Shown here one piece after another: positions 1 through 64,000 of a stretch of 64,000 nt of DNA. Under the pieces are notes generated by a model. It ran no database searches, had not been told where the DNA came from, and was given only the letters and a program-made list of their open reading frames with translations. The stretch is from Burkholderiales bacterium (lineage in GTDB: Bacteria; Pseudomonadota; Gammaproteobacteria; Burkholderiales; SG8-41): positions 1-64,000 of the forward strand of contig JAIEPF010000017.1 of NCBI GenBank assembly GCA_019749945.1, read 5' to 3'. The position numbers were made by a program, and so were the translations under genes. Numbering within the stretch: position 1 is the stretch's first letter; the number at the start of each line of letters is the position of its first letter.

Positions 1-2
1 CG

Positions 3-3000
3 GGTGGGAGCTACACGACGCTGAACGCGACGTCGCAGACGTCGCTGGGTCAGAGTGGCGGGGTGACGGCTGGGACGGCCAACATTGATGCTGGTATTGG
101 CACGATTGCATTGACTGACGCGACCAATGATTTTACGGGAACAGTGACCCTGAATGCCTCCGGGGCAAGCATTTCAATCCGGGATGCGGACGCGTTAACG
201 CTGGGCGTCCCGGCCCTGCACGGTGCGAATACGGCGATCACGGCAATAGCCGGGACCACGCTCTCGCTTCCCGCATATAACTACAGCACCGGTACCGGGG
301 CCATTGATTTCCAAAGTTTGGGCGGATCTCTGGCGACGAACGGATCGCTGACCACGACGACGGGGAATATTTCGCTGACCGGATCATCCGGCATTACGCT
401 TTCGCATAATCTCGCCACGGGAGGCGGCAACATCGCGCTGATGAGTCCGGCAACTCTGGGCAACTCGGTTAGTCTGAGTTCCGGCGGCGGGAACATCGGT
501 GCAGTGAGTATTACCGCTACCACAGCATCCGCGCAGAATCTGACGCTTGTTGCGGGTGGCGGCGACATCACGGTTACCGGAGACATCGGCGCGACCCGTC
601 TGGGATTGCTGACGGTGACTTCGGGTGACGCAGTGCAGTTTCAGGGAACAGGTGCGCAGCAGGTCAATGCACTGACGGTGACCCAGAGCACCGGTACAAC
701 CTTCAGCGGCGCAGTCAATATCAGCAACGGCATGACCCTGTCGGCGACGGCGGGTAACGTATCCTTTCTCAATGGCGTGACTACCGGTGCGGCGTCCACG
801 CTGGCCACGACCGGGACGCTGCAAATCGGGGACGCCACGGCGGACGTGTCATCCATCGCCGGCGGATTGAGTCGCGGTGCAGGTTTGCAGACGATCCTCG
901 CCGGCGGCATTACGGTGGCAGGAGCAGTTTCACTCTCCAATACGATTATCCCCGCCGGCCAGGTTGCAACCTTAAGCAGCGGGGCCAATCCGGTCACGTT
1001 TAATGCCACGGTCGATGGGCCGGGGGGGCTGACGGTAAATTCAGGCGGGACAACCACTTTTGTCGGCCAGGTCGGTGCGACGACAGCGCTTTCCGGCCTT
1101 ACCACCGATGCTGCGGGAACCACGGTGATCAGCGGCGGGTTGGTGTCGACCAATGGCGTGGTCGGACAGGCCTATAACGATCCGGTGTCCATCGGTGTTG
1201 GTCCCGCGAACACCGTGTTCCTGTCCGGTGGAAATGACTTAACGTTCAACCAGACACTGACAGGCAACGGCGCCGACATGACTTTTGGTGCGTCGGTCAC
1301 GCCGCTGGGTAACTTGCAGGTGGTCGGGGCATTGACCAACGTGGACAATTTTGATGTTTTTGCCGCCAGCGCTTCAGTAAACAGCGGCAGCAACAACGCG
1401 ATCAACCGTGTTGCCTTCAATACCAGTGGCAACGTGTCGCATTTTGACCAGGGCGGAATTTTGCTCGACACCTCGACGGTAGGTGGTACGCTGATTCTCT
1501 CGGCGGATACCGGCAGCATCACGCAGACAGGAGTGGTCAGCGTCGGTGGCGTCGCGACCGTCAGCACCAATCGGGGCAGCATTGCAACCGGAGGTGCGGG
1601 TATCGGATTTACCGCTGCATCAGCAACGTTTACCGCAAGCGACGGATTGGGGAATGACACGGGCACGCTGACCATAGGCGCCGGCGGGATTACTGCGACT
1701 GCAGCTGGCGGTGCCATAGTGCTCAAGGCCGCCGACGGCGTTACGGTAAACGGGCCGGTCATTACCAATAACGGCAATATCACGCTGGCTTCCGGCAACA
1801 CGGCGGGAATGGCGTCGCTGGGCATGTCGCTGGCGGCCAATGCCGGCGGAACCGCACTCGGGAGTGTGGCCATCAATGCGCCGGTGCGCTCCGGCAACGG
1901 CGATATCACGATCTATTCTTCGGGGCCGGTTTCACAGTTGACTGGCGCTGGTAACGATGCCGGACTGCAGAGCCGCAATGCACTGACGGTGCGGACTTAC
2001 AATGACACTGCCGGCGCGGCGACGATCACCCTGAATAACGATAACAATGCCGCGAATTCGACGCTGCCTGTGTCGCCTTCGGGCTGTACCGGGATTTCTG
2101 CGGGGCATGGCGCAGGCAATTGCGCCCTTCAGATCACCCTTGAAACCCGCCAGGCCGGCGATACCGGCGTGTCCAGCCTTACTTCGTTTCCTGGGGGATT
2201 TGCCTCGAGTCAGATCAGCTACAAGAGCATCAGCGGCACCCAGATTATCGGCATAGGCACCGCGAGCGACGTGCTGCTGGAGGCTGACAGCTGGAGTCTT
2301 GGGGCTGGCGCCATCAACGGCCGGAACGTGAACATTGTCGCAACCGGCAGCAGTGGCGGCGGCAATATCGATGTCGGCATCGCGATCCCCACGACTTACA
2401 TCAACAACAATCAAACTGGTGGATCGCTGAATCTGGTTGCGGCGCGGAATATCAATCTGCTGCCCGCCGGATCCATCGGCGCTGCGGGAACGAGATTCGA
2501 TCACAACCTGATGCTGGCAGCGGGTAACGACATCAACCTGCAGGGATCGATTTACCTGAGCGGCGATTTGAATCTGCGTGCCAACGCGCTTGCCGCTGAT
2601 TTGTTCGGCAATACCCCATTGGGCAGCACCGGCAATGTGACCATGACGACGCCGGGCACTGTCCCGCTGGAAGTGAGGGCAGCCAACATCACACTGGGCA
2701 CAGCAGCACGCCCGGTCAATAATTTTACAATCACCGCCGGGACTGCGGCCACTGGCCAGCAGGCCGATGCCCTGCTCGCGGCGGATAACAAGCTGGATAT
2801 CAATCTGTCGGGGAATCTGGATGTCGTTGCCGGCACCGCGGTTGCAACTGTTCCCGGTGCTGATACATCAGCGGATTCGGTTGTTCGCGGCGGCGGCGCG
2901 ACATCGGTGATCGTTGGCGGCAACATGGGCTTGACCGGCGGTTCGGCGTCAATAGCCAGTACCGCGGGTGCCAGCCAGACGGCGGACGCCAGCGCCATAG

Positions 3001-3956
3001 TGGAAGGCGGCAGCTTGAGCCTGAAAGTGACGGGCGGTGTTGATCTTGCAGGCGGCACGGCTTTTGCCGCCACCGGCGGCAACACTGCAACGGCGAATGC
3101 GCAGATTGTCTCGCATACGGCCTTTAATCCCGAGATTCAGGGGGATCTGACGCTTACCGGCGGTACGGCGACGGCGCAGCCGATCACCGGCCGGATAGCC
3201 AACGCCGTGGCGGCAGCCCGCTTTGAATCCGACGGCAACCTGTTGCTCAAGGTTGCGGGCAACGTCGACCTGCAGGCCGGAACGGCGACCGCCATCAATA
3301 CCAGCGGCGGCATTTTCGCGGAAGCGGATGCCGGTGCTGTGGTGCGCTCCAAAGCGAAAATTGGCATGCTGGTCACACAGGATTTCGATATCACAGGCGG
3401 GAATGCTGTCGCGACTGGTTCAAGTCTGCGGGCCATCGCCTCCGCTGGAGTCTTCACCGGAGATGTTGTCTCCGGCGAGTCGCTGCTGATCACAACAACC
3501 GGCAATATGAGGCTCACCGGCGGCACTGCGGCGGGGGCAGCTGCCGATGCCGCGGCGCTGATTTATTCTTCCGCCGAAGCCAAGCTGAACATCGGCGGTC
3601 CGCAGGGGCTGCGGCTGGAGGGCGGCACCGGTCCGTTTTTCCCGCCTTTCGATTCGGGAGTGTTTACTCCGAACAGCGATTTTTTCCATCTGATCGGTGG
3701 CGACTCCCTGATCCGCATTCTGGGTAACGCCTATCCGATCACGATCACCGGCAGCATTACGCTGGTGGCCAATCCGTCGAGAGGCGCTGCCTTGTTCATT
3801 TCCGAGGCGCCGCCCTTGAGCCTGGATTCGCTGCTGGCGGCATTCATCAAAACCACAGACTGTGTTTCATTCAGCGGCGGGGCTTGCACATTGTCGGGAG
3901 CGCTTGCGTCCGGTTCCGGTAAAAGCAAGGATCCTGCGGGAGGAGTCTGCAAATAA
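3..3956 (+). CDS. Giant repetitive surface adhesin, C-terminal part (5' truncated by window)
   Basis: The frame is open from base 3, so this is the C-terminal part (about 1,317 residues) of a larger protein; the GTG at 63 is only an internal codon. Composition is extreme: Gly, Ala, Thr, Ser, Asn and Val dominate. Short beta-strand-like units such as GNITLASG, GGNIDVG and GDLTLTGG recur every 15-30 residues, as in filamentous-haemagglutinin-type beta-helix adhesins secreted by two-partner or autotransporter routes. Only three Cys codons are seen, two near the C-terminus and one around residue 695. There is no recognisable autotransporter beta-barrel at the end; the protein simply stops after GGVCK, which favours a two-partner or FHA-like secreted protein. 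A Crp/Fnr regulator and a FecR-domain protein follow on the same strand. The family is inferred from composition and repeats, and the ligand is unknown. Confidence 0.75.
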   Translation, partial: GGSYTTLNATSQTSLGQSGGVTAGTANIDAGIGTIALTDATNDFTGTVTLNASGASISIRDADALTLGVPALHGANTAITAIAGTTLSLPAYNYSTGTGAIDFQSLGGSLATNGSLTTTTGNISLTGSSGITLSHNLATGGGNIALMSPATLGNSVSLSSGGGNIGAVSITATTASAQNLTLVAGGGDITVTGDIGATRLGLLTVTSGDAVQFQGTGAQQVNALTVTQSTGTTFSGAVNISNGMTLSATAGNVSFLNGVTTGAASTLATTGTLQIGDATADVSSIAGGLSRGAGLQTILAGGITVAGAVSLSNTIIPAGQVATLSSGANPVTFNATVDGPGGLTVNSGGTTTFVGQVGATTALSGLTTDAAGTTVISGGLVSTNGVVGQAYNDPVSIGVGPANTVFLSGGNDLTFNQTLTGNGADMTFGASVTPLGNLQVVGALTNVDNFDVFAASASVNSGSNNAINRVAFNTSGNVSHFDQGGILLDTSTVGGTLILSADTGSITQTGVVSVGGVATVSTNRGSIATGGAGIGFTAASATFTASDGLGNDTGTLTIGAGGITATAAGGAIVLKAADGVTVNGPVITNNGNITLASGNTAGMASLGMSLAANAGGTALGSVAINAPVRSGNGDITIYSSGPVSQLTGAGNDAGLQSRNALTVRTYNDTAGAATITLNNDNNAANSTLPVSPSGCTGISAGHGAGNCALQITLETRQAGDTGVSSLTSFPGGFASSQISYKSISGTQIIGIGTASDVLLEADSWSLGAGAINGRNVNIVATGSSGGGNIDVGIAIPTTYINNNQTGGSLNLVAARNINLLPAGSIGAAGTRFDHNLMLAAGNDINLQGSIYLSGDLNLRANALAADLFGNTPLGSTGNVTMTTPGTVPLEVRAANITLGTAARPVNNFTITAGTAATGQQADALLAADNKLDINLSGNLDVVAGTAVATVPGADTSADSVVRGGGATSVIVGGNMGLTGGSASIASTAGASQTADASAIVEGGSLSLKVTGGVDLAGGTAFAATGGNTATANAQIVSHTAFNPEIQGDLTLTGGTATAQPITGRIANAVAAARFESDGNLLLKVAGNVDLQAGTATAINTSGGIFAEADAGAVVRSKAKIGMLVTQDFDITGGNAVATGSSLRAIASAGVFTGDVVSGESLLITTTGNMRLTGGTAAGAAADAAALIYSSAEAKLNIGGPQGLRLEGGTGPFFPPFDSGVFTPNSDFFHLIGGDSLIRILGNAYPITITGSITLVANPSRGAALFISEAPPLSLDSLLAAFIKTTDCVSFSGGACTLSGALASGSGKSKDPAGGVCK

Positions 3957-4064
3957 GCGGGCATGACTATTGGCCCGCGTTCTGGCAACATGCCCCTACC
4001 GTGAGCGTGGCATACATATTCCACGCCCGGAAAAACAGCCAAAACAGCCCATAGTGAAGAGTCC

Positions 4065-4754
4065 ATGCCCGCTCCCATCGCATTGAATCCCCAGATTCTG
4101 AAGACGGTTCCCCTGTTTTCGTCGTTTTCGGATCAACAGATTGCGGCATTGCTGCCGGGCGTGCAGCAGCGCAGTTATCCGCGCGGGGCGTCGATTCTGC
4201 GGGCCGGCGAGGAAACCGAGGCGCTGTACATCATCCTGTCCGGCCGCGTCAAAGTACTGATTCCGGATGAGGAGGGGCACGAGGTCATCCTGACGGTGAT
4301 GGGTGCACAGGACTTCGTCGGCGAAATGGGTCTGCTCGACAGTCTGCCAAGTTCAGCGACGGTGGAGACACTGGAGCCCTGCGAGATGCTGCGGATTCCA
4401 CGAACCGCATTCCTCGCCTGCCTGGAAAGCCATGCTGAAATGGCGATGCTGGTGTTGCGCAACATGGTCAAACGCCTGCGTGACGCCGATCGCAAGATCG
4501 AGAGCCTTGCGCTGATCGATGTCTATGGACGGGTTGCCCGCCTGATCATCGACATGGCCGAAAATATCGACGGTCAATGGGTGGTGCCGCGGGCGCCGGC
4601 GAAGCAGGAAATAGCGCGCATGATCGGGGCTTCACGGGAAATGGTCAGCCGGGTGGTCAAGGATCTGCAGGAAAAGAACCTGATCGTTACCGACAAGCGC
4701 AAAATCATCGTCATCGACCGTAAGTCGATGGCGCATCGCGGTTCTGCCGATTGA
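4065..4754 (+). CDS. Crp/Fnr-family transcriptional regulator
   Basis: A 229-residue protein with the standard two-domain layout. A cyclic-nucleotide-binding-like beta-roll covers about residues 12-125 (motifs LFSSFSDQQIAALLPG and GEMGLLDSLPSSATV). A long dimerisation helix follows, then a C-terminal winged helix (about 150-220) with recognition helix ASREMVSRVVKDL, close in pattern to CRP. The Arg-Ser pair that contacts the cAMP phosphate in E. coli CRP appears here as SS, and there is no N-terminal Cys cluster for an Fnr iron-sulfur centre, so the ligand is not predictable. The start at 4065 has a GAAGAG element just upstream. It lies about 110 nt after the adhesin and before a FecR-domain gene, so a role in surface-protein control is possible but is inference. 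Confidence 0.9.
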   Translation: MPAPIALNPQILKTVPLFSSFSDQQIAALLPGVQQRSYPRGASILRAGEETEALYIILSGRVKVLIPDEEGHEVILTVMGAQDFVGEMGLLDSLPSSATVETLEPCEMLRIPRTAFLACLESHAEMAMLVLRNMVKRLRDADRKIESLALIDVYGRVARLIIDMAENIDGQWVVPRAPAKQEIARMIGASREMVSRVVKDLQEKNLIVTDKRKIIVIDRKSMAHRGSAD

Positions 4755-4949
4755 GCCGTGTGTCGTCCGGTTTGCGGGATTGACCGCTTTTGACGTGATT
4801 TTTCTCACGTTTTCAGGTGCTTGGCGCCATTCCCGCCTTGCGGTTTTCCTCGCAGGCCCCCGACTTATGGTATAAAAATGAAGTTGTATGTACCGATCAT
4901 AAAAGGGATTCCCATGCGGCCTGCGGGTCTGCATTGAAAGGGGGCGGTC

Positions 4950-5651
4950 ATGTTTTCGATCAAGGGGTGGGTCAAGGGTTTGACGGGGGTTGTGCTGGCG
5001 ATGGTTGCCGCAGGTGCCTGGGCTGCCGGTGCCGGGGTGATCACCCATCTGAGCGGAACCATGTCGGTGCAGCGGCCCGACGGATCTGTGCGCATACTCT
5101 CGCAGAAATCGGAAGTCCAGCCGGGCGATGTGCTGACGACGCAGCGCGACAGTTATGCCCAGATCAATTTCACCGACGGCAGTGCGGCGACCATGCGCCC
5201 GAACAGCACCATGAAACTCGAAGCGTATTCGTTCAGCCAGGAAGCGCCGCAAAGCGACGGCATGTTCATGCGCCTGGTGAAAGGCGGCTTGCGCACGGTG
5301 ACCGGCCTGATCGGCAAACGCGGCAACCAGGATGCGTACAAGATCGGCACCTCCACCGCCACCATCGGTATCCGCGGCTCCTCCGGTGATACCGTGGCGT
5401 GTTCCTCCGACTGCGGGAAGCTTGAGCCCGGCACCTACCACACGACCTATACCGGCAGTTACATCATGCAGACCAGCGGCGGCACCCAGCTGGTGAACGA
5501 AGGCCAGTTTGGTTTTGCCCAGGATCCGGCCAAACCCCCGGTGCTGCTGCCGGGTGATCCGGGGCTGAATCTGAGCCAGCTGCCGTTCACGCTGGGCATC
5601 GGCGGCGGCGCGGTGGGCGGCGGTGCCAGCCAGGAATGTATCGTGCGCTGA
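4950..5651 (+). CDS. Exported FecR-domain protein
   Basis: A 233-residue protein with a clear signal peptide (residues 1-25, ending in AGAWAAGA). A FecR-type beta domain follows (about 30-150: GVITHLSGTMSVQRPDGS, VQPGDVLTTQRDSYAQINFTD, TSTATIGIRGSSGD). This fold is known from the periplasmic part of FecR and from many stand-alone exported proteins found beside large adhesins and secretion systems; those lack the iron-sensing transmembrane segment, and so does this one. Two Cys in ACSSDC could form a disulfide. The start has a strong G-rich ribosome site (AAGGGGGCGG) and a likely TATAAA-type -10 near 4870. A strong terminator follows. Function in the envelope or adhesin display is inference. 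Confidence 0.8.
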   Translation: MFSIKGWVKGLTGVVLAMVAAGAWAAGAGVITHLSGTMSVQRPDGSVRILSQKSEVQPGDVLTTQRDSYAQINFTDGSAATMRPNSTMKLEAYSFSQEAPQSDGMFMRLVKGGLRTVTGLIGKRGNQDAYKIGTSTATIGIRGSSGDTVACSSDCGKLEPGTYHTTYTGSYIMQTSGGTQLVNEGQFGFAQDPAKPPVLLPGDPGLNLSQLPFTLGIGGGAVGGGASQECIVR

Positions 5652-5671
5652 ATGATTGCAGTGTGCTGCCG

Positions 5672-5703
5672 ACAAACCCCGCCTTCCGGCGGGGTTTGTT
5701 TTT
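5672..5703 (+). terminator. Rho-independent terminator after the FecR-domain gene
   Basis: A stem ACAAACCCCGCC and its complement around a TTCC-type loop, followed by a T run, 20 nt after the stop codon of the upstream gene. It separates the adhesin region from ftsK. Confidence 0.9.
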
Positions 5704-5813
5704 GGCGTCGTGCTTTTGCGGTATGCGGGGGCTTTTGCTGCTAGGCGCAGCTTTTCACTTATAATCATCGGCTTAACAGAACGAATCAGCGAAATTTCCC
5801 TGCGAACACCCCG

Positions 5814-8120
5814 ATGCTGGCCAGCGACAAATCCACTGCCGCCAAAACCGCGCCCAATCCGCTGCCGCCGAAACTAGCGGCCCTGTTGCGTGAGTCCTGG
5901 TGGCTGGCGTTCCTCGCCGTCGCGCTCTACCTGCTGCTGGTGCTGTTGACCTTCCACAAGGGCGATCCCGGCTGGTCGCACAGCGTAGCCACGGATCGCC
6001 TCGGCAACGCCGGTGGTCTGGTCGGTGCTTATGTGGCCGATCTGCTTTTGTTCATGTTCGGCATTTCGGCTTACTGGTGGGTGGCCTTGTGCGGAGCGCT
6101 GGTGTTGTGGAGCTTCCGTCGCATTGAAACCGTCACCGAGACCGACCGCCGTTCCCACGCGGTGATGCTGATCGGTTTTGTCGTGCTGCTGATGGCCAGC
6201 TGCGGCATCGAGTCGCTGCGCCTGTATAGCTTGCGGGCTGAACTGCCCGGTGCGCCGGGCGGCGCGCTGGGCGCGCTGGTCGGCAACGGACTGGCGATGG
6301 TGGCCGGATTCACCGGTGGCACCCTGCTGCTGCTGCTGCTGCTGGCCGCGGGACTCAGCCTGTTCACGGGTATTTCATGGCTGCTGGTGATCGAGCGCCT
6401 GGGCGACTGGTCGGAGCGGTTCTACGCCTGGGTGGTGGCCAGGGTGCAGGAGCGGGCAGACCGCAAGGCCGGCGCCGAAGCCGTGGTTGCGCGCAAGGAC
6501 GCGGTCGAGGACAGCAGAAAAAAAATCGAGGCCCACGAACCGGTGCGCATCGAACCGCCGCGCATCATCGAGATTCCGAAGTCGGTGCGCGTTGAGCGCG
6601 AGAAACAGGTGCCGCTGTTCGGCGACCTGCCGGACTCGCTGCTGCCGCCCTTGAACCTGCTTGACGAGGCGGATGCCAATGTCGAAACCGTTTCTGCGGA
6701 CACGCTGGAATTCACTTCACGCCTGATCGAGAAAAAGCTGCTTGATTTCGGCGTCGAGGTCAAGGTGCTGGCAGCCTACCCGGGGCCGGTGGTGACGCGT
6801 TTCGAGATTGAACCCTCGATCGGGGTCAAGGGCAGCCAGATCATCAACCTGGTGCGCGACTTGGCGCGTGCGCTGTCGGTGATGAGCATCCGTGTCGTCG
6901 AAACCATCCCCGGCAAGAGCTGCATGGGGTTGGAGATTCCCAATCCCAAGCGGCAGATTGTGCGCCTGTCGGAAATCCTGAGTTCGCAGGTCTATGCCGA
7001 CATGGCGTCACCGCTGGCGCTGGCGCTGGGCAAGGATATCGCCGGCCATCCGGTCGTTGCCGACCTCGCGCGCATGCCGCATCTGCTGGTTGCCGGAACC
7101 ACCGGTTCCGGCAAATCGGTGGCGATCAATGCGATGATCCTGTCGCTGGTCTACAAGGCGCCGCCGTCGCAGGTGCGGCTGATCCTGATCGATCCGAAAA
7201 TGCTCGAGCTGTCGGTTTATGAAGGCATTCCTCATCTGCTGGCACCGGTGGTCACCGACATGCGGCAGGCGGCGAATGCGCTGAACTGGTGTGTCGGCGA
7301 AATGGAGCGGCGTTACAAGCTGATGTCGACGCTGGGTGTGCGCAACATGGCCGGCTTCAACCAGAAGGTGCGCGACGCGGCGAAAAAGAAAACGCCGCTG
7401 ATGAATCCGGTTGCCTCGACGCCCGACAACCCCGTGCCGCTGGTGGAAATGGCGCTGATTGTCGTTGTCATCGACGAACTGGCCGACCTGATGATGGTGG
7501 TCGGCAAAAAAATCGAGGAACTGATCGCAAGGCTGGCGCAGAAGGCGCGCGCTGCCGGTGTGCACCTGGTGCTTGCGACGCAGCGCCCGTCGGTGGACGT
7601 GATCACCGGGCTGATCAAGGCCAACATCCCGACGCGGATCGCGTTCCAGGTGTCGGCCAAGGTGGATTCACGCACGATTCTCGACCAGATGGGCGCGGAA
7701 GCACTGCTCGGGCAGGGCGACATGCTGTACCTGCCGCCGGGGCAGGGGTACACCCAGCGCGTGCATGGTGCCTTTGTCGACGACCAGGAAGTGCACAAGG
7801 TGGTCGATCACCTGAAGGGGCTGGCCAAGCCGCAGTACATCGACGAGATCCTCGAAAGTCCGGAAAGCCTGGTCGAAGGAGGGGTCGATGGTGCCGAGGG
7901 CGGCAACGGCGAGGCCGATCCGCTGTACGACCAGGCGGTGGCCATCGTGCTGAAGACGCGGCGCCCGTCGATTTCTCTGGTGCAGCGCCATTTGCGTATC
8001 GGCTACAACCGGGCGGCGCGGCTGATCGAGCAGATGGAACGTTCGGGGCTGGTGTCGCCGATGCAGTCCAACGGCAACCGCGAAGTGCTGGCGCCGGCTT
8101 CTGCGTCGGACGACGACTGA
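5814..8120 (+). CDS. ftsK: DNA translocase FtsK
   Basis: A 768-residue septal DNA pump that moves the chromosome termini during division and activates XerCD. Four N-terminal membrane segments are visible within residues 25-190. A short basic/acidic linker follows (about 200-280), then the alpha/beta motor with Walker [14 protein letters not shown] (about residue 427) and Walker B-type [15 protein letters not shown] (about 550), and finally the C-terminal gamma winged helix (about 700-755, [22 protein letters not shown]) that reads KOPS sites. The length is that of short-linker beta-proteobacterial FtsK proteins. It heads the conserved block ftsK-lolA-rarA-serS. A TATAAT element at 5760-5765 may be its -10. 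No strong ribosome site is seen before the ATG. Confidence 0.97.
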
Positions 8121-8187
8121 TGCCCTGATACAAAATTTTACAGACTCATTTTTCAAACTTTCCCGTCTGTCGACGGTCTGAGCATTC

Positions 8188-8493
8188 ATGCTGACCCGAA
8201 CCCTTGTCCGACCCCTGATCCTGATCGCCGCGCTGTGGTGCGGCTTTGCCGGCGCCGCTGAAGAAGTGCCGCGCGGCATGGCATTTGAAGTGTACATCCG
8301 CCTCGAGCACGGCATGACCGAAGGTGAACTGGTGCTGCGCGCGGGCAAGCCCGATCACCAGGCGATAGACAACATCCGGGAAGGCCTCAAGTCGTACTAT
8401 TATTTTCCGACCGTGGCCAATCCCTTCCTGACCACGATCACGCTGCGCTCGGGACGCATCGAAAACATCGACCGCGCGCGCAAACCCCTGTGA
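8188..8493 (+). CDS. Small exported protein, BamE/DUF2845-like motif
   Basis: A 101-residue protein with a signal peptide (about 1-23, ending GFAGAAEE). The mature part contains EHGMTEGELVLRAGKPD, a helix-turn pattern seen in SmpA/BamE-fold and DUF2845 periplasmic proteins, then strands YYYFPT and TTITLRSGRIENIDR. Its stop codon overlaps the start of lolA (TGATG), so the two are translationally coupled. The fold is suggested only by motif; function is unknown. Confidence 0.75.
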   Translation: MLTRTLVRPLILIAALWCGFAGAAEEVPRGMAFEVYIRLEHGMTEGELVLRAGKPDHQAIDNIREGLKSYYYFPTVANPFLTTITLRSGRIENIDRARKPL

Positions 8494-9098
8494 TGCGCAC
8501 CCTCCTGTTTTTGTTGTGCCTGCTGCCGGCCCTGGCGTCCGCCGCGGCCACCGACGCGCTGAAGGTGTTCCTGACCCAGACGCAGACGGTCAAGGCGCGT
8601 TTTGCGCAGATGGTGCTCGACAAGAATCTGAAGCCGCTGCAGCAGGCACAGGGTGTCATGCAGTTCTCGCGGCCGGGAAAATTCCGCTGGGATTACCAGA
8701 AACCGTATGAGCAGGTGATCGTCGGTGACGGCAGCAAACTGTGGATCTACGACAAGGACCTGAACCAGGTCACGGTGCGCAAGCTTGATCGTGCGCTGGG
8801 CTCCAGCCCCGCGGCACTGCTCGCCGGCAGCAACGACCTTGAGCGCGATTTCAAATTGTCCAACCTCGGCGTGGACAAGGGGTTGGACTGGCTGGAAGCC
8901 TTGCCGAAAAGCCGTGACACGGTGTTCGAGCGCGTGCGCATGGGTTTCGGCAAGTCGGGGCTTGAAGCGATGGAGCTGCGTGACCAGTTCGGCCAGACCA
9001 CGGTGATCACCTTTGCCGATGTCGAACGCAATCCGCGTATTGCCGCCGATGTATTCCGCTTCACGCCGCCGCAGGGCGCCGACGTCATCAGCGAATAA
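8493..9098 (+). CDS. lolA: Outer-membrane lipoprotein carrier protein LolA
   Basis: A 201-residue periplasmic chaperone that takes lipoproteins from LolCDE to LolB. The signal peptide is MRTLLFLLCLLPALASAAA. The mature protein carries the LolA pattern TVKARFAQMVLD, GVMQFSRPGKFRWDYQKPYEQVIVGD and LWIYDKDLNQVTVR, in which the strand following the FRW motif forms the hydrophobic cup. I chose the ATG at 8493, which overlaps the upstream stop, rather than the GTG one codon earlier. It sits between ftsK and rarA as in many proteobacteria; its partner lolC starts at the far right of this window. Confidence 0.95.
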   Translation: MRTLLFLLCLLPALASAAATDALKVFLTQTQTVKARFAQMVLDKNLKPLQQAQGVMQFSRPGKFRWDYQKPYEQVIVGDGSKLWIYDKDLNQVTVRKLDRALGSSPAALLAGSNDLERDFKLSNLGVDKGLDWLEALPKSRDTVFERVRMGFGKSGLEAMELRDQFGQTTVITFADVERNPRIAADVFRFTPPQGADVISE

Positions 9099-9122
9099 GC
9101 GGCTGACTGGGGACAAACCAGC

Positions 9123-10442
9123 GTGAACGACCTGTTCGCGAAACGAGAGCCCGACGCGCCGCTGGCGGAGCGCATGCGGCCGCGCACCCTCGATGAAGTG
9201 GTCGGGCAGCAACACCTGCTTGGCGCCGGCAAGCCGCTGCGGCTTGCCTTCGAGGCCGGCAAACCGCATTCGATGATTTTGTGGGGGCCGCCCGGCGTCG
9301 GCAAGACCACGCTGGCGCGCCTGATGGCACAGGCCTTCGATGCCGAATTTATCGCCATCTCGGCGGTGCTCGCCGGCGTCAAGGAAATCCGTGAAGCCGT
9401 GGCGCGTGCCGAAGTCGTGTTGCAGCAGAGCGGGCGGCGCACCATCCTGTTTGTCGATGAAGTGCATCGCTTCAACAAATCGCAGCAGGATGCCTTCCTG
9501 CCGTTTGTCGAGCAGGGCCTGATCACCTTTATCGGCGCCACCACCGAGAACCCCTCGTTCGAGGTCAACAGTGCGCTGCTGTCGCGCGCCGCGGTGTATG
9601 TACTGCAGCCGCTGACCGATGCCGACCTTGCCGGGCTGATTGCGCGAACAATATCCAAGTCATTGTTTTTATTTACATTATCGGATGCCGCCCGGGACAG
9701 TCTGGTGGCCTATGCCGATGGCGATGCGCGCCGCCTGCTGAACATGCTGGAGCAGGTGGCGACAGCCGCAACGCAAAGCAAGCAAACCGCTATCGATGAT
9801 GACTTCGTCAAGCAGACGCTGACGCAAAGCCTGCGCCGTTTCGACAAGGGCGGTGATGCTTTTTACGACCAGATTTCCGCGCTGCATAAATCGGTGCGCG
9901 GCTCGGCGCCGGATGCGGCCCTGTACTGGCTGGTGCGCATGCTCGATGGCGGCGCCGATCCACTGTATCTCGGCCGGCGGTTGATCCGCATGGCGGTTGA
10001 AGATATCGGTTTGGCGGACGCGCGCGCATTGCGCATGGCGCTGGATGCCTGTGAAACCTACGAGCGCCTCGGTTCACCCGAAGGCGAACTCGCGCTGGCG
10101 GAAGCCACGATTTACCTGGCGGTCGCGCCGAAAAGCAATGCGGCTTATGTTGCGTACAACCGCGCGCGTGAACTGGTGCGTAACGATCCGTCGCGGCCGG
10201 TGCCTGAGCATCTGCGCAATGCGCCGACCAAGCTGATGAAGGATCTGGGTTACGGCCGCGAGTACCGTTATGCCCACGATGAACCGGAAGCCTATGCCGC
10301 CGGTGAAAACTATCTGCCGGAGGGCATGAAACCGCCCGGCTTGTACGAACCGACCGACCGCGGACTGGAAGGAAAAATCGCCGAGAAACTTGCGCGTTTG
10401 CAGGAGTTGGACCGTAATAAGTTGGATCGCAATAAAAAATAG
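9123..10442 (+). CDS. rarA: Replication-associated recombination protein A (RarA/MgsA)
   Basis: A 439-residue clamp-loader-like AAA+ ATPase acting at stalled forks. Visible parts are an N-terminal PLAERMRP segment, Walker A LWGPPGVGKTTLARLMA (about 50-65), Walker B ILFVDEVHRFNKSQQDAFLP (about 100-120), sensor 1 GATTENPSFE, and the C-terminal tetramerisation region with RMAVEDIGLADARAL. It starts with GTG. Oddity: codons at about 9646-9690 (encoding RTISKSLFLFTLS) switch abruptly to AT-ending codons inside an otherwise GC-rich gene. That patch contains a copy of the dispersed AT-rich motif reported under findings; another copy follows just after the stop. Confidence 0.97.
   Translation: MNDLFAKREPDAPLAERMRPRTLDEVVGQQHLLGAGKPLRLAFEAGKPHSMILWGPPGVGKTTLARLMAQAFDAEFIAISAVLAGVKEIREAVARAEVVLQQSGRRTILFVDEVHRFNKSQQDAFLPFVEQGLITFIGATTENPSFEVNSALLSRAAVYVLQPLTDADLAGLIARTISKSLFLFTLSDAARDSLVAYADGDARRLLNMLEQVATAATQSKQTAIDDDFVKQTLTQSLRRFDKGGDAFYDQISALHKSVRGSAPDAALYWLVRMLDGGADPLYLGRRLIRMAVEDIGLADARALRMALDACETYERLGSPEGELALAEATIYLAVAPKSNAAYVAYNRARELVRNDPSRPVPEHLRNAPTKLMKDLGYGREYRYAHDEPEAYAAGENYLPEGMKPPGLYEPTDRGLEGKIAEKLARLQELDRNKLDRNKK
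9657..9670 (+). repeat. AT-rich dispersed motif copy (inside rarA)
   Basis: AAGTCATTGTTTTT, a copy of the AASTNWTTGWTTTW family, embedded in coding sequence of rarA. Confidence 0.55.
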
Positions 10443-10445
10443 AAT

Positions 10446-10459
10446 AAGTATTTGATTTA
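10446..10459 (+). repeat. AT-rich dispersed motif copy (3' of rarA)
   Basis: AAGTATTTGATTTA, followed by TTGATATTTTTG, between the rarA stop and the convergent amidohydrolase. Confidence 0.6.
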
Positions 10460-10483
10460 TTGATATTTTTGTAATTCCTGGAC

Positions 10484-11359
10484 TTAAAAGCCGTAAAGCC
10501 GGGCCGGATTGTCCACCAGCACTTTGCGCCGCTGCGCCTCATCCGGCACCCATTCCGCCAGCATGTCCGCGAGCAGATGATCCTCGGGCATCAGCGCGCG
10601 CGCGCCGGGATGCGGCCAGTCGGTGCCCCAGACAATGCGATCAGGTGCGGCAGCAACCAGCGCACGGGCCAGTGGTGTCAGCTCCGGATACAGCGGCGCG
10701 TTTTTTGACGTGAAATAAGGCCCCATGATTTTGGCCCAGCAGTTGTCGCGGCGGATCAGCCGCTGCAGGGCCTGAAACGCGGGCGCATTGATGCCGTCCT
10801 GCGCCTGGCAGCGCGCGAAATGGTCGATGACAATATCGATTTTCAGTTTCGCCAGCTGGGCCTCGGTCTCGGGCATTTTCGGCAGGTCGAGATAAAACTG
10901 CAGATGCCAGCCCAGTTCCTTCAGTCGTGGTGCGAGGCGTTCGCCGTCGGCCAGCGTCAGGCCTTCGGTTTCCGAGGCGAGATTGATGCGCACACCGCGC
11001 ACACCGGCGGCATTGAGGTCGGCGAGTTGGCGGTCCGACACGTCCGCCTCCACTACCGCGATGCCGCGCAGCGCATGCAGTCCGGAACGCAAGGCATCGA
11101 CCATGCAGCTGTTGTCGCTGCCATAAACGCTGGGTTGCACCAGCACACCGCGGTCGCAACCGTTGTTTTTCAGCATGCCGACGTAATCGGTGGTCACGGC
11201 GTCGGGCGGGATGTAGGCGGCGTTGGCGAGGTACGGAAAATGCTCCTGCGGTCCGAACACATGGGCATGGCAGTCGCAGGCGCCGGGCGGGAAGCGTGTC
11301 TCGGGTTTCCGGCTGTGGGGGATGAAGCCAGGGATATTGGGGGTGCGCACTGCAGGCAT
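10484..11359 (-). CDS. Amidohydrolase family 2 protein (PDC-lactonase-like)
   Basis: A 291-residue TIM-barrel metal-dependent hydrolase. The N-terminal metal motif is GACDCHAHVFGP. Later motifs are RGVRINL, IVIDHFARC and the C-terminal WGTDWPHP, typical of amidohydrolase_2 enzymes such as 2-pyrone-4,6-dicarboxylate lactonase; the true substrate is not deducible. The longest frame starts at 11419, but the homologous-looking part begins at MPAVRTPNIPGF, so the ATG at 11359 is preferred. It is convergent with rarA and divergent from serS. Family call firm, substrate open. Confidence 0.85.
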   Translation of the reverse strand: MPAVRTPNIPGFIPHSRKPETRFPPGACDCHAHVFGPQEHFPYLANAAYIPPDAVTTDYVGMLKNNGCDRGVLVQPSVYGSDNSCMVDALRSGLHALRGIAVVEADVSDRQLADLNAAGVRGVRINLASETEGLTLADGERLAPRLKELGWHLQFYLDLPKMPETEAQLAKLKIDIVIDHFARCQAQDGINAPAFQALQRLIRRDNCWAKIMGPYFTSKNAPLYPELTPLARALVAAAPDRIVWGTDWPHPGARALMPEDHLLADMLAEWVPDEAQRRKVLVDNPARLYGF

Positions 11360-11485
11360 GGATGGTCTCGGGGCGGAAAACGGAAAATAGAAGAGGCGCG
11401 ACTGTAGAAGGGCGCTCACAGGCGTGTCAAGGGCTGGTTAGTGCCCGTGAACTCGCCGATAATGGCGGCTCTTTTCAGGATTTGA

Positions 11486-12787
<1,302 letters not shown>

Positions 12788-12827
12788 AATCCCGCCCCTC
12801 GACGCTTTTGCGACGTCCCCGGATTCT

Positions 12828-12919
<92 letters not shown>

Positions 12920-12923
12920 AATA

Positions 12924-12954
12924 AAAACGGCCCCGAACGGGGCCGTTTTTATTT
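12924..12954 (+). terminator. Terminator after tRNA-Ser
   Basis: The hairpin AAACGGCCCC / GGGGCCGTTT with a GAAC loop and flanking A and T runs starts 7 nt after the CCA end. It ends the serS/tRNA transcript and overlaps the first copy of a direct repeat. Confidence 0.85.
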
Positions 12955-13000
12955 CTGGTGAAGCGCGGTGTGTGGACGAAGCCACCGGGTTCGACCAGCG
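12931..13000 (+). repeat. Direct repeat copy A (about 70 bp, terminator plus flank)
   Basis: This segment, from CCCCGAACGGGG through GGTGAAGCGCGGTGTGTGGA to GGTTCGACCAGCG, recurs nearly unchanged at 13125-13199. The unit carries the terminator hairpin and about 45 bp of following sequence. The 120 bp between copies shows no gene. Confidence 0.85.
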
Positions 13001-13124
13001 ACACGTGGGGCGTGTCGCGCAGGACGCCGTGCATTGCGCGGCGGTCCCGCGCTGCCGGCGCGGGATGCCGGTATCGCCCCAAGGCGAGACCGGCACAATC
13101 CCACCCTGCATTGTCCATTCAGCG

Positions 13125-13199
13125 CCCCGAACGGGGCCGTTTTTTTATTTCTGGTGAAGCGCGGTGTGTGGACGAAGCCACAGGGTTCGACCACCAGCG
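13125..13199 (+). repeat. Direct repeat copy B
   Basis: Second copy of the unit, with a longer T run after the hairpin and a 3-nt insertion near the end; it can form the same terminator. The remaining 98 nt to the next gene (13200-13297) hold only that gene's likely leader. Confidence 0.85.
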
Positions 13200-13297
13200 C
13201 TTTTCACCGGCGCCTTATGTGTGTTACCGAACATGATGGGCGGAGAATTTGTTATACGGTCATGCGGTTGATGCTCCCAAGGTAACCGGCAACCCGT

Positions 13298-13675
13298 ATG
13301 AAATACCCGTTGATTATCGCGGCGCTGATCTTGCCGGCCGCATTGCTTGCGGCTTGCAAACCGGCATTGATGCCGCCGGTCGTGCGGGGGGATATCAACG
13401 CTGTATCTGAAGTGGATTGGAAACGCAGTCCGGGTGCTATGTCCTCCGGAGGCGGTGCTGGGGGCCCTGCAACCGGTATTTCGCTTGAGCGGACTGGCAG
13501 CTTGAAGACGCCGGCACGAATGCCGGAACAATCCGCAACGCCGGTGCAGAGGGGGACTTTGCCTGATGACCTGAATGCAGCGGATGTTGATCGTTCGCAG
13601 CAAAACAGGAGCCAGCAGGCACGCAAGAGTCTGACCCTGCAGCTGTTGCATGCCCTGTCCGCGGCGCGTCCTTGA
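13298..13675 (+). CDS. Predicted lipoprotein of unknown function
   Basis: A 125-residue protein with a classical lipoprotein signal: MKYPLIIAALILPAALLAAC, cleavage before the Cys at residue 20. The mature part is Gly/Ser/Pro-rich and looks disordered (SSGGGAGGPATG), with a Gln/Arg stretch SQQNRSQQARK near the end. AAGG precedes the ATG by about 14 nt. No known domain recognised. It lies in the accessory zone after tRNA-Ser. Confidence 0.55.
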   Translation: MKYPLIIAALILPAALLAACKPALMPPVVRGDINAVSEVDWKRSPGAMSSGGGAGGPATGISLERTGSLKTPARMPEQSATPVQRGTLPDDLNAADVDRSQQNRSQQARKSLTLQLLHALSAARP

Positions 13676-13814
13676 CCGGTTGTTGAGGACCGCCGTTCAG
13701 GACATCGCGGTTTAATGCCCATGCAAATCACAATGGTCGGGACCCGGCTGTTACCATAAGTTACCGGTCGCCGGCGCGGCCCCGGGCTGGCAGGGGCGCC
13801 TGCATCACCTCCGG

Positions 13815-14156
13815 ATGAACGCAACCATGGCACAGCACCTTCCCTACGACGTCACCACCGCCACCGGTGAAAAAATCGCCTTTGAATTCCCGCTGCACGC
13901 GGAAACCCAGTCCGCGATGCGCGTGTCGCAATTGCTGACCGCCGTGCTGGGGAGTCTCGACCGCGAACTGCGGGTGCTGGGCAATACCGCCAACGGCGAT
14001 GTGCTGCAGGCATTGGCCATGGCATTGGCAGCGCGGACGGCGATGCTGCATGCGCCGTATGCGGTGGGGCAACAGCTGGCGACCGAACTGGCGGCGACTG
14101 CGCTGGCTGCTGCAGAACATTGTGAGCGCAACGATGGCGGCGCGGGACATGCCTGA
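13815..14156 (+). CDS. Small hypothetical protein
   Basis: A 113-residue protein, mostly helical by pattern: short N-terminal strands (YDVTTATGEKIAFEFPL), then Ala/Leu-rich helices to the end. It has no signal peptide or transmembrane segment. The start may instead be the second Met at 13827. Function unknown; codon use looks like the host's, so it is probably real. Confidence 0.5.
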   Translation: MNATMAQHLPYDVTTATGEKIAFEFPLHAETQSAMRVSQLLTAVLGSLDRELRVLGNTANGDVLQALAMALAARTAMLHAPYAVGQQLATELAATALAAAEHCERNDGGAGHA

Positions 14157-14166
14157 CGTTAGCTGC

Positions 14167-14200
14167 TGGTTGAATGTACCGGATTCAATAGCCGGAATAC
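14167..14200 (+). other. Degenerate tRNA-Ser fragment (D-arm to variable arm)
   Basis: TGGTTGAATGTACCGG (16 nt) is identical to the D-arm and anticodon-stem part of the tRNA-Ser at 12828-12917. After nine diverged bases, CCGGAATAC matches the 3' anticodon stem and variable-arm start. The acceptor and T arms are missing. It is a likely footprint of an integration or duplication event at the tRNA. Confidence 0.7.
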
Positions 14201-14240
14201 ACGTGCAGCCTGATACCTGAAGATGAATAAATAATTAAAT

Positions 14241-14254
14241 AAAATCAATTACTT
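14241..14254 (-). repeat. AT-rich dispersed motif copy
   Basis: Reads AAGTAATTGATTTT on the minus strand, within a strongly AT-rich 60-bp stretch. The gene-free interval 14157-14468 otherwise holds only the tRNA fragment and the attI-like site; I see no integrase remnant in it. Confidence 0.6.
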
Positions 14255-14419
14255 ATAACAATTGTCATCATTTTTGTGGTTTTGAATCACCAGCTTGTGA
14301 GTGCTGTGCCGGGTTTGTCTTTTTTGTTGGTACCGCTTTACGATGAGCACATCAGCAATAACGGGTTGATCTCAATGAAAAAAAGATCTGAATGTGTACG
14401 GCTGATGAACGGACAGCGT

Positions 14420-14461
14420 GGAATGTTATATGTCAGTTTTGCGGTCTAAATCACGTTAGGC
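14420..14461 (+). other. attI-like site heading an integrase-less cassette array
   Basis: The segment starts with GGAATGTTATA and ends with GTTAGGC, 42 nt in all. By my count 31 of 42 positions match the site at 36352-36393, which sits next to intI. Four cassettes with attC sites follow on the same strand. The final GTTAGGC fits the GTTRRRY crossover box. It has no dyad like those of attC sites, which supports attI over attC. Confidence 0.7.
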
Positions 14462-14468
14462 CGCTGCG

Positions 14469-15026
14469 ATGGACGTTGTGCTCTCACCGTACGAAGATCC
14501 TTCTGCTGGTCTCGACTGGCCGGAGCAAACGCCCCAAATACTGGAGGGCCTCAAAAGCCGAATCGAGAGTTGGGATGGCGCGAAGGTCGAATATCGAATC
14601 CGCGAGACAAACCACGGCTTAGGCGCCGATTGGCCAACGATCACGCTGCAAATTCTCTCGCTCAGTGCCACGGCATTCTTCGTCATTCCGGCCGCACACA
14701 AGAAGATCAGAGAATCCATCGAGGAGTGGCGCAAGATCAAAGCCAACGTCGAGCGGTTCATCGCGTGGGTCTCGCCTAAGAAAAAGATCGCTTCCTATCC
14801 AGTCGAACTTCTTTTCTTGGACTGCGCGGATCAAGCGCTTGAGACGGACGCCTCTGAACGCCTTGAGTTTCTGGGTTGGAGTGAGGTTCCCGTACCCGCG
14901 GAGGTTAGCGGCGGGTTCACGGCTATCAAGCACTATATCTTCACTTTCCGCTCAGCCACGCAGATCACACTAGTTGCCATAGACAACCGAAGACAGGTTC
15001 TATGGATCCGGAGCACACCGGTATGA
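14469..15026 (+). CDS. Integron cassette protein 1 (hypothetical)
   Basis: A 185-residue protein starting 8 nt after the attI-like core and ending 10 nt before an attC site, so it is the first cassette of the array. One hydrophobic segment (ITLQILSLSATAFFVIPAA) lies near residues 58-76, followed by a charged helix KKIRESIEEWRKIKANVE; the rest is soluble mixed alpha/beta. Base composition is lower in GC than the flanking core genes. No family recognised. Confidence 0.7.
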   Translation: MDVVLSPYEDPSAGLDWPEQTPQILEGLKSRIESWDGAKVEYRIRETNHGLGADWPTITLQILSLSATAFFVIPAAHKKIRESIEEWRKIKANVERFIAWVSPKKKIASYPVELLFLDCADQALETDASERLEFLGWSEVPVPAEVSGGFTAIKHYIFTFRSATQITLVAIDNRRQVLWIRSTPV

Positions 15027-15036
15027 CCGAACAGCG

Positions 15037-15126
15037 GCCTAACAGCACGCCGCACCGGACGCGCACACGAGCGTTCCGATTCATCAATCACGGTGCCGCG
15101 CACGCCGGTGAGCGTGGACGTTAGAT
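15037..15126 (+). other. attC site of cassette 1
   Basis: GCCTAAC (RYYYAAC) opens and GTTAGAT (GTTRRRY) closes a 90-nt imperfect dyad whose inner arms include CACCGG and CCGGTG. A GTTAGAT duplicate follows at 15132-15138. Confidence 0.8.
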
Positions 15127-15154
15127 TGCACGTTAGATTGCACCAGAGGCCATT

Positions 15155-15643
15155 TTGAACATTTCCGAATTTCCGGTGAGTCAAGACACCTTAAGGGGCA
15201 TCGCAGCCTGCGCGCAACAAGCAGCGACAATAGTCGGAGTGGACCTCGCGCAAAGCAGCCCGGCCCAAATCATCGAGGCTGTCGATTCCTTCCTCTACCG
15301 ATGGCAAAAAGGTCAATGCCCAAAGCTGGACGAGGATGACGACTTGTCACTTATCCTCGGGAGCCTCTGGGGCGAACAGCTTGTCCGGGGAGATGGGTGG
15401 GAATGGGCCGTCGCTCAATTTAATGAACAAGGCGACTCGAAAGCGGTGGGTGTATTTTCGCCCGACCGATCAATTGCAGTTTATCCCTTTGACTTCGTGC
15501 GCGCCTGCATTGAAAACAATATACCTGTGACTATCCTGCTCGCCTATAACATGCTGAAGGATGGAAAGTCCATTCCTAAGCTACCGGACAAAGGCTACGA
15601 GAATGTGATGAATGGTATTCATCACATTGTTCCTCGTGATTAA
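15155..15643 (+). CDS. Integron cassette protein 2 (DUF3806-like pattern, uncertain)
   Basis: A 162-residue acidic soluble protein. A TTG start at 15155 is supported by AGAGG about 8 nt upstream. The middle segment LGSLWGEQLVRGDGWEWA followed by FSPDRSIAVYPFDFVR resembles small DUF3806-type or immunity-like proteins, but the match is from memory of pattern only. It is flanked by attC sites on both sides. Confidence 0.7.
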   Translation: MNISEFPVSQDTLRGIAACAQQAATIVGVDLAQSSPAQIIEAVDSFLYRWQKGQCPKLDEDDDLSLILGSLWGEQLVRGDGWEWAVAQFNEQGDSKAVGVFSPDRSIAVYPFDFVRACIENNIPVTILLAYNMLKDGKSIPKLPDKGYENVMNGIHHIVPRD

Positions 15644-15653
15644 ACAAAGTGCC

Positions 15654-15746
15654 ATTTAACCCCACGCCTCACCCGGACGCGCGCGCAAGCGCCATGCAAT
15701 TTCAATTGCCTGCAGGCCCGCGCGCCGGTGGGCGCGAACGTTAGGC
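15654..15746 (+). other. attC site of cassette 2
   Basis: ATTTAAC opens and GTTAGGC closes a 93-nt dyad with complementary inner arms (CACCCGGACGCGCGC against GCGCGCCGGTGGGCGC). Confidence 0.85.
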
Positions 15747-15783
15747 GGCATTCTCGGTGATCGCAGACTGAGAGGGAGAGAGC

Positions 15784-16212
15784 ATGAACCAAGCCGTCAT
15801 TTTCCAACCATTCATCGCAACCATGCTTCTGACTTTGGTGGTGTGGCTCTATATGTACGGACGCCGCCTTCGATTCATCTTTTCAAGCGGCCTTGACCCG
15901 AAGCAGATGACGCCACTTGAATTGGCTCGCCTGTCTCCGCCCCAGGTGTCCACTCCCTCTGATAACTTGAAGAACCTTCTTGAATTGCCCACGATCTTCT
16001 ATGCAGTCGTTTTGCATATCTATGTCACTCACCAGGTCGATGCGGCATTTGTGGGTGCGGCGTGGGGATTCTTCCTGTTCCGGGCGCTGCACAGCGTGGT
16101 GCATTGCACCTTCAACTTCATCCCGCTGAGATTTGTCCTGTACGTGATCTCTGCATGCGCGCTGTGGTTTATGGTGTTAAAGGCTGCAATGTTTGCTTTG
16201 GTAACGACCTGA
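15784..16212 (+). CDS. Integron cassette protein 3: MAPEG-family membrane protein
   Basis: A 142-residue integral membrane protein with four hydrophobic segments (about 8-26, 63-82, 88-105 and 114-138). The MAPEG signature region DNLKNLLELPTIFYAVVL is present, followed by RALHSVVHCTFNF. MAPEG proteins (eicosanoid/glutathione metabolism in eukaryotes) are mostly uncharacterised in bacteria and turn up in integron cassettes. A GAGAGGGAGAG ribosome site precedes the ATG. Family call good, activity unknown. Confidence 0.85.
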   Translation: MNQAVIFQPFIATMLLTLVVWLYMYGRRLRFIFSSGLDPKQMTPLELARLSPPQVSTPSDNLKNLLELPTIFYAVVLHIYVTHQVDAAFVGAAWGFFLFRALHSVVHCTFNFIPLRFVLYVISACALWFMVLKAAMFALVTT

Positions 16213-16227
16213 GAAAGGCAACTTTGT

Positions 16228-16318
16228 GCCTCCTAAAAAATCGTTGGAGCGCCCGCGTGTGGAATAAAGTGCCAAGGTCATGCAACAGCGCACGCGGCGC
16301 TCAGCTCAACCGTTAGGC
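16228..16318 (+). other. attC site of cassette 3
   Basis: It closes with GTTAGGC. The left box is degenerate (TCCTAAA in place of RYYYAAC), but the arms GTTGGAGCGCCCGCGTG and CGCACGCGGCGCTCAGCTCAAC pair over most of their length. Confidence 0.75.
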
Positions 16319-16322
16319 ACCG

Positions 16323-16661
16323 ATGAACATATTGGTTGGCGGCGCGGCTGTCGTGGCCATCGCCTGGTCAGCGCAGGTCGGCGCCGCCGATCAGTGCGCC
16401 GCCGACGGAGAGCCTATTCAATGGGTCGCTGACTACTGCATGCTCAAAATGGAAACAGACGACGAGATTGCTGTTTCGGGATGCATTAAAGAAGAGAGAA
16501 AGAAGACCTTCCCTAGCGATTGTGCCAGTAACCTGCACTTCAAGAAAAGCATGTGTGAGGCCATGATCAGCAATGGCACAAAGACCGGCACTGTGGATCA
16601 GTGCGTGAAAGATCCAACATTCAAGGGGCGCGTCGTTGAGGCAGGTGGCGTCGGTGCCTAA
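16323..16661 (+). CDS. Integron cassette protein 4: small Cys-rich exported protein
   Basis: A 112-residue protein with a probable signal peptide (MNILVGGAAVVAIAWSAQVGA). The mature part has six Cys spaced through QCAADGE, DYCML, SGCIK, DCASN, MCEAM and QCVKD, suggesting up to three disulfides in the periplasm. The start lies 4 nt after the preceding attC crossover box, and the TAA stop is inside the next attC (GCCTAAC), the usual tight cassette packing. Function unknown. Confidence 0.75.
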   Translation: MNILVGGAAVVAIAWSAQVGAADQCAADGEPIQWVADYCMLKMETDDEIAVSGCIKEERKKTFPSDCASNLHFKKSMCEAMISNGTKTGTVDQCVKDPTFKGRVVEAGGVGA

Positions 16662-16727
16662 CAAGCAGTTCCAGGGTCGACGCAGCCGCTTCGCGGCTGC
16701 GCGCCCTCCTGAACTGAGGCCTTAACC
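16656..16727 (+). other. Terminal attC of the array, degenerate right end
   Basis: GCCTAAC and the inner dyad CAGTTCCAGGG / CCCTCCTGAACTG with an AGCCGCTTCGCGGCT apical stem are intact. The expected GTTAGGC is replaced by GAGGCCTTAAC, which lacks a GTTRRRY box. The array ends here, 7 nt from the tarD-like stop codon. Confidence 0.65.
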
Positions 16728-16733
16728 CGCCGT

Positions 16734-17900
16734 CTACTCCGCCAACTCCCGCATCACCTTGATCAGATCCGACTTGCCTTCAAACCCGATGCCCGGCAGC
16801 TCCGGCATGGTGATGAAGCTGTTTTCCACCTTGACGCCGTCCGGGAAGCCGCCATAGGGCTGGAACAGGTCGGGATAACTTTCGTTGCCGCCGAGGCCGA
16901 GGCCGGCGGCGATGTTGAGCGACATCTGGTGGCCGCCGTGCGGTATGCAGCGCGCGGGTGACCAGCCGGCGATTTTGAGTTCGCGCAGCGTGCGTTCGTA
17001 TTCACACAGGCCGTAGGACAGCGCGCAGTCAAACTGCAGCCAGTCACGATCCGGGCGCATGCCGCCGTAACGCAGCAGGTTGCGCGCGTCCTGGTGGCTG
17101 AACAGGTTTTCGCCGGTTGCCATCGGCCCCGGATAAAACTCCGCCAGCGCCGCCTGCAATGCAAAATCCAGCGGGTCGCCGGCTTCCTCGTACCAGAACA
17201 GCGGATAGTCGCGCAGCATCTTGGCGTAGGCGATGGCGGTTTCCAGGTCGAAACGGCCATTGGCATCGACGGCGAGCCGTGCGTCCTTGCCGATTTCGGC
17301 TAACACGGCTTCGATGCGCCGGCGGTCCTCGGCAATGTCGGCGCCGCCGATTTTCATCTTGACCACGCTGTAGCCGCGGTTGAGGTAGCCGCGCATTTCA
17401 TTGCGCAGCGCCTGCAGGTCCTTGCCCGGATAGTAATAACCGCCGGCGGCATAAACGAAGACTTTGGGATTCGCCGTGACACCATGCTGTTCGGCGAGCA
17501 GGCGGAACAGCGGTTTGCGCGCGATCTTGGCGACGGCATCCCAGATCGCCATGTCCAGCGTGCCGACCGCCACCGAACGTTCGCCGTGACCGCCGGGTTT
17601 TTCGTTTTGCATCATCGCGGCCCAGGCTTTGTGCGGATCGATGTTGTCACCGGTCGCGTTGAGCAGCGACGCGGGATCGGCTTCGAGCAGCCTTGGCGCG
17701 AAACGTTCGCGGATCAGTCCACCCTGGCCATAACGTCCGTTGGAGTTGAAGCCGTAACCGACGACGGTTCGGCCGTCGACTTTGACGTCGGTGACCACGG
17801 CGACCAGGCTGGTGGTCATTTTGCTGAAATCGATATAGGCGTTGCGGATCGGGGAGGCGATCGGTTTGGTGACTTCACGGACGTCGACGATGCGAACCAT
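16734..17900 (-). CDS. tarD: D-tartrate dehydratase-like enolase-superfamily enzyme
   Basis: A 388-residue member of the mandelate racemase/enolase superfamily. The N-terminal capping domain contains ASPIRNAYIDFSKMTTSLVAV. The barrel shows the KxK pair in VVKMKIGG, metal ligands in VDANGRFD, WYEEAGDP and MATGENLF, and the general-base His in CIPHGGHQMSLN. This is nearly the complete pattern I know from Bradyrhizobium D-(-)-tartrate dehydratase. The frame is open to 17945, but the ATG at 17900 (MVRIVDVREV) matches the family start. It is divergent from a Bug receptor gene that may supply the substrate. Confidence 0.85.
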   Translation of the reverse strand: MVRIVDVREVTKPIASPIRNAYIDFSKMTTSLVAVVTDVKVDGRTVVGYGFNSNGRYGQGGLIRERFAPRLLEADPASLLNATGDNIDPHKAWAAMMQNEKPGGHGERSVAVGTLDMAIWDAVAKIARKPLFRLLAEQHGVTANPKVFVYAAGGYYYPGKDLQALRNEMRGYLNRGYSVVKMKIGGADIAEDRRRIEAVLAEIGKDARLAVDANGRFDLETAIAYAKMLRDYPLFWYEEAGDPLDFALQAALAEFYPGPMATGENLFSHQDARNLLRYGGMRPDRDWLQFDCALSYGLCEYERTLRELKIAGWSPARCIPHGGHQMSLNIAAGLGLGGNESYPDLFQPYGGFPDGVKVENSFITMPELPGIGFEGKSDLIKVMRELAE

Positions 17901-18025
17901 GTCAAAAACTTTCGGTGGGAGGTGATGAGATCGTACAGTCCACATCTTAATTCAATACGACGATACGAAGCCAGACCGCGGTAAGATTGCAATCACAACA
18001 AAGCGTAAAAATGCGGGAGGACAAC

Positions 18026-19000
18026 ATGATGAAACTGCATTGGCCTGCATGCCTGATTGCACTGTGTGCGGTGTCCGTCAGCGCGCCTGTGGTGGCTGCA
18101 GACCAGTATCCGCAGCGCCCGGTGCGCCTGGTCATTCCCTACCCGCCCGGCGGCGCCGGCGACATCGTCGGCCGTCTGCTCGGCAGCAGCCTGAGCGCGG
18201 CGATGGGCCAGCAGTTCGTCAGCGACAACCGCGGCGGCGGCGGGCAGATCATTGCCACGCAGATCAGCGCCAATGCGGCCCCCGACGGCTACACGCTGTT
18301 CCTCGCCAGCGCCACCCACTCGATCAATCCGGCGCTGCGTAACAATCTGCCCTATGACACGCTGAAGGCTTTTGCGCCGATCACGCTGGTTGCCGAATCG
18401 CCGCTGGTGTTCGTCGCCCATCCGTCGCTGAAAGCCACCAGCATCAGGGAACTCATTGCGCTGGCGAAAGCGCAGCCCGGCCGCATCAATTACGCATCCT
18501 CCGGCCCCGGTACCGGCGGACACATGTCGGTCGAGCTGCTGAAATCGCTGACCGGAATCAATCTCGTGCATATTCCGTACAAGGGCGCGGGCCCGGCGCT
18601 GGTCGATGTGCTGGCCGGCCAGGTGCAGATGATCTGCACCAGTCCGCTGCCTGCGATGCCGCATGTCAAGTCGGGGCGCTTGCGCGCGCTGGGCATGACC
18701 AGCCTGCAGCGTTCGCCGGCACACCCTGACGTGCCGCCGGTCGCCGAAACGGTGCCGGGTTACCAGTCGACGCTGTGGTACGCGCTGCTGGCGCCGGCAG
18801 GCACACCTCAGCCCATCATCAGGAAGGTGCATGGCGAAACAGTGAAGGCACTGGCTGCGCCGCAGATGCGCGAACAGCTGCTGGCGCTGGGGGCCACACC
18901 GGTCGGCAACAATCCGCAGGAATTGCAGAATTTCATGCGCGACGAAATCGCGCTGTGGACCAGGCTGGTGAAGCAGGCCAATATCCGGCTGGATCCCTGA
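18026..19000 (+). CDS. Bug/TctC-family periplasmic substrate-binding receptor
   Basis: A 324-residue tripartite-tricarboxylate-type receptor, a family hugely expanded in betaproteobacteria. The signal peptide covers residues 1-25 (ending SAPVVAADQYP). Hallmarks are RPVRLVIPYPPGGAGDIVGR, DNRGGGGQII, PDGYTLFLAS, INYASSGPGTGGHMSVEL, PYKGAGPALVDVLAGQVQM and the C-terminal LAPAGTP region. The ATG at 18026 follows GGGAGG by 6 nt; upstream in-frame codons are rejected. It is first in an apparent operon with the selenoprotein and its partner. No TctA/TctB permease is in the window, as is common for orphan Bug proteins. Confidence 0.93.
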   Translation: MMKLHWPACLIALCAVSVSAPVVAADQYPQRPVRLVIPYPPGGAGDIVGRLLGSSLSAAMGQQFVSDNRGGGGQIIATQISANAAPDGYTLFLASATHSINPALRNNLPYDTLKAFAPITLVAESPLVFVAHPSLKATSIRELIALAKAQPGRINYASSGPGTGGHMSVELLKSLTGINLVHIPYKGAGPALVDVLAGQVQMICTSPLPAMPHVKSGRLRALGMTSLQRSPAHPDVPPVAETVPGYQSTLWYALLAPAGTPQPIIRKVHGETVKALAAPQMREQLLALGATPVGNNPQELQNFMRDEIALWTRLVKQANIRLDP

Positions 19001-19025
19001 TTTCCGTTTTATTGCCGAGGACAAC

Positions 19026-19568
19026 ATGACCGCAACCATCATGCTTTATGACCCGACTGCACCGCGCGGCGGCCCTTCACAGGCTGCTGCCGTGCCTGCG
19101 AAAAAAACCGTGCTGGCCGGCGCCGTGATCGGTTTCATCGACAATGCCAAACCCAATTTCAACCACCTCGTCGACGATCTCGCCGAACTGCTGGTCAGCC
19201 GTTATGGCGCGGCACGGGTGGTCAAGCGGCGCAAATCCTCGGCGTCGATTCCCGCCGATGCCAAAGTGATTGCAGAGTTGTCCGGCGAATGTGATGTGGT
19301 GATCGCCGGCTCCGGCGACTGAGGGTCCTGTTCGTCGTGGAGTGTCCACGACAGCATCGAAGTGACCAAGCAGGGCAAGGCCGCCATCACCGTCTGTTCG
19401 ACGGCCTTCCTGACACTGGGCCGCGCGCAGGCGCGCGCGCTGGGCAACGGCGCATTGCCGATTGCGGTGATTCCGCACCCCTTCGGCGGACGCAAACGCG
19501 AGGAGGTGCGGAAAATTGCCGAACAATGCGCCGATGACATCGCCAAGCTGCTGGGAGGGGCGGCATGA
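19026..19568 (+). CDS. UGSC-family selenoprotein (in-frame UGA read as selenocysteine)
   Basis: Reading the TGA at 19320-19322 as Sec joins two same-frame ORFs into one 180-residue protein. Residues 98-102 are then D-U-G-S-C, the motif that names the known UGSC (seleno)protein family. The N-terminal part has a Rossmann-like strand-turn (VLAGAVIGFIDNAKPNFNHL) and a second alpha/beta unit ending ECDVVIAGSGD. After Sec come SSWSVHDSIEVTKQGK and VIPHPFGGRKREEV. A hairpin starting 11 nt after the TGA fits a bacterial SECIS. GAGG precedes the ATG, and the final TGA overlaps the next start codon (ATGA). The Sec/Cys pair suggests redox chemistry; the reaction is unknown. The sel genes must lie elsewhere. 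Confidence 0.88.
19320..19352 (+). promoter_or_regulatory. Sec UGA codon and SECIS-like hairpin
   Basis: The TGA at 19320-19322 is followed after 11 nt by the perfect 8-bp stem GTCGTGGA / TCCACGAC (19334-19341 and 19345-19352) with the loop GTG. Bacterial SECIS elements are short stem-loops just downstream of UGA with a G (often GU) at the loop start, recognised by SelB; this one fits in distance and loop. Confidence 0.82.
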
Positions 19569-20620
19569 ACGCAACACCCGCCGATCGCGCCGCGACCTTC
19601 GAGGCGCCCGACGATGTCGACGCCATCAACCGGATCTACCGTGACAAGCGCTGGAGCGACGGCCTGCCCATCGTGCCGCCGACCGCGGCGCGGGTCGAGC
19701 GCATGCTGCAGGCCACACGGCGTAAGCGCGATGAGGTCATCGCCAGCGTTGCGCCGGGTTTCGGCGCGGCCACGGTCGAACGCATCGCGATCAACGCGGT
19801 GCTCGCCGGTTGTGATCCCGAATGCCTGCCGGTGCTGATCGCGGCAACAGCGGCGGTGGCCGACCCGGCATTCAATCTGCAGGGCATCCAGGCGACGACC
19901 AATCCGGTCGCCGTGTGGCTGGTGATCAACGGTCCGCTGGCACGGCAGTTGCAGGTCAATGCCGGCTTCAACTGCATCGGCCAGGGCGCATGGGCCAATG
20001 CCACGCTGGGGCGCGCGATGCGATTGATCCTGCAGAACATCGGCGGCGCGCTGCCCGGCGAGATGGATCGCGCGACCCACGGCCAGCCCGGCAAGTACAG
20101 CTTCTGCTGCGCCGAGAACGAGGACAACCATCCCTGGCAGCCGCTGCATGTCGAACGCGGTTTTGCCGCCACCGAGAGCACGGTGACCGTGGTCGGCGCC
20201 GAAGGCACGATGAACATGAACACCCATGCCAAAACCGCCGACGAACTGGCGCGGGTGATCGCCGAAACCATGGTGCATCCGCCCAGCAACGAATATGTGC
20301 ATGGCGGTGAACCGTGGTTCATCCTCGGCACTGAACACGCCGAGATTTTCCGCCGTGAAGGCTGGGACAAGCCGCGGGTCAAGCGCGAACTGTGGCAACG
20401 CTCGAAGATGGCGGTCAAACACCTGAGCTTCAACGAAATCGAACGTGCACGCGCTTCACGCACGCCCGAACTCGGCCCCTTGTCGGAGGACACGCTGTTG
20501 CCGATTTCCCCGCGGCCGGAGGACATCCAGCTGATCGTCGCCGGCGGTCCGGGTACACACTCGGTGTATGTGCCCTGTTTTGGCAATACCCGTGCTGTCA
20601 CCTGCCGGATTGAGGATTAG
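19565..20620 (+). CDS. Conserved protein translationally coupled to the selenoprotein
   Basis: A 351-residue soluble protein with no signal peptide. Its ATG overlaps the selenoprotein stop (ATGA), so coordinated synthesis is likely. Notable segments are KRWSDGLPIVPPTAARVERML at the N-terminus, AGCDPECLPVLIAA, GFNCIGQGAWANATLGRA, KYSFCCAENEDNHPW and the C-terminal IQLIVAGGPGTHS. Seven Cys, including a CC pair, are spread over these segments. It has the look of an enzyme subunit working with the selenoprotein. I recognise no characterised family; association with UGSC proteins is inferred from the gene order here. Confidence 0.8.
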   Translation: MNATPADRAATFEAPDDVDAINRIYRDKRWSDGLPIVPPTAARVERMLQATRRKRDEVIASVAPGFGAATVERIAINAVLAGCDPECLPVLIAATAAVADPAFNLQGIQATTNPVAVWLVINGPLARQLQVNAGFNCIGQGAWANATLGRAMRLILQNIGGALPGEMDRATHGQPGKYSFCCAENEDNHPWQPLHVERGFAATESTVTVVGAEGTMNMNTHAKTADELARVIAETMVHPPSNEYVHGGEPWFILGTEHAEIFRREGWDKPRVKRELWQRSKMAVKHLSFNEIERARASRTPELGPLSEDTLLPISPRPEDIQLIVAGGPGTHSVYVPCFGNTRAVTCRIED

Positions 20621-20648
20621 AGCAGGCTCAGAACCAATGTAAATACAT

Positions 20649-20662
20649 AACTTATTGTTTTT
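20649..20662 (+). repeat. AT-rich dispersed motif copy (upstream of XRE gene)
   Basis: AACTTATTGTTTTT followed by ATTGATATATTTTG, one of the best copies; it is co-oriented with the XRE gene 135 nt downstream. Confidence 0.65.
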
Positions 20663-20755
20663 ATTGATATATTTTGTCTTTGACAATGTCTGCAGGTATT
20701 GCTGCGTAAGCTTGTCGTAAGTCATGGGCATTAAGGTGTCACCGTGCAGTGACTT

Positions 20756-20778
20756 GTGTAGTGAACGATGCACTACGC
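20756..20778. promoter_or_regulatory. Candidate operator (inverted repeat) before the XRE gene
   Basis: The arms GTAGTG and CACTAC are separated by 7 nt (20758-20776) and extend with one mismatch to 8-bp arms. The position, just upstream of the regulator start at 20798, suits autoregulation. No experimental support. Confidence 0.45.
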
Positions 20779-20797
20779 AAATACCGGAGCAGACACC

Positions 20798-21259
20798 ATG
20801 GGCAGAGGGCGTATCAAGGCCGAACCGGGCGATCCGAATAATTCGATCGCCACCCGCATCCGCACCGCGATGGCGGCGTGCGGCATGAAATCCGTTGCCG
20901 AACTGGGTCGCCGCATCGGGCTGCCGCGGCAGACGGTGCATCGCTGGATCAACGGCGATACCAAGAACATGACCCATGAAAACCTCTACAAGGTTGCCGA
21001 TGCGCTGCAGGTGCGCGCGCGCTGGCTGGCCGTGGGTGATGCCGCCCCGACGCAGATCGACCTCGGTGAAGGTGATGTGGTCGGTCTGATCAAAATCTAC
21101 GAATCGATGTCGATGGCTGCGCGTGAACAGTGGCTTGCCATCGGCCGCACCCTGCTGTCGATGCACACGGTGGGCAAGGGCACTGCGGTGGATCCCTATC
21201 CGAATGCCGCGCCCTTGCCGCCGCTGCAGGAACCCGCGACCTCGCCGAACCATCGCTGA
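20798..21259 (+). CDS. XRE-family transcriptional regulator
   Basis: A 153-residue protein. A Cro/CI-type helix-turn-helix occupies about residues 20-75 (SVAELGRRIGLPRQTVHRWINGDTK, then MTHENLYKVADALQVRARWLAVGD), as in repressors with the phage-like LARWLxxGD end. The C-terminal half is a short helical tail ending in a Pro-rich stretch. The frame extends to an ATG at 20768, but that start lies inside the inverted repeat; the ATG at 20798 follows GGAGC. Target genes are unknown; the neighbouring selenoprotein operon is one candidate. Confidence 0.85.
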   Translation: MGRGRIKAEPGDPNNSIATRIRTAMAACGMKSVAELGRRIGLPRQTVHRWINGDTKNMTHENLYKVADALQVRARWLAVGDAAPTQIDLGEGDVVGLIKIYESMSMAAREQWLAIGRTLLSMHTVGKGTAVDPYPNAAPLPPLQEPATSPNHR

Positions 21260-21398
21260 TCCGGTTTGCGGCCTGCTGCGTCGCCGCCGGCGGCACCATG
21301 CCGGTAACAATTTCCCCGCTGACTTGGTAATCTCGGTGTTTTGACCGGGAGCAGCGGCGCGTTGCGCCTTACAAGCGCAGCGCCGGCCTGACCAATTG

Positions 21399-22421
21399 AT
21401 GCATCGAATGATCCAGTTGCGCCGCTGTGGCGGCATTCTGCTGATGCTGCTTGCCGCGACAGCCTGCGATGCGGCGGAGTCCCGCGCCGAACTGCCCGCC
21501 GACAGGCAGGCTTTTGTGCAGGAGATGGTCGAGCGTCACGGCTTCGCGCGCCCGGCGCTGGAACGGGCCCTGCGCGAAACCAAATTCCTCGGCTCGATCA
21601 TCCGCGCCATGGATGCGCCGTCCACCGCCTTGCCCTGGCATGAATTCCGTGCGCGCCATGTCAACGATGTGCGCATCACCGGCGGCCTCAAGTTCTGGAA
21701 TGAACATGCCGACGTGCTGGAGCGGGCGGCGGCGGCCTACCAGGTGCCGCCGGAAATCATCGTCGCCACCATCGGCATTGAAACCATGTATGGACGGCGC
21801 ACCGGCAATGTCAATGTGCTGGATGCGCTGGTGACCCTCGCCTTCGGTTATCCGCGGCGCGCCGATTTTTTTCGCGGCGAGCTGGAGCAGTTCCTGCTGC
21901 TCACGCGCGAAAACGACTGGAAACTGAATGCGGTGAGGGGCTCGTTTGCCGGCGCCATCGGCATTCCGCAGTTCATACCGGGCAGTTACCGCAAATACGC
22001 GGTGGATTTCGACGGTGACGGCCATCGCGATCTGCGCCAGGTGGCGGATGCCGTCGGCAGTGTCGCGAATTATTACCGTCAGTTCGGCTGGCAGCAGGGT
22101 GCGCCGGTGGTCATCCCGGTTGATGTGGGCAATACCACGCTCGATGCAATGCTGGCTGCGGGCATTGCCCCGCACACCAGCGTGGCGGAATTCCGCAAAC
22201 GCGGCCTGCTGCCGCTGGAGCCGGTCGGCGACGACCTGTTGGCGACCCTGATCGCTGCGGAGGGCGAAACGGGGCCCCGCTACTGGCTGGGGCTGAACAA
22301 TTTTTATGTGATCACGCGTTACAACCGCAGCATCAATTACGCGCTGGTGGTGCATGAACTGGCGTCGATCCTGCGCCAGCAACGCCTGCGTGCCGCCGGC
22401 ACTGCGCCGGCCGCGCCCTAG
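21399..22421 (+). CDS. mltB: Membrane-bound lytic murein transglycosylase B
   Basis: A 340-residue peptidoglycan lytic transglycosylase. The hydrophobic N-terminus is CGGILLMLLAATAC, signal-peptide-like, with a Cys that might be lipidated although the lipobox is imperfect. The family pattern is clear: HGFARPALERAL, the catalytic Glu in IVATIGIETMYGRRTGN, SFAGAIGIPQFIPGSYRKYAVDFDGDGH, and the C-terminal GLNNFYVITRYNRSINYA. It cleaves glycan strands to 1,6-anhydro ends in the envelope. Start ATG at 21399; a later Met at 21408 is possible. Confidence 0.95.
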   Translation: MHRMIQLRRCGGILLMLLAATACDAAESRAELPADRQAFVQEMVERHGFARPALERALRETKFLGSIIRAMDAPSTALPWHEFRARHVNDVRITGGLKFWNEHADVLERAAAAYQVPPEIIVATIGIETMYGRRTGNVNVLDALVTLAFGYPRRADFFRGELEQFLLLTRENDWKLNAVRGSFAGAIGIPQFIPGSYRKYAVDFDGDGHRDLRQVADAVGSVANYYRQFGWQQGAPVVIPVDVGNTTLDAMLAAGIAPHTSVAEFRKRGLLPLEPVGDDLLATLIAAEGETGPRYWLGLNNFYVITRYNRSINYALVVHELASILRQQRLRAAGTAPAAP

Positions 22422-22427
22422 CGCGGA

Positions 22428-23501
22428 TCAGTGCTGCGGCCGCGCCGCCGCCGGATGCCGCGGAAAGGCGACCAGATGGTCGAGTTCGAGCCGGATGCCG
22501 ATTTTTTCGCCGATGGCATGGTTGTGGTGGCTCGGCACCAGTGAATACACCAGCCCGCCGTCGGGCAGGCGCAAGGTGTAGAGAAACTCCGCGCCGCGGA
22601 AGGCCTTGTGCAGCACCGTGGCCTGCATCGGGCTCGCGTCGTCGTGCAGCACATCGTCGGGCCGTAGCAGCACATCAACCGCGGTTCCGGCCGGCCAGCG
22701 CGCGGCTGTGCCCGGCACGAATTCGCCGAGTTCGAGCCGGATCTGGCCGTTGTCGATGATGGTGCCCGGCAGGAACAGGCCCTGGCCGATGAAATCCGCG
22801 GCATAACGCGTCTGCGGTTCGTGATAAATCCGGTACGGCGTATCCCATTGCTCGATGCGGCCGTCCTTCATGATGCCGACCATGTCGGCGATGTTGAAGG
22901 CCTCGTGCTGGTCATGGGTGACCAGCACCGCGGTGATTTTTTCGCGTTTGAGGATGTCGCGGACTTCGATGCTCAGCCGTTCGCGCATTTCAACGTCGAG
23001 GTTGGAGAAGGGTTCGTCGAGCAGCAGCAGTTGCGGGCGCGGCGCCAGCGCGCGGGCGAGGGCGACACGCTGCTGCTGGCCGCCGGACAGTTCCTGCGGA
23101 TATTTGTCGCCTTGATCGGCAAGGCCGACCACCGCCAGCATTTCACGCACCCGCTCATCGCGTTCGTCGGCTGTGGCCCCGCGCAGGCCGAAAGCGATAT
23201 TGCCGGCGACGGTCAGGTGCGGGAACAGCGCGTAATCCTGGAATACCACGCCGATGCGGCGCTGTTCCGGCGGCAGCAGCAGGTTTTTTGCACTCATCAC
23301 CACGCCGTCCAGCGCCACGGTGCCGCCCAGCACCGGCTCAAAGCCGGCGATGCAGCGCAGTACGGTGGTTTTGCCGCAGCCGCTGGCGCCTAGGAGGCAG
23401 GCGATCATGCCGGGTTCGACCTCGAAGCTGACGCCCTGCAGCACCGGCGTGCGGTCATAGGCGTGGCAGACATCGGTGAAGGCGAGACGTGCGGTCATCA
23501 T
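22428..23501 (-). CDS. fbpC: Iron(III) ABC transporter ATP-binding protein
   Basis: A 357-residue ABC ATPase powering ferric-ion uptake. Walker A is LLGASGCGKTTVLRCIAG, the Q-loop region GVVFQDYALFPH, the signature LSGGQQQRVALARAL, Walker B LLLLDEPFSNLD, and the switch His VTHDQHEAF. The C-terminal regulatory (TOBE-like) domain runs from about 240. It is divergent from the permease gene with a Fur-box-like sequence between them. Confidence 0.93.
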   Translation of the reverse strand: MMTARLAFTDVCHAYDRTPVLQGVSFEVEPGMIACLLGASGCGKTTVLRCIAGFEPVLGGTVALDGVVMSAKNLLLPPEQRRIGVVFQDYALFPHLTVAGNIAFGLRGATADERDERVREMLAVVGLADQGDKYPQELSGGQQQRVALARALAPRPQLLLLDEPFSNLDVEMRERLSIEVRDILKREKITAVLVTHDQHEAFNIADMVGIMKDGRIEQWDTPYRIYHEPQTRYAADFIGQGLFLPGTIIDNGQIRLELGEFVPGTAARWPAGTAVDVLLRPDDVLHDDASPMQATVLHKAFRGAEFLYTLRLPDGGLVYSLVPSHHNHAIGEKIGIRLELDHLVAFPRHPAAARPQH

Positions 23502-23524
23502 TAAATTATAGCGGTTTTGCCGCT

Positions 23525-23543
23525 GATAATGATTCTTGTTAAA
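23525..23543. promoter_or_regulatory. Fur-box-like operator between fbpC and fbpB
   Basis: GATAATGATTCTTGTTAAA, followed by AATGATTTTCTCAT, resembles the GATAATGATAATCATTATC consensus with overlapping hexamers. It is placed to repress both divergent genes when iron is plentiful. Confidence 0.7.
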
Positions 23544-23616
23544 ATGATTTTCTCATAAATTTCCGTAACTTACGCGCGCTGTTCCTGCATTTCAGATCAC
23601 AACGAGCCGATACCCG

Positions 23617-25308
23617 GTGACCACCACTACATTCCCGCAGCCTGTCACAGCCGCATCCCTGATGCGCGCACGCCTGCCGCGGCTGCTGACGGTTTTTGCC
23701 GTCGCGCTGGCTGTGGTGCTGGCGATGCCGGTACTCGTGGTGTTGTTCAACCTGCTGACGCCTTCCACCGACACCTGGCGCCATCTTGCGAGCACGGTGC
23801 TCGGCGACTACATCATCAATTCGCTGCTGCTCATGCTCGGCGTCGCGTTCGGCGTGATCATCGGCGGTGTTTCCACGGCGTGGCTGACCACCATGTGCCG
23901 GTTTCCGGGGCGCCGTGTGTTCGAATGGGCATTGCTGCTGCCGATGGCGGTGCCGGCGTACGTGATGGCCTATGCCTATACCGATCTCCTGCAGTTTGCC
24001 GGTCCGGTGCAATCATTGTTGCGCGAACTGACCGGCTGGGGTGTGCGCGAATACTGGTTTCCCGATGTGCGTTCTCTGGGCGGCGCCATCGTCATGCTGG
24101 CGCTGGTGCTGTATCCCTATGTGTATCTGCTGGCGCGCGCGGCTTTCCTCGAACAGTCCGACAGCATGCTGGAAGTGGCGCGGGTGTCGGGTTACGGGCC
24201 CTGGGGCTCCTTTCGCCGCGTCGCGCTGCCGCTGGCGCGCCCGGGCATCGTCGCCGGCACCGCGCTGGCGCTGATGGAGGCGCTGGCCGATTACGGCACG
24301 GTGGCGTATTTCGGCGTGCAGACCTTTACCACCGGTATTTTCCGCGCCTGGTTTTCGCTGGGCGACCACACGGCGGCGGCTCAGCTGTCGGCGATGCTGC
24401 TCGGTTTCGTGTTCCTGCTGCTGCTGCTCGAACGCATCAGCCGCCGCGGCGCGGCCTTCCATTCGACCTCGCACCGCAGGCGCCTGCGCAATGTCTATCA
24501 GCTGCGCGGCGTACGCGCCGTGCTGGCCGTACTGTTCTGCGTGGTGCCGCTGGTATTCGGCTTCCTGCTGCCGGTGGGCGTGATGGCGCACATGGCGATC
24601 ACCTCGGGCGATGCCCAGTTCGGCGCGCGTTACCTGACGCTGACCGGCAACACGGTGACGCTGGCCGCGGTCACGGCCGGTCTCGCGGTGCTGCTGGCGC
24701 TGGTGGTCGGTTATGCCGGACGCGTGTCGCCGACGCGGCTGGTGCGCGCGGCGAACCGCATTGCCGGCCTCGGTTATGCGGTGCCGGGCGCGGTGATCGC
24801 CGTCGGTGTGCTGATCCCGGTGACCCGGCTCGATCATGTGCTGGCGGGCTGGATCGAAGCGGCAACCGGCGCCAATCCCGGCCTGATCCTGACCGGCGGC
24901 ATCGCCGCGCTGGTCTATGCCTACCTCGCGCGGTTTTTTGCGGTGGCGCTGCAGGCGGTGGATGCGGGCCTCGCCAAGATCACACCGTCGATGAATGATG
25001 CCGCGCGCTCCATGGGCCTCGGGCCGGGCGAGACGCTGGCGCGGGTGCATGCGCCGCTGCTGTGGCGCAGCGCGCTGACGGCGGGGCTGCTGGTGTTTGT
25101 CGATGTGATGAAGGAACTGCCGGCCACCTTCGTCATGCGGCCGTTCAATTTCGACACGCTGGCGGTGCAGGCCTACAACCTGGCGTCCGATGAGCGGCTC
25201 GCCGAAGCGTCAACGGCAGCGCTCACCATCGTGCTGGCGGGGCTGCTGCCGTTGATCGTGCTGTCGCGGATGATACTCAGGCCGGGGCCAGGGCATCATC
25301 GTGACTGA
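23617..25308 (+). CDS. fbpB: Iron(III) ABC transporter permease (fused two-domain)
   Basis: A 563-residue inner-membrane permease made of two tandem BPD-type domains, each with about six membrane segments and an EAA-type loop. The first is LEVARVSGYGPWGSFRRVALPLARPGI; the second is MNDAARSMGLGPGETLARVHAPLL. This fused arrangement is typical of FbpB/SfuB. The GTG start at 23617 lacks a strong ribosome site; no better start is seen. It converges with the binding-protein gene. Confidence 0.93.
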   Translation: MTTTTFPQPVTAASLMRARLPRLLTVFAVALAVVLAMPVLVVLFNLLTPSTDTWRHLASTVLGDYIINSLLLMLGVAFGVIIGGVSTAWLTTMCRFPGRRVFEWALLLPMAVPAYVMAYAYTDLLQFAGPVQSLLRELTGWGVREYWFPDVRSLGGAIVMLALVLYPYVYLLARAAFLEQSDSMLEVARVSGYGPWGSFRRVALPLARPGIVAGTALALMEALADYGTVAYFGVQTFTTGIFRAWFSLGDHTAAAQLSAMLLGFVFLLLLLERISRRGAAFHSTSHRRRLRNVYQLRGVRAVLAVLFCVVPLVFGFLLPVGVMAHMAITSGDAQFGARYLTLTGNTVTLAAVTAGLAVLLALVVGYAGRVSPTRLVRAANRIAGLGYAVPGAVIAVGVLIPVTRLDHVLAGWIEAATGANPGLILTGGIAALVYAYLARFFAVALQAVDAGLAKITPSMNDAARSMGLGPGETLARVHAPLLWRSALTAGLLVFVDVMKELPATFVMRPFNFDTLAVQAYNLASDERLAEASTAALTIVLAGLLPLIVLSRMILRPGPGHHRD

Positions 25309-25325
25309 ATGCAGTTACGGAAAAA

Positions 25326-26339
25326 TTACTTGTAGCCGACGCGGTCGAATATTTTCTGCGCGACCGGCTGGTTCTTGCCGAGCAGGCCGATGTTCAGCGT
25401 ATCCATCTTGAACGTGCCCAGCGAGGCCAGTGCCTTGTTGTTCAGCGCCACGCCCTTGACCACCGGCCATTCATTGTTGCCTTCGGCGAAATAAGTCTGC
25501 GCGTCGTTGCCGGTCAGGTATTCCAGGAATTTGACCGCGGCCTCCTTGTTGCGCGCCGTCTTGATCACGCCGGCGCCGGAGACGTTCATGTGGGTGCCGA
25601 AACTTTTCTGGTTGGGCCAGATCAGACCGGTGGCCTCGATGATCTTGCGGTCCTCGGGCTTGGTCGATTTCATCAGCCGCACGTAGTAATAGGTGTTGGT
25701 GATCGCCACGCCGCATTCGCCCGAAGCCACGGCGGTGATCTGGTCGGTATCGCCGCCTTTGGGCGCGCGCGCGAAGTTGTCGACCACGCCTTTGGCCCAT
25801 TGCTCGGCGCGGGCTTCGCCGAGATGTTCGATCAGCGCGCTCATCAATGACAGGTTGTAGATATGGCTGCCGGAACGCGTGCAGACCTTGCCCTTCATTT
25901 TCGGATTGGCGAGGTCTTCGTAGTTCTGCACGTCGGCGGGGTTGACCGTGAGCTTGTTGTAGACAATGACGCGGGCGCGGGCCGAGAAGCCGAACCACTG
26001 GCCGTCGGCGGTGCGCATGTTGGCGGGCAGGCGCTCGTTCAGCACTTTGGACTGGATGGGCTGGAACAGTCCCGCCTGTTCGGCGCGCCACAGCCGGCCG
26101 GCATCCACGGTCACCAGCACGTCGGCCGGGCTGGCCGCGCCTTCATTGATGATGCGCGCGATCAGCGGATCTTCACCGGCTTCGATGCGGTTCAGCCTGA
26201 TGCCGGTGGTTTTGCTGAAGTTGCTGTACAGCGCTTCATCCGTCTGGTAATGACGTGAGGAGTACAGGTTGAGCTCCTGCGCTACGGCGCCGGTCGCGAA
26301 CAGTCCGGCCAGCGCAAAGGTCAGGGTGCTGAGGCGCAT
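25326..26339 (-). CDS. fbpA: Periplasmic iron(III)-binding protein
   Basis: A 337-residue ferric-ion binding protein of the class II periplasmic receptors. The signal peptide is residues 1-20 (ending GAVAQELN). LNLYSSRHYQTDEALYSNF opens the mature protein, and NTYYYVRL holds the paired tyrosines that coordinate Fe(III). PADVLVTVDAGRLWRAEQAG and GTHMNVSGAGVIKTARNK are also family typical. It is transcribed toward its permease gene from a region with two Fur-box-like sequences. Its ribosome site (AAAAGGATATT) lies within a copy of the AT-rich dispersed motif. Confidence 0.95.
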   Translation of the reverse strand: MRLSTLTFALAGLFATGAVAQELNLYSSRHYQTDEALYSNFSKTTGIRLNRIEAGEDPLIARIINEGAASPADVLVTVDAGRLWRAEQAGLFQPIQSKVLNERLPANMRTADGQWFGFSARARVIVYNKLTVNPADVQNYEDLANPKMKGKVCTRSGSHIYNLSLMSALIEHLGEARAEQWAKGVVDNFARAPKGGDTDQITAVASGECGVAITNTYYYVRLMKSTKPEDRKIIEATGLIWPNQKSFGTHMNVSGAGVIKTARNKEAAVKFLEYLTGNDAQTYFAEGNNEWPVVKGVALNNKALASLGTFKMDTLNIGLLGKNQPVAQKIFDRVGYK

Positions 26340-26352
26340 ATTAATATCCTTT

Positions 26353-26366
26353 TAAAACAATTAGTT
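26353..26366 (-). repeat. AT-rich dispersed motif copy supplying the fbpA start region
   Basis: Reads AACTAATTGTTTTA on the minus strand, running directly into AAGGATATTAATATG, the Shine-Dalgarno and start codon of fbpA. Confidence 0.65.
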
Positions 26367-26401
26367 ATGTAAACAATCGCGGTAAGCTTGGGTTGAATAC
26401 T

Positions 26402-26446
26402 AACAAGAATTATTCTCAATTGCAAATATAATGAGAATCATTGTTA
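26402..26446. promoter_or_regulatory. Two Fur-box-like sequences upstream of fbpA
   Basis: ATAATGAGAATCATTGTTA (26428-26446) is a good Fur-box match. AACAAGAATTATTCTCAAT (26402-26420) is a second, weaker one. Both lie 60-110 nt upstream of the fbpA start. Confidence 0.75.
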
Positions 26447-26542
26447 CCACTGCGGGCGCTTATACGCAGGCTGGCACAGGCCGCAGGTCGGGTATTTGAT
26501 CGGGAGCAAACCGCCGCGGATTCGGCGGCGAATGGTGACGGA

Positions 26543-27043
26543 CTAGATCGGCAGGCGGCGGGCGCCGTTGTAGCGGTTCTGCCAGTAACGCTGGCTCATG
26601 TCGACGATCTCAACCGCACCGCCGCGGCTGGGCGCATGCACGAAGCGCGATTCGCCGAGGTAAATGCCGACATGGGAAAACGGTTTGCGCAGGGTGTTGA
26701 AAAACACCAGGTCGCCGGGTTGCAGTTCGCTGCGGTCGACGTTTTGGCCGATCTGGCTCAGGTCCTGGGCGTTGTGCGGCAGCGCCTGGCCGGTGATCTG
26801 GCTGTAGACATAACGGATCAGTCCGCTGCAATCAAAACCGGTATCGGGCGAGTTGCCGCCCCACTTGTAACGCACGCCGATGAAACTCAACGCGCGCAGC
26901 GCAAATTCCTGGGCCTGGCCCAGTACGCCGCTGACGGCTTGCTGGGCCGAAGTGCCGAAGTCCGGCGGATTGGCGGTTTCGTCCGCATCAGCGGGCAAGG
27001 GCAGCAGCGCCAGTGCGATGAGGAGCATCCGGAATCGTTTCAT
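26543..27043 (-). CDS. NlpC/P60-family cell-wall peptidase
   Basis: A 166-residue exported cysteine peptidase. The signal peptide is about residues 1-20. The NlpC/P60 domain is complete: VRYKWGGNSPDTGFDCSGLIRYVY with the catalytic Cys, LQPGDLVFFNT, FSHVGIYLGESRFVHAPSRG with the catalytic His, and the terminal RYWQNRYNGARRL. Such enzymes cut peptidoglycan stem peptides (Glu-Dpm bond). It resembles the single-domain Spr/MepS type but is not marked as a lipoprotein. An AT-rich motif copy precedes its start. Confidence 0.93.
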   Translation of the reverse strand: MKRFRMLLIALALLPLPADADETANPPDFGTSAQQAVSGVLGQAQEFALRALSFIGVRYKWGGNSPDTGFDCSGLIRYVYSQITGQALPHNAQDLSQIGQNVDRSELQPGDLVFFNTLRKPFSHVGIYLGESRFVHAPSRGGAVEIVDMSQRYWQNRYNGARRLPI

Positions 27044-27053
27044 GGCCGGACTG

Positions 27054-27076
27054 TAATCAATAACAATATGATTGTA
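27054..27076 (-). repeat. AT-rich dispersed motif, weak copy
   Basis: On the minus strand reads AATCATATTGTTATTGATT, a diverged copy just upstream of the NlpC/P60 gene and co-oriented with it. Confidence 0.35.
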
Positions 27077-27153
27077 AAGGCGAAATCGTCATTATCCCGG
27101 CCCTGATGCAGGGCGGGTAAACTGAAACCTGTCGCCTATCGTTGGTGAAAATC

Positions 27154-28044
27154 ATGAACAAACCATTGATCCGGACGCTGGCCCTGGTGATTGCCTTGCT
27201 GGGAGTTGTGCTGGCGCCGCCCGCCGTTGCACAGACCACCACGGTCGAAGTGGTTCCGCTGAAATACCGCAAAAGCGAACAGGTGATTCCGGTGCTGCAG
27301 CCGCTGCTCGGGCGTGACTCCAGCGTCACCGGCTTCCAGAACCAGCTGGTGATCCGCGCCACACCCGCCGAACTGGCGCAGATCAAGCGTGTGCTGGCCG
27401 ACATCGACACCGCGCCGAAGCGGCTGCTGATCACCGTGCGCCAGGATGCCGACCTCGACCGCGCCCGCCGTGAAGCGGAACTGTCGGGCAGCATCGGCAA
27501 TGACAGCGCCCGCATCACCATACCCGGCAGCGGTTCGCGCGAAGGCGGCAATGTGGTGTTGCGCGAGGGTGACGACCGCCTGCGCGGGCGTGTGGTCGAC
27601 TCCCAGCGCTCCAGCAGTTCGAGCACCCAGCAGTCGATCCAGGTGCTCGAGGGTTACAGCGCGTTCATCCGCGTCGGTGAATCGCGCCCGCTGCGCAGCC
27701 GCCAGGTGGTGCGCACGGTGGTCAACGGCCAGATTGTCGATCGTGTCGTCGAAGGCACCGACTACCGCGATGCCAGCACCGGTTTCAGCGTGGTGCCGCG
27801 GGTGCAGGGCAATCTGGTCACGCTCGACATCGATCCGCAGCGCGAGACCTTCGACGAATCAAGGCGCGGCGCGGTCAACGTGCAGCGCGTGGTGACCACG
27901 GTATCGGGCCGCCTCGGCGAATGGATAGATCTCGGCGGCGTCAACGAATCGCGCAGCGACGGTCAATCCACGCTGCTCGGCCGCGGCAGCACCAGCAGCA
28001 GCGAAAGGCGCGGGGTGCAGGTCAAGGTGGAGGAACTGCCCTGA
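27154..28044 (+). CDS. Exported secretin-N-domain-like protein
   Basis: A 296-residue protein with a signal peptide (MNKPLIRTLALVIALLGVVLA, cleavage near PAVAQTT). Residues 30-95 (VVPLKYRKSEQVIPVLQPLLG, FQNQLVIRATPAELAQIKRVLADID) follow the N1/KH-like pattern of secretin N-terminal repeats, but there is no secretin pore domain. The second half is a beta-rich region with LEGYSAFIRVGESRPLRSRQ. Such short secretin-like proteins are known near type II or IV pilus genes, none of which are here. The ATG at 27154 is preferred to the GTG 12 nt upstream. Confidence 0.8.
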   Translation: MNKPLIRTLALVIALLGVVLAPPAVAQTTTVEVVPLKYRKSEQVIPVLQPLLGRDSSVTGFQNQLVIRATPAELAQIKRVLADIDTAPKRLLITVRQDADLDRARREAELSGSIGNDSARITIPGSGSREGGNVVLREGDDRLRGRVVDSQRSSSSSTQQSIQVLEGYSAFIRVGESRPLRSRQVVRTVVNGQIVDRVVEGTDYRDASTGFSVVPRVQGNLVTLDIDPQRETFDESRRGAVNVQRVVTTVSGRLGEWIDLGGVNESRSDGQSTLLGRGSTSSSERRGVQVKVEELP

Positions 28045-28052
28045 CCCGGCGT

Positions 28053-28673
28053 TCAGAACGACGATCCCGGCTGTTTCAGGAATGCAATTTCTTCCGGCGT
28101 CGAGGCGCGGCCAAGGATGTGGTTGCGGTGCGGAAAACGCCCGAAGCGGTGGATCACGTCGCGGTGGCGCACCGCGTAATCGACATATCCCTTGAAGGTC
28201 TTGCGGTCGGCCTCGGGCACGCCGGCGGCGAGTGCGGTGAACAGCGCGACACAGCGCTCCTGCAATTCCGGCGACTCGGCGTGTTCCAGCGGCAGGTAAA
28301 AAAACACGCGTTCGATGGCGCGTAATTCCCGGTCGGCGCCGGCCGCGATGCCGGCCAGCGCCAGTTGGCGGGCGAGGGGGTCATGGGCAAACGCGCGTGG
28401 CGTGTCGCGGTACATGTTGCGCGGGAACTGGTCAAAGAGCAGGATCAGCGCCAGTCGCCCGCGCGCATGCTGTGCCCAGTCGTCCAGTTTTCCGGATGCC
28501 GCGGTTTCCACCAGCGCAGCAAAACGGTTGCGGATGTCGGCATCGACTTCCGCATTTTTTGACCACCACAGTTTCTGCTGCGACTGGGCGGTGGCGGCAT
28601 CACCGGTCGCCGGACCGAACCAGAAATCCAGAACCGTGGCGGGCGTCATGCCGGACAAGGATTGTTCATTCAT
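28053..28673 (-). CDS. DUF924-family protein
   Basis: A 206-residue all-helical, TPR-like protein. The DUF924 pattern is complete: VLDFWFGPATGDA, the strongly conserved LALILLFDQFPRNMYRDTPRAFAHD, VFFYLPLEHAES, and RFGRFPHRNHILGRASTPEE. A GGAAGG ribosome site precedes the ATG at 28673. The molecular role of the family is not known. It is convergent with the secretin-like gene, 8 nt apart. Confidence 0.93.
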   Translation of the reverse strand: MNEQSLSGMTPATVLDFWFGPATGDAATAQSQQKLWWSKNAEVDADIRNRFAALVETAASGKLDDWAQHARGRLALILLFDQFPRNMYRDTPRAFAHDPLARQLALAGIAAGADRELRAIERVFFYLPLEHAESPELQERCVALFTALAAGVPEADRKTFKGYVDYAVRHRDVIHRFGRFPHRNHILGRASTPEEIAFLKQPGSSF

Positions 28674-28792
28674 CGGCGCCTCCTTCCCTCGCCGCCGAGC
28701 ATAAACCAGAATGCGGCAGGCTTGACGCTGCCGTCCCATCTGGCGAGTATGCAGTGCCTCGTCCGCAACCCTCATCACCGGAGTGCCGCTCC

Positions 28793-29476
28793 ATGTTACT
28801 CAAGCGTGGTTTCGATTCCATCGTCGCGACCTGGATCACCGGCCTGGTCGTTTTTCTGCCGCTGGCGCTGACGCTCGCCGTGCTGCACTGGCTGATCGGC
28901 GTGCTCGATCACTATCTGGGTCCGGACAGCATGGTCGGCGGTTTTTTTCTGGCGCTGGGTTACCAGGTTGCCGGCAACTCGCCGGTGCCGTACCTGCTCG
29001 GCACGCTGGTGCTGGTGGTCGCGATCTACCTGCTGGGGCTGGCCCTGCGTTTCGGCCTGAAACGGCCGCTGGCGAAATTCCTCAATGTCACGCTGAAGCG
29101 GGTGCCGCTGATCGGCCCCTTGTACGATTTCACCCAGCGTTTTGTCGGCCTGCTGGAGCGGAAGCAGGGCGACATCGGCGCGATGAGCGCGGTGTGGTGT
29201 TTTTTCGGTGGCGACGGCGTCGCGGTGCTGGCGCTGGCGCCGAGCCCCGATCCGGTCATCATCGAAGGCCGTAATTATTTCGCAGTGCTGGTGCCGACCG
29301 CCCCGGTGCCCATCGGCGGCGGACTGCTGTATGTGCCGGTGGAGTGGGTCAAGCCGGCGAACATCGGCATCGACAAGCTGACGGAGATTTATGTGTCGAT
29401 GGGGCTGACGCCGCCGCCGTCAACTGCAGCCCCGGCAGCGGCGCCGGAAAAAGAACAAAAGCCGGGCGGTGCCTGA
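28793..29476 (+). CDS. DUF502-family inner-membrane protein
   Basis: A 227-residue protein with two membrane segments near residues 12-33 (TWITGLVVFLPLALTLAVLH) and 60-83 (LLGTLVLVVAIYLLGLALRF). The cytoplasmic DUF502 part includes RVPLIGPLYDFTQRFVGLL and VLVPTAPVPIGGGLLYVPVEWV. The open frame runs back to 28397 across the divergent DUF924 gene, but the family begins at the ATG at 28793, preceded by GGAG. The C-terminus is Ala/Pro-rich. Function unknown. Confidence 0.9.
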   Translation: MLLKRGFDSIVATWITGLVVFLPLALTLAVLHWLIGVLDHYLGPDSMVGGFFLALGYQVAGNSPVPYLLGTLVLVVAIYLLGLALRFGLKRPLAKFLNVTLKRVPLIGPLYDFTQRFVGLLERKQGDIGAMSAVWCFFGGDGVAVLALAPSPDPVIIEGRNYFAVLVPTAPVPIGGGLLYVPVEWVKPANIGIDKLTEIYVSMGLTPPPSTAAPAAAPEKEQKPGGA

Positions 29477-30207
29477 TCAGTCCGCGGTCAGCGTCATCAG
29501 GATGTCGGCGTACCAGGCGCAGTTCAGCCCGAGCGCTTCGTCCTGATCGGTGTCGCGGCTGCCGACATCGAGCCGTGCCGAGTGTACGCCGAGCAGCAGC
29601 CACGGCAGTTGGTCGATCGGCGAATCCCCCCCGGGCAGGCGCATCACCACCGGGGAGCCGCTGGTGCCGCGATGGGTGCGCGCGTCAGTCAGGAAATATC
29701 CCTTGCCCTGGAAACGCAGGCCGAAGGACGAAGCCACCGCGGCGCGGCGCGCCACCGGCATGTGGTGCAGCGTATCGTGGAAACCCAGCGGAAACCCCAC
29801 CACCAGCAATCGGGTGCCGACCTCGATCAGATCGGTCGGCGCGTACAGGTGTTGCGGGGTGAAGGCGCGATAAACCACGGTGGCCGGCAGCGCCGCACGT
29901 TCGATCTCGATCACCGCGACATCGATGCCGCCGGCCGAATCAATGCCCTGGCGCCACAGCCGTTTGCCGTTGCGGTACAGCGGAATCGAAAAACCGGTGG
30001 ACTGCACCATGTTGTCCGAATCGACATGCAGTTCGATCTCGATGCGGTCGGGCTGATGCCGGCTCGGTTCGTCGAGCATCACATGCCGGCTGCTGACCAG
30101 GAACAGCCGGCCGTCGCGCTCGAAAAAAAGCCGCTGGCGTTGGTCAGCTGGCGCTGCTGCTGGAAGGTGAGGATGCGGGTCGCGGTGAGGAGCAGGGATT
30201 CGATCAT
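29477..30207 (-). pseudogene. Trypsin-like serine peptidase, frameshifted in a homopolymer
   Basis: The conserved part (29477-30082) carries the catalytic Asp in GGIDVAVIE and Ser in HRGTSGSPV. The codons before it, in another frame from the ATG at 30207, read MIESLLLTATRILTFQQQRQ and then NASGFF. Adding one base to the A7 run at 30123-30129 (T7 on the coding strand) joins them as GFFFERDGRLFLVSSRHV, restoring the catalytic His and a complete triad. As given, translation from 30207 stops early. It could be a true pseudogene, a slippage-prone switch or a sequencing error. A signal peptide is not evident, so it may be a cytoplasmic member. Confidence 0.75.
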
Positions 30208-30242
30208 TGCGGCTGCAGTTTACCGCAACAGCGCATTGTTCC

Positions 30243-30758
30243 CTACGCTCTGTTGCGGTAACCGAGCGCGAACCAGGTCAGCACGCCAGCCAGTCCCGCG
30301 ATGAAGCAGCCCAGATACAGCGCGTCGATGCTGATCAGGCCGAGCAGCGTGTTATGCGCCGACCACGGCCGCAGCGGCAGCATGTCGGCATGCATGATGG
30401 CGTCGAAAAACACATGGCTGTAAGTGCCGATGAAGGCGCCGCTGGCCGCGGCCAGCCGTGTAATCGGCTCCGGCGAGCGCAACCAGTTGAGCTTGTGGTA
30501 TTCGAGTTCGCGGTTCCAGCGGCGCAATATCCAGTTGCACAATGGCGGCGCTAGCAGAAACACCGCAATGCCGATCAGCGTCGCACCCGGCAGCGTATGC
30601 GTCCAGCCATGCAGCACCTCCCAGCCGCGGATGATGCCGACCAGCGGTTCGATATCCATCGCCACCTGCGCGATGCCGAACACCAGCACGCTGAAGTGGC
30701 GGCCGCCGGCGGCCTTGATGACCAGGGCGGGGCCCATGTGGAGGGGGGTGAAGGGCAT
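30243..30758 (-). CDS. Membrane-bound metal-dependent hydrolase-like protein (YdjM/PF04307 type)
   Basis: A 171-residue membrane protein with about four hydrophobic segments. It begins MPFTPLHMGPALVIKAAGG and has His/Asp motifs VAMDIEPL, LHGWTHTLPGA and GTYSHVFFDAIMHADM, the spacing of the YdjM-like predicted membrane hydrolases. Those histidines and aspartates would form the metal site. Substrate unknown. It is 25 nt downstream of the zinc-protease gene on the same strand. Confidence 0.7.
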   Translation of the reverse strand: MPFTPLHMGPALVIKAAGGRHFSVLVFGIAQVAMDIEPLVGIIRGWEVLHGWTHTLPGATLIGIAVFLLAPPLCNWILRRWNRELEYHKLNWLRSPEPITRLAAASGAFIGTYSHVFFDAIMHADMLPLRPWSAHNTLLGLISIDALYLGCFIAGLAGVLTWFALGYRNRA

Positions 30759-30783
30759 GGCTTTTCCGGATTACGCGGGAACC

Positions 30784-31500
30784 TTATTGCACCATCGCCC
30801 CGTTGGGCAACTCGTACAAAGCTTCCACCGTCCGCAGGTCCCGCTCCGACAGTTCGGCCCGGGTATTCGGCATGATCTGCGGATACATGATGTCGCGGGG
30901 CGAGTCGCTGTGCCATATCACGCCCAGTGCGTGCGACATTTCGTGCATGGTCACGGACTTGATGAATTCGAACAGCGCCTCGTCAACGCCCGCCATCGCC
31001 TGCGGCGGGATGACGACCGCCATGCCGTCGGTTTCCATCCTGATGCGCTTGCCGTCGACCTGCCAGCCGACGCGCGCCTGGCCGGCGGCATGGTTGTTCA
31101 TGCCCTGGGTCCAGACCACACGGATGTCCCAGAGGCGCAGGGTGTAGTCGCCGCTGTCGATGATGATGGGAAAGGGTTTGCGGTCCCATGCCTTGATGCC
31201 CTCGACGACGGCTTCGCGAACCCGCTTTTCCGCGGCGCCCTGCAGGAACTCCACCGGCGGCACGCGGACGCGCAGCCTGCCCTTGTCGAGTCCCCAGCGG
31301 ATGACCTGGAAATTGCTGCGTCCTCCGGCGCAGAGGTAGCCTGAGCCGCTGCAGACTTCGCGCGCATCCAGCATCACGCCGACGCCTTCCTCCAGTTCCG
31401 GCGGCGGGCAGGCGAGCGCGCCGCTGGTGCCGCAGCCGCCGCGAAAACCGAACCAGTAGATGGCAAACACGAATGCACCCCAGCAGATCATGCGGATCAT
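30784..31500 (-). CDS. Matrixin-type zinc metalloprotease
   Basis: A 238-residue protein with an N-terminal hydrophobic anchor or signal (residues 2-20). The metzincin zinc motif HEMSHALGVIWH is at 186-197 with the Met-turn DIMYP at 203-207, the matrixin arrangement. Cys pairs in the first 60 residues (GGCGTSGALAC, EVCSGSGYLC) suggest disulfides, consistent with export. A C-terminal ELSERDLRTVEALY helix follows. Extracytoplasmic proteolysis is likely; the target is unknown. Confidence 0.9.
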   Translation of the reverse strand: MIRMICWGAFVFAIYWFGFRGGCGTSGALACPPPELEEGVGVMLDAREVCSGSGYLCAGGRSNFQVIRWGLDKGRLRVRVPPVEFLQGAAEKRVREAVVEGIKAWDRKPFPIIIDSGDYTLRLWDIRVVWTQGMNNHAAGQARVGWQVDGKRIRMETDGMAVVIPPQAMAGVDEALFEFIKSVTMHEMSHALGVIWHSDSPRDIMYPQIMPNTRAELSERDLRTVEALYELPNGAMVQ

Positions 31501-31651
31501 GGCGCTGTGCCGCGATCACGGGCCGGACGAACGTGATGTTGCATGACGGCTCCCCTGATTTTGCCGTACTGTTGAACAGCACTTCCCCGATGGCAATGTA
31601 GAGCATGTGCCGCAAATCTGCATACGGAATTTCATCCGCAGAAAAAAGTGC

Positions 31652-32485
31652 TCAGGGCATTTTCCAGCCCAGCCACTCGCACACCCCGCGCCCCAGCACC
31701 CATTCCTTGTCGGCTTCCTTCAACCACGGCGCGTCTTTCAGCCACATGTCGACGTGTTCGCGGTACGGCACCGGCGAGCGCGACCAGTCGCTGCCCCAGA
31801 ACAGGCGTTTCGGACCGAAGGCCTCGTAGGCGCGTTTGGCGTAGGCCTGCATTTTTTTGAAGGGATACGGTTCCTTGATGTAGGAGGGCAGTGCGCTGGC
31901 CTTGACCGCGACGTTGGGGCGCTTGGCGATGGGCAGCAGCTTGTCGAAATCGCGGAAGGTTTCGTCTTCCGGCTTGCCGCTGCTCAGCGCCATGTGGTCC
32001 ATGATGATTTTGAGGTCAGGATGCTTCGCGGCGACAGCGTCGATGGCATGCACAAAATTCTGCGGCACCAGCACCATCAGCTTGATGCCGAGTTTCTCCG
32101 CCTCGGCCCATACCCAGTCGAACTTGCCCTCGATCAGCGGCTGCTGCAGCACGGGGATGTGGAACGCAAAACGCATGCCGAGCATGCCGGGTTGCCGCAG
32201 CCAGGTCTTGATCGCGCTGCGCGCATCCGGCGCCTCCGGATTAAAGCGGCCCATGATCGCAAAGCGGTCGGGGTGCGCCTTGACGGCGGCGATGGCGAGA
32301 TCGTTGCGGTCACCCTCCCAGGACGGCGGCACGATCACCACGCGGTCAACGCCGGCCTCATCCATGTCGCACAGCAGTTGTTCGTGGCCGAGCGGGATTT
32401 CGCGCTGCGCATGCGCGCGCGCGGGCCAGGGCCGCTCCGGCGTGTTGGCGCCCCAGATGTGTACTTGTGAATCGACGATCAGCAT
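31652..32485 (-). CDS. Amidohydrolase family 2 protein
   Basis: A 277-residue TIM-barrel hydrolase. It opens with the metal motif LIVDSQVHIWG and continues with RVVIVPPSWEGDRND, GMRFAFH, LKIIMDHMAL and the terminal FWGSDWSRSP, all family positions. A GGAGGAACAC ribosome site precedes the ATG. It is distinct from the amidohydrolase at 10484-11359. Its divergent neighbour is a ThDP enzyme, suggesting carboxylic-acid or aromatic catabolism, but the substrate is unknown. Confidence 0.87.
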   Translation of the reverse strand: MLIVDSQVHIWGANTPERPWPARAHAQREIPLGHEQLLCDMDEAGVDRVVIVPPSWEGDRNDLAIAAVKAHPDRFAIMGRFNPEAPDARSAIKTWLRQPGMLGMRFAFHIPVLQQPLIEGKFDWVWAEAEKLGIKLMVLVPQNFVHAIDAVAAKHPDLKIIMDHMALSSGKPEDETFRDFDKLLPIAKRPNVAVKASALPSYIKEPYPFKKMQAYAKRAYEAFGPKRLFWGSDWSRSPVPYREHVDMWLKDAPWLKEADKEWVLGRGVCEWLGWKMP

Positions 32486-32649
32486 GTGTTCCTCCGGTTT
32501 CGGGAAGCCCGATTCAATGACGAACCGCGGAGTGCGTCAAGGCGTCCGGAACGTGGAGCGCGGTGCCATTCGCAGGATGGTTTCCCGTTACACTGCGATG
32601 CGCCTGACGCGGCATGATCACCGCGGCACTGCAGACGACTAATAATCAT

Positions 32650-32663
32650 AAATATTTGATTTT
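32650..32663 (+). repeat. AT-rich dispersed motif copy supplying the ThDP-enzyme start region
   Basis: AAATATTTGATTTT runs directly into AAAGGAAAAATATG, the Shine-Dalgarno and start codon of the next gene, as at fbpA. Confidence 0.65.
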
Positions 32664-32674
32664 AAAGGAAAAAT

Positions 32675-34222
32675 ATGAACGGCGCAGAAAGCCTGGTGCG
32701 CACGCTGCTCAACGGCGACGTCAATGTCTGCTTCGCCAATCCCGGCACTTCGGAAATGCATTTTGTCTCGGCGCTGGATCGTGTCGAAGGCGTGCGCTGC
32801 ATCCTCGGCCTGTTCGAAGGCGTGGTCACCGGTGCGGCCGATGGTTATTACCGCATGGCGGGCAAACCGGCGGCGACGCTGTTGCATCTCGGTCCGGGAC
32901 TCGGCAACGGATTGGCGAACTTGCACAACGCGAAGAAGGCACGTTCGGGCATGGTCAACATCGTCGGCGAACATGCGGGTTATCACATCAAACACGATGC
33001 ACCGCTGACTGCCGACATCGAAGGTGTGGCACGGCCGATGTCGGACTGGGTGCTGACTTCGCGTTCATCAAAAGCGGTTGCTGCGGATGGTGCGCTGGCG
33101 GTGGAAGCGGCACGCAAGGCGCCGGGACAGATCGCGACACTGATCCTGCCCGCCGATACCGCATGGGGCGAGGCGGAAGGCCCTGCCACCGTGAATGCAC
33201 CTGCAGCGCGGACCCGCGTGGCGGACAGTGCCATCAGCGACGGCGTACGTGCACTGACATCCGGCCAGCCCGCAGCGATTCTGCTCGGCGGCGCAGCCTT
33301 GCGCGGCAAAGCATTGGACTATGCAGCACGCATCGCTGCAAAAACCGGCTGCACGCTGATTTCCGAATACAACAATGCACGCATGGAACGCGGCGCGGGG
33401 CGGGCGGTGGTCAAGCAACTGCCCTTCGTCGTCGACAACGCACTGGCGATGTTGAAGGATGTGCGGCAACTGCTGCTGGTCGGCGCCAAATCACCGGTGT
33501 CCTTTTTTGCCTATCCCGGCAAACCCAGCGTGCTGGTGCCCGAGGGTTGCACGGTGACGAAGGTGGCGGCGGTCGAAGACGACCTCGAAGCCGCACTCGA
33601 AGCGCTCGCTGATGCGCTGGGCGCGCGTGGCACGGCGCCGCGCGTCAACGCGCCGGCTTACGACGCCGCGCTGCCCACCGGCAGCATCACGCTCGACGGC
33701 ATGGGCGCCCTGTTCAACGCATTGATTCCCGACAACGCCATCGTCATCGACGAAGCCGTGACCAGCGGCCGCGCCTTTACCGGCGCGACACTGGGTGCGC
33801 GGCCGCATGACTGGCTCAACATCATGGGCGGCTCCATCGGCTGGGGACTGCCTGCGGCGACGGGTGCGGCAATCGCTGCGCCGGATCGCAAGGTCATTGC
33901 GCTCGAAGGCGACGGCAGCGCGCTCTATACGCAACAGGCGCTGTGGACCATGGCGCGGGAGAATCTCGACGTCACCGTGGTGATTTTTGCCAACCGCGCT
34001 TACAAGATCCTGCTCGGTGAGTTGGTCAATGTCGGCGCTGCAGCGCCGGGGCATAACGCCACCGCGATGCTGATGCTGGACCGGCCGGATCTGGATTGGG
34101 TTTCCATTGCCAAAGGGTTTGGTGTGGCGGCGGGGCGGGCGACTACGCTGGAAGAACTGGCAGTGCAGTTCAAACGCGGGCTGGCGACTCCCGGGCCTTA
34201 TTTGGTTGAGCTGATGATGTAG
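32675..34222 (+). CDS. Thiamine-diphosphate-dependent enzyme, acetolactate synthase large-subunit-like
   Basis: A 515-residue three-domain ThDP enzyme. The N-terminal PYR domain contains FANPGTSEMHFVSALD and the cofactor-activating Glu in LGLFEGVVTGAADGYYRMAG. The C-terminal PP domain has GGSIGWGLPAATGAAIAAPD and the ThDP/Mg motif LEGDGSALYTQQALWTMAREN with FANRAYKIL. It resembles the IlvX-type or benzoylformate-decarboxylase-like acetolactate synthase homologues rather than true IlvB/IlvI, and no small subunit follows. Reaction not assignable beyond 2-oxoacid decarboxylation or carboligation. Confidence 0.88.
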   Translation: MNGAESLVRTLLNGDVNVCFANPGTSEMHFVSALDRVEGVRCILGLFEGVVTGAADGYYRMAGKPAATLLHLGPGLGNGLANLHNAKKARSGMVNIVGEHAGYHIKHDAPLTADIEGVARPMSDWVLTSRSSKAVAADGALAVEAARKAPGQIATLILPADTAWGEAEGPATVNAPAARTRVADSAISDGVRALTSGQPAAILLGGAALRGKALDYAARIAAKTGCTLISEYNNARMERGAGRAVVKQLPFVVDNALAMLKDVRQLLLVGAKSPVSFFAYPGKPSVLVPEGCTVTKVAAVEDDLEAALEALADALGARGTAPRVNAPAYDAALPTGSITLDGMGALFNALIPDNAIVIDEAVTSGRAFTGATLGARPHDWLNIMGGSIGWGLPAATGAAIAAPDRKVIALEGDGSALYTQQALWTMARENLDVTVVIFANRAYKILLGELVNVGAAAPGHNATAMLMLDRPDLDWVSIAKGFGVAAGRATTLEELAVQFKRGLATPGPYLVELMM

Positions 34223-34286
34223 GTGCCGGCTGGGGAAGTAGTATCTCCCGCGAAATTGACGTTCGCTCCCGCGAGGCATAGACTGC

Positions 34287-34306
34287 GTTATTACGATTGT
34301 AATAAC
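34287..34306. promoter_or_regulatory. Candidate toxin-antitoxin operator (perfect palindrome)
   Basis: GTTATTAC-GATT-GTAATAAC, 8-bp perfect arms, ends 14 nt before the antitoxin ATG; CAGGAG follows as the ribosome site. AbrB/MazE-type antitoxins bind such palindromes to autorepress. Confidence 0.65.
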
Positions 34307-34320
34307 TTCAGGAGCTGAAA

Positions 34321-34545
34321 ATGCTCAAGGTCAAAGTCACCGCCATTGGCAATTCGATGGGAATAGTGCTTCCAAAAGAAGCACTTGCGAAGCTTCGCGC
34401 CGAAAAGGGCGATGTACTGTATCTGGTCGAGACCCCCGAAGGATTGACGCTCACACCCTACCAGCAGGATTTCGAGGTGCAGATGGATGCGGCTGGAAAG
34501 GTCATGAAAAAGTACCGGAATGCACTGCGTGAGTTGGCCAAATAA
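34321..34545 (+). CDS. AbrB/MazE-family antitoxin
   Basis: A 74-residue protein. The N-terminal swapped-hairpin DNA-binding domain is VKVTAIGNSMGIVLPKEALAKL and RAEKGDVLYLVETPEGLTLTPY, followed by a basic helical tail that would embrace the toxin. It is 35 nt upstream of a Doc-type toxin on the same strand, the standard antitoxin-first order, with a palindromic operator just upstream. Confidence 0.92.
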   Translation: MLKVKVTAIGNSMGIVLPKEALAKLRAEKGDVLYLVETPEGLTLTPYQQDFEVQMDAAGKVMKKYRNALRELAK

Positions 34546-34580
34546 GCCGGCGCAATAAGCCAGCCTGACAATCACGCGCC

Positions 34581-34976
34581 ATGAGTGAACCGCGATGGGT
34601 GCTGCCGGAAGTCGTCCACGCCATTCACAAGATGCTGATCGCCGAACACGGCGGGCTTCCCGGTATCCGTGACCAGGGGCTGCTCGATTCGGCGCTGGCG
34701 CGTCCGCGACAACAGGCGGCCTACGCGAAAAAGAATTCGATTTTTCAACTTGTGGCTGCTGCCTACAGCTACGGTCTTGCCCGCAATCATCCCTTCGTTG
34801 ACGGCAACAAAAGAATCGCACTGACCGTTGCGGCCGTGTTCCTCGAGATCAACGGCCATACCCTCAATGCACCGGAGGCCGAGGCCGTGCTGATGTATCA
34901 GCAACTGGCGGATGGAACACTGACGGAACAAGCGCTGGCGGAATGGATTCGGGAGTGGTCGGTTTTGAGTTCTTAA
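34581..34976 (+). CDS. doc: Death-on-curing (Doc) family toxin
   Basis: A 131-residue Fic-fold toxin. The Fic/Doc motif HPFVDGNKR is at residues 70-78. Known Doc proteins phosphorylate EF-Tu and halt translation. The N-terminal part is WVLPEVVHAIHKMLIAEHGG and GIRDQGLLDSALARPRQQ. Its TAA stop (34974-34976) sits in the outer end of the last attC of the neighbouring integron array, which is transcribed in the opposite direction. No attC is found on the other side of the pair, so it does not look like a normal cassette. Confidence 0.93.
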   Translation: MSEPRWVLPEVVHAIHKMLIAEHGGLPGIRDQGLLDSALARPRQQAAYAKKNSIFQLVAAAYSYGLARNHPFVDGNKRIALTVAAVFLEINGHTLNAPEAEAVLMYQQLADGTLTEQALAEWIREWSVLSS

Positions 34977-35030
34977 CGTACGAGTTCAGCCGCGCCCAAT
35001 GGGCGTCGGCGCTGCAACAACGAGTTAGGC
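34974..35030 (-). other. attC site of cassette C3, distal end of array 2
   Basis: On the minus strand it opens with GCCTAAC and closes with GTTAAGA. The last base does not fit GTTRRRY, and the box is shared with the doc stop codon. Inner arms are TCGTTGTTG-type with a GCCCATTGGGC core. Confidence 0.65.
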
Positions 35031-35366
35031 GGCATCTGGGTTAAGTCCCGCAGCGAACATGATGCGCCGTGCTCGAATTATTCCGGGAAGCGCAACGAGC
35101 CCCCAAACAACGCAAAAGGCCACGACGAGCCAGGTCGAAAGCGGACGATTGAACCAGTGAGCAAAGAGAATCAGAGCTGCGGGAGGCAGCGATCCCGTGG
35201 TCAAAGCGAGAACAATCACAGGAGCGTCATAGCGCAGGCTTGGGGAAGATTGGGATTTAACAAACGCGACGTGCCTCCTCGCCAGCCACACCCAGACCAT
35301 CGCAGCTACAACCCCGTAGCCAGCAAAGAACGCAATCCATACAGCCGTTTCGAGCGCAGTTGTCAT
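35025..35366 (-). CDS. Integron cassette protein C3: small membrane protein
   Basis: A 113-residue protein with three hydrophobic segments (about 8-28, 48-68 and 77-97). The stop codon lies within the attC box GCCTAAC. RARRIMFAAGLNPDAA closes the sequence. No family recognised; small membrane proteins of this kind are common cassette cargo. Confidence 0.75.
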   Translation of the reverse strand: MTTALETAVWIAFFAGYGVVAAMVWVWLARRHVAFVKSQSSPSLRYDAPVIVLALTTGSLPPAALILFAHWFNRPLSTWLVVAFCVVWGLVALPGIIRARRIMFAAGLNPDAA

Positions 35367-35369
35367 GGC

Positions 35370-35435
35370 GCCTAACGTGGAAGCTCAGCGGCCGGCCGCT
35401 TGCGGACGGTCCGAGTCTGCAGCGCAGGGTTAGGC
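35370..35435 (-). other. attC site of cassette C2
   Basis: A 66-nt dyad bounded by GCCTAAC and GTTAGGC with inner GCAAGCGGCCGGCCGC apical pairing; both consensus boxes are perfect. Confidence 0.88.
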
Positions 35436-35439
35436 AGCA

Positions 35440-35790
35440 CTACGGACGGCCCCACTCGATTTCTCGTATACATAGACGACCGTTTTCGCGTGCGACCACA
35501 ACCGCGACCGCTTCCGAGTACCCAGGACCAGCGATGGCAGCGTATGCCCATCCGATATCTCCGGGCTTTTTTGCGGGCCAATCTTCCATGACCTCCATAA
35601 CTTCAGCTTCAGTGGGAGGTCCGGAACCATAATCGGTCATTTGCACCAGCTCTTCATGGAGAGCTTCGGCACTCCACTCAATCTTCTGAGATGCAGCCAA
35701 AAGTTCATGTGCTTCGGCAAACCGTCCGGAAATCAAAGCCACCGCAAAATCGTATGCGACCTTTCCGTGTGGTGTGGTTTTCTTGTCCAT
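35440..35790 (-). CDS. Integron cassette protein C2 (hypothetical)
   Basis: A 116-residue soluble protein: an N-terminal helical region (VAYDFAVALISGRFAEAHELL), then DWPAKKPGDIGWAYAAIAG and a strand-rich end VAVVVARENGRLCIREIEW, a pattern that recalls NTF2-like or cassette-borne hypothetical proteins. Function unknown. Flanked by attC sites on both sides. Confidence 0.75.
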   Translation of the reverse strand: MDKKTTPHGKVAYDFAVALISGRFAEAHELLAASQKIEWSAEALHEELVQMTDYGSGPPTEAEVMEVMEDWPAKKPGDIGWAYAAIAGPGYSEAVAVVVARENGRLCIREIEWGRP

Positions 35791-35798
35791 ATCGTGCT

Positions 35799-35894
35799 GC
35801 CTAACGTTCTCAATGAGCGGGCGCCGGAGCGCGAAGCGCTACGGGAACCCAACGGCGCCGCCGTTGGGCGCTCTGCTCGATTGTGGGGTTGGGC
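35799..35894 (-). other. attC site of cassette C1
   Basis: A 96-nt dyad read on the minus strand, opening GCCCAAC and closing GTTAGGC. Inner stems are GCGCCCAACGGCG and its partner, and AGCGCTTCGCGCT. Confidence 0.88.
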
Positions 35895-35901
35895 GGCATT
35901 G

Positions 35902-36348
35902 TCATTGCTGTGACTCACCCGCCGCAACCTGACTACAGATCGAGTGCCAGACAACCGGGTCGAGTGGGATCGCTTGGTCAGCGCGGAGCTTGCCTGTGAA
36001 TGCTGGATGTGGGGCGAACCCAAAAACTTGTGATGCGCTGCGAGGTACACCGCGCGACATGAGGCTCGCGACTAACTCTGGCATCAGGTTTTGATCTTGC
36101 CACTGAGGTGCGTTCGTCAACTGACTGAACTCGGCGACCGATGGGGCCACTTGGCGGATTGCACCCTCGAGTGGGTCGAGGACATGCACAGTACCGTCTT
36201 CACGCTCGAAGTAACAATCGCCGAATACGGAAAGCCCGATCGGGCGAACGCGACCAAAGGCGTGCTGAGGCCAGCAAGAAAAGATCCTCACGAAGTCCAC
36301 GGAGGGATCCTCGATAAAGAGATCTGCCCACGAGAGCCCGCTGCTCAT
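35902..36348 (-). CDS. Integron cassette protein C1 (DUF1851/Tdi1-like, tentative)
   Basis: A 148-residue soluble protein, the first cassette after attI. GRVRPIGLSVFGDCYFERED, GTVHVLDPLEGAIRQVAPSV and the C-terminal VFGFAPHPAFTGKLRADQA follow the pattern of DUF1851, the C-terminal domain of type VI immunity proteins such as Tdi1. If right, it would be a defensive immunity cassette; the match is by pattern only. The ATG at 36348 lies 4 nt from the attI crossover box. Confidence 0.7.
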   Translation of the reverse strand: MSSGLSWADLFIEDPSVDFVRIFSCWPQHAFGRVRPIGLSVFGDCYFEREDGTVHVLDPLEGAIRQVAPSVAEFSQLTNAPQWQDQNLMPELVASLMSRGVPRSASQVFGFAPHPAFTGKLRADQAIPLDPVVWHSICSQVAAGESQQ

Positions 36349-36351
36349 GAC

Positions 36352-36393
36352 GCCCAACTAGTTTTATACGACAAAAACGCCGTATAACATTCC
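36352..36393 (-). other. attI site of the complete integron
   Basis: On the minus strand the segment starts GGAATGTTATA and ends GTTGGGC (a GTTRRRY box), 42 nt, located between the intI gene and the first cassette. It matches the orphan site at 14420-14461 in length and in 31 of 42 positions by my alignment. Confidence 0.8.
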
Positions 36394-36413
36394 GGCGCGA
36401 TGAATAACATCCC

Positions 36414-36428
36414 AAAAATCAATGACAT
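36414..36428 (-). repeat. AT-rich dispersed motif copy (beside attI)
   Basis: Reads ATGTCATTGATTTTT on the minus strand, between attI and the intI promoter. Confidence 0.5.
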
Positions 36429-36436
36429 ATAATTCT

Positions 36437-36480
36437 TTGCATACAAGGATTTAACCGAATTATACTGTATATATGAACAG
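36437..36480 (+). promoter_or_regulatory. intI promoter with LexA box
   Basis: TTGCAT (36437-36442) and TATACT (36461-36466) are spaced 18 nt. CTGT-N8-ACAG at 36465-36480 is a full-consensus LexA half-site pair, overlapping the -10 and the start codon. This is the known arrangement for SOS-induced integron integrases. Confidence 0.85.
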
Positions 36481-37477
36481 TAATAAAATTCGGCGCAAAA
36501 CCGACTATCCGCCTTTGACCTCGGTACGGTTGCTGGATCAGTTGCGCGAGCGCATCCGCTACAAGCATTACAGCCTCAGTACCGAGAGGACTTATGTGCA
36601 GTGGGTGCGGGCGTTTGTTCATTTTCACAAGTTAAGGCATCCGCGCGAGATGGGCAAGCCGGAGGTCGAGGCGTTCCTGATATGGCTGGCGGCTGAACGC
36701 AAGGTGTCCGCATCCACGCATCGACAGGCATTGTCTGCGTTGTTGTTCTTGTTCGGCGAGGTTCTGGGTGTCGATTTGCCGTGGCTCGATGAAATCGGGC
36801 GTCCGCGGCAGGTGCGGCGACTGCCGGTGGTTCTGTCGGCTGACGAAGTCAGGCGCATTTTCCAGTTTCTGGAAGGTGAACATCTGCTGTTGGCAAAGTT
36901 GTTGTATGGCACAGGCCTGCGCATCATGGAGGCGATGGGCTTGCGTGTTAAGGATATTGATTTCACACGCAACACGATCATTGTGCGCGAGGCAAAAGGC
37001 AATAAGGATCGCGCAGTGATGCTGCCCGCGACACTGGTGGAACCTTTGCGCGGTCAGCTTGCGCGGGCGAATGTGCTATGGGCAAGCGATCGCGCTGATG
37101 GATGCCCTGGCGTGTACATGCCTCATGCGCTGGAGCGCAAATATCCGCGTGCCGGAGCATCATGGAGTTGGCACTGGGTCTTTCCGCAGGATTCGTTGTC
37201 GACCGATCCGCGCACCGGTATTGTGCGACGGCATCATGCCCATGAAGCCGCATTTCAACGCGCGTTCAAACGTGCTTTACATCTGGCGCAGGTGCATCAG
37301 CCGGCGACACCGCATACCTTGCGGCATTCGTTTGCAACCCAGGTGCTGCAATCCGGCTACGACATCCGTACTGTGCAGGAGTTGCTTGGCCATGCCGATG
37401 TGAAGACGACAATGATCTACACCCATGTGCTGAAGGTTGGCGGCGGCGGTGTGCGCAGTCCGCTGGATGCGCTGTGA
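36473..37477 (+). CDS. intI: Integron integrase
   Basis: A 334-residue tyrosine recombinase that joins attC sites to attI. Catalytic residues are all present: R150 in [12 protein letters not shown]175/K178 in AKGNKDR, H281 and R284 in [10 protein letters not shown]307 in LLGHADV, and Y316 in MIYTHVL. The integron-specific insert is intact ([10 protein letters not shown], then [20 protein letters not shown]). The N-terminal core-binding region ([25 protein letters not shown]) and the C-terminal [11 protein letters not shown] match IntI1-like proteins at full length. It is divergent from its cassettes with attI between. The start codon lies inside the LexA box. Confidence 0.97.
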
Positions 37478-37527
37478 GCGGTGGTTTGGCAATAGCCAGC
37501 AAGTGTCGCGCCCGTTAAACTCGCGCG

Positions 37528-39468
37528 GTGTCTGATCTCGCATCCGTATTCTCCTCAACCGGCGCATTGGCGCAGGTGGTCCCCGGCTTCCGGGCGCGGC
37601 CGTTCCAGCTGGAAATGGCCGAGGAAATACAAAAAGTCATTCAAAAACAATCAGTTATGGTTGCCGAGGCAGGGACGGGCACGGGCAAGACCTTTGCCTA
37701 TCTGGTGCCTGCGCTGTTGTCCGGCGGCAAGGTGATCATTTCCACCGGCACCAAGACGCTGCAGGACCAGTTGTTCGGCCGCGATATTCCGACGGTGCGC
37801 GATGCACTGAAAGTGCCGGTCACCGTGGCGCTGCTGAAGGGCCGCGCCAACTACGTTTGTCACCATCATCTCGAACGCGCCAAGAACGACGGCCACCTGC
37901 CGACGCGGGACGATGTGATGCACCTGGCACGCATTGAAAGTTTTGCGCGTATCACCACCACCGGTGACCGCGCCGATCTGTCGGAGGTGCCGGAGAACGC
38001 CGGGGTATGGCCGCTGGTGACTTCCACCCGCGACAACTGCCTGGGTTCGCAGTGCACGCATTACGATAAATGTTTTGTCATGAAGGCGCGCAAACAGGCG
38101 CTGGAAGCCGATGTGGTGGTGGTCAACCATCATTTGTTTTTCGCTGATGTGATGCTGCGCGAGGAAAGTGTTGCCGAATTGCTGCCGGCCTGCAATACGG
38201 TGATTTTTGACGAGGCGCACCAGTTGCCGGAAACCGCCAGCCTGTTTTTCGGGCAGTCGGTATCGACGACGCAACTGACCGATCTCGCGCGTGATGCGCG
38301 CATCGAAGCCGCGGTCAGCGCCAAGGATTTTCCGGCGCTGCCGGTGGCGGCCAATGCGCTGGAAAAGGCGGCGCGCGATCTGCGCCTCGCTTTCGACGAC
38401 AGCGGCACGCGCATGCCGGCCACTGCGCTGAAAAAGCGCAAGCTGATCACCGAGGCGCTGCAGGAAGCCTGCGACAAGCTGACGACCCTCGCCGAAACCC
38501 TGCACACCCAGGCCGCGCGCAGCGATGGTCTGCAGCAGTGTTTTGAACGTGCCGATGCCTTGCGCGCCCAGCTTGAAGGCTGGCGCGACGACAGTGATGC
38601 CGAACTGGTGCGCTGGGTGGAGGTGTTCCACCAGTCGGTGCAGTTCAATGCCACGCCGCTGTCGATTGCGGAAATCTTCAGGAAACAGGTCGAGGCGCAG
38701 GCCAAAGCCTGGGTGTTCACCTCGGCGACGCTGTCGGTGAACGGCGATTTCAAGCATTACGTCAGCGAACTCGGCATCGAGTCCGGGCAGACCGCGAGCT
38801 GGGCCAGCCCTTTCGATTTCGCGCAGCAGGGCCTGCTTTATGTGCCGCAGAATCTGCCTGACCCGAATACCCCCGATTACACCGCGGCCGTGGTCGAAGC
38901 CGCGCTGCCGGTGGTCGAGGCCAGCCGCGGCCGTGCGTTCCTGCTCTTCACCAGCCTGCGCGCGATGCGCGAGGCGCATGGCCTGCTGCAGGACGCATTC
39001 AAAAAACGCGGCTGGGAGTACCCGCTGCTGGTGCAGGGCGAGGGTTCGCGCACCGAATTGCTGCAACGCTTTCGCAGCCTCGGCAATGCGGTGCTGGTCG
39101 GCAGCCAGTCGTTCTGGGAGGGTGTGGATGTGCGTGGTGATGCCCTGTCGGTGGTGATGATCGACAAGCTGCCGTTTGCGCCGCCCGATGATCCGGTGCT
39201 GGCGGCGCGCATCGCCAAAATCAATGCCGAGGGCCGCAATGCCTTCATGGAATATCAGCTGCCGCGCGCGGTGATTTCGCTGAAGCAGGGTGCGGGGCGT
39301 TTGATCCGCGATGAAACCGATCGCGGCGTGCTGATGATTTGCGATCCGCGGCTGATTTCAAAGGCCTACGGCAAACGCATCTGGCGCAGCCTGCCGCCGA
39401 TGACACGGACGCGGGACGCGACTGATGTGACCGCGTTTTTTGCGCAGGAACCAGTTCCGGTAGCGTAG
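37528..39468 (+). CDS. yoaA: ATP-dependent helicase of the DinG/YoaA type
   Basis: A 646-residue superfamily 2 (XPD-like) helicase. Walker A is VAEAGTGTGKTFAYLVP, with iron-sulfur Cys ligands in NYVCHH and DNCLGSQCTHYDKC, the DEAH box in VIFDEAHQLPE, motif V/VI in SQSFWEGVDVRGD and LKQGAGRLIRDETDRG. It lacks the exonuclease domain of some DinG proteins and fits YoaA, which assists repair of replication damage. GTG start. Oddity: codons at 37623-37668 (EIQKVIQKQSVMV) are strikingly AT-rich and hold an AT-rich motif copy on the opposite strand. Confidence 0.93.
   Translation: MSDLASVFSSTGALAQVVPGFRARPFQLEMAEEIQKVIQKQSVMVAEAGTGTGKTFAYLVPALLSGGKVIISTGTKTLQDQLFGRDIPTVRDALKVPVTVALLKGRANYVCHHHLERAKNDGHLPTRDDVMHLARIESFARITTTGDRADLSEVPENAGVWPLVTSTRDNCLGSQCTHYDKCFVMKARKQALEADVVVVNHHLFFADVMLREESVAELLPACNTVIFDEAHQLPETASLFFGQSVSTTQLTDLARDARIEAAVSAKDFPALPVAANALEKAARDLRLAFDDSGTRMPATALKKRKLITEALQEACDKLTTLAETLHTQAARSDGLQQCFERADALRAQLEGWRDDSDAELVRWVEVFHQSVQFNATPLSIAEIFRKQVEAQAKAWVFTSATLSVNGDFKHYVSELGIESGQTASWASPFDFAQQGLLYVPQNLPDPNTPDYTAAVVEAALPVVEASRGRAFLLFTSLRAMREAHGLLQDAFKKRGWEYPLLVQGEGSRTELLQRFRSLGNAVLVGSQSFWEGVDVRGDALSVVMIDKLPFAPPDDPVLAARIAKINAEGRNAFMEYQLPRAVISLKQGAGRLIRDETDRGVLMICDPRLISKAYGKRIWRSLPPMTRTRDATDVTAFFAQEPVPVA
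37643..37656 (-). repeat. AT-rich dispersed motif copy (inside yoaA)
   Basis: Reads AACTGATTGTTTTT on the minus strand, embedded in the coding sequence just before the Walker A motif. Confidence 0.55.
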
Positions 39469-39496
39469 CGGCAGGCTAAGTGTTGCGGGCTTTTTG

Positions 39497-39540
39497 CTCC
39501 GCACTCATCATTCATCACTCCGCGCTGGGGTTTACTCCGG
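39497..39540. repeat. Intergenic palindromic-repeat family, single-arm copy
   Basis: CTCCGCACTCATCATTCATC followed by ACTCCGCGC and GGGGTTTACTCCGG shares its units with the palindromes at 47131-47206 and 50326-50392. It lies between yoaA and the convergent TAXI gene. Confidence 0.6.
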
Positions 39541-40929
39541 TGGCGGCGGCAGCGGCACGACCGGTGCGGCGGTGTTGGTCAGCCGCGCCCGCACCATCTG
39601 GATGTGACCGCGCAGCGTGTAGACATAATCCCAGTAGGTCAGCGGCACCTGGGTGCCGTCGACGCCGTCTTCGATTTCGTCGAGGCGCGCCAGCAGTTCC
39701 GCGGCGTCGATTTTGTCGGGATGGCTCCGCGCCTCGATCTCCACGGATTTTAATTCCCGGTACCAGCGGAACACCTTGCGCTTGACCTTCCAGTCGTAGA
39801 CCGCCGGCATGATGCGCATCACCGGGATCAGCACCGCGATCAGCGGCACCAGCAGCACCAGCAGGCGTTCGATCAGATTGGCGACCCAGAACGGCATGTA
39901 ACGCTGCAGGAAGGGCGGGCCGGATTTGAAATATCGTTCGGCATTTTCGCTGACCGGGAAATCACCTTCGCGCGCCACCGGGAATTCGCCGGCTTTGTGG
40001 AATACCCCCGCCCGACCGTGCACCTTGGCCGCGGCCTGCAGCAGCACGGCGATCAGCGCCGGATGGAAATCGCTGCGCGCAACCAGCGTTGCGGTGGTGG
40101 CGACCATGCGGATGTTGGTGGAGGGGATGTCGGCGGCTATATCGATCATGCCGCGAGGCAGCGTGACCGTTGAGAGATAATTGAAGTGCCGGGCCAGCGC
40201 TTCGGCGTGACTGAGGTTCATCAGCCGGATGCCCGGGGTTTTGAGCAGTTTCTGCACCACCGGCGCATCCGGGCCGGCGACCAGCAACACGGCATCGAGC
40301 CGGCCGGCGATCAGGGCATCGGCAGCGCTCATGCCGCCCAGTGGCGACAACGTTGCCTGTGGTTTCAAGGCACCACTGGCCTGCAGGATATTGCTGACCA
40401 GTACGCGGGTGCCGCTGCCTTCAGGTCCGCCGGCGATGCGTTTGCCGCCGAGCTGTGCCAGCCGCACCAGCTCGGTATCGTGATTGTAGAAAATCCACAG
40501 CGGTTCGTAGTAAAGCGTCGCCAGTGATACCAAGCCGTGTTCTGCGTCGGCAGAGGGTGCGACGCCGCCCTGGATCAGCGCGACATCGACGCCGGAATCG
40601 GGATTGAGCAGGCGTTTCAGGTTGTCTGCGGAGCCGGTGGAAGTCCGCAGTTCGACGTCGATTTTTTCCCGGGCCAGCAGTTCGCGGTAACGCTGGCCAT
40701 AGAGGTGGTAGGCGCCGGTTTCGTAACCGGTGGAGATCACGAACTTGCCGGGCGGCGCCGGACGCACGAAGTGGAAGGCGATCATGAACGCGCCGCCGAT
40801 GATCACCGCGCCGATCAGAATGACGATCAGCAATTCGCGCAGCGCGATGGTTTCGGCGGCAACCCCGTTTTTGCGGCGCAGCAGCCGCCACCAGCGGCTC
40901 ACTGTTTTTTTTGAGGCAGGATCAGTCAT
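39532..40929 (-). CDS. TAXI-family TRAP-type solute-binding protein, membrane-anchored
   Basis: A 465-residue protein. One N-terminal membrane segment (ELLIVILIGAVIIGGAFMIAF, about 33-53) precedes a TAXI receptor domain: FVISTGYETGAYHLYGQRY, RTSTGSADNLKRLL, VDVALIQGGVAP, GGPEGSGTRVLVSNIL. Unlike secreted TAXI proteins it has a C-terminal hydrophobic region (about 345-372) and a cytoplasmic-looking tail with helices (LKSVEIEARSHPDK). This anchored variant is common in betaproteobacteria, often without TRAP permease subunits, as here. Ligand unknown (glutamate-like or other carboxylates in studied relatives). Confidence 0.88.
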   Translation of the reverse strand: MTDPASKKTVSRWWRLLRRKNGVAAETIALRELLIVILIGAVIIGGAFMIAFHFVRPAPPGKFVISTGYETGAYHLYGQRYRELLAREKIDVELRTSTGSADNLKRLLNPDSGVDVALIQGGVAPSADAEHGLVSLATLYYEPLWIFYNHDTELVRLAQLGGKRIAGGPEGSGTRVLVSNILQASGALKPQATLSPLGGMSAADALIAGRLDAVLLVAGPDAPVVQKLLKTPGIRLMNLSHAEALARHFNYLSTVTLPRGMIDIAADIPSTNIRMVATTATLVARSDFHPALIAVLLQAAAKVHGRAGVFHKAGEFPVAREGDFPVSENAERYFKSGPPFLQRYMPFWVANLIERLLVLLVPLIAVLIPVMRIMPAVYDWKVKRKVFRWYRELKSVEIEARSHPDKIDAAELLARLDEIEDGVDGTQVPLTYWDYVYTLRGHIQMVRARLTNTAAPVVPLPPPPE

Positions 40930-40945
40930 GGGTTTTTTATTTTAG

Positions 40946-41086
40946 AGCGCCTAACAAAATGAATGAAATTTGCAGTTAAGTTCACCCTCACCCTCGATCC
41001 CTCTCCCGGAGGGAGAGGGATGAAAAGCCCTTCTCCCTCCGGGAGAAGGGTTGGGATGAGAGAGATATGGCATTTTGTTAGGCGCT
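40946..41086. mobile_element. MITE-like element with perfect 16-bp terminal inverted repeats
   Basis: The ends AGCGCCTAACAAAATG and its exact complement bound 141 bp with no ORF of its own. The interior has two nested hairpins made of CCCTCTCCCGGAGGGAGAGGG-type sequence. The termini contain GCCTAAC and GTTAGGC, so an unusually long attC is an alternative reading. It sits between the TAXI gene and the DUF1232 stop codon. Confidence 0.6.
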
Positions 41087-41087
41087 T

Positions 41088-41468
41088 TTAATTTACCAGC
41101 CAGCGCCACAGCAGCCATGCGAGCAATATCCACAGCGCAACAAACACGGCGGCGGCGATGTAATTCTGCGGCTTTGGTTTGCGTGCGTCCAGCCAGGCCT
41201 GGGCCTGCTGCCGGCATTCGGCGACAACCGGGGCCGGCACCATCTTCACCGCGAGCCAGATGCCCAGCGGCAGCAGCAGCAATTCGTCGAGCAAACCGAG
41301 CACGGGAATGAAGTCCGGGATCAGGTCGATCGGGCTGAAGGCGTAAGCCACGATCAGCACGGTGAAAATTTTGGCGTAAAGCGGCGTCTGCGGGTGGCGG
41401 TAGGCGAACCACAGCATCACCACGTCGCCTTTCAGCAGCTTGGCCCAGCGCCGCAGGGTTTGAAACAT
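41088..41468 (-). CDS. DUF1232 (YkvA-like) membrane protein
   Basis: A 126-residue protein. The DUF1232 core is TPLYAKIFTVLIVAYAFSPIDLIPDFIPVLGLLDE, which is diagnostic, with a second hydrophobic segment LLLPLGIWLAVKM and a C-terminal membrane helix (IAAAVFVALWILLAWLLW). The ATG at 41468 immediately follows the rimO stop at 41471, so co-transcription is likely; the longer frame inside rimO is rejected. Role unknown. Confidence 0.9.
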   Translation of the reverse strand: MFQTLRRWAKLLKGDVVMLWFAYRHPQTPLYAKIFTVLIVAYAFSPIDLIPDFIPVLGLLDELLLLPLGIWLAVKMVPAPVVAECRQQAQAWLDARKPKPQNYIAAAVFVALWILLAWLLWRWLVN

Positions 41469-41470
41469 AT

Positions 41471-42922
41471 TTAACTGACGGCGCGCGGGCCGGAGGGTGT
41501 GGCCCACAGGTCGTGGGCGTCGGACCTGGTGACTTTGACGCGCGCGAATTCGCCGACCTTGAGCTTGCCGCCCTTGGCGATGATGACGCGGCCGTCGATT
41601 TCCGGCGCATCGGCGGCGGAGCGCGCGATGGCGCCTTCGGGACCGACTGTATCGACCAGCACGGTGATGGTCTGGCCGACTTTTTTCTTCAGCCGTGCCG
41701 CGCTGATTTTTTCCTGCACCGCCATGAACCGCGCCTGACGTTCCTCGCGGACTTCCTTCGGCACCGGATCGGGCAGCGCATTGGCTTTTGCACCTTCGAC
41801 CGGCGAATAGGCGAAACAGCCGACGCGGTCCAACTGCGCTTCTTCGAGGAATTCGAGCAGCGCTTCGAATTCAGCTTCGGTCTCGCCGGGGAAGCCGGCG
41901 ATGAAGGTGCTGCGGATGGTGAGATCCGGGCAGATCGCACGCCAGTCGCGGATGCGCTGCAGTGTGCCTTCGCTGTTCGCCGGGCGTTTCATCAGTTTCA
42001 GGATGCGCGGGCTGGCATGCTGGAAGGGCACGTCGAGGTAGGGCAGCAGCCTGCCTTCGGCCATCAGCGGGATGACTTCGTCGACATGCGGGTAGGGATA
42101 GACGTAATGCAGGCGCACCCAGACGCCGAGGCCGGCCAGCGCCTGGGTGAGTTCGGTCATCCGGGTTTTGATCGGACGCCCGTTCCAGAACCCGGTGCGG
42201 TATTTGACATCGACGCCGTAGGCGCTGGTGTCCTGCGAAATCACCAGCAGTTCGCGCACGCCGGCCTTGACCAGGTTTTCCGCCTCTTTCATCACGTCAC
42301 CGATCGGCCGGCTGACCAGGTCGCCGCGCATCGACGGGATGATGCAGAAGGTGCAGCGGTGGTTGCAGCCTTCGGAAATTTTCAGGTAGGCGTAATGCCG
42401 CGGCGTCAGGCGGATGCCCTGCGGCGGGATCAGGTCCAAGTGCGGGTCGTGCGGCTGGGGCAGATGGACATGCACGGCGTCCATCACCGCGGCGGTGGCA
42501 TGCGGGCCGGTGACGGCGAGCACTTTGGGGTGCGTCTCGCGCACGATGTCGCCCTTGGCGCCGAGGCAGCCGGTGACGATGACACGGCCGTTTTCGGCGA
42601 GCGCCTCGCCGATGGCATCCAGCGATTCCTCGACCGCGGCGTCGATGAAGCCGCAGGTGTTGACGACGACAAGATCGGCGTCTTTATAAGTCGGCGCGAC
42701 GATATAACCCTCGGCGCGCAGTTGCGTCAGGATCAGTTCGGAGTCGACCGTGGCCTTGGGGCAGCCGAGCGAAACAAATCCGACCTTGCGGGGAGGGCTG
42801 ATGGGCACAGCGGGGAAGGCTTGGGGATGGCGAAATGCGGATGGTCGGGAGGCGCGGTTTGCGGACTGCGGCCCTGGGGCGGCCTCAGGCCTTCGGTTCT
42901 TCGCCGCCTTCTTTTTTGGCAC
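41471..42922 (-). CDS. rimO: Ribosomal protein S12 methylthiotransferase RimO
   Basis: A radical-SAM enzyme adding a methylthio group to an Asp of ribosomal protein S12. It has the N-terminal UPF0004 domain with Cys in [19 protein letters not shown] and TGCLGAKGD (three cluster ligands). The radical-SAM CxxxCxxC is in [14 protein letters not shown], followed by [10 protein letters not shown], and a C-terminal TRAM domain. As called it is 483 residues; the first 38 are basic and atypical and overlap the end of phaR, so the GTG at 42808 is an alternative start. The operon order phaR-rimO-DUF1232 is unusual but tight. Confidence 0.93.
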
Positions 42923-43466
42923 CTTCCTGTCCCGGAAAACCGGGGAAGGGGAAGTTGCCCCAAAGGTTGCGCGTCTGCGCCGTCAGCTGGTTCTGCATGT
43001 CGAGGAAGGTTTGCGCGCTCTGCTCGAGATAACGGCCCATCAATCCCTGCATGGCCGGGCCCTGCATCTTGACGAATTCGCTCCAGGTTTCGGAGTTGAG
43101 CATCGGGTTCTGGCCGTAGACCTGGCGCGACTGATCCTGCAGCTTGTTCTGGATCTGCATGAAGGTTTCGATGTTTTTCTCGAGGTAACCGCCCATCATG
43201 CCCTGCATGGCGTTGCCGTAAAAGCGGATGATCTGCGACAGCGAATCGCTGGTGAACATCGGCGAGCCGGCGGACTCTTCTTCGAGGATGATCTGCAGCA
43301 AAATGCTGCGCGTCAGGTCGTCCTTGGTCTTGGCGTCTTCGACCTTGAATTCGACGTTTTCCAGTACCAGTTTTTTGACATCGGCCAGCGTGATGTAGCT
43401 GCTGGTCTCCGTGTCATAGAGACGCCGGTTCGGGTACTTCTTGATGATTCTGGCCTGTGCGCTCAT
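42885..43466 (-). CDS. phaR: Polyhydroxyalkanoate synthesis repressor PhaR
   Basis: A 193-residue regulator that binds both PHB and DNA and represses phasin and its own gene. The N-terminal DNA-binding region is [29 protein letters not shown], almost invariant in the family. The middle holds two PHB-accumulation regulatory repeats ([20 protein letters not shown] and [20 protein letters not shown]). The Gly/Pro-rich tail is [11 protein letters not shown]. It is downstream of phaB and phaC on the same strand, with a 129-nt AT-rich gap that probably carries its own promoter. Confidence 0.95.
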
Positions 43467-43595
43467 CGCTTACCTTTTGGGGTAGTGGTCAGGCATTATT
43501 TCACAGGAAATGCTGCAACGCAACCCGCATTTACAAAAAAATCATTAAAAATCAATACTTTAGTAATTAACGCGATGCTGCATTTGGAGCTGCAC
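43467..43595 (-). promoter_or_regulatory. phaR upstream region with TGC-rich repeats
   Basis: The gap between phaB and phaR contains TGCTGCAACGCAACCCGCA and GATGCTGCATTTGGAGCTGC, TGC/GCA-rich sequence of the kind bound by PhaR in other bacteria, and an AT-rich motif copy at 43547-43560. Autoregulation is an inference. Confidence 0.35.
43547..43560 (-). repeat. AT-rich dispersed motif copy (upstream of phaR)
   Basis: Reads AAGTATTGATTTTT on the minus strand, co-oriented with phaR. Confidence 0.55.
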
Positions 43596-44336
43596 TTATT
43601 GCATGTGCTGGCCGCCGTTGATTGCGATGTTGGCGCCGGTGACGAAGGCCGCTTCCTCCGAGCACAGGTAAGCGACCAGACCCGCGACTTCCTCGGGTTT
43701 GCCGAGCCGGCCGATGGGGATCTGCGGAATGATTTTGCTGTCCAGCACTTCCTTCGGGATGGCCATCACCATCTTGGTGCCGATATAGCCCGGCGAGATG
43801 GTGTTCACGGTGACGCCCTTTTTCGCGTACTCCAGCGCGGCGGCCTTGGTGAAGCCATGCATGCCGGCCTTGGCCGCGGAATAGTTGGTCTGGCCGAAGG
43901 CGCCTTTCTGGCCGTTGACCGAAGACACGTTGATGACCCGGCCCCAGCCGCGTTCGGCCATGCCGTCGATCACCGGCTTGGTCATGTTGAACACGCTGTC
44001 GAGGTTGGTTCTCATCACCGCGTCCCAGCCTTCTTTTTCCATTTTGCGGAAGGTGGTGTCGCGGGTGATGCCGGCGTTGTTGACCAGCACGTCCACCGGG
44101 CCGATGTCCCTGGTGATCTGCGCGATGGCTTTCTGGCAGGAATCGTAATCGGCGACGTCTACCGGCACGGCGCGGAAGTCGTGCCCCTGCAGTTTCATTT
44201 CCGCGAGCCAGGCCGCGTGTTTGGTGTTGCCGGGAGAATAGGTGGCGACCACCTGGTAGCCCATTTTCGAGAGTTTCATGCAGATGGCCTCGCCGAGACC
44301 CCCCATACCGCCGGTGACTACTGCAACGCGTGACAT
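43596..44336 (-). CDS. phaB: Acetoacetyl-CoA reductase
   Basis: A 246-residue short-chain dehydrogenase reducing acetoacetyl-CoA to (R)-3-hydroxybutyryl-CoA with NADPH for PHB synthesis. The glycine motif is VVTGGMGGLGEAIC, then NNAGITRDTTFRKM, the catalytic Ser in VINVSSVNGQKGAFGQ and the Tyr/Lys pair YSAAKAGMHGFTKA. ISPGYIGTKMV is PhaB-like. The ATG at 44336 follows GGAGGTGGTC. It lies between phaC and phaR. No phaA thiolase is in the window. Confidence 0.95.
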   Translation of the reverse strand: MSRVAVVTGGMGGLGEAICMKLSKMGYQVVATYSPGNTKHAAWLAEMKLQGHDFRAVPVDVADYDSCQKAIAQITRDIGPVDVLVNNAGITRDTTFRKMEKEGWDAVMRTNLDSVFNMTKPVIDGMAERGWGRVINVSSVNGQKGAFGQTNYSAAKAGMHGFTKAAALEYAKKGVTVNTISPGYIGTKMVMAIPKEVLDSKIIPQIPIGRLGKPEEVAGLVAYLCSEEAAFVTGANIAINGGQHMQ

Positions 44337-44420
44337 GACCACCTCCTTGGTTGAATGCCGAATCTGGTTTGATACTAATTTAACAGCAAACTGCCGCGCA
44401 GCATCAGGTGCCGCATCGGT

Positions 44421-46166
44421 TTATGTGTTTCTGGCTTTGACGTAACGGCCCGGCGCCGGCTCGATCGCCGGATAACGGGCATTGCCGGGTGCCGCCGGGG
44501 CGGCGACCCGGGCGCCGCCGTACTGCGCCAGCCAGGCGGTCCAGTGCGGCCACCAGCTGCCGGGCTGCGATGCTGCACCCTCCAGCCAGGCTTCGGCTTC
44601 CGGCGGCAGCCTGTCGTTGGTCCAGTAGTTGCGTTTGTTGCGCGCCGCCGGGTTGATGACCCCGGCGATATGGCCGCTGGCCGCGAGCACGAATTGCAGC
44701 GGGCCACCCAATAGCGGAACACTACCGTAAGCGGTGCGCCAGGGCACGATGTGGTCTTCGCGCGCCGCCAGCAGGTAGGCCGGCATGTCGACATTCGCCA
44801 GGTCGACCGGCACGCCGCACATGGTCAGTTTGCCGGGCGTGCGCAGATTGTTTTCCAGGTAAGTGTTGCGCACGTAGTACTTGTACATGGCGCCCGGCAG
44901 GTTGGTGCTGTCGCTGTTCCAGTAGAGCAGGTCGAAGGCCTCGGGTGTGCGGCCCTTCAGGTAATTGTTGACCACGTACGGCCAGATCAGGTCGTTGGCG
45001 CGCAGGCTGGCGAAGGTCAGCGCCAGTTCGCGTCCCTTCAATACACCGCCCTGGGCGAATTCGGCTTCGCGTGCCGCCACGTACGGCTCGTCGATGAATA
45101 CGCTGAGTTCGCCGGTGTCGCTGAAGTCGAGCATGGTGGTGAGGAAGGTGGCGCTGGCGACCGGGTCTTCGCCGCGCGCGCGCATCACGGCGAGTGCGCA
45201 GGCGAGCAGGGTGCCGCCGACGCAGAATCCCAGCGCGTTGACCTGCGCTGCGCCGCTGATGTCCTGTGCCACGGTCAGGGCGCGCATCACGCCGTGTTCG
45301 AGGTAGTCGTCCCAGGTGGCATGGCCCATTTCCGCCGGCATGTTGCGCCAGGACACCATGAACACCGTATGCCCTGCGGCGACGGCATGGCGGACATAGG
45401 AATTGTCGGGCTGCAGGTCGAGGATGTAGTACTTGTTGATGCACGGCGGCACCATCACCAGCGGCCGCTCAAAAACTGTTCCGGTCAACGGGTCATACTG
45501 CAGCAATTGCATGAAATCATTTTCGTAGACCACCGCGCCCGGCGTGATCGCCAGGTTGCGGCCGACTTCGAAGGCGGTTTCGTCGGTCATCGACACCAGC
45601 CCCTTGTCGATGTCGGCGGCGAGGTTTTTGAGCCCGCGGTTGAGACTTTTGCCGTCGGTTTCCGCGGCGAGCCTGATCGCCTCCGGATTGGTCCACGGGT
45701 AGTTGGCCGGCGACAGCGCATCGATCATCTGCCTGGTGTAGAACTCGAGCTTGTGTTTGGCATGCGCGTCGAGTTTGGCGGCGGCGGTCATCTCCTCCAG
45801 CCAGCGCGCCGACAGCAGATAGGAATGGGCGAGGTAGCTGTAATAGGGTTCGCGCCATTCCGGGGCGCGGAAGCGGCGGTCGGTCGGCGGCGGCAGCGCG
45901 GCGGCGCTGTCCGCCGACGGATTGGCGCAGGCCTGCCACAGGGCCAGGTGTTCGCGGTAATAACGGTTGTTCAGTTCGAGCCAGCGTTCGCTGTCCTGCG
46001 CCATGCCGGCGGTGAACAACTGCATCATCTGCGCCAGGTCCGGCCTGGCCTGCGCGGCATCGAGTTTGCCGGCGCTGCCTGCGAACAGCATGCGGTTCAG
46101 TTCGGCAAATGCAGCTGCGGGATCGGGGGGGGATTCGGCTGCGGGTTTGGACGTGGATTCAGTCAT
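44421..46166 (-). CDS. phaC: Class I poly(3-hydroxyalkanoate) synthase
   Basis: A 581-residue PHB polymerase. The lipase-like box with catalytic Cys is LGFCVGGTLLACALA, with catalytic Asp in AREDHIVPW and His in ASGHIAGVINP. The N-terminal region (YYREHLALWQAC, WREPYYSYLAHSYLLSARWL) and FERPLVMVPPCINKYYILDL are family hallmarks. The longer frame reaches 46211, but MTESTSKPAAE at 46166 is the likely start. It is the first gene of phaC-phaB-phaR. Confidence 0.96.
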   Translation of the reverse strand: MTESTSKPAAESPPDPAAAFAELNRMLFAGSAGKLDAAQARPDLAQMMQLFTAGMAQDSERWLELNNRYYREHLALWQACANPSADSAAALPPPTDRRFRAPEWREPYYSYLAHSYLLSARWLEEMTAAAKLDAHAKHKLEFYTRQMIDALSPANYPWTNPEAIRLAAETDGKSLNRGLKNLAADIDKGLVSMTDETAFEVGRNLAITPGAVVYENDFMQLLQYDPLTGTVFERPLVMVPPCINKYYILDLQPDNSYVRHAVAAGHTVFMVSWRNMPAEMGHATWDDYLEHGVMRALTVAQDISGAAQVNALGFCVGGTLLACALAVMRARGEDPVASATFLTTMLDFSDTGELSVFIDEPYVAAREAEFAQGGVLKGRELALTFASLRANDLIWPYVVNNYLKGRTPEAFDLLYWNSDSTNLPGAMYKYYVRNTYLENNLRTPGKLTMCGVPVDLANVDMPAYLLAAREDHIVPWRTAYGSVPLLGGPLQFVLAASGHIAGVINPAARNKRNYWTNDRLPPEAEAWLEGAASQPGSWWPHWTAWLAQYGGARVAAPAAPGNARYPAIEPAPGRYVKARNT

Positions 46167-46281
46167 GGGCGCTCGACAGCATGCGGGGGCGGGATGACAC
46201 GCCGATGGCAACGGCGCGATGACAATGAAGTCAGGACAACAATAACATACCGCTTTGCGCCCGCAGACCGGGTTTCGCGGC

Positions 46282-47076
46282 TCAGTGGCCTCTGTGCGCC
46301 CACTCGCCGACCAGCCAGATGGTGGCGATGCCCAGTCCGATCAGCAGCACCTGCTGCGCGGTGGCCGCCAGCTCGGGCCGGCGGTGCAGGCCCGGGATCA
46401 GGTCGGCGACCGCGACATACAGCATGCTCGCCGCAGCCAGCGCCAGCAGCGGCGTGACCAGCGCCTGGGCGACCTGCAGCGTGAACCAGGCGAGCACGCC
46501 GCCGATGACCATCGCAGCGCTGGCGATGACATTGAGCAGCATCGCCTTCTGTTTGCTGTAACCGGAGTGCAGCAAGATCAGGAAGTCGCCGACTTCCTGC
46601 GGCACCTCGTGGGCAATGATCGCGATGGCGGTGACGATGCCCAACTGGGTGTCGGCCATGAAGGCGGCGGCGATCAGCACGCCGTCGACAAAATTGTGGA
46701 AGGTGTCGCCGACCAGGATCATCAGGCCGCTGCGGCCGTGGTCATGGCGGCCATGATTCGGTTGCGGCGTGGTGTGCGGATCGTGGGCTTCGCATTCCTC
46801 GACATGGCAATGCCGCCACAGCACCAGTTTTTCGAGGATGAAAAAACCGAGGATGCCGAACAGCACGGTGGCTGCGGTGGCCTGGATGTTGTCGCTTTTT
46901 TCGAAGGCGTGCGGCAGCACTTCGATGAAGGCGGCGCCGAGCAGCGCGCCGACCGCGTAGCTGACCAGCATCGGCACCTGCGAGGCCTTGGCCCTGATCG
47001 CGAACAGGCCGGCCGTGACGGCGGACAATATGCCGCCGGCGAGGGTGGCGAGGATGATCCAGCTGAGCGTATTCAC
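46282..47076 (-). CDS. ZIP-family metal transporter
   Basis: A 264-residue membrane protein with eight hydrophobic segments. The metal path is marked by the TM4 motif VGDTFHNFVDGVLIAAAF and TM5 AIIAHEVPQEVGDFLILL. The TM3-TM4 loop is His/Asp-rich (HCHVEECEAHDPHTTPQPNH), typical of zinc ZIPs. The open frame extends to 47184, but its first 36 codons come from a palindromic repeat; the GTG at 47076 (VNTLSWIILATLAGG) starts where the first helix does. Confidence 0.9.
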   Translation of the reverse strand: MNTLSWIILATLAGGILSAVTAGLFAIRAKASQVPMLVSYAVGALLGAAFIEVLPHAFEKSDNIQATAATVLFGILGFFILEKLVLWRHCHVEECEAHDPHTTPQPNHGRHDHGRSGLMILVGDTFHNFVDGVLIAAAFMADTQLGIVTAIAIIAHEVPQEVGDFLILLHSGYSKQKAMLLNVIASAAMVIGGVLAWFTLQVAQALVTPLLALAAASMLYVAVADLIPGLHRRPELAATAQQVLLIGLGIATIWLVGEWAHRGH

Positions 47077-47130
47077 GGAAGTGCGTTTCCAGGCGCTGCG
47101 CGGGATGCTCAGCGAGGCGGGATTATAACC

Positions 47131-47206
47131 AAGTGCGGAGTGCAGAGTGATGAATGATGAGCGAAGGACGGGGTTAGTCTGCACTCATCACTCATCATTC
47201 ATCACT
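47131..47206. repeat. Intergenic palindromic repeat (16-bp perfect arms)
   Basis: AGTGATGAATGATGAG (47146-47161) pairs with its exact complement at 47191-47206 across 29 nt. The spacer has GGGGTTAGTCTGCACTCATC, similar to the copies near 39500 and 50360. It lies between pgeF and the ZIP gene and may end or stabilise transcripts. Confidence 0.75.
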
Positions 47207-47939
47207 GTCTCCAAATAAGCGCCGCCATGCGGCCGGTGAGCGGATTGCGGCGATGGGAATAAAAACGCGCCGCATCGGTATAAGTGCAGAGGTCGCCGCC
47301 GTGGATCTCTGTGACGCCGGCGCGGCGCAGGGCATCGCGCGCCAGTGCCGGCAGGTCGCAGAGCCATTTGCCGGGGTGCAGCGGTTTGAATGCCGATTTC
47401 CGTTCCGGGGCCTCGGCGCAGAAGGCCTGCAGCACGTCGTCGCCGACTTCGAAGGCCGTCGGGCCGATGCCGGGGCCGATCCAGGCCATCAGGTCTGCCG
47501 GTTGTGCCGGCATGCGGGCAATGGTGTTGCCGAGTACGCCGCCCGCCAGGCCGCGCCAGCCGGCGTGGGCGGCGGCGATGCAGCTGCCGCTGCGGTCGGT
47601 GAACAGCACGGGCAGGCAATCGGCGACGAGGATGGCGCAGACCGTGCCGGGGCGGCGCGCGATGCTGGCGTCGGCCTGGGGAATATCCTGCAGCGTATCG
47701 GCATCGACAACCGTGCTGCCGTGCACCTGTGCCAGCCAGCGCGGCGTTTCGGGCAGCAGGCGGTTCAGTTGTGCATGGTTGGCCTCGACTGCGGCGGGAT
47801 CGTCAGCGGTGCGCCGGCCAAGGTTCATGCTGCTGTAGGGACCGCTGCTGGCGCCCCCGGCGCGCGTGGTGACCAGCGCGCGTACACGGGCGGGGGCTGG
47901 CCAGTCCGGAACAATCCATTGCGGGTGCGGCGTATTCAT
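47202..47939 (-). CDS. pgeF: Multicopper-oxidase-fold YfiH/PgeF family protein
   Basis: A 245-residue member of the YfiH (polyphenol oxidase or peptidoglycan editing factor) family. ALVTTRAGGASSGPYSSMNLG, WLAQVHGSTV, VADCLPVLFTDRSG, AAHAGWRGLAGGVL and WIGPGIGPTAFEVG supply the conserved His/Cys metal site. Members have been described as purine-nucleoside phosphorylases or as correcting peptidoglycan precursor errors. The ATG at 47939 overlaps the rluD stop (ATGA), so the pair is coupled, a common order in betaproteobacteria. Confidence 0.93.
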   Translation of the reverse strand: MNTPHPQWIVPDWPAPARVRALVTTRAGGASSGPYSSMNLGRRTADDPAAVEANHAQLNRLLPETPRWLAQVHGSTVVDADTLQDIPQADASIARRPGTVCAILVADCLPVLFTDRSGSCIAAAHAGWRGLAGGVLGNTIARMPAQPADLMAWIGPGIGPTAFEVGDDVLQAFCAEAPERKSAFKPLHPGKWLCDLPALARDALRRAGVTEIHGGDLCTYTDAARFYSHRRNPLTGRMAALIWRQ

Positions 47940-48892
47940 TCGTTGCGCAGGGCTGCGATCAGTTGCTGCATGTCGGCCGGCAGGGGAGCCTGCCATTGCA
48001 TGATTTCGCCGCTTTGCGGATGGGTCAGCGCCAGCTTTTCAGCATGCAGCGCCTGCCGCGGCAGTTGCGGCTGCGTCGGCGGATTGCGCGGCCCGTAGAC
48101 CGGATCGCCCCAGATCGGATGGCCGATTTTCTGCAGATGCACGCGGATCTGGTGGGTGCGTCCGGTCTCGAGACGGCAGGCCAGCACGCTGGCGCGCGCC
48201 AGTTTTTCCAGCACCTTGTAGTGGGTGACGGCCGGTTTGCCGGAATGCACCACGGCCATGCGCGTGCGGCTGCGCGGGTCGCGGCCGATCGCGCCTTCGA
48301 TTTTGCCGTCGCGGGCAACCTTGCCGTGGGCGACAGCGCGGTATTCGCGGGTGACCGTGCGCGCCTGCAACTGGCGCACCAGGTCGGTCTGCGCGGTCAG
48401 CGTCTTGGCGACGACCAGCAGGCCGCTGGTGTCCTTGTCGAGACGGTGCACGATGCCGGCGCGCGGCACGGTGGCCAGTTGCGGGGCGTGGGCGAGCAAG
48501 GCGTTGAGCAGCGTGCCCTGCCAGTTGCCGCTGCCCGGATGCACCACCAGACCCGGGGGTTTGTTGATGACGATCAGCGTGTCGTCTTCGTACAACACGT
48601 CCAGCGCCATGGTTTCGGGCCGGAACGCCGTTTCTTCGTTGGACAGCACCGGCTGCACGGCAATCCGTTCGCCGCCGTGGAGCTTGTCGCGCGGGGCGAG
48701 CGCCTTGCCGTCCACGCTGACGCGACCGTCACGGATCCAGGCCGTCAGCCGGGCGCGGGAATACTGCGGCAGCAGCTGCGCCAGCGCCTGGTCGAGGCGC
48801 AGGCCGGCGCAGGCCGCCGGCACCGCCAGATGATGCGGAGCCGGGGAGTCCCCGTTTTGGGTATAATTTTCGGATGACAAATCAGCATTCAT
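47936..48892 (-). CDS. rluD: 23S rRNA pseudouridine synthase RluD
   Basis: A 318-residue enzyme making pseudouridines in helix 69 of 23S rRNA. An N-terminal S4 RNA-binding domain (RLDQALAQLLPQYSRARLTAWIRDG) is followed by the catalytic domain with the active-site Asp in AGIVHRLDKDTSGLLVVAKT, VINKPPGLVVHPG, and LETGRTHQIRVHLQKIGHPI. It is divergent from bamD, an arrangement conserved across proteobacteria. Confidence 0.96.
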   Translation of the reverse strand: MNADLSSENYTQNGDSPAPHHLAVPAACAGLRLDQALAQLLPQYSRARLTAWIRDGRVSVDGKALAPRDKLHGGERIAVQPVLSNEETAFRPETMALDVLYEDDTLIVINKPPGLVVHPGSGNWQGTLLNALLAHAPQLATVPRAGIVHRLDKDTSGLLVVAKTLTAQTDLVRQLQARTVTREYRAVAHGKVARDGKIEGAIGRDPRSRTRMAVVHSGKPAVTHYKVLEKLARASVLACRLETGRTHQIRVHLQKIGHPIWGDPVYGPRNPPTQPQLPRQALHAEKLALTHPQSGEIMQWQAPLPADMQQLIAALRNE

Positions 48893-48909
48893 TGATGTAC
48901 AGCCGGTTG

Positions 48910-49728
48910 ATGCGCAACTGTAGGCGGAGCATTTTAACGTTATTCACCGCCCTCGCTGCCGCCTCGCTGCTGGGCGGTTGCGGCATCTTCAGCGGCAAGG
49001 AAGTCGATGAAACCCGCGGCTGGTCGGTGCAGAAACTGTACGCCGAGGCCCGCCAGGAGCTCGCCGACCGCAACTGGGAAAAGGCGATCAAGCATTACGA
49101 GCGCATCGAGTCGCGTTACCCGTTCGGTCGGTTCGCGCAGCAGGCGCAGATCGAAGTGGCCTACGCCCACTGGAAAAACGAGGATCCGGCCTCGGCGCTG
49201 GCCACCATCGACCGCTTCGTCAAACAGAACCCCAACCATCCCAGCGCCGATTACATGTATTTCCTGCGCGGCCTGATCAATTTCAACGACGATCTGGGCA
49301 TCATGGGGTTTTTCAGCGGACAGGACATGTCCGAGCGTGATTCCAAGGCCGCCGCAGAAGCTTTTGTGGCGTTCAAGGATCTGGTCACGCGTTTTCCCGA
49401 CAGCAAGTACACGCCTGACGCGATCCAGCGCATGAATTACCTGGTCAACGCGCTGGCATCGAGCGAAATCCATGTGGCGCGTTACTACATGAAACGCAAA
49501 GCCTATGTCGCGGCCGCGAACCGGGCGCAGTATGCGCTGAAAACCTATCCGGATGCGCCGGCCAACGAGGAGGGACTGGTCATCATGGTCCAAGCCTATG
49601 ATGCGCTGGGAATGACCACGCTGCGCAACGATGCCGAGCGCGTGCTGCTCAAAAATTTCCCGAACAGCGTCTATCTGAAGGGCGGTCCGAAAAAAAGCAG
49701 CCCGTGGTGGCAGCCCTGGAACTGGTAG
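48910..49728 (+). CDS. bamD: Outer-membrane assembly lipoprotein BamD
   Basis: A 272-residue essential part of the BAM complex. The lipoprotein signal ends LLGGC, with the lipidated Cys. TPR pairs follow, with GWSVQKLYAEARQELADRNW, YERIESRYPFGRFAQQAQI, FVKQNPNHPSADYMYFLRG and SKYTPDAIQRMNYLVNALA. The frame opens at 48874, but a TATAAT at 48862-48867 puts the transcript start near there, so the ATG at 48910 (or 48895) is preferred. Confidence 0.94.
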   Translation: MRNCRRSILTLFTALAAASLLGGCGIFSGKEVDETRGWSVQKLYAEARQELADRNWEKAIKHYERIESRYPFGRFAQQAQIEVAYAHWKNEDPASALATIDRFVKQNPNHPSADYMYFLRGLINFNDDLGIMGFFSGQDMSERDSKAAAEAFVAFKDLVTRFPDSKYTPDAIQRMNYLVNALASSEIHVARYYMKRKAYVAAANRAQYALKTYPDAPANEEGLVIMVQAYDALGMTTLRNDAERVLLKNFPNSVYLKGGPKKSSPWWQPWNW

Positions 49729-49761
49729 GTCGGGCAGGATCCCGGGGCCGGCTGAAGGGCT

Positions 49762-50085
49762 CTAACGGGCGAAGCGTTTGACGACGGTCATCAGTTCCGC
49801 GATCGCCTGATCGCCGCGGTTGGCCTTCACCGCATCGGCAACACAGCCCCGGGTGTGATCCTCCAGCAGTTGCAGCGCCACCGCGTCCAGCGCCGACTGG
49901 ATCGCAGCGATCTGGGTCAGCACGTCAACGCAGTAACGATCGTCCTGGACCATCTGCGCAACGCCGCGCACCTGGCCTTCGACGCGGTTCAGCCGCTTCA
50001 GCAGCGCCTGCTTATGGGGTTGCACCACCTGCGGATCATGGCAGTCGGCATGCGCCGCGGCGCGTTTGTGTTCAGGCGACGTCAT
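49762..50085 (-). CDS. csoR: CsoR-family copper-sensing repressor
   Basis: A 107-residue all-helical metal-sensing repressor. The Cys-His-Cys copper site is visible: Cys in DRYCVDVLTQIAA, then His and Cys in LLEDHTRGCVADAV. The helix HKQALLKRLNRVEGQVRGVAQM is the conserved DNA-binding face. The ATG at 50085 overlaps the end of copZ by 14 nt. It should release DNA upon binding Cu(I); the operator upstream of copA is the likely target. Confidence 0.93.
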   Translation of the reverse strand: MTSPEHKRAAAHADCHDPQVVQPHKQALLKRLNRVEGQVRGVAQMVQDDRYCVDVLTQIAAIQSALDAVALQLLEDHTRGCVADAVKANRGDQAIAELMTVVKRFAR

Positions 50086-50278
50086 AACCGGCATCCGTGA
50101 TCGCGGCCTTGATCGCCTGCAGGCTGGTTTTGCCGGGATCATAGGTCACCGCGGCCTGCGCTTTTTCCAGCGACACCTCGGCTTGTGATACGCCGTTTAA
50201 ATTGCCGAGCACACGTTTCACGCTGGATACGCAGCCCATGCAGGTCATGCCGGAAATTGCCACTACTTTGGTTTCCAT
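50072..50278 (-). CDS. copZ: Copper chaperone (heavy-metal-associated domain protein)
   Basis: A 68-residue single HMA domain. The metal motif GMTCMGCVSSVKRVL binds Cu(I) through its two Cys; the ferredoxin-like fold is completed by GVSQAEVSLEKAQAAVTYD and AIKAAITDAGYDV. It is downstream of copA and overlaps csoR, completing copA-copZ-csoR. It delivers Cu(I) to CopA. Confidence 0.93.
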   Translation of the reverse strand: METKVVAISGMTCMGCVSSVKRVLGNLNGVSQAEVSLEKAQAAVTYDPGKTSLQAIKAAITDAGYDVA

Positions 50279-50325
50279 GGTGTTCTCCTTGGTGGTGTTA
50301 GTCGTTGGTGATGGGAGGATAAAAA

Positions 50326-50392
50326 TGATGAGTGATGAACGCAGAGTGATGAGCGGGGTTTACTCCGCACTCATCGCTCTGCATTCATCACT
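50326..50392. repeat. Intergenic palindromic repeat between copA and copZ
   Basis: AGTGATGAACGCAGAGTGAT-GAGCGG pairs, with a few mismatches, with CCGCACTCATCGCTCTGC-ATTCATCACT around a GGTTTACT loop. It shares units with the copies near 39500 and 47170. As an intra-operon hairpin it may set the copA to copZ ratio. Confidence 0.7.
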
Positions 50393-52581
50393 GATTTCCA
50401 GCGCTTGAGCAGCAGTGAATTGCTGACCACCGACACCGAACTCATCGCCATCGCGGCGCCGGCGATCACCGGGTTGAGCAGGCCGGCGGCCGCGAGCGGT
50501 ATTCCCAAAACGTTGTATATAAAAGCAAAAAACAGGTTCTGCTTTATTTTGCGAAAAGTCGCGCGCGACAGCGCCACGGCATCCACCGCGCTCAGCAGGT
50601 CGCTGCGCATCAGCGTCACATCGGCAGCGTGGATGGCGACATCGGAACCGGCGCCGATGGCGAAGCTGACCTGTGCGGCGGCCAGCGCCGGTGCGTCGTT
50701 GACGCCGTCGCCGATCATGCCGACGACATGGCCTTCGGCTTTCAGCACGGCGATGCGCTGCGCCTTGTCCTGGGGCAGCAGTTCCGCCTCGAATGTTGAA
50801 ACCCCGGCCTCGATGGCGATGCGTTCCGCCGTGCGCCGGTTGTCACCGGTGAGCATGATGACCTTGATGCCCAGCGCCTGCAGCGCCGCGACCGCGGCCA
50901 CCGAGGTCGGGCGCAGCGGGTCGGCAATCGCGATCAGGCCGAGCACGCGCTTGCCGTGGGCGACGCCGATCACGGTTTTGCCCTGGTCCTGCAGTTGCAT
51001 GACTTGCTGTGTATCAACAGCCAGGCCGGCTTCGCCCAGCAGGCGGGGTGAGCCGAGCAGCGCGACCGCGCCGTCGAGCAGGGCGCGCACCCCTCTGCCG
51101 GTAACCGCGGCAAAATCCTGCACCGGCGGCAAGGGGATGCCGTGGTCACGGGCGTGGTCGAGGATGGCCCGCGCCAGCGGATGTTCGGAGCCGGCCTCCA
51201 GCGCGGCGGCGACGCGCAACAGCTCCATTTCGCTGCTGCCTTCGCCGGGGAGTATGTCGGTCACGGCGGGCTTGCCCTGGGTCAGTGTGCCGGTCTTGTC
51301 GACGACCAGCGTGTCGATATGGCCGGCATGCTCCAGCGCTTCGGCATTCTTGATCAGCACACCGGCGCGCGCGCCGGCACCGCTGCCGACCATGATCGCG
51401 GTTGGCGTGGCGAGGCCCAGTGCACAGGGGCAGGCGATGACCAGCACGGCAACGGCATTGACCATGGCCGTGGTGAAATCGCCGCCGAACCACCACCAGC
51501 CGATGAAGGTCAGCAGCGCGATGCCGACCACCACCGGCACAAACACGCCGGCGATGACATCGGCCAGACGCTGGATCGGCGCCTTGGAGCCCTGCGCTTC
51601 TTCGACGAGGCGGATGATGCCGGCCAGCGCGGTATCGGCGCCGACGCCGGTGGCGGCACAGCGCAGCAGGCCCTGGGCGTTGATGGTCGCGGCATACACC
51701 GCGCTGCCTGCCGTTTTGGCGACGGGCAGGCTTTCGCCGGTGAGCATGGCTTCGTCGACACTGGAGGATCCGTCGATGACCTTGCCGTCGACCGGCACCG
51801 CTTCGCCCGGGCGCACCACGAACACATCACCGACGCGCATGTCGGCGACGGGGATTTCAACGATGTCTGCGTTGCGTTCGATGCGCGCGGTTTTGGGCTG
51901 CAGGCGGATCAGTTCCTCGATCGCCGCCGAGGCGCGGGCCCGGGCCCGCGACTCCAGCAGCTTGCCGAGGAAGACCAGCGTGATGATGCTGACCGCGGCT
52001 TCGAAATAAAGATGTCCGTCGAGACCGGCAAGCACCACGACGGCGCTGTAGAAATAAGCCATGCTGGTGCCGAGCGCGATCAGCACATCCATGTTGGCGC
52101 CGCCGCCGCGCAGCGCGTGGTATGCGCCGACATAAAACCGCCCGCCGATCCAGAACTGCACGGGGGTGGCGATCAGCAGCTGCGCCAGTGGCGGCAGCCA
52201 GGCGGCGTGATGAGCGCCGGTGAGCATGTACAGCATCAGCGCGAAAAAGGGCAGGGTCAGCACCGCCGAAATGGTGAACAGCCGCAGGTCGCGCTGATAC
52301 GCGGCCAGACGTTCGGCCTTGCGCGCTGCATCGCCGCCGGCCACCGGTTCCTGCGCACCGTAACCGGCTTTGCGGATGGCGTTGATCAAATCGGCGGGCG
52401 TGATGCGGCCGGCGGGATATTCGACGTGCGCTTTTTCCGTGGCGAAATTCACCGCGGCCTTCACCTCAGGCAGTCGGTTCAGTGTTTTTTCGATGCGCGC
52501 GGCGCAGGCGGCGCAGGTCATGCCGCTGATCGGCAGGTCGATGACCGCAGGTGCTTTTTTGAAGTGGGAGAGGGTATCCAT
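50371..52581 (-). CDS. copA: Copper-translocating P1B-type ATPase
   Basis: A 736-residue Cu(I) efflux pump. It has one N-terminal HMA domain ([15 protein letters not shown]), eight membrane helices, the ion motif CPC in [13 protein letters not shown], the TGES actuator loop, the phosphorylation motif [13 protein letters not shown] in [10 protein letters not shown], and the hinge TGDNRRTA with [12 protein letters not shown] and MSS motifs in the last helices mark Cu(I) specificity. The ATG at 52581 is preferred because an apparent promoter ends 8 nt upstream. Confidence 0.97.
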
Positions 52582-52588
52582 GCCGCGC

Positions 52589-52617
52589 ATCATATACCCC
52601 AGTAGGGTATATTTCAA
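52589..52617 (-). promoter_or_regulatory. copA promoter with CsoR-type operator in the spacer
   Basis: TTGAAA (52617-52612) and TATGAT (52594-52589) are 17 nt apart. The perfect palindrome ATATACCC-N5-GGGTATAT (52592-52612) fills the spacer, resembling known CsoR operators. The predicted transcript start falls at or next to the copA ATG, implying a leaderless or near-leaderless mRNA. Confidence 0.75.
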
Positions 52618-52646
52618 GTCGGCACACCGCCGAAAAAATAATAAAA

Positions 52647-52660
52647 TAAATCAATAGCTT
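52647..52660 (-). repeat. AT-rich dispersed motif copy (upstream of copA)
   Basis: Reads AAGCTATTGATTTA on the minus strand, 30 nt upstream of the copA -35. Confidence 0.55.
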
Positions 52661-52694
52661 GTTGATTACGCCGTAGACAATATCCTGGCCGCAA

Positions 52695-52724
52695 TAAAAA
52701 AGCGCCCCGAACGGGGCGCTTTTT
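52695..52724. terminator. Bidirectional-looking terminator
   Basis: AAAAAGCGCCCC-GAAC-GGGGCGCTTTTT, a perfect hairpin flanked by A and T runs, just after the stop of the glycine-zipper gene on the minus strand. Confidence 0.88.
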
Positions 52725-52740
52725 GGACGGCGCAGCCGGT

Positions 52741-53391
52741 TCAGCCGGCAGTGAGCACACCATTCACAACGCGCACTTTTGCGCCCGCCTGGAATGCGGG
52801 CGGCGTGTCATACGAGAAGGTGCGGGTGCTGCCGTCGTCCATGTTGACGGTCACCTCGTAGCTGGTGGTGGATTTCATGTTTTTTTCGACCTGGTGGCCG
52901 GCGTAGGCGCCGCCCGCCGCACCGGCAACGGTAGCAATCTTTTTGCCCGTGCCGCCGCCGACCTGATGGCCCAGCACGCCGCCCAGCACGCCGCCTGCGA
53001 TCGCGCCGAGCCCGCTGCCTTCACCTTTTTGCGCAATGGTATTTACGCTCGCAACCACGCCGCAGGTGGTGCACACCGCCGCAGCCCTGGTCGGTTCGGC
53101 GGCTGCCGACGACGGCGTTTGCGTGGCGACCTGTGCCGGCCGTTTGGCTTCAGCTTGTTTGGGTTGCGCTTTCGGTTTGGATGGCGATCCGGACGCGGGT
53201 GCAGATGCCGTTTCTGCGGCTGTTTTTGCAGACTTGGTATTGACGGCCTCGGTTTGCAGTGCCGATTCACTGTTCTTGGAAAATGAGTTCGGCACGAGAC
53301 CGGTCATGATGCCGATGCCGACCAGGCTGAATACGGTTACAGCTACTGCGGCAATGGCGACAAGCGGATTGATTTTACTGGTTGCAGACAT
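52741..53391 (-). CDS. Glycine-zipper 2TM-domain envelope protein
   Basis: A 216-residue protein. An N-terminal membrane anchor (LVAIAAVAVTVFSLVGIGIM, about 10-30) is followed by a long Ala/Lys/Pro/Ser linker rich in TASAPASGSPSKPKAQPK-type sequence. Then come CTTCGVVASV and the glycine zipper GLGAIAGGVLGGVLGHQVGGG plus VAGAAGGAYAGHQVE, ending in a beta segment YEVTVNMDDGSTRTFSYD. This domain combination is common in exported or surface-antigen-like proteins of betaproteobacteria; function is unknown. Confidence 0.85.
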   Translation of the reverse strand: MSATSKINPLVAIAAVAVTVFSLVGIGIMTGLVPNSFSKNSESALQTEAVNTKSAKTAAETASAPASGSPSKPKAQPKQAEAKRPAQVATQTPSSAAAEPTRAAAVCTTCGVVASVNTIAQKGEGSGLGAIAGGVLGGVLGHQVGGGTGKKIATVAGAAGGAYAGHQVEKNMKSTTSYEVTVNMDDGSTRTFSYDTPPAFQAGAKVRVVNGVLTAG

Positions 53392-53539
53392 GGTGGCGCT
53401 CCTTGGATGGTTCAGTTATACGGTTCCATCCTAACGCGCTACACAGGTTGCTGCGTGTGTGAAAAGTCACATGGTTACAAAGCGTTACAACAAGCATCCG
53501 TCATCGGGCGACGACAGATGCCCGGTCAAGCGCGCAGTC

Positions 53540-55497
<1,958 letters not shown>

Positions 55498-55501
<4 letters not shown>

Positions 55502-55836
55502 TTCTTGCCCCTTACCGTTCGCCCTGAGCCTGTCGAAGGGCGTATGTCACCATTGTTGTGTCTGCTGCGCGCAAGCCTGGAGACCTCATCCCAGTCTCCA
55601 CGGATCAGTGCTTCTTTCTTTTTGCGGCTCCAGCCCTTGATCCGGCGTTCAGCTGCGAGGGCTTCTTCGCGTGTTGGATGTTCCTGTGAAAACAGTAGTC
55701 TGACCGGAAGACGTGATGATGTGTATCCGGGAATTTCACGACGGGAATGTTTGCCGATCCGGGTTTCCAGGTCCTCGGTATGCCCGACATAGTAAGAATC
55801 GTCAGCACATTTGAGCATGTAGACCCAGAATCCCAT
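55498..55836 (-). CDS. GIY-YIG nuclease-domain protein
   Basis: A 112-residue single-domain protein. The GIY-YIG core is [27 protein letters not shown], with [42 protein letters not shown] providing the Arg and Glu of the family. Its last dozen codons ([12 protein letters not shown]) are encoded by a copy of a 30-bp repeat whose inverted twin lies just upstream of the gene. The ATG at 55836 is chosen over a TTG at 55848. Related small GIY-YIG proteins include site-specific single-strand nucleases; the function here is unproven. Confidence 0.88.
55513..55542 (+). repeat. 30-bp inverted repeat, left copy (flanks GIY-YIG gene)
   Basis: Runs from TACCGTTCGCCCTGAGCC to GTCGAAGGGCG and is an exact reverse complement of 55852-55881. 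Each copy is itself a REP-like hairpin (CGCCCT-N11-AGGGCG). Confidence 0.9.
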
Positions 55837-55851
55837 TATTGTCGGCAATAA

Positions 55852-55881
55852 CGCCCTTCGACAGGCTCAGGGCGAACGGTA
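55852..55881 (-). repeat. 30-bp inverted repeat, right copy
   Basis: Exact inverted twin of 55513-55542, 15 nt upstream of the GIY-YIG start codon. Confidence 0.9.
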
Positions 55882-55903
55882 GTGGTATTGATTGCCCGCT
55901 AGC

Positions 55904-57406
55904 TTATTCCGGCCGCATTTGCGGGAACAGGATCACGTCACGGATCGACGGACTGTCGGTCAGCATCATCACCACGCGGTCGATGCCGATGCCGGCGCCG
56001 CCGCAGGGCGGCAGCCCGTATTCCAGCGCGCGGATGTAGTCGGCGTCGTAGTGCATGGCTTCATGGTCGCCGGCGTCCTTCTGCCGGACCTGTTCCATGA
56101 AGCGTTCGGCCTGGTCTTCGGGGTCGTTCAGCTCCGAGAAGCCGTTGGCGATTTCGCGGCCGCAGATGTAGAGCTCGAAGCGTTCGGTGATCTCGGGGTT
56201 TTTGTCACTGCGCCGCGCCAGCGGCGAGACTTCCGCCGGGTAGTCGACGATAAATGTCGGATCCCACAGCTCGGTTTCGACGGTGTTTTCGAACAGCGTC
56301 AGCTGCAGGCCGCCGAGACCGTCGGTTTCTCGGAACGGGACTTTGAGTTCGTTGAGCTTTGCGATGATGTGCCCACGATCACTGAGCACATCATCGCCGA
56401 TGTCCGGCCGGTATTTCTTGATAGCCTCGGTGATGGTCAGGCGGGCGAAGGGTTGCGACAGATCTATGGGGCGGCCCTGGTAGGTGATCTGCTCGGTACC
56501 GCAGGCGGCATTGGCCGCTGCTCGCAGGATCTGTTCGATGAATCCCATCAGGTATTCGTGGTTGGTGTACGCCGCGTAGAACTCGAGCATGGTGAATTCC
56601 GGATTGTGCCGGGTCGACATGCCTTCATTGCGGAAATTGCGGTTGATCTCGAAAACTTTTTCAAAACCGCCGACCACCAGCCGTTTCAGGTATAGCTCCG
56701 GCGCGATGCGCAGGTAGAGCTGCATGTCGAGCGCGTTGTGGTGGGTGACGAAGGGGCGCGCCGAGGCGCCGCCGGGGATGGGCTGCATCATCGGGGTTTC
56801 GGCTTCGTAGTAGCGCCGGTCGATCAGCAGCTTGCGGATGGCCTGGATGATGCGCGCGCGCTGCACGAACACCAGCCGCGTGTCCTCGTTCATGATCAGG
56901 TCGACGTAGCGCTGGCGGTATTTCTGTTCCTGGTCGGTCAGGCCGTGGAATTTTTCCGGCAGCGGGCGCAGCGACTTGGTCAGCAGGCGGATGGTGCTGA
57001 CGCGCACCGTCAATTCGCCTTTCTGGGTCTTGAACAACGTGCCCTGGGCGCCGACGATGTCGCCGGTGTCGTAATGTTTGAATTCGTCGAGTGCGTGGGC
57101 TCCGGTATCGTCGATTGATACATACAGTTGGATGCGGCCACTCATGTCCTGGATGGTGGCGAAGGCCGCCTTGCCCATCACCCGCTTCAGCATGATGCGG
57201 CCGGCAACGCTGACCGCGACCATCTGTTCAACCAGCGCCTTGGGATCCTTGTCCTCATGTTCCGCCGCCAGCACTTCGGCGAGGTGGGCGCGCACGAAGT
57301 CGTTGGGAAAAGCGACGCCTTCCTTGCGCAGCTGGGCCAGCTTGGCGCGGCGTTCCTCGATCATGCGATTGGTATCGACGGGCGGCGTGGTGTTCGGGTT
57401 TTCCAT
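55904..57406 (-). CDS. lysS: Lysyl-tRNA synthetase (class II)
   Basis: A 500-residue class II synthetase. The N-terminal OB-fold anticodon domain ([26 protein letters not shown]) is followed by motif 1 ([20 protein letters not shown]), motif 2 ([20 protein letters not shown]) and motif 3 ([17 protein letters not shown]). The ATG at 57406 ([11 protein letters not shown]) is preferred to an upstream TTG. It follows prfB on the same strand, the conserved prfB-lysS order. Confidence 0.98.
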
Positions 57407-57475
57407 GGTGTGTTTTTCCGTTGGCAAGCCTGCGTTTACAAGTCTGATTTACAGGTCTGAATTAATTGTTGTTAA

Positions 57476-58580
57476 CTACAGGCCGGATTTGAGGCTGGCG
57501 GTAATAAAGGGATCAAGGTCGCCGTCGAGCACGCCCTGGGTATTGCCGATTTCGACGTTGGTGCGCAGATCCTTGATGCGCGACTGGTCGAGCACATAGG
57601 AGCGGATCTGGTGGCCCCAGCCGATGTCGGTCTTGGAGTCTTCCAGCGCCTGTTTCTGTTCGTTTCTTTTGCGCAGTTCGAGCTCGTAGAGTTTCGATTT
57701 CAGCATCGCATTGGCTTCGGCGCGGTTGCGGTGCTGCGAGCGGTCGCTCTGGCACTGCACGACAATGCCGGTGGGGATGTGGGTGATGCGCACCGCGGAG
57801 TCGGTCTTGTTGATGTGCTGGCCGCCGGCACCGGAAGCGCGGTAGGTGTCGATGCGCAGATCAGCCGGATTGATGTCGATTTCGATCGAATCATCGACTT
57901 CGGGATAGACGAACACGCTGGCGAAGGAGGTATGGCGGCGGTTGTTGGAGTCAAACGGTGATTTGCGCACCAGGCGGTGCACGCCGGATTCGGTGCGCAG
58001 GTGGCCGAAGGCGTAGTCGCCGGTGATTTTAAGCGATGCGCTTTTGATGCCGGCGACGTCTCCCGCGGATTCCTCCAGCACCTCGACGCGGAATTTTTTT
58101 TGCTCGCAATAACGCAGGTACATGCGTTCGAGGATCGAGGCCCAGTCCTGCGCCTCGGTGCCGCCGGATCCCGACTGGATGTCGAGAAAACAGTTGTTCG
58201 GATCCATCGGATTGGCGAACATGCGGCGGAACTCCATGTCCTCGACGATGCGGCCCAGTTTGGCGGTGCCCTGCTCGACGGCGACGAGGGTGTTGTCGTC
58301 CTGCTCGCCGCGCGCCATCTCGAACAGCTCCAGCGTGTCGCGCATGTCGCGGTCGAGGTCTTTCAGGGTGATGACGATGCCTTCCAGGGTTTTGCGCTCG
58401 CGGCCGACTTCCTGCGCGCGCGCGGCGTCATTCCACAGCGCGGGGTCTTCGCTCAGCTTGACCAGTTCTTCGAGGCGGCGGGTTTTTGCCTCGTAGTCAA
58501 AGATACCTCCGCAACGCCCCCGCGCGTTCTTCAAGGTCGTGCAGGCGATTGGCGATGGCGTTGATGCGTTCGGCTTCCAT
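57476..58580 (-). CDS. prfB: Peptide chain release factor 2 (programmed +1 frameshift)
   Basis: RF2 terminates at UGA and UAA. Translation begins at the ATG at 58580 ([19 protein letters not shown]), meets an in-frame TGA at codon 28 (58499-58497), and continues after a +1 shift at CTTTGAC into [15 protein letters not shown], giving about 367 residues. The GGQ catalytic loop is [15 protein letters not shown]. The tripeptide anticodon SPF is in [11 protein letters not shown]. This is the usual autoregulatory frameshift, not a mutation. It lies between a 2-hydroxyacid dehydrogenase gene and lysS. Confidence 0.97.
58496..58511 (-). promoter_or_regulatory. prfB programmed frameshift site
   Basis: On the minus strand CGGAGGTATCTTTGAC: a Shine-Dalgarno-like GGAGG, slippery CTT and the in-frame TGA followed by C, as in other bacterial prfB genes. 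Confidence 0.93.
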
Positions 58581-58758
58581 GGGGTTTCCGCGAAAAAGGC
58601 GGATTTTACAGCAGCGGGGAGAGGGCGTCCCCGTGGCGGGGTGCGGCTTGCGACGCTGTTGTCACCGGCGCCGGCATCGACCGGCGCAGGACTGCGCCGG
58701 TCGTGCCGATGTTTGGTGCGCGGTGAGTGTAGTGCCCGGCATTGATAAAAATATCAAT

Positions 58759-58772
58759 AAAATCAAATATTT
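58759..58772 (-). repeat. AT-rich dispersed motif copy (upstream of prfB)
   Basis: Reads AAATATTTGATTTT on the minus strand, followed by ATTGATATTTTTATC; a very close relative of the copies at 10446 and 20649. Confidence 0.65.
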
Positions 58773-58797
58773 ATTATGTTTTCAACAATGAGGCTCA

Positions 58798-59736
58798 TCA
58801 AGTCACCGGCGTTTTTACCGGTTTGCCGGAGAGGTGCAACAGGAGGTTTTCGATCTGCAGATTGCCCATCGCGGTGCGGGTTTCGTGGGTCGCGCTGGCC
58901 ATGTGCGGCAGCAGCACGGCGTTGTCGAGTGCGAAGAATTCCGGCGGCACATCGGGTTCCTTCTCGAATACATCAAGTCCGGCGCCGGCGATCTTTTTTT
59001 CCTGCAGATAACGCAGCAGCACCGGCTGGTCGACCACGGAACCGCGCGCGACGTTGACCAGATAACCCTGCGGGCCCAGCGCATCCAGCACGCGGGCATT
59101 GACCAGTTTGTCGGTGTCGGCGCCGCCGGGGGTGATGACCAGCAGCACATCCGAGTTTTTGGCCAGCGTCACCGCATCCGGATCGTAGGCGTAGGGCACA
59201 TCCTTCCTGTTGCGGTTGTGATACCGGATGGTCATCCTGAAGGCCCCGGCGCGCCGCGCGATTTCCTCGCCGATGCGGCCGAGGCCGAGGATGCCCAGGG
59301 TTTTGCCGCCGAGCGAAGTGGTGAGCTGATAGGTGCCGTCGCTTTTCCAGCGGCCGGCGCGCAGGTACTTGTCCGCCTGCGGAAACTTGCGCAGCGTGTT
59401 CAGCACCAGCGCCATCGCGCAGTCGGCGACGCAGTCGTTCAGCACATTGGCGGTATTGGTGACGATGATGCCGCGCTGTTTGGCGGCATCGAGGTCGATC
59501 TGGTCCACGCCGACGCCGAAGTTGGCGATGATTTCCAGTCTGGGCAGCGTGTCCATCAGTGCGGCATCGACTTTGGAGTGGCCTGTGTGGGCCAGGGCGC
59601 GGATTTTCGGCGCGGCGGCTTTCAGTGCGGCGGCGCGATCCGGCTGCTCCCACAGCTTGATCAGCGTGAATTCCTGCTCCATGCGTTTCTGGGTGCCCTG
59701 GTGGCCTTTGGCGGTGAGGATCAGGTCGTGTTTCAT
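58798..59736 (-). CDS. D-2-hydroxyacid dehydrogenase (glyoxylate/hydroxypyruvate reductase-like)
   Basis: A 312-residue NAD(P)-dependent oxidoreductase. The Rossmann motif is LGILGLGRIGEEIA. The catalytic Arg is in LVNVARGSVVD, the Glu in VFEKEPDVP, and the His in LLPHMASATHETR. The N-terminal substrate domain includes FGVGVDQIDLDAAKQRGI. It is closest in pattern to the GhrB/hydroxyphenylpyruvate reductase group; the exact substrate is open. An AGGAAAGC ribosome site precedes the ATG. Confidence 0.92.
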   Translation of the reverse strand: MKHDLILTAKGHQGTQKRMEQEFTLIKLWEQPDRAAALKAAAPKIRALAHTGHSKVDAALMDTLPRLEIIANFGVGVDQIDLDAAKQRGIIVTNTANVLNDCVADCAMALVLNTLRKFPQADKYLRAGRWKSDGTYQLTTSLGGKTLGILGLGRIGEEIARRAGAFRMTIRYHNRNRKDVPYAYDPDAVTLAKNSDVLLVITPGGADTDKLVNARVLDALGPQGYLVNVARGSVVDQPVLLRYLQEKKIAGAGLDVFEKEPDVPPEFFALDNAVLLPHMASATHETRTAMGNLQIENLLLHLSGKPVKTPVT

Positions 59737-59763
59737 GTCGGCTTTCCTGCGGTTGTCAGGTGT

Positions 59764-60666
59764 TCATTTTGCGGAGTTCGCGGCGGTATTCGAATCCGTC
59801 AGCAGCCTGCCGCCGATCGCGGCGTTGTCGGGCGCAATCCATCCGCGTTCAACCAGCGTGCCGGGATTGAAGCGGAAATTTTTTGCGGCGGCGAGTTTTT
59901 GCGCCAGGCCCGCGAGTTCGGCGCGGCCCAGCGGCTGGCTGCGCGGCAGCGCGAGCAGGATGCGGTTGCCGGTTCCGCTGACGCGCAGCACATGGAGTTC
60001 GTCGAAGGATTCACGGTAGGTATGCACCATCGAATCGTAAGGCGGGTTGCTGGCGGTGAACCAGAGGTTGCCGATCACGACGCCATCGCTGCGCACGGCA
60101 CGGCGCACCGCCGACAGGAATTCCCTGGTGGTCAGGTGAGCTGGCACGGCATTGGCGCCGAAGGCGTCAAGGAAGATGGCATCGTAGGGCTGCTGCACCG
60201 CTTCGATGAACCTGCGTCCGTCGGCGATGTGGATTTGCATGCGTTTGTCTTCGCGGAAGCCGAGATAATTCTTCGCGGCAAACACGACTTCGGGATTGAT
60301 GTCGACGGCGTCGATTTCGGCGTCGGGATAATGTTTGCGCAGGAAGGCGGGCAGGGTGCCGCCGCCCAGACCGATGACCAGAAAGCGGCGCGCCTGTTCA
60401 TTGCACAGTGCAAGTCCGGTCAGTGCCACTGGGGTATAGCCGAGCCCGAGGTATTCCGGATCGTCGAGTTTGACCAGGCTCTGGCGCACGCCGTCGCGGC
60501 CGAAACGCAGCGCGCGCATGTTGTTGCCTTCGTCGGTGACGACAACCGTGCCGTAAGCCGAGGTTTTTTCGTAGAGCACATCGCTCGCCAGCGCCGGCGG
60601 CGCCAGCAGCGCCAGCGCCAGCAGGATGCCCGATAACAGCGTACTGCCGCTTCGATGCGTTTGCAT
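59764..60666 (-). CDS. Exported spermidine-synthase-like protein
   Basis: A 300-residue protein with a convincing signal peptide (STLLSGILLALALLAPPALAS). The rest is a spermidine-synthase-type methyltransferase fold: LVIGLGGGTLPAFLRKHYPD (cofactor loop), DAVDINPEVV, IADGRRFIEAVQQ, IFLDAFGANAVPAHLTTREF, then NPPYDSMVHTYRESF. Cytosolic enzymes of this fold use decarboxylated SAM, so an exported member is unexpected. GGGGAG lies before the start. The polyamine substrate is not supported by anything else here. Confidence 0.82.
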   Translation of the reverse strand: MQTHRSGSTLLSGILLALALLAPPALASDVLYEKTSAYGTVVVTDEGNNMRALRFGRDGVRQSLVKLDDPEYLGLGYTPVALTGLALCNEQARRFLVIGLGGGTLPAFLRKHYPDAEIDAVDINPEVVFAAKNYLGFREDKRMQIHIADGRRFIEAVQQPYDAIFLDAFGANAVPAHLTTREFLSAVRRAVRSDGVVIGNLWFTASNPPYDSMVHTYRESFDELHVLRVSGTGNRILLALPRSQPLGRAELAGLAQKLAAAKNFRFNPGTLVERGWIAPDNAAIGGRLLTDSNTAANSAK

Positions 60667-60697
60667 GTGTTTTCTCCCCGCTGCGGCTTTTTTTGAA

Positions 60698-62386
60698 TTA
60701 TGCGGCCTGCCAGTGTTCCAGGATCAGTTGCAGCGTCACCGCGCCATTGTAATGGTTTGCCGACAGCCGGTAGGTCGCGGCGATGGTTTCGGGTAAAGGG
60801 TCGGCGTGGCCGAACAGCATGGCGTCGAGTTGCTGGCTGCCGCGGCGTAGGCGCAATTTCAAGTGACGCTCGCCGACGATGCGCTGTGCGACGACTTCGA
60901 AACGATCATGGAAACGCGGTTCGGGAAAGCCCTGGCCCCAGACCGAGTCGGCCAGTGCCGTCGCGTTGGCCAGTGTCATGTCCTCCGGCGGCAGCGAGCC
61001 GTCGGTGACCCATTCGCGTTCGAGATCGGCGGGTGTCAGCAGCTCGGCGGCGACGGCTTCAAAGGCATCGCGGAACGCGTTGAAGCCGTTTTCATGCAGC
61101 GTCAGGCCGGCGGCCGCGGCATGGCCGCCGAAGCGGACGATCAGTTCGGGATGGCGTTTTGATACCAGATCCAGCGCATCGCGCAGATGCAGCGCCGGAA
61201 TCGAGCGCCCCGAGCCCTTGAGTTCGCCATTGCCGGCGGCGGCGAAGGCAAACGCCGGACGGTGAAATTTTTCGCGCAGGCGTGAGGCGAGAATGCCGAT
61301 CACGCCCTGATGCCAGCCCGGTTCATAAAGGCTCAGCGTGTAACCGGGCTCGACATTTTCCACGGTCGCCAGCGCGGATTCCTGCATGCCGGCTTCGATG
61401 TCGCGGCGCTGGCGGTTCAGCTGGTCGAGCTGGCGCGCGATGTCGGCGGCGCGGCCGGGATCATCCGTGGTCAGGCATTCAATGCCCAGCGACATGTCGG
61501 TGAGGCGTCCTGCGGCGTTCAATCGCGGCCCGGCGACAAAACCGAGATCGTAAGTGCCGGCACGACGGACTTCGCGTCCCGCGGCATTGAACAGCGCGTT
61601 GATGCCCGCCTGCGCGCGGCCGGCGCGGATGCGCTGCAGACCCTGCTGCACCAGCAGCCGGTTGTTGTCGTCGAGTTTGACCACGTCGGCGACGGTGCCC
61701 AGCGCGACGAGGTCGAACAGGGTGCCGAGATTGGGTTCGGCTTTGTCGGCATACGCGCCGCGTTTGCGGAATTCCGCGCGCAGCGCCAGCATCAGATAAA
61801 ACATCACGCCGACACCGGCGAGGTTTTTGCTGGGGAAGGTGCAACCCGGCTGGTTGGGGTTGATGATGCACCAGGCATCGGGCAGGCGGTCTCCGGGCAG
61901 ATGATGGTCCGTGACCAGCACTTTGATGCCGAGGCGGTTGGCTTCGGCGACGCCGTCGATGCTGGCAATGCCGTTGTCGACGGTGATCAGCACGTCGGGT
62001 TTTTTTTCTGCGGCGGCGAGCTGTACGATTTCCGGCGTCAGGCCATAACCGTATTCAAAACGGTTGGGCACCAGATAATCGACATCGGCGCCGAACAGGC
62101 GCAGCGCACGCAGGCCGACCGCGCAGGCCGTTGCGCCGTCGGCGTCGTAGTCGGCGATGATCAGCAGTTTTTTGCGCGCGGTGATGGCGTCGGCGAGCAG
62201 GGCCGCCATGGTATCGGCGTTGCGCAGCTGATTTAACGGAATCAGCCGCGACAGGTCGGGCGCGAGCTGATCGCCGTGGCTGATGCCGCGCGCGGCGTAG
62301 ATGCGCGCCATGAACGGTGACACACCTTCGGCCACCAGTTGCGCGACCGCAGCGTCGTCAACGGCACGGGTAATGATGTTGCTCAT
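60698..62386 (-). CDS. recJ: Single-stranded-DNA-specific exonuclease RecJ
   Basis: A 562-residue 5'-3' exonuclease for recombination and mismatch repair. DHH phosphoesterase motifs are LLIIADYDADGATACAVGL, DVLITVDNGIA, VLVTDHHLPGD and the DHHA1 region IVRFGGHAAAAGLTLHENG with RSIPALHLRDAL. The C-terminal OB-type end covers residues 460-560. It precedes prfB and lysS on the same strand, the order conserved in many proteobacteria. Confidence 0.97.
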   Translation of the reverse strand: MSNIITRAVDDAAVAQLVAEGVSPFMARIYAARGISHGDQLAPDLSRLIPLNQLRNADTMAALLADAITARKKLLIIADYDADGATACAVGLRALRLFGADVDYLVPNRFEYGYGLTPEIVQLAAAEKKPDVLITVDNGIASIDGVAEANRLGIKVLVTDHHLPGDRLPDAWCIINPNQPGCTFPSKNLAGVGVMFYLMLALRAEFRKRGAYADKAEPNLGTLFDLVALGTVADVVKLDDNNRLLVQQGLQRIRAGRAQAGINALFNAAGREVRRAGTYDLGFVAGPRLNAAGRLTDMSLGIECLTTDDPGRAADIARQLDQLNRQRRDIEAGMQESALATVENVEPGYTLSLYEPGWHQGVIGILASRLREKFHRPAFAFAAAGNGELKGSGRSIPALHLRDALDLVSKRHPELIVRFGGHAAAAGLTLHENGFNAFRDAFEAVAAELLTPADLEREWVTDGSLPPEDMTLANATALADSVWGQGFPEPRFHDRFEVVAQRIVGERHLKLRLRRGSQQLDAMLFGHADPLPETIAATYRLSANHYNGAVTLQLILEHWQAA

Positions 62387-62396
62387 CCGATGTAAT

Positions 62397-63482
62397 TCAG
62401 GCGCCGCTGATCGCAGCCCAGGTCAGGGGCCGCCGCCAGAATTTCAGGGTGTCGCTGGAGCGCAGCGTGCAGCGCAGGCAGGCGTCGGGGCCGCTGGCGA
62501 CAATCACCAGTTCTTTCAGCGGACCGCTCATTGAACCACTGAGCGCGCCCCACAATGCGCCGAACCACATTTCTTCGAGGGTGTTGACGGCTTTGAGCCA
62601 GGCTTCGGGGCCGCCATAACGCAGGGCCTGATGGGCGCGATCCAGCGTGATCAGGTGACGGCCGCCGGTTTTCGGGCGGGCGCCGAACCACAGTGCGGCG
62701 CTGGCCGGGGCCGGCTGGGAATCCGCACCGCTTTGTACTGCCAGTGCCGTGGCCAGCGGATCGTCGCTCCAGATTTCGGTGAAATGACGGCCCGGCACGG
62801 CGGGTTTGCGCCCGCCGCCCCACAGCAACAGGCTGTTGACCACGGGCAGGCCGTGCGCTTCACGCGCCTGGTTGACCGGATGTTCATGCAGCACCATCTG
62901 CGCTTCGGTCAGCACGCGATGCCAGTAACTGGCGCGCGATCCGCTCAGCACTGTCGGCGGCAGCGACCGGCCTGCCGTCGCGGCGAGCGTCGGCGCAGTG
63001 ATGCCGGCGGATTCGTTTTGCCGGATGTACCAGCGTGTTGCATGCGGAGCGGTCAGGGTGATGCCGTCGGCGCTGAAATGCGCGTTGAGTGCCGCGGTCA
63101 GGGCGGCCGTCTCCTCATCACTCAAGGTCAGTGCCGGTGCGGCCAGAACCCGCGTGCCGTGGCGCTGCAGCTGGAGATAAACCGGATCGGCGCGCAGCCA
63201 GTAATCGCTGCCGGTGTCGACGCCGTCGATGGCGGCGGTCAGCGGGGCGACCGGCCAGTCTTCGCGCTGTTCGACCTCGAAGGCCTGGCACAGCCAGACC
63301 TCGGCGTCGATCACCGGAAAGCGCTGCAGTTCGCCGCGGCCGAACATGCGGCGCAGCAGAGGTGCGGTATTGCCGTCGGCGATGGCGGATTCCATGCCGC
63401 CGGGCAGCAGCAGATCGGGTATGAACAGGGTGAGATGCACGGGATGAAATGCGGGCGCGGCCTTGTGCGACGAGTCTAGCAT
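62397..63482 (-). CDS. Conserved protein upstream of recJ, function unknown
   Basis: A 361-residue soluble protein. The start VHLTLFIPDLLLPGGMESAIADGNTAPLLRRM and the late segments VVNSLLLWGGGRKP and ATALAVQSGAD recall alkaline-phosphatase-superfamily or phosphoglycerate-mutase-like proteins, but I see no convincing metal site. It is 10 nt upstream of recJ on the same strand and divergent from lolC. The ATG at 63482 is taken over a longer frame. It is a betaproteobacterial conserved hypothetical by context. Confidence 0.75.
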   Translation of the reverse strand: MLDSSHKAAPAFHPVHLTLFIPDLLLPGGMESAIADGNTAPLLRRMFGRGELQRFPVIDAEVWLCQAFEVEQREDWPVAPLTAAIDGVDTGSDYWLRADPVYLQLQRHGTRVLAAPALTLSDEETAALTAALNAHFSADGITLTAPHATRWYIRQNESAGITAPTLAATAGRSLPPTVLSGSRASYWHRVLTEAQMVLHEHPVNQAREAHGLPVVNSLLLWGGGRKPAVPGRHFTEIWSDDPLATALAVQSGADSQPAPASAALWFGARPKTGGRHLITLDRAHQALRYGGPEAWLKAVNTLEEMWFGALWGALSGSMSGPLKELVIVASGPDACLRCTLRSSDTLKFWRRPLTWAAISGA

Positions 63483-63556
63483 GCGCCCGCCGCCGGCAAA
63501 CGGACCGGCGCAGGTCATTTATGGCAAACTGCGTTTTTGCTTTTTTGTGGTTTCCC

Positions 63557-64000
63557 GTGAATTCCTTTCCCCTGTTTGTCGGTCTGCGGTACACCCGCTC
63601 GCGCCAGCGCACCAAATTCATTTCGGTCATCTCACTGATCTCGGTGGTCGGCATCGCGCTGGGCATGACCGTGCTGATCACCGTGCTGTCGGTGTTCAAC
63701 GGTTTCCAGCGCGAAGTGCGCACGCGCATGCTGAGCGCGGTGGCCCACGTGCAGATCACCGGGCTCGGCGAAGCGCTGCGCGACTGGCAGGGCATTGCCG
63801 CCACCGCCGCGAAAAATCCGCATGTGCTTGCCGCCGCACCCTATGTATCGGCCCAGGGCCTGCTGACCAACGGCGGCAGCGTGCGCGGCGCGCTGCTGCG
63901 CGGCATCGACCCGGCGGCGGAAGAAAAAGTCAGCGAGATCGGCAAACACATGCGTTCCGGCACGCTCGAATCCCTGCGCTCCGGTGAATATAACGCCGTG
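63557..64000 (+). CDS. lolC: LolC/LolE-family lipoprotein-releasing permease (3' truncated)
   Basis: The first 148 codons of an inner-membrane protein of the LolCDE complex. It starts GTG and reads FPLFVGLRYTRSRQRTKFISVISLISVVGIALGMTVLITVLSVFNGFQREVRTRM, the diagnostic first membrane helix and following region. The periplasmic domain continues (VQITGLGEALRDWQ, LRGIDPAAEEKV) to the window edge. It works with LolA, encoded at 8493-9098. Confidence 0.93.
   Translation, partial: MNSFPLFVGLRYTRSRQRTKFISVISLISVVGIALGMTVLITVLSVFNGFQREVRTRMLSAVAHVQITGLGEALRDWQGIAATAAKNPHVLAAAPYVSAQGLLTNGGSVRGALLRGIDPAAEEKVSEIGKHMRSGTLESLRSGEYNAV

Follow-up and report, generated by a model that had tools for sequence, protein, structure and literature searches.

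The window analysed here, 64,000 nucleotides at the start of contig JAIEPF010000017.1 of a Burkholderiales bacterium (assembly GCA_019749945.1), carries a gene that is interrupted by an in-frame TGA (Table 1). The original prediction was that two open reading frames in the same frame are joined across this codon to give the motif D-U-G-S-C, and that the product is a selenoprotein of the UGSC type. Indeed, 19026-19568 reads as a single frame, MTATIMLYDP...VIAGSGD-U-GSCSSWSVHDSIEV...LLGGAA, in which the TGA at 19320-19322 is the sole internal stop, the terminal stop being another TGA at 19566-19568. The translated protein scores 163.6 bits against PF24696 (cut-off 25) and 129.3 bits against NF041046 (cut-off 125), the two profiles of the UGSC family. 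D-U-G-S-C occupies residues 98-102, in keeping with the family pattern of Sec or Cys followed by G-[SAG]-C, and residues U99, G100 and C102 are invariant in an alignment of 53 members. As judged from its sequence, the gene is a genuine selenoprotein gene of this known family, and the TGA conservation, hairpin and selenocysteine machinery described below all agree with the predicted assignment.

Table 1. Features at and around the selenoprotein gene (positions in the window)
Feature	Position	Strand	Remarks
Enolase-superfamily (MR/MLE) dehydratase-like neighbour, divergent	16734..17945	-	PF13378 E 4e-31; conserved in 9 loci
TctC/Bug-type periplasmic solute-binding protein	17987..19000	+	PF03401 E 1.7e-68; ends 25 nt before the selenoprotein gene
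UGSC-family selenoprotein gene	19026..19568	+	180 residues, Sec is residue 99; PF24696 E 6e-48
In-frame UGA read as selenocysteine (D-U-G-S-C)	19320..19322	+	TGA in relatives; Cys in homologues where the genome lacks SelB
Bacterial SECIS hairpin	19334..19352	+	8-bp stem closed by a GTG loop; begins 11 nt past the UGA
Partner protein, 351 aa, unnamed family	19565..20620	+	ATG overlaps the UGSC stop as ATGA
Cro/CI-type HTH regulator	20768..21259	+	PF13443/PF01381; in 9 loci; conserved downstream of the module in close orthologues only

The homologue set consisted of 71 related loci from one scan of a genome collection, together with the paralogues from the window's own genome. The homologous codon is TGA in all 87 related genes (79 loci) in which the position could be read. 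Cysteine is found instead (CGSC) in L113, L116 and L117, as well as in plasmid copies from haloarchaea, actinobacteria and Roseovarius. Homologues thus keep either Sec or Cys at this position, as expected of a selenoprotein when the alignment with Cys-containing relatives was proposed as a check. The four components of the selenocysteine machinery that had likewise been proposed for a search are all present in the window's genome: selA (577 bits), selB (428 bits), selD (420 bits) and tRNA-Sec, the selC product (75.9 bits). The selD gene (G000:C33:53021-53947, L015) itself contains one in-frame TGA. Five genomes outside the bacterial family of the window, from a draw of 399, have a UGSC gene; SelB was found in both of those with UGA copies and was absent from all three with Cys copies. 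Within the family, represented by MAG-like drafts, SelB was found in 67 of 74 genomes. Isolates carrying the Sec form include Paracoccus versutus, P. ferrooxidans and Acidovorax sp. T1, and the Cys form occurs in isolates of Arthrobacter, Roseovarius and Natrinema. One UGSC paralogue of the window's genome (G000:C32:29068-29565; L099, around 7330) reads UGSS: Sec is kept and the resolving Cys is replaced by Ser. The same genome holds a second selenoprotein candidate, a PrdB-like gene (G000:C37:156441-156803, L120) with an in-frame UGA at LTPV-U-PNC, which matches TIGR04483 with an E value of 9.6e-34, under the cut-off.

The perfect 8-bp stem with a GTG loop that had been noticed 11 nt past the TGA was recovered at exactly these positions, with the stem halves GTCGTGGA (19334-19341) and TCCACGAC (19345-19352) on either side of the loop (19342-19344). 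An Rfam search of the window returned no SECIS match. Compared with synonymous-codon shuffles, the hairpin is more stable by a mean z of -2.05 in the 90 genes that have the SW motif and of -0.95 in the 37 others, and four control offsets in the same genes gave z values of -0.39 to +0.01. In the hairpin columns 95% of the cells pair, as against 15-58% in slid registers, and compensatory changes were observed, among them a double change from TGG/GTC to a TGC/GTG pair. Judged by these comparisons, the arrangement of hairpin and UGA is not a matter of chance. It could still be argued that the UGA is an ordinary nonsense codon, arising from pseudogene formation or an assembly error, and that two truncated proteins or none are made, since TGA also serves as an ordinary stop codon and ends 60 of the 87 UGSC genes. 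Yet the internal TGA is retained in every relative, down to 24% identity, the frame is intact on both sides of it, the hairpin is conserved with covariation and the genome encodes the Sec machinery. The unbroken conservation of the codon leads us to reject a nonsense mutation, whose probability we regard as negligible. Genome-wide recoding of UGA was rejected too, because TGA is the usual stop in most UGSC genes. The comparative data thus indicate clearly that the product is synthesized with recoding of the UGA at a SECIS hairpin.

It had been anticipated that automatic annotation would split such a gene, and this is what is seen on plasmid pFER4 of Paracoccus ferrooxidans, where the orthologue is annotated as two consecutive hypothetical proteins; that of Acidovorax sp. 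T1 plasmid p2-T1 is annotated as one truncated hypothetical protein. UGA is therefore read as a stop in some public annotations, and such proteins are truncated in, or absent from, databases. The pFER4 locus (L190, 5420-12167) carries the UGA-containing UGSC gene, its partner and a selB gene on one plasmid.

The observation and the selenoprotein reading of the original prediction stand, and what it missed are a partner gene, an expansion of the family and a link to thioredoxin reductase. The partner lies on the same strand within about 500 nt at 85 of 87 UGSC loci, the remaining two lying at contig ends, and in 30 of the 87 the two are fused as a single open reading frame. It is also adjacent at all six loci examined from genomes outside the family, and the pairing extends to plasmid-borne Cys forms from haloarchaea, Arthrobacter, Roseovarius and Variovorax. 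This recurrence identifies the UGSC protein, at the level of gene organization, as one half of a conserved two-part module with the 351-residue partner, often made as one polypeptide. Profile searches with the partner gave no Pfam or NCBIfam match, and a PDB sequence search found nothing meaningful for UGSC, partner or fusion. The most conserved residues of the partner include D32, G33, P35, T40, G82, G123, P124, G149, R150, N158, P164, E184 and W191. None of its cysteines is invariant in the conservation analysis. At five loci (L185, L195, L198, L214 and L098) one UGSC gene is accompanied by two partner genes in tandem, which may encode a partner heterodimer. A 2008 paper on the GOS data described a fusion of UGSC with an unknown domain, Unknown_1 (PMC2398784); this domain is probably the same protein as the partner.

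Given the short gap to the upstream TctC gene and the ATGA overlap with the partner, the three genes have the appearance of a single operon. Of the 87 modules, 58 are flanked by a TctC gene, and such genes account for 41% of module flanks versus roughly 5% of genes, an enrichment of about eight-fold. The window's genome, 3.59 Mb in size, contains at least 150 TctC/Bug solute-binding genes (217 candidates), so that adjacency to one of them is by itself a weak functional clue. Other neighbours of the modules are catabolic (CoA-transferases, amidohydrolases, PEP-mutase-type lyases and flavin oxidoreductases) and point to small organic acids as substrates. Further downstream in the window, 22428-26339 encodes an ABC transporter set (ATPase, permease and Fe(III)-type binding protein) that resembles the FbpABC iron uptake system by its translation only.

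The window's genome has nine UGSC loci, each with one UGA and each beside a partner gene. The copy in the window shares no more than 40% identity with any of its own paralogues, against 85-91% with the nearest counterparts from other genomes, showing that the copies are old. The gene is present in every one of the 74 genomes of the bacterial family, in 1 to about 50 copies each, for a total of at least 1,081 UGSC matches (summed from the per-genome table), and in only 5 of 398 other genomes of the phylum. The genome G049, a MAG of 5.7 Mb (98% complete, 2% contamination), contains 53 distinct UGA copies, 51 of them without another stop, with a partner nearby for all except one. Their median nearest-neighbour identity is 63%, which shows that they are not strain duplicates. 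By comparison, a survey of over 5,200 bacteria published in 2016 listed 33 UGSC genes from 26 organisms (PMC5029168). For entire selenoproteomes, a 2026 review gives record sizes of 57 and 63 genes, the larger of these coming from a MAG (PMC13188914). As G049 is a MAG too, its copy number should be regarded as provisional.

Immediately after selB, the window's genome has a gene for a thioredoxin reductase (TrxR)-like flavoprotein containing a CxxC motif; this gene belongs to the sel locus and does not adjoin the module of the window. The order selA-selB-trxR was found in 13 of 13 sampled family genomes (12 and the window's own; one row is cut at a contig end), with tRNA-Sec detected at most of these loci, and in this family the Sec locus seems to include the TrxR-like gene. 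The conserved rows are those at 7602-14498 of L014 (G000:C39) and in L199-L211. In G039 the row runs on into partner-UGSC, and G212 has trxR-UGSC-partner. Outside these arrangements, the gene order is trxB-trxA-partner-UGSC in Arthrobacter and partner-UGSC-trxB in Roseovarius; trxB lies within the gene row of the module in Variovorax SRS16, and TrxR-like genes accompany the module in Haloterrigena and V. boronicumulans. Such recurring neighbours indicate that several bacterial and archaeal lineages tie TrxR to the UGSC module.

AlphaFold2 models were obtained for the window's UGSC protein (pLDDT 91.5, pTM 0.84) and for a natural UGSC-partner fusion (pLDDT 91.4, pTM 0.92). A beta-alpha unit is repeated five times in the models, with Sec-99 between strand 3 and the next helix. 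Foldseek returned generic alpha/beta matches only (P-loop GTPases, azoreductase/flavodoxin types and lumazine synthase); its 50 best hits included no thioredoxin fold, and for the fusion model nothing in the PDB matched at E<=0.001. The UGSC domain is thus predicted to be Rossmann-like, not thioredoxin-like, and the Trx-like fold suggested for it in the literature (PMC2398784) is not supported by these models.

We consider it moderately probable that the pair works as a two-part reductase, supplied by TrxR, on small organic substrates that the cell imports, with the gene studied here encoding the Sec half. Sec-99, placed by the models where the third beta-strand of the Rossmann-like domain gives way to the following helix, would attack a small organic substrate bound together with conserved residues of the partner, D32, T40, R150, N158 and E184 being candidates. 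It would then form a selenenylsulfide with Cys-102 and be reduced again by NADPH through the TrxR-like CxxC flavoprotein, with or without thioredoxin. The dozens of diverged copies, often near TctC-type binding proteins and catabolic genes, would be isoenzymes for different imported substrates. We infer here the direction of the reaction, the substrate class and the U99-C102 cycle. Counting against this reading are the UGSS paralogue, which lacks the resolving Cys, the want of an invariant partner cysteine for a redox path inside the pair, and the distance between trxR and the module in the window's genome.

Among the alternatives, a non-redox reaction in which Sec is the nucleophile (of a lyase, transferase or dehalogenase, for example) and TrxR merely keeps it reduced would suit the lyases, CoA-transferases and amidohydrolases among the neighbours, and the UGSS paralogue that retains Sec, not Cys. 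We find it unlikely, as Cys-102 is nearly invariant apart from that paralogue and the TrxR linkage recurs across several lineages. The literature suggests an antioxidant of general function, thiol-disulfide or peroxide-reducing and with a Trx-like fold, to which the U-x-x-C motif and the linkage to TrxR and TrxA would lend themselves. Here, the two models, both with a pLDDT above 91, give a five-strand alternating beta-alpha domain instead, and a housekeeping role fits poorly with the partner, the dozens of divergent copies and the catabolic genes nearby, which makes such a function improbable.

The layout is also that of the glycine and D-proline reductases, and the pair might be a diverged GrdB/PrdB member that reductively cleaves amino-acid-like substrates; the best profile alignment even sets Sec on Sec. 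That alignment has an hhalign probability of 0.8%, although the PF07355 alignment is shallow (six sequences), none of 53 UGSC members listed PF07355 at E values up to 1, and the partner matches no Pfam or NCBIfam family. For want of profile support, membership in GrdB/PrdB was rejected, and we think it quite improbable.

To return to the TrxR-fed reductase, UGSC-partner proteins may well form a large, substrate-diversified class of TrxR-driven selenoenzymes and a main catabolic toolkit of one uncultured Burkholderiales-type family, whose genomes would hold as many as about 50 Sec isoenzymes apiece alongside a dedicated selA-selB-trxR-selC locus, although we stop a little short of calling this probable. 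If true, these would be among the largest single-family selenoproteomes known. We found no description of the scale of the expansion, the near-universal partner or the TrxR link in the openly readable literature searched, and as far as that literature shows they are undescribed. The partner subunit, the candidate electron donor, the new fold prediction and the expanded lineage make the function of UGSC directly testable.

GrdB and PrdB work with a companion subunit and thioredoxin reductase. The likeness of UGSC to these proteins (PF07355, TIGR04483) is one of analogy, with Sec in U-x-x-C, a companion subunit and TrxR in common; there is no detectable sequence homology, and the family search found no GrdE/PrdA-like partner. 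Thioredoxin-fold selenoproteins (Prx-like, Trx-like and DsbA-like) share the U-x-x-C redox motif and the association with TrxR, but differ in fold from the five-strand alternating beta-alpha domain predicted here, for which the Foldseek top 50 held no thioredoxin. The closest known system is the UGSC family itself (PF24696/NF041046), which has the same profile, the same U/C-G-S-C motif and the same domain size. Compared with the family as described (PMC2398784), the proteins studied here have a near-universal partner, a huge expansion, a link to thioredoxin reductase and a predicted fold that is not Trx-like.
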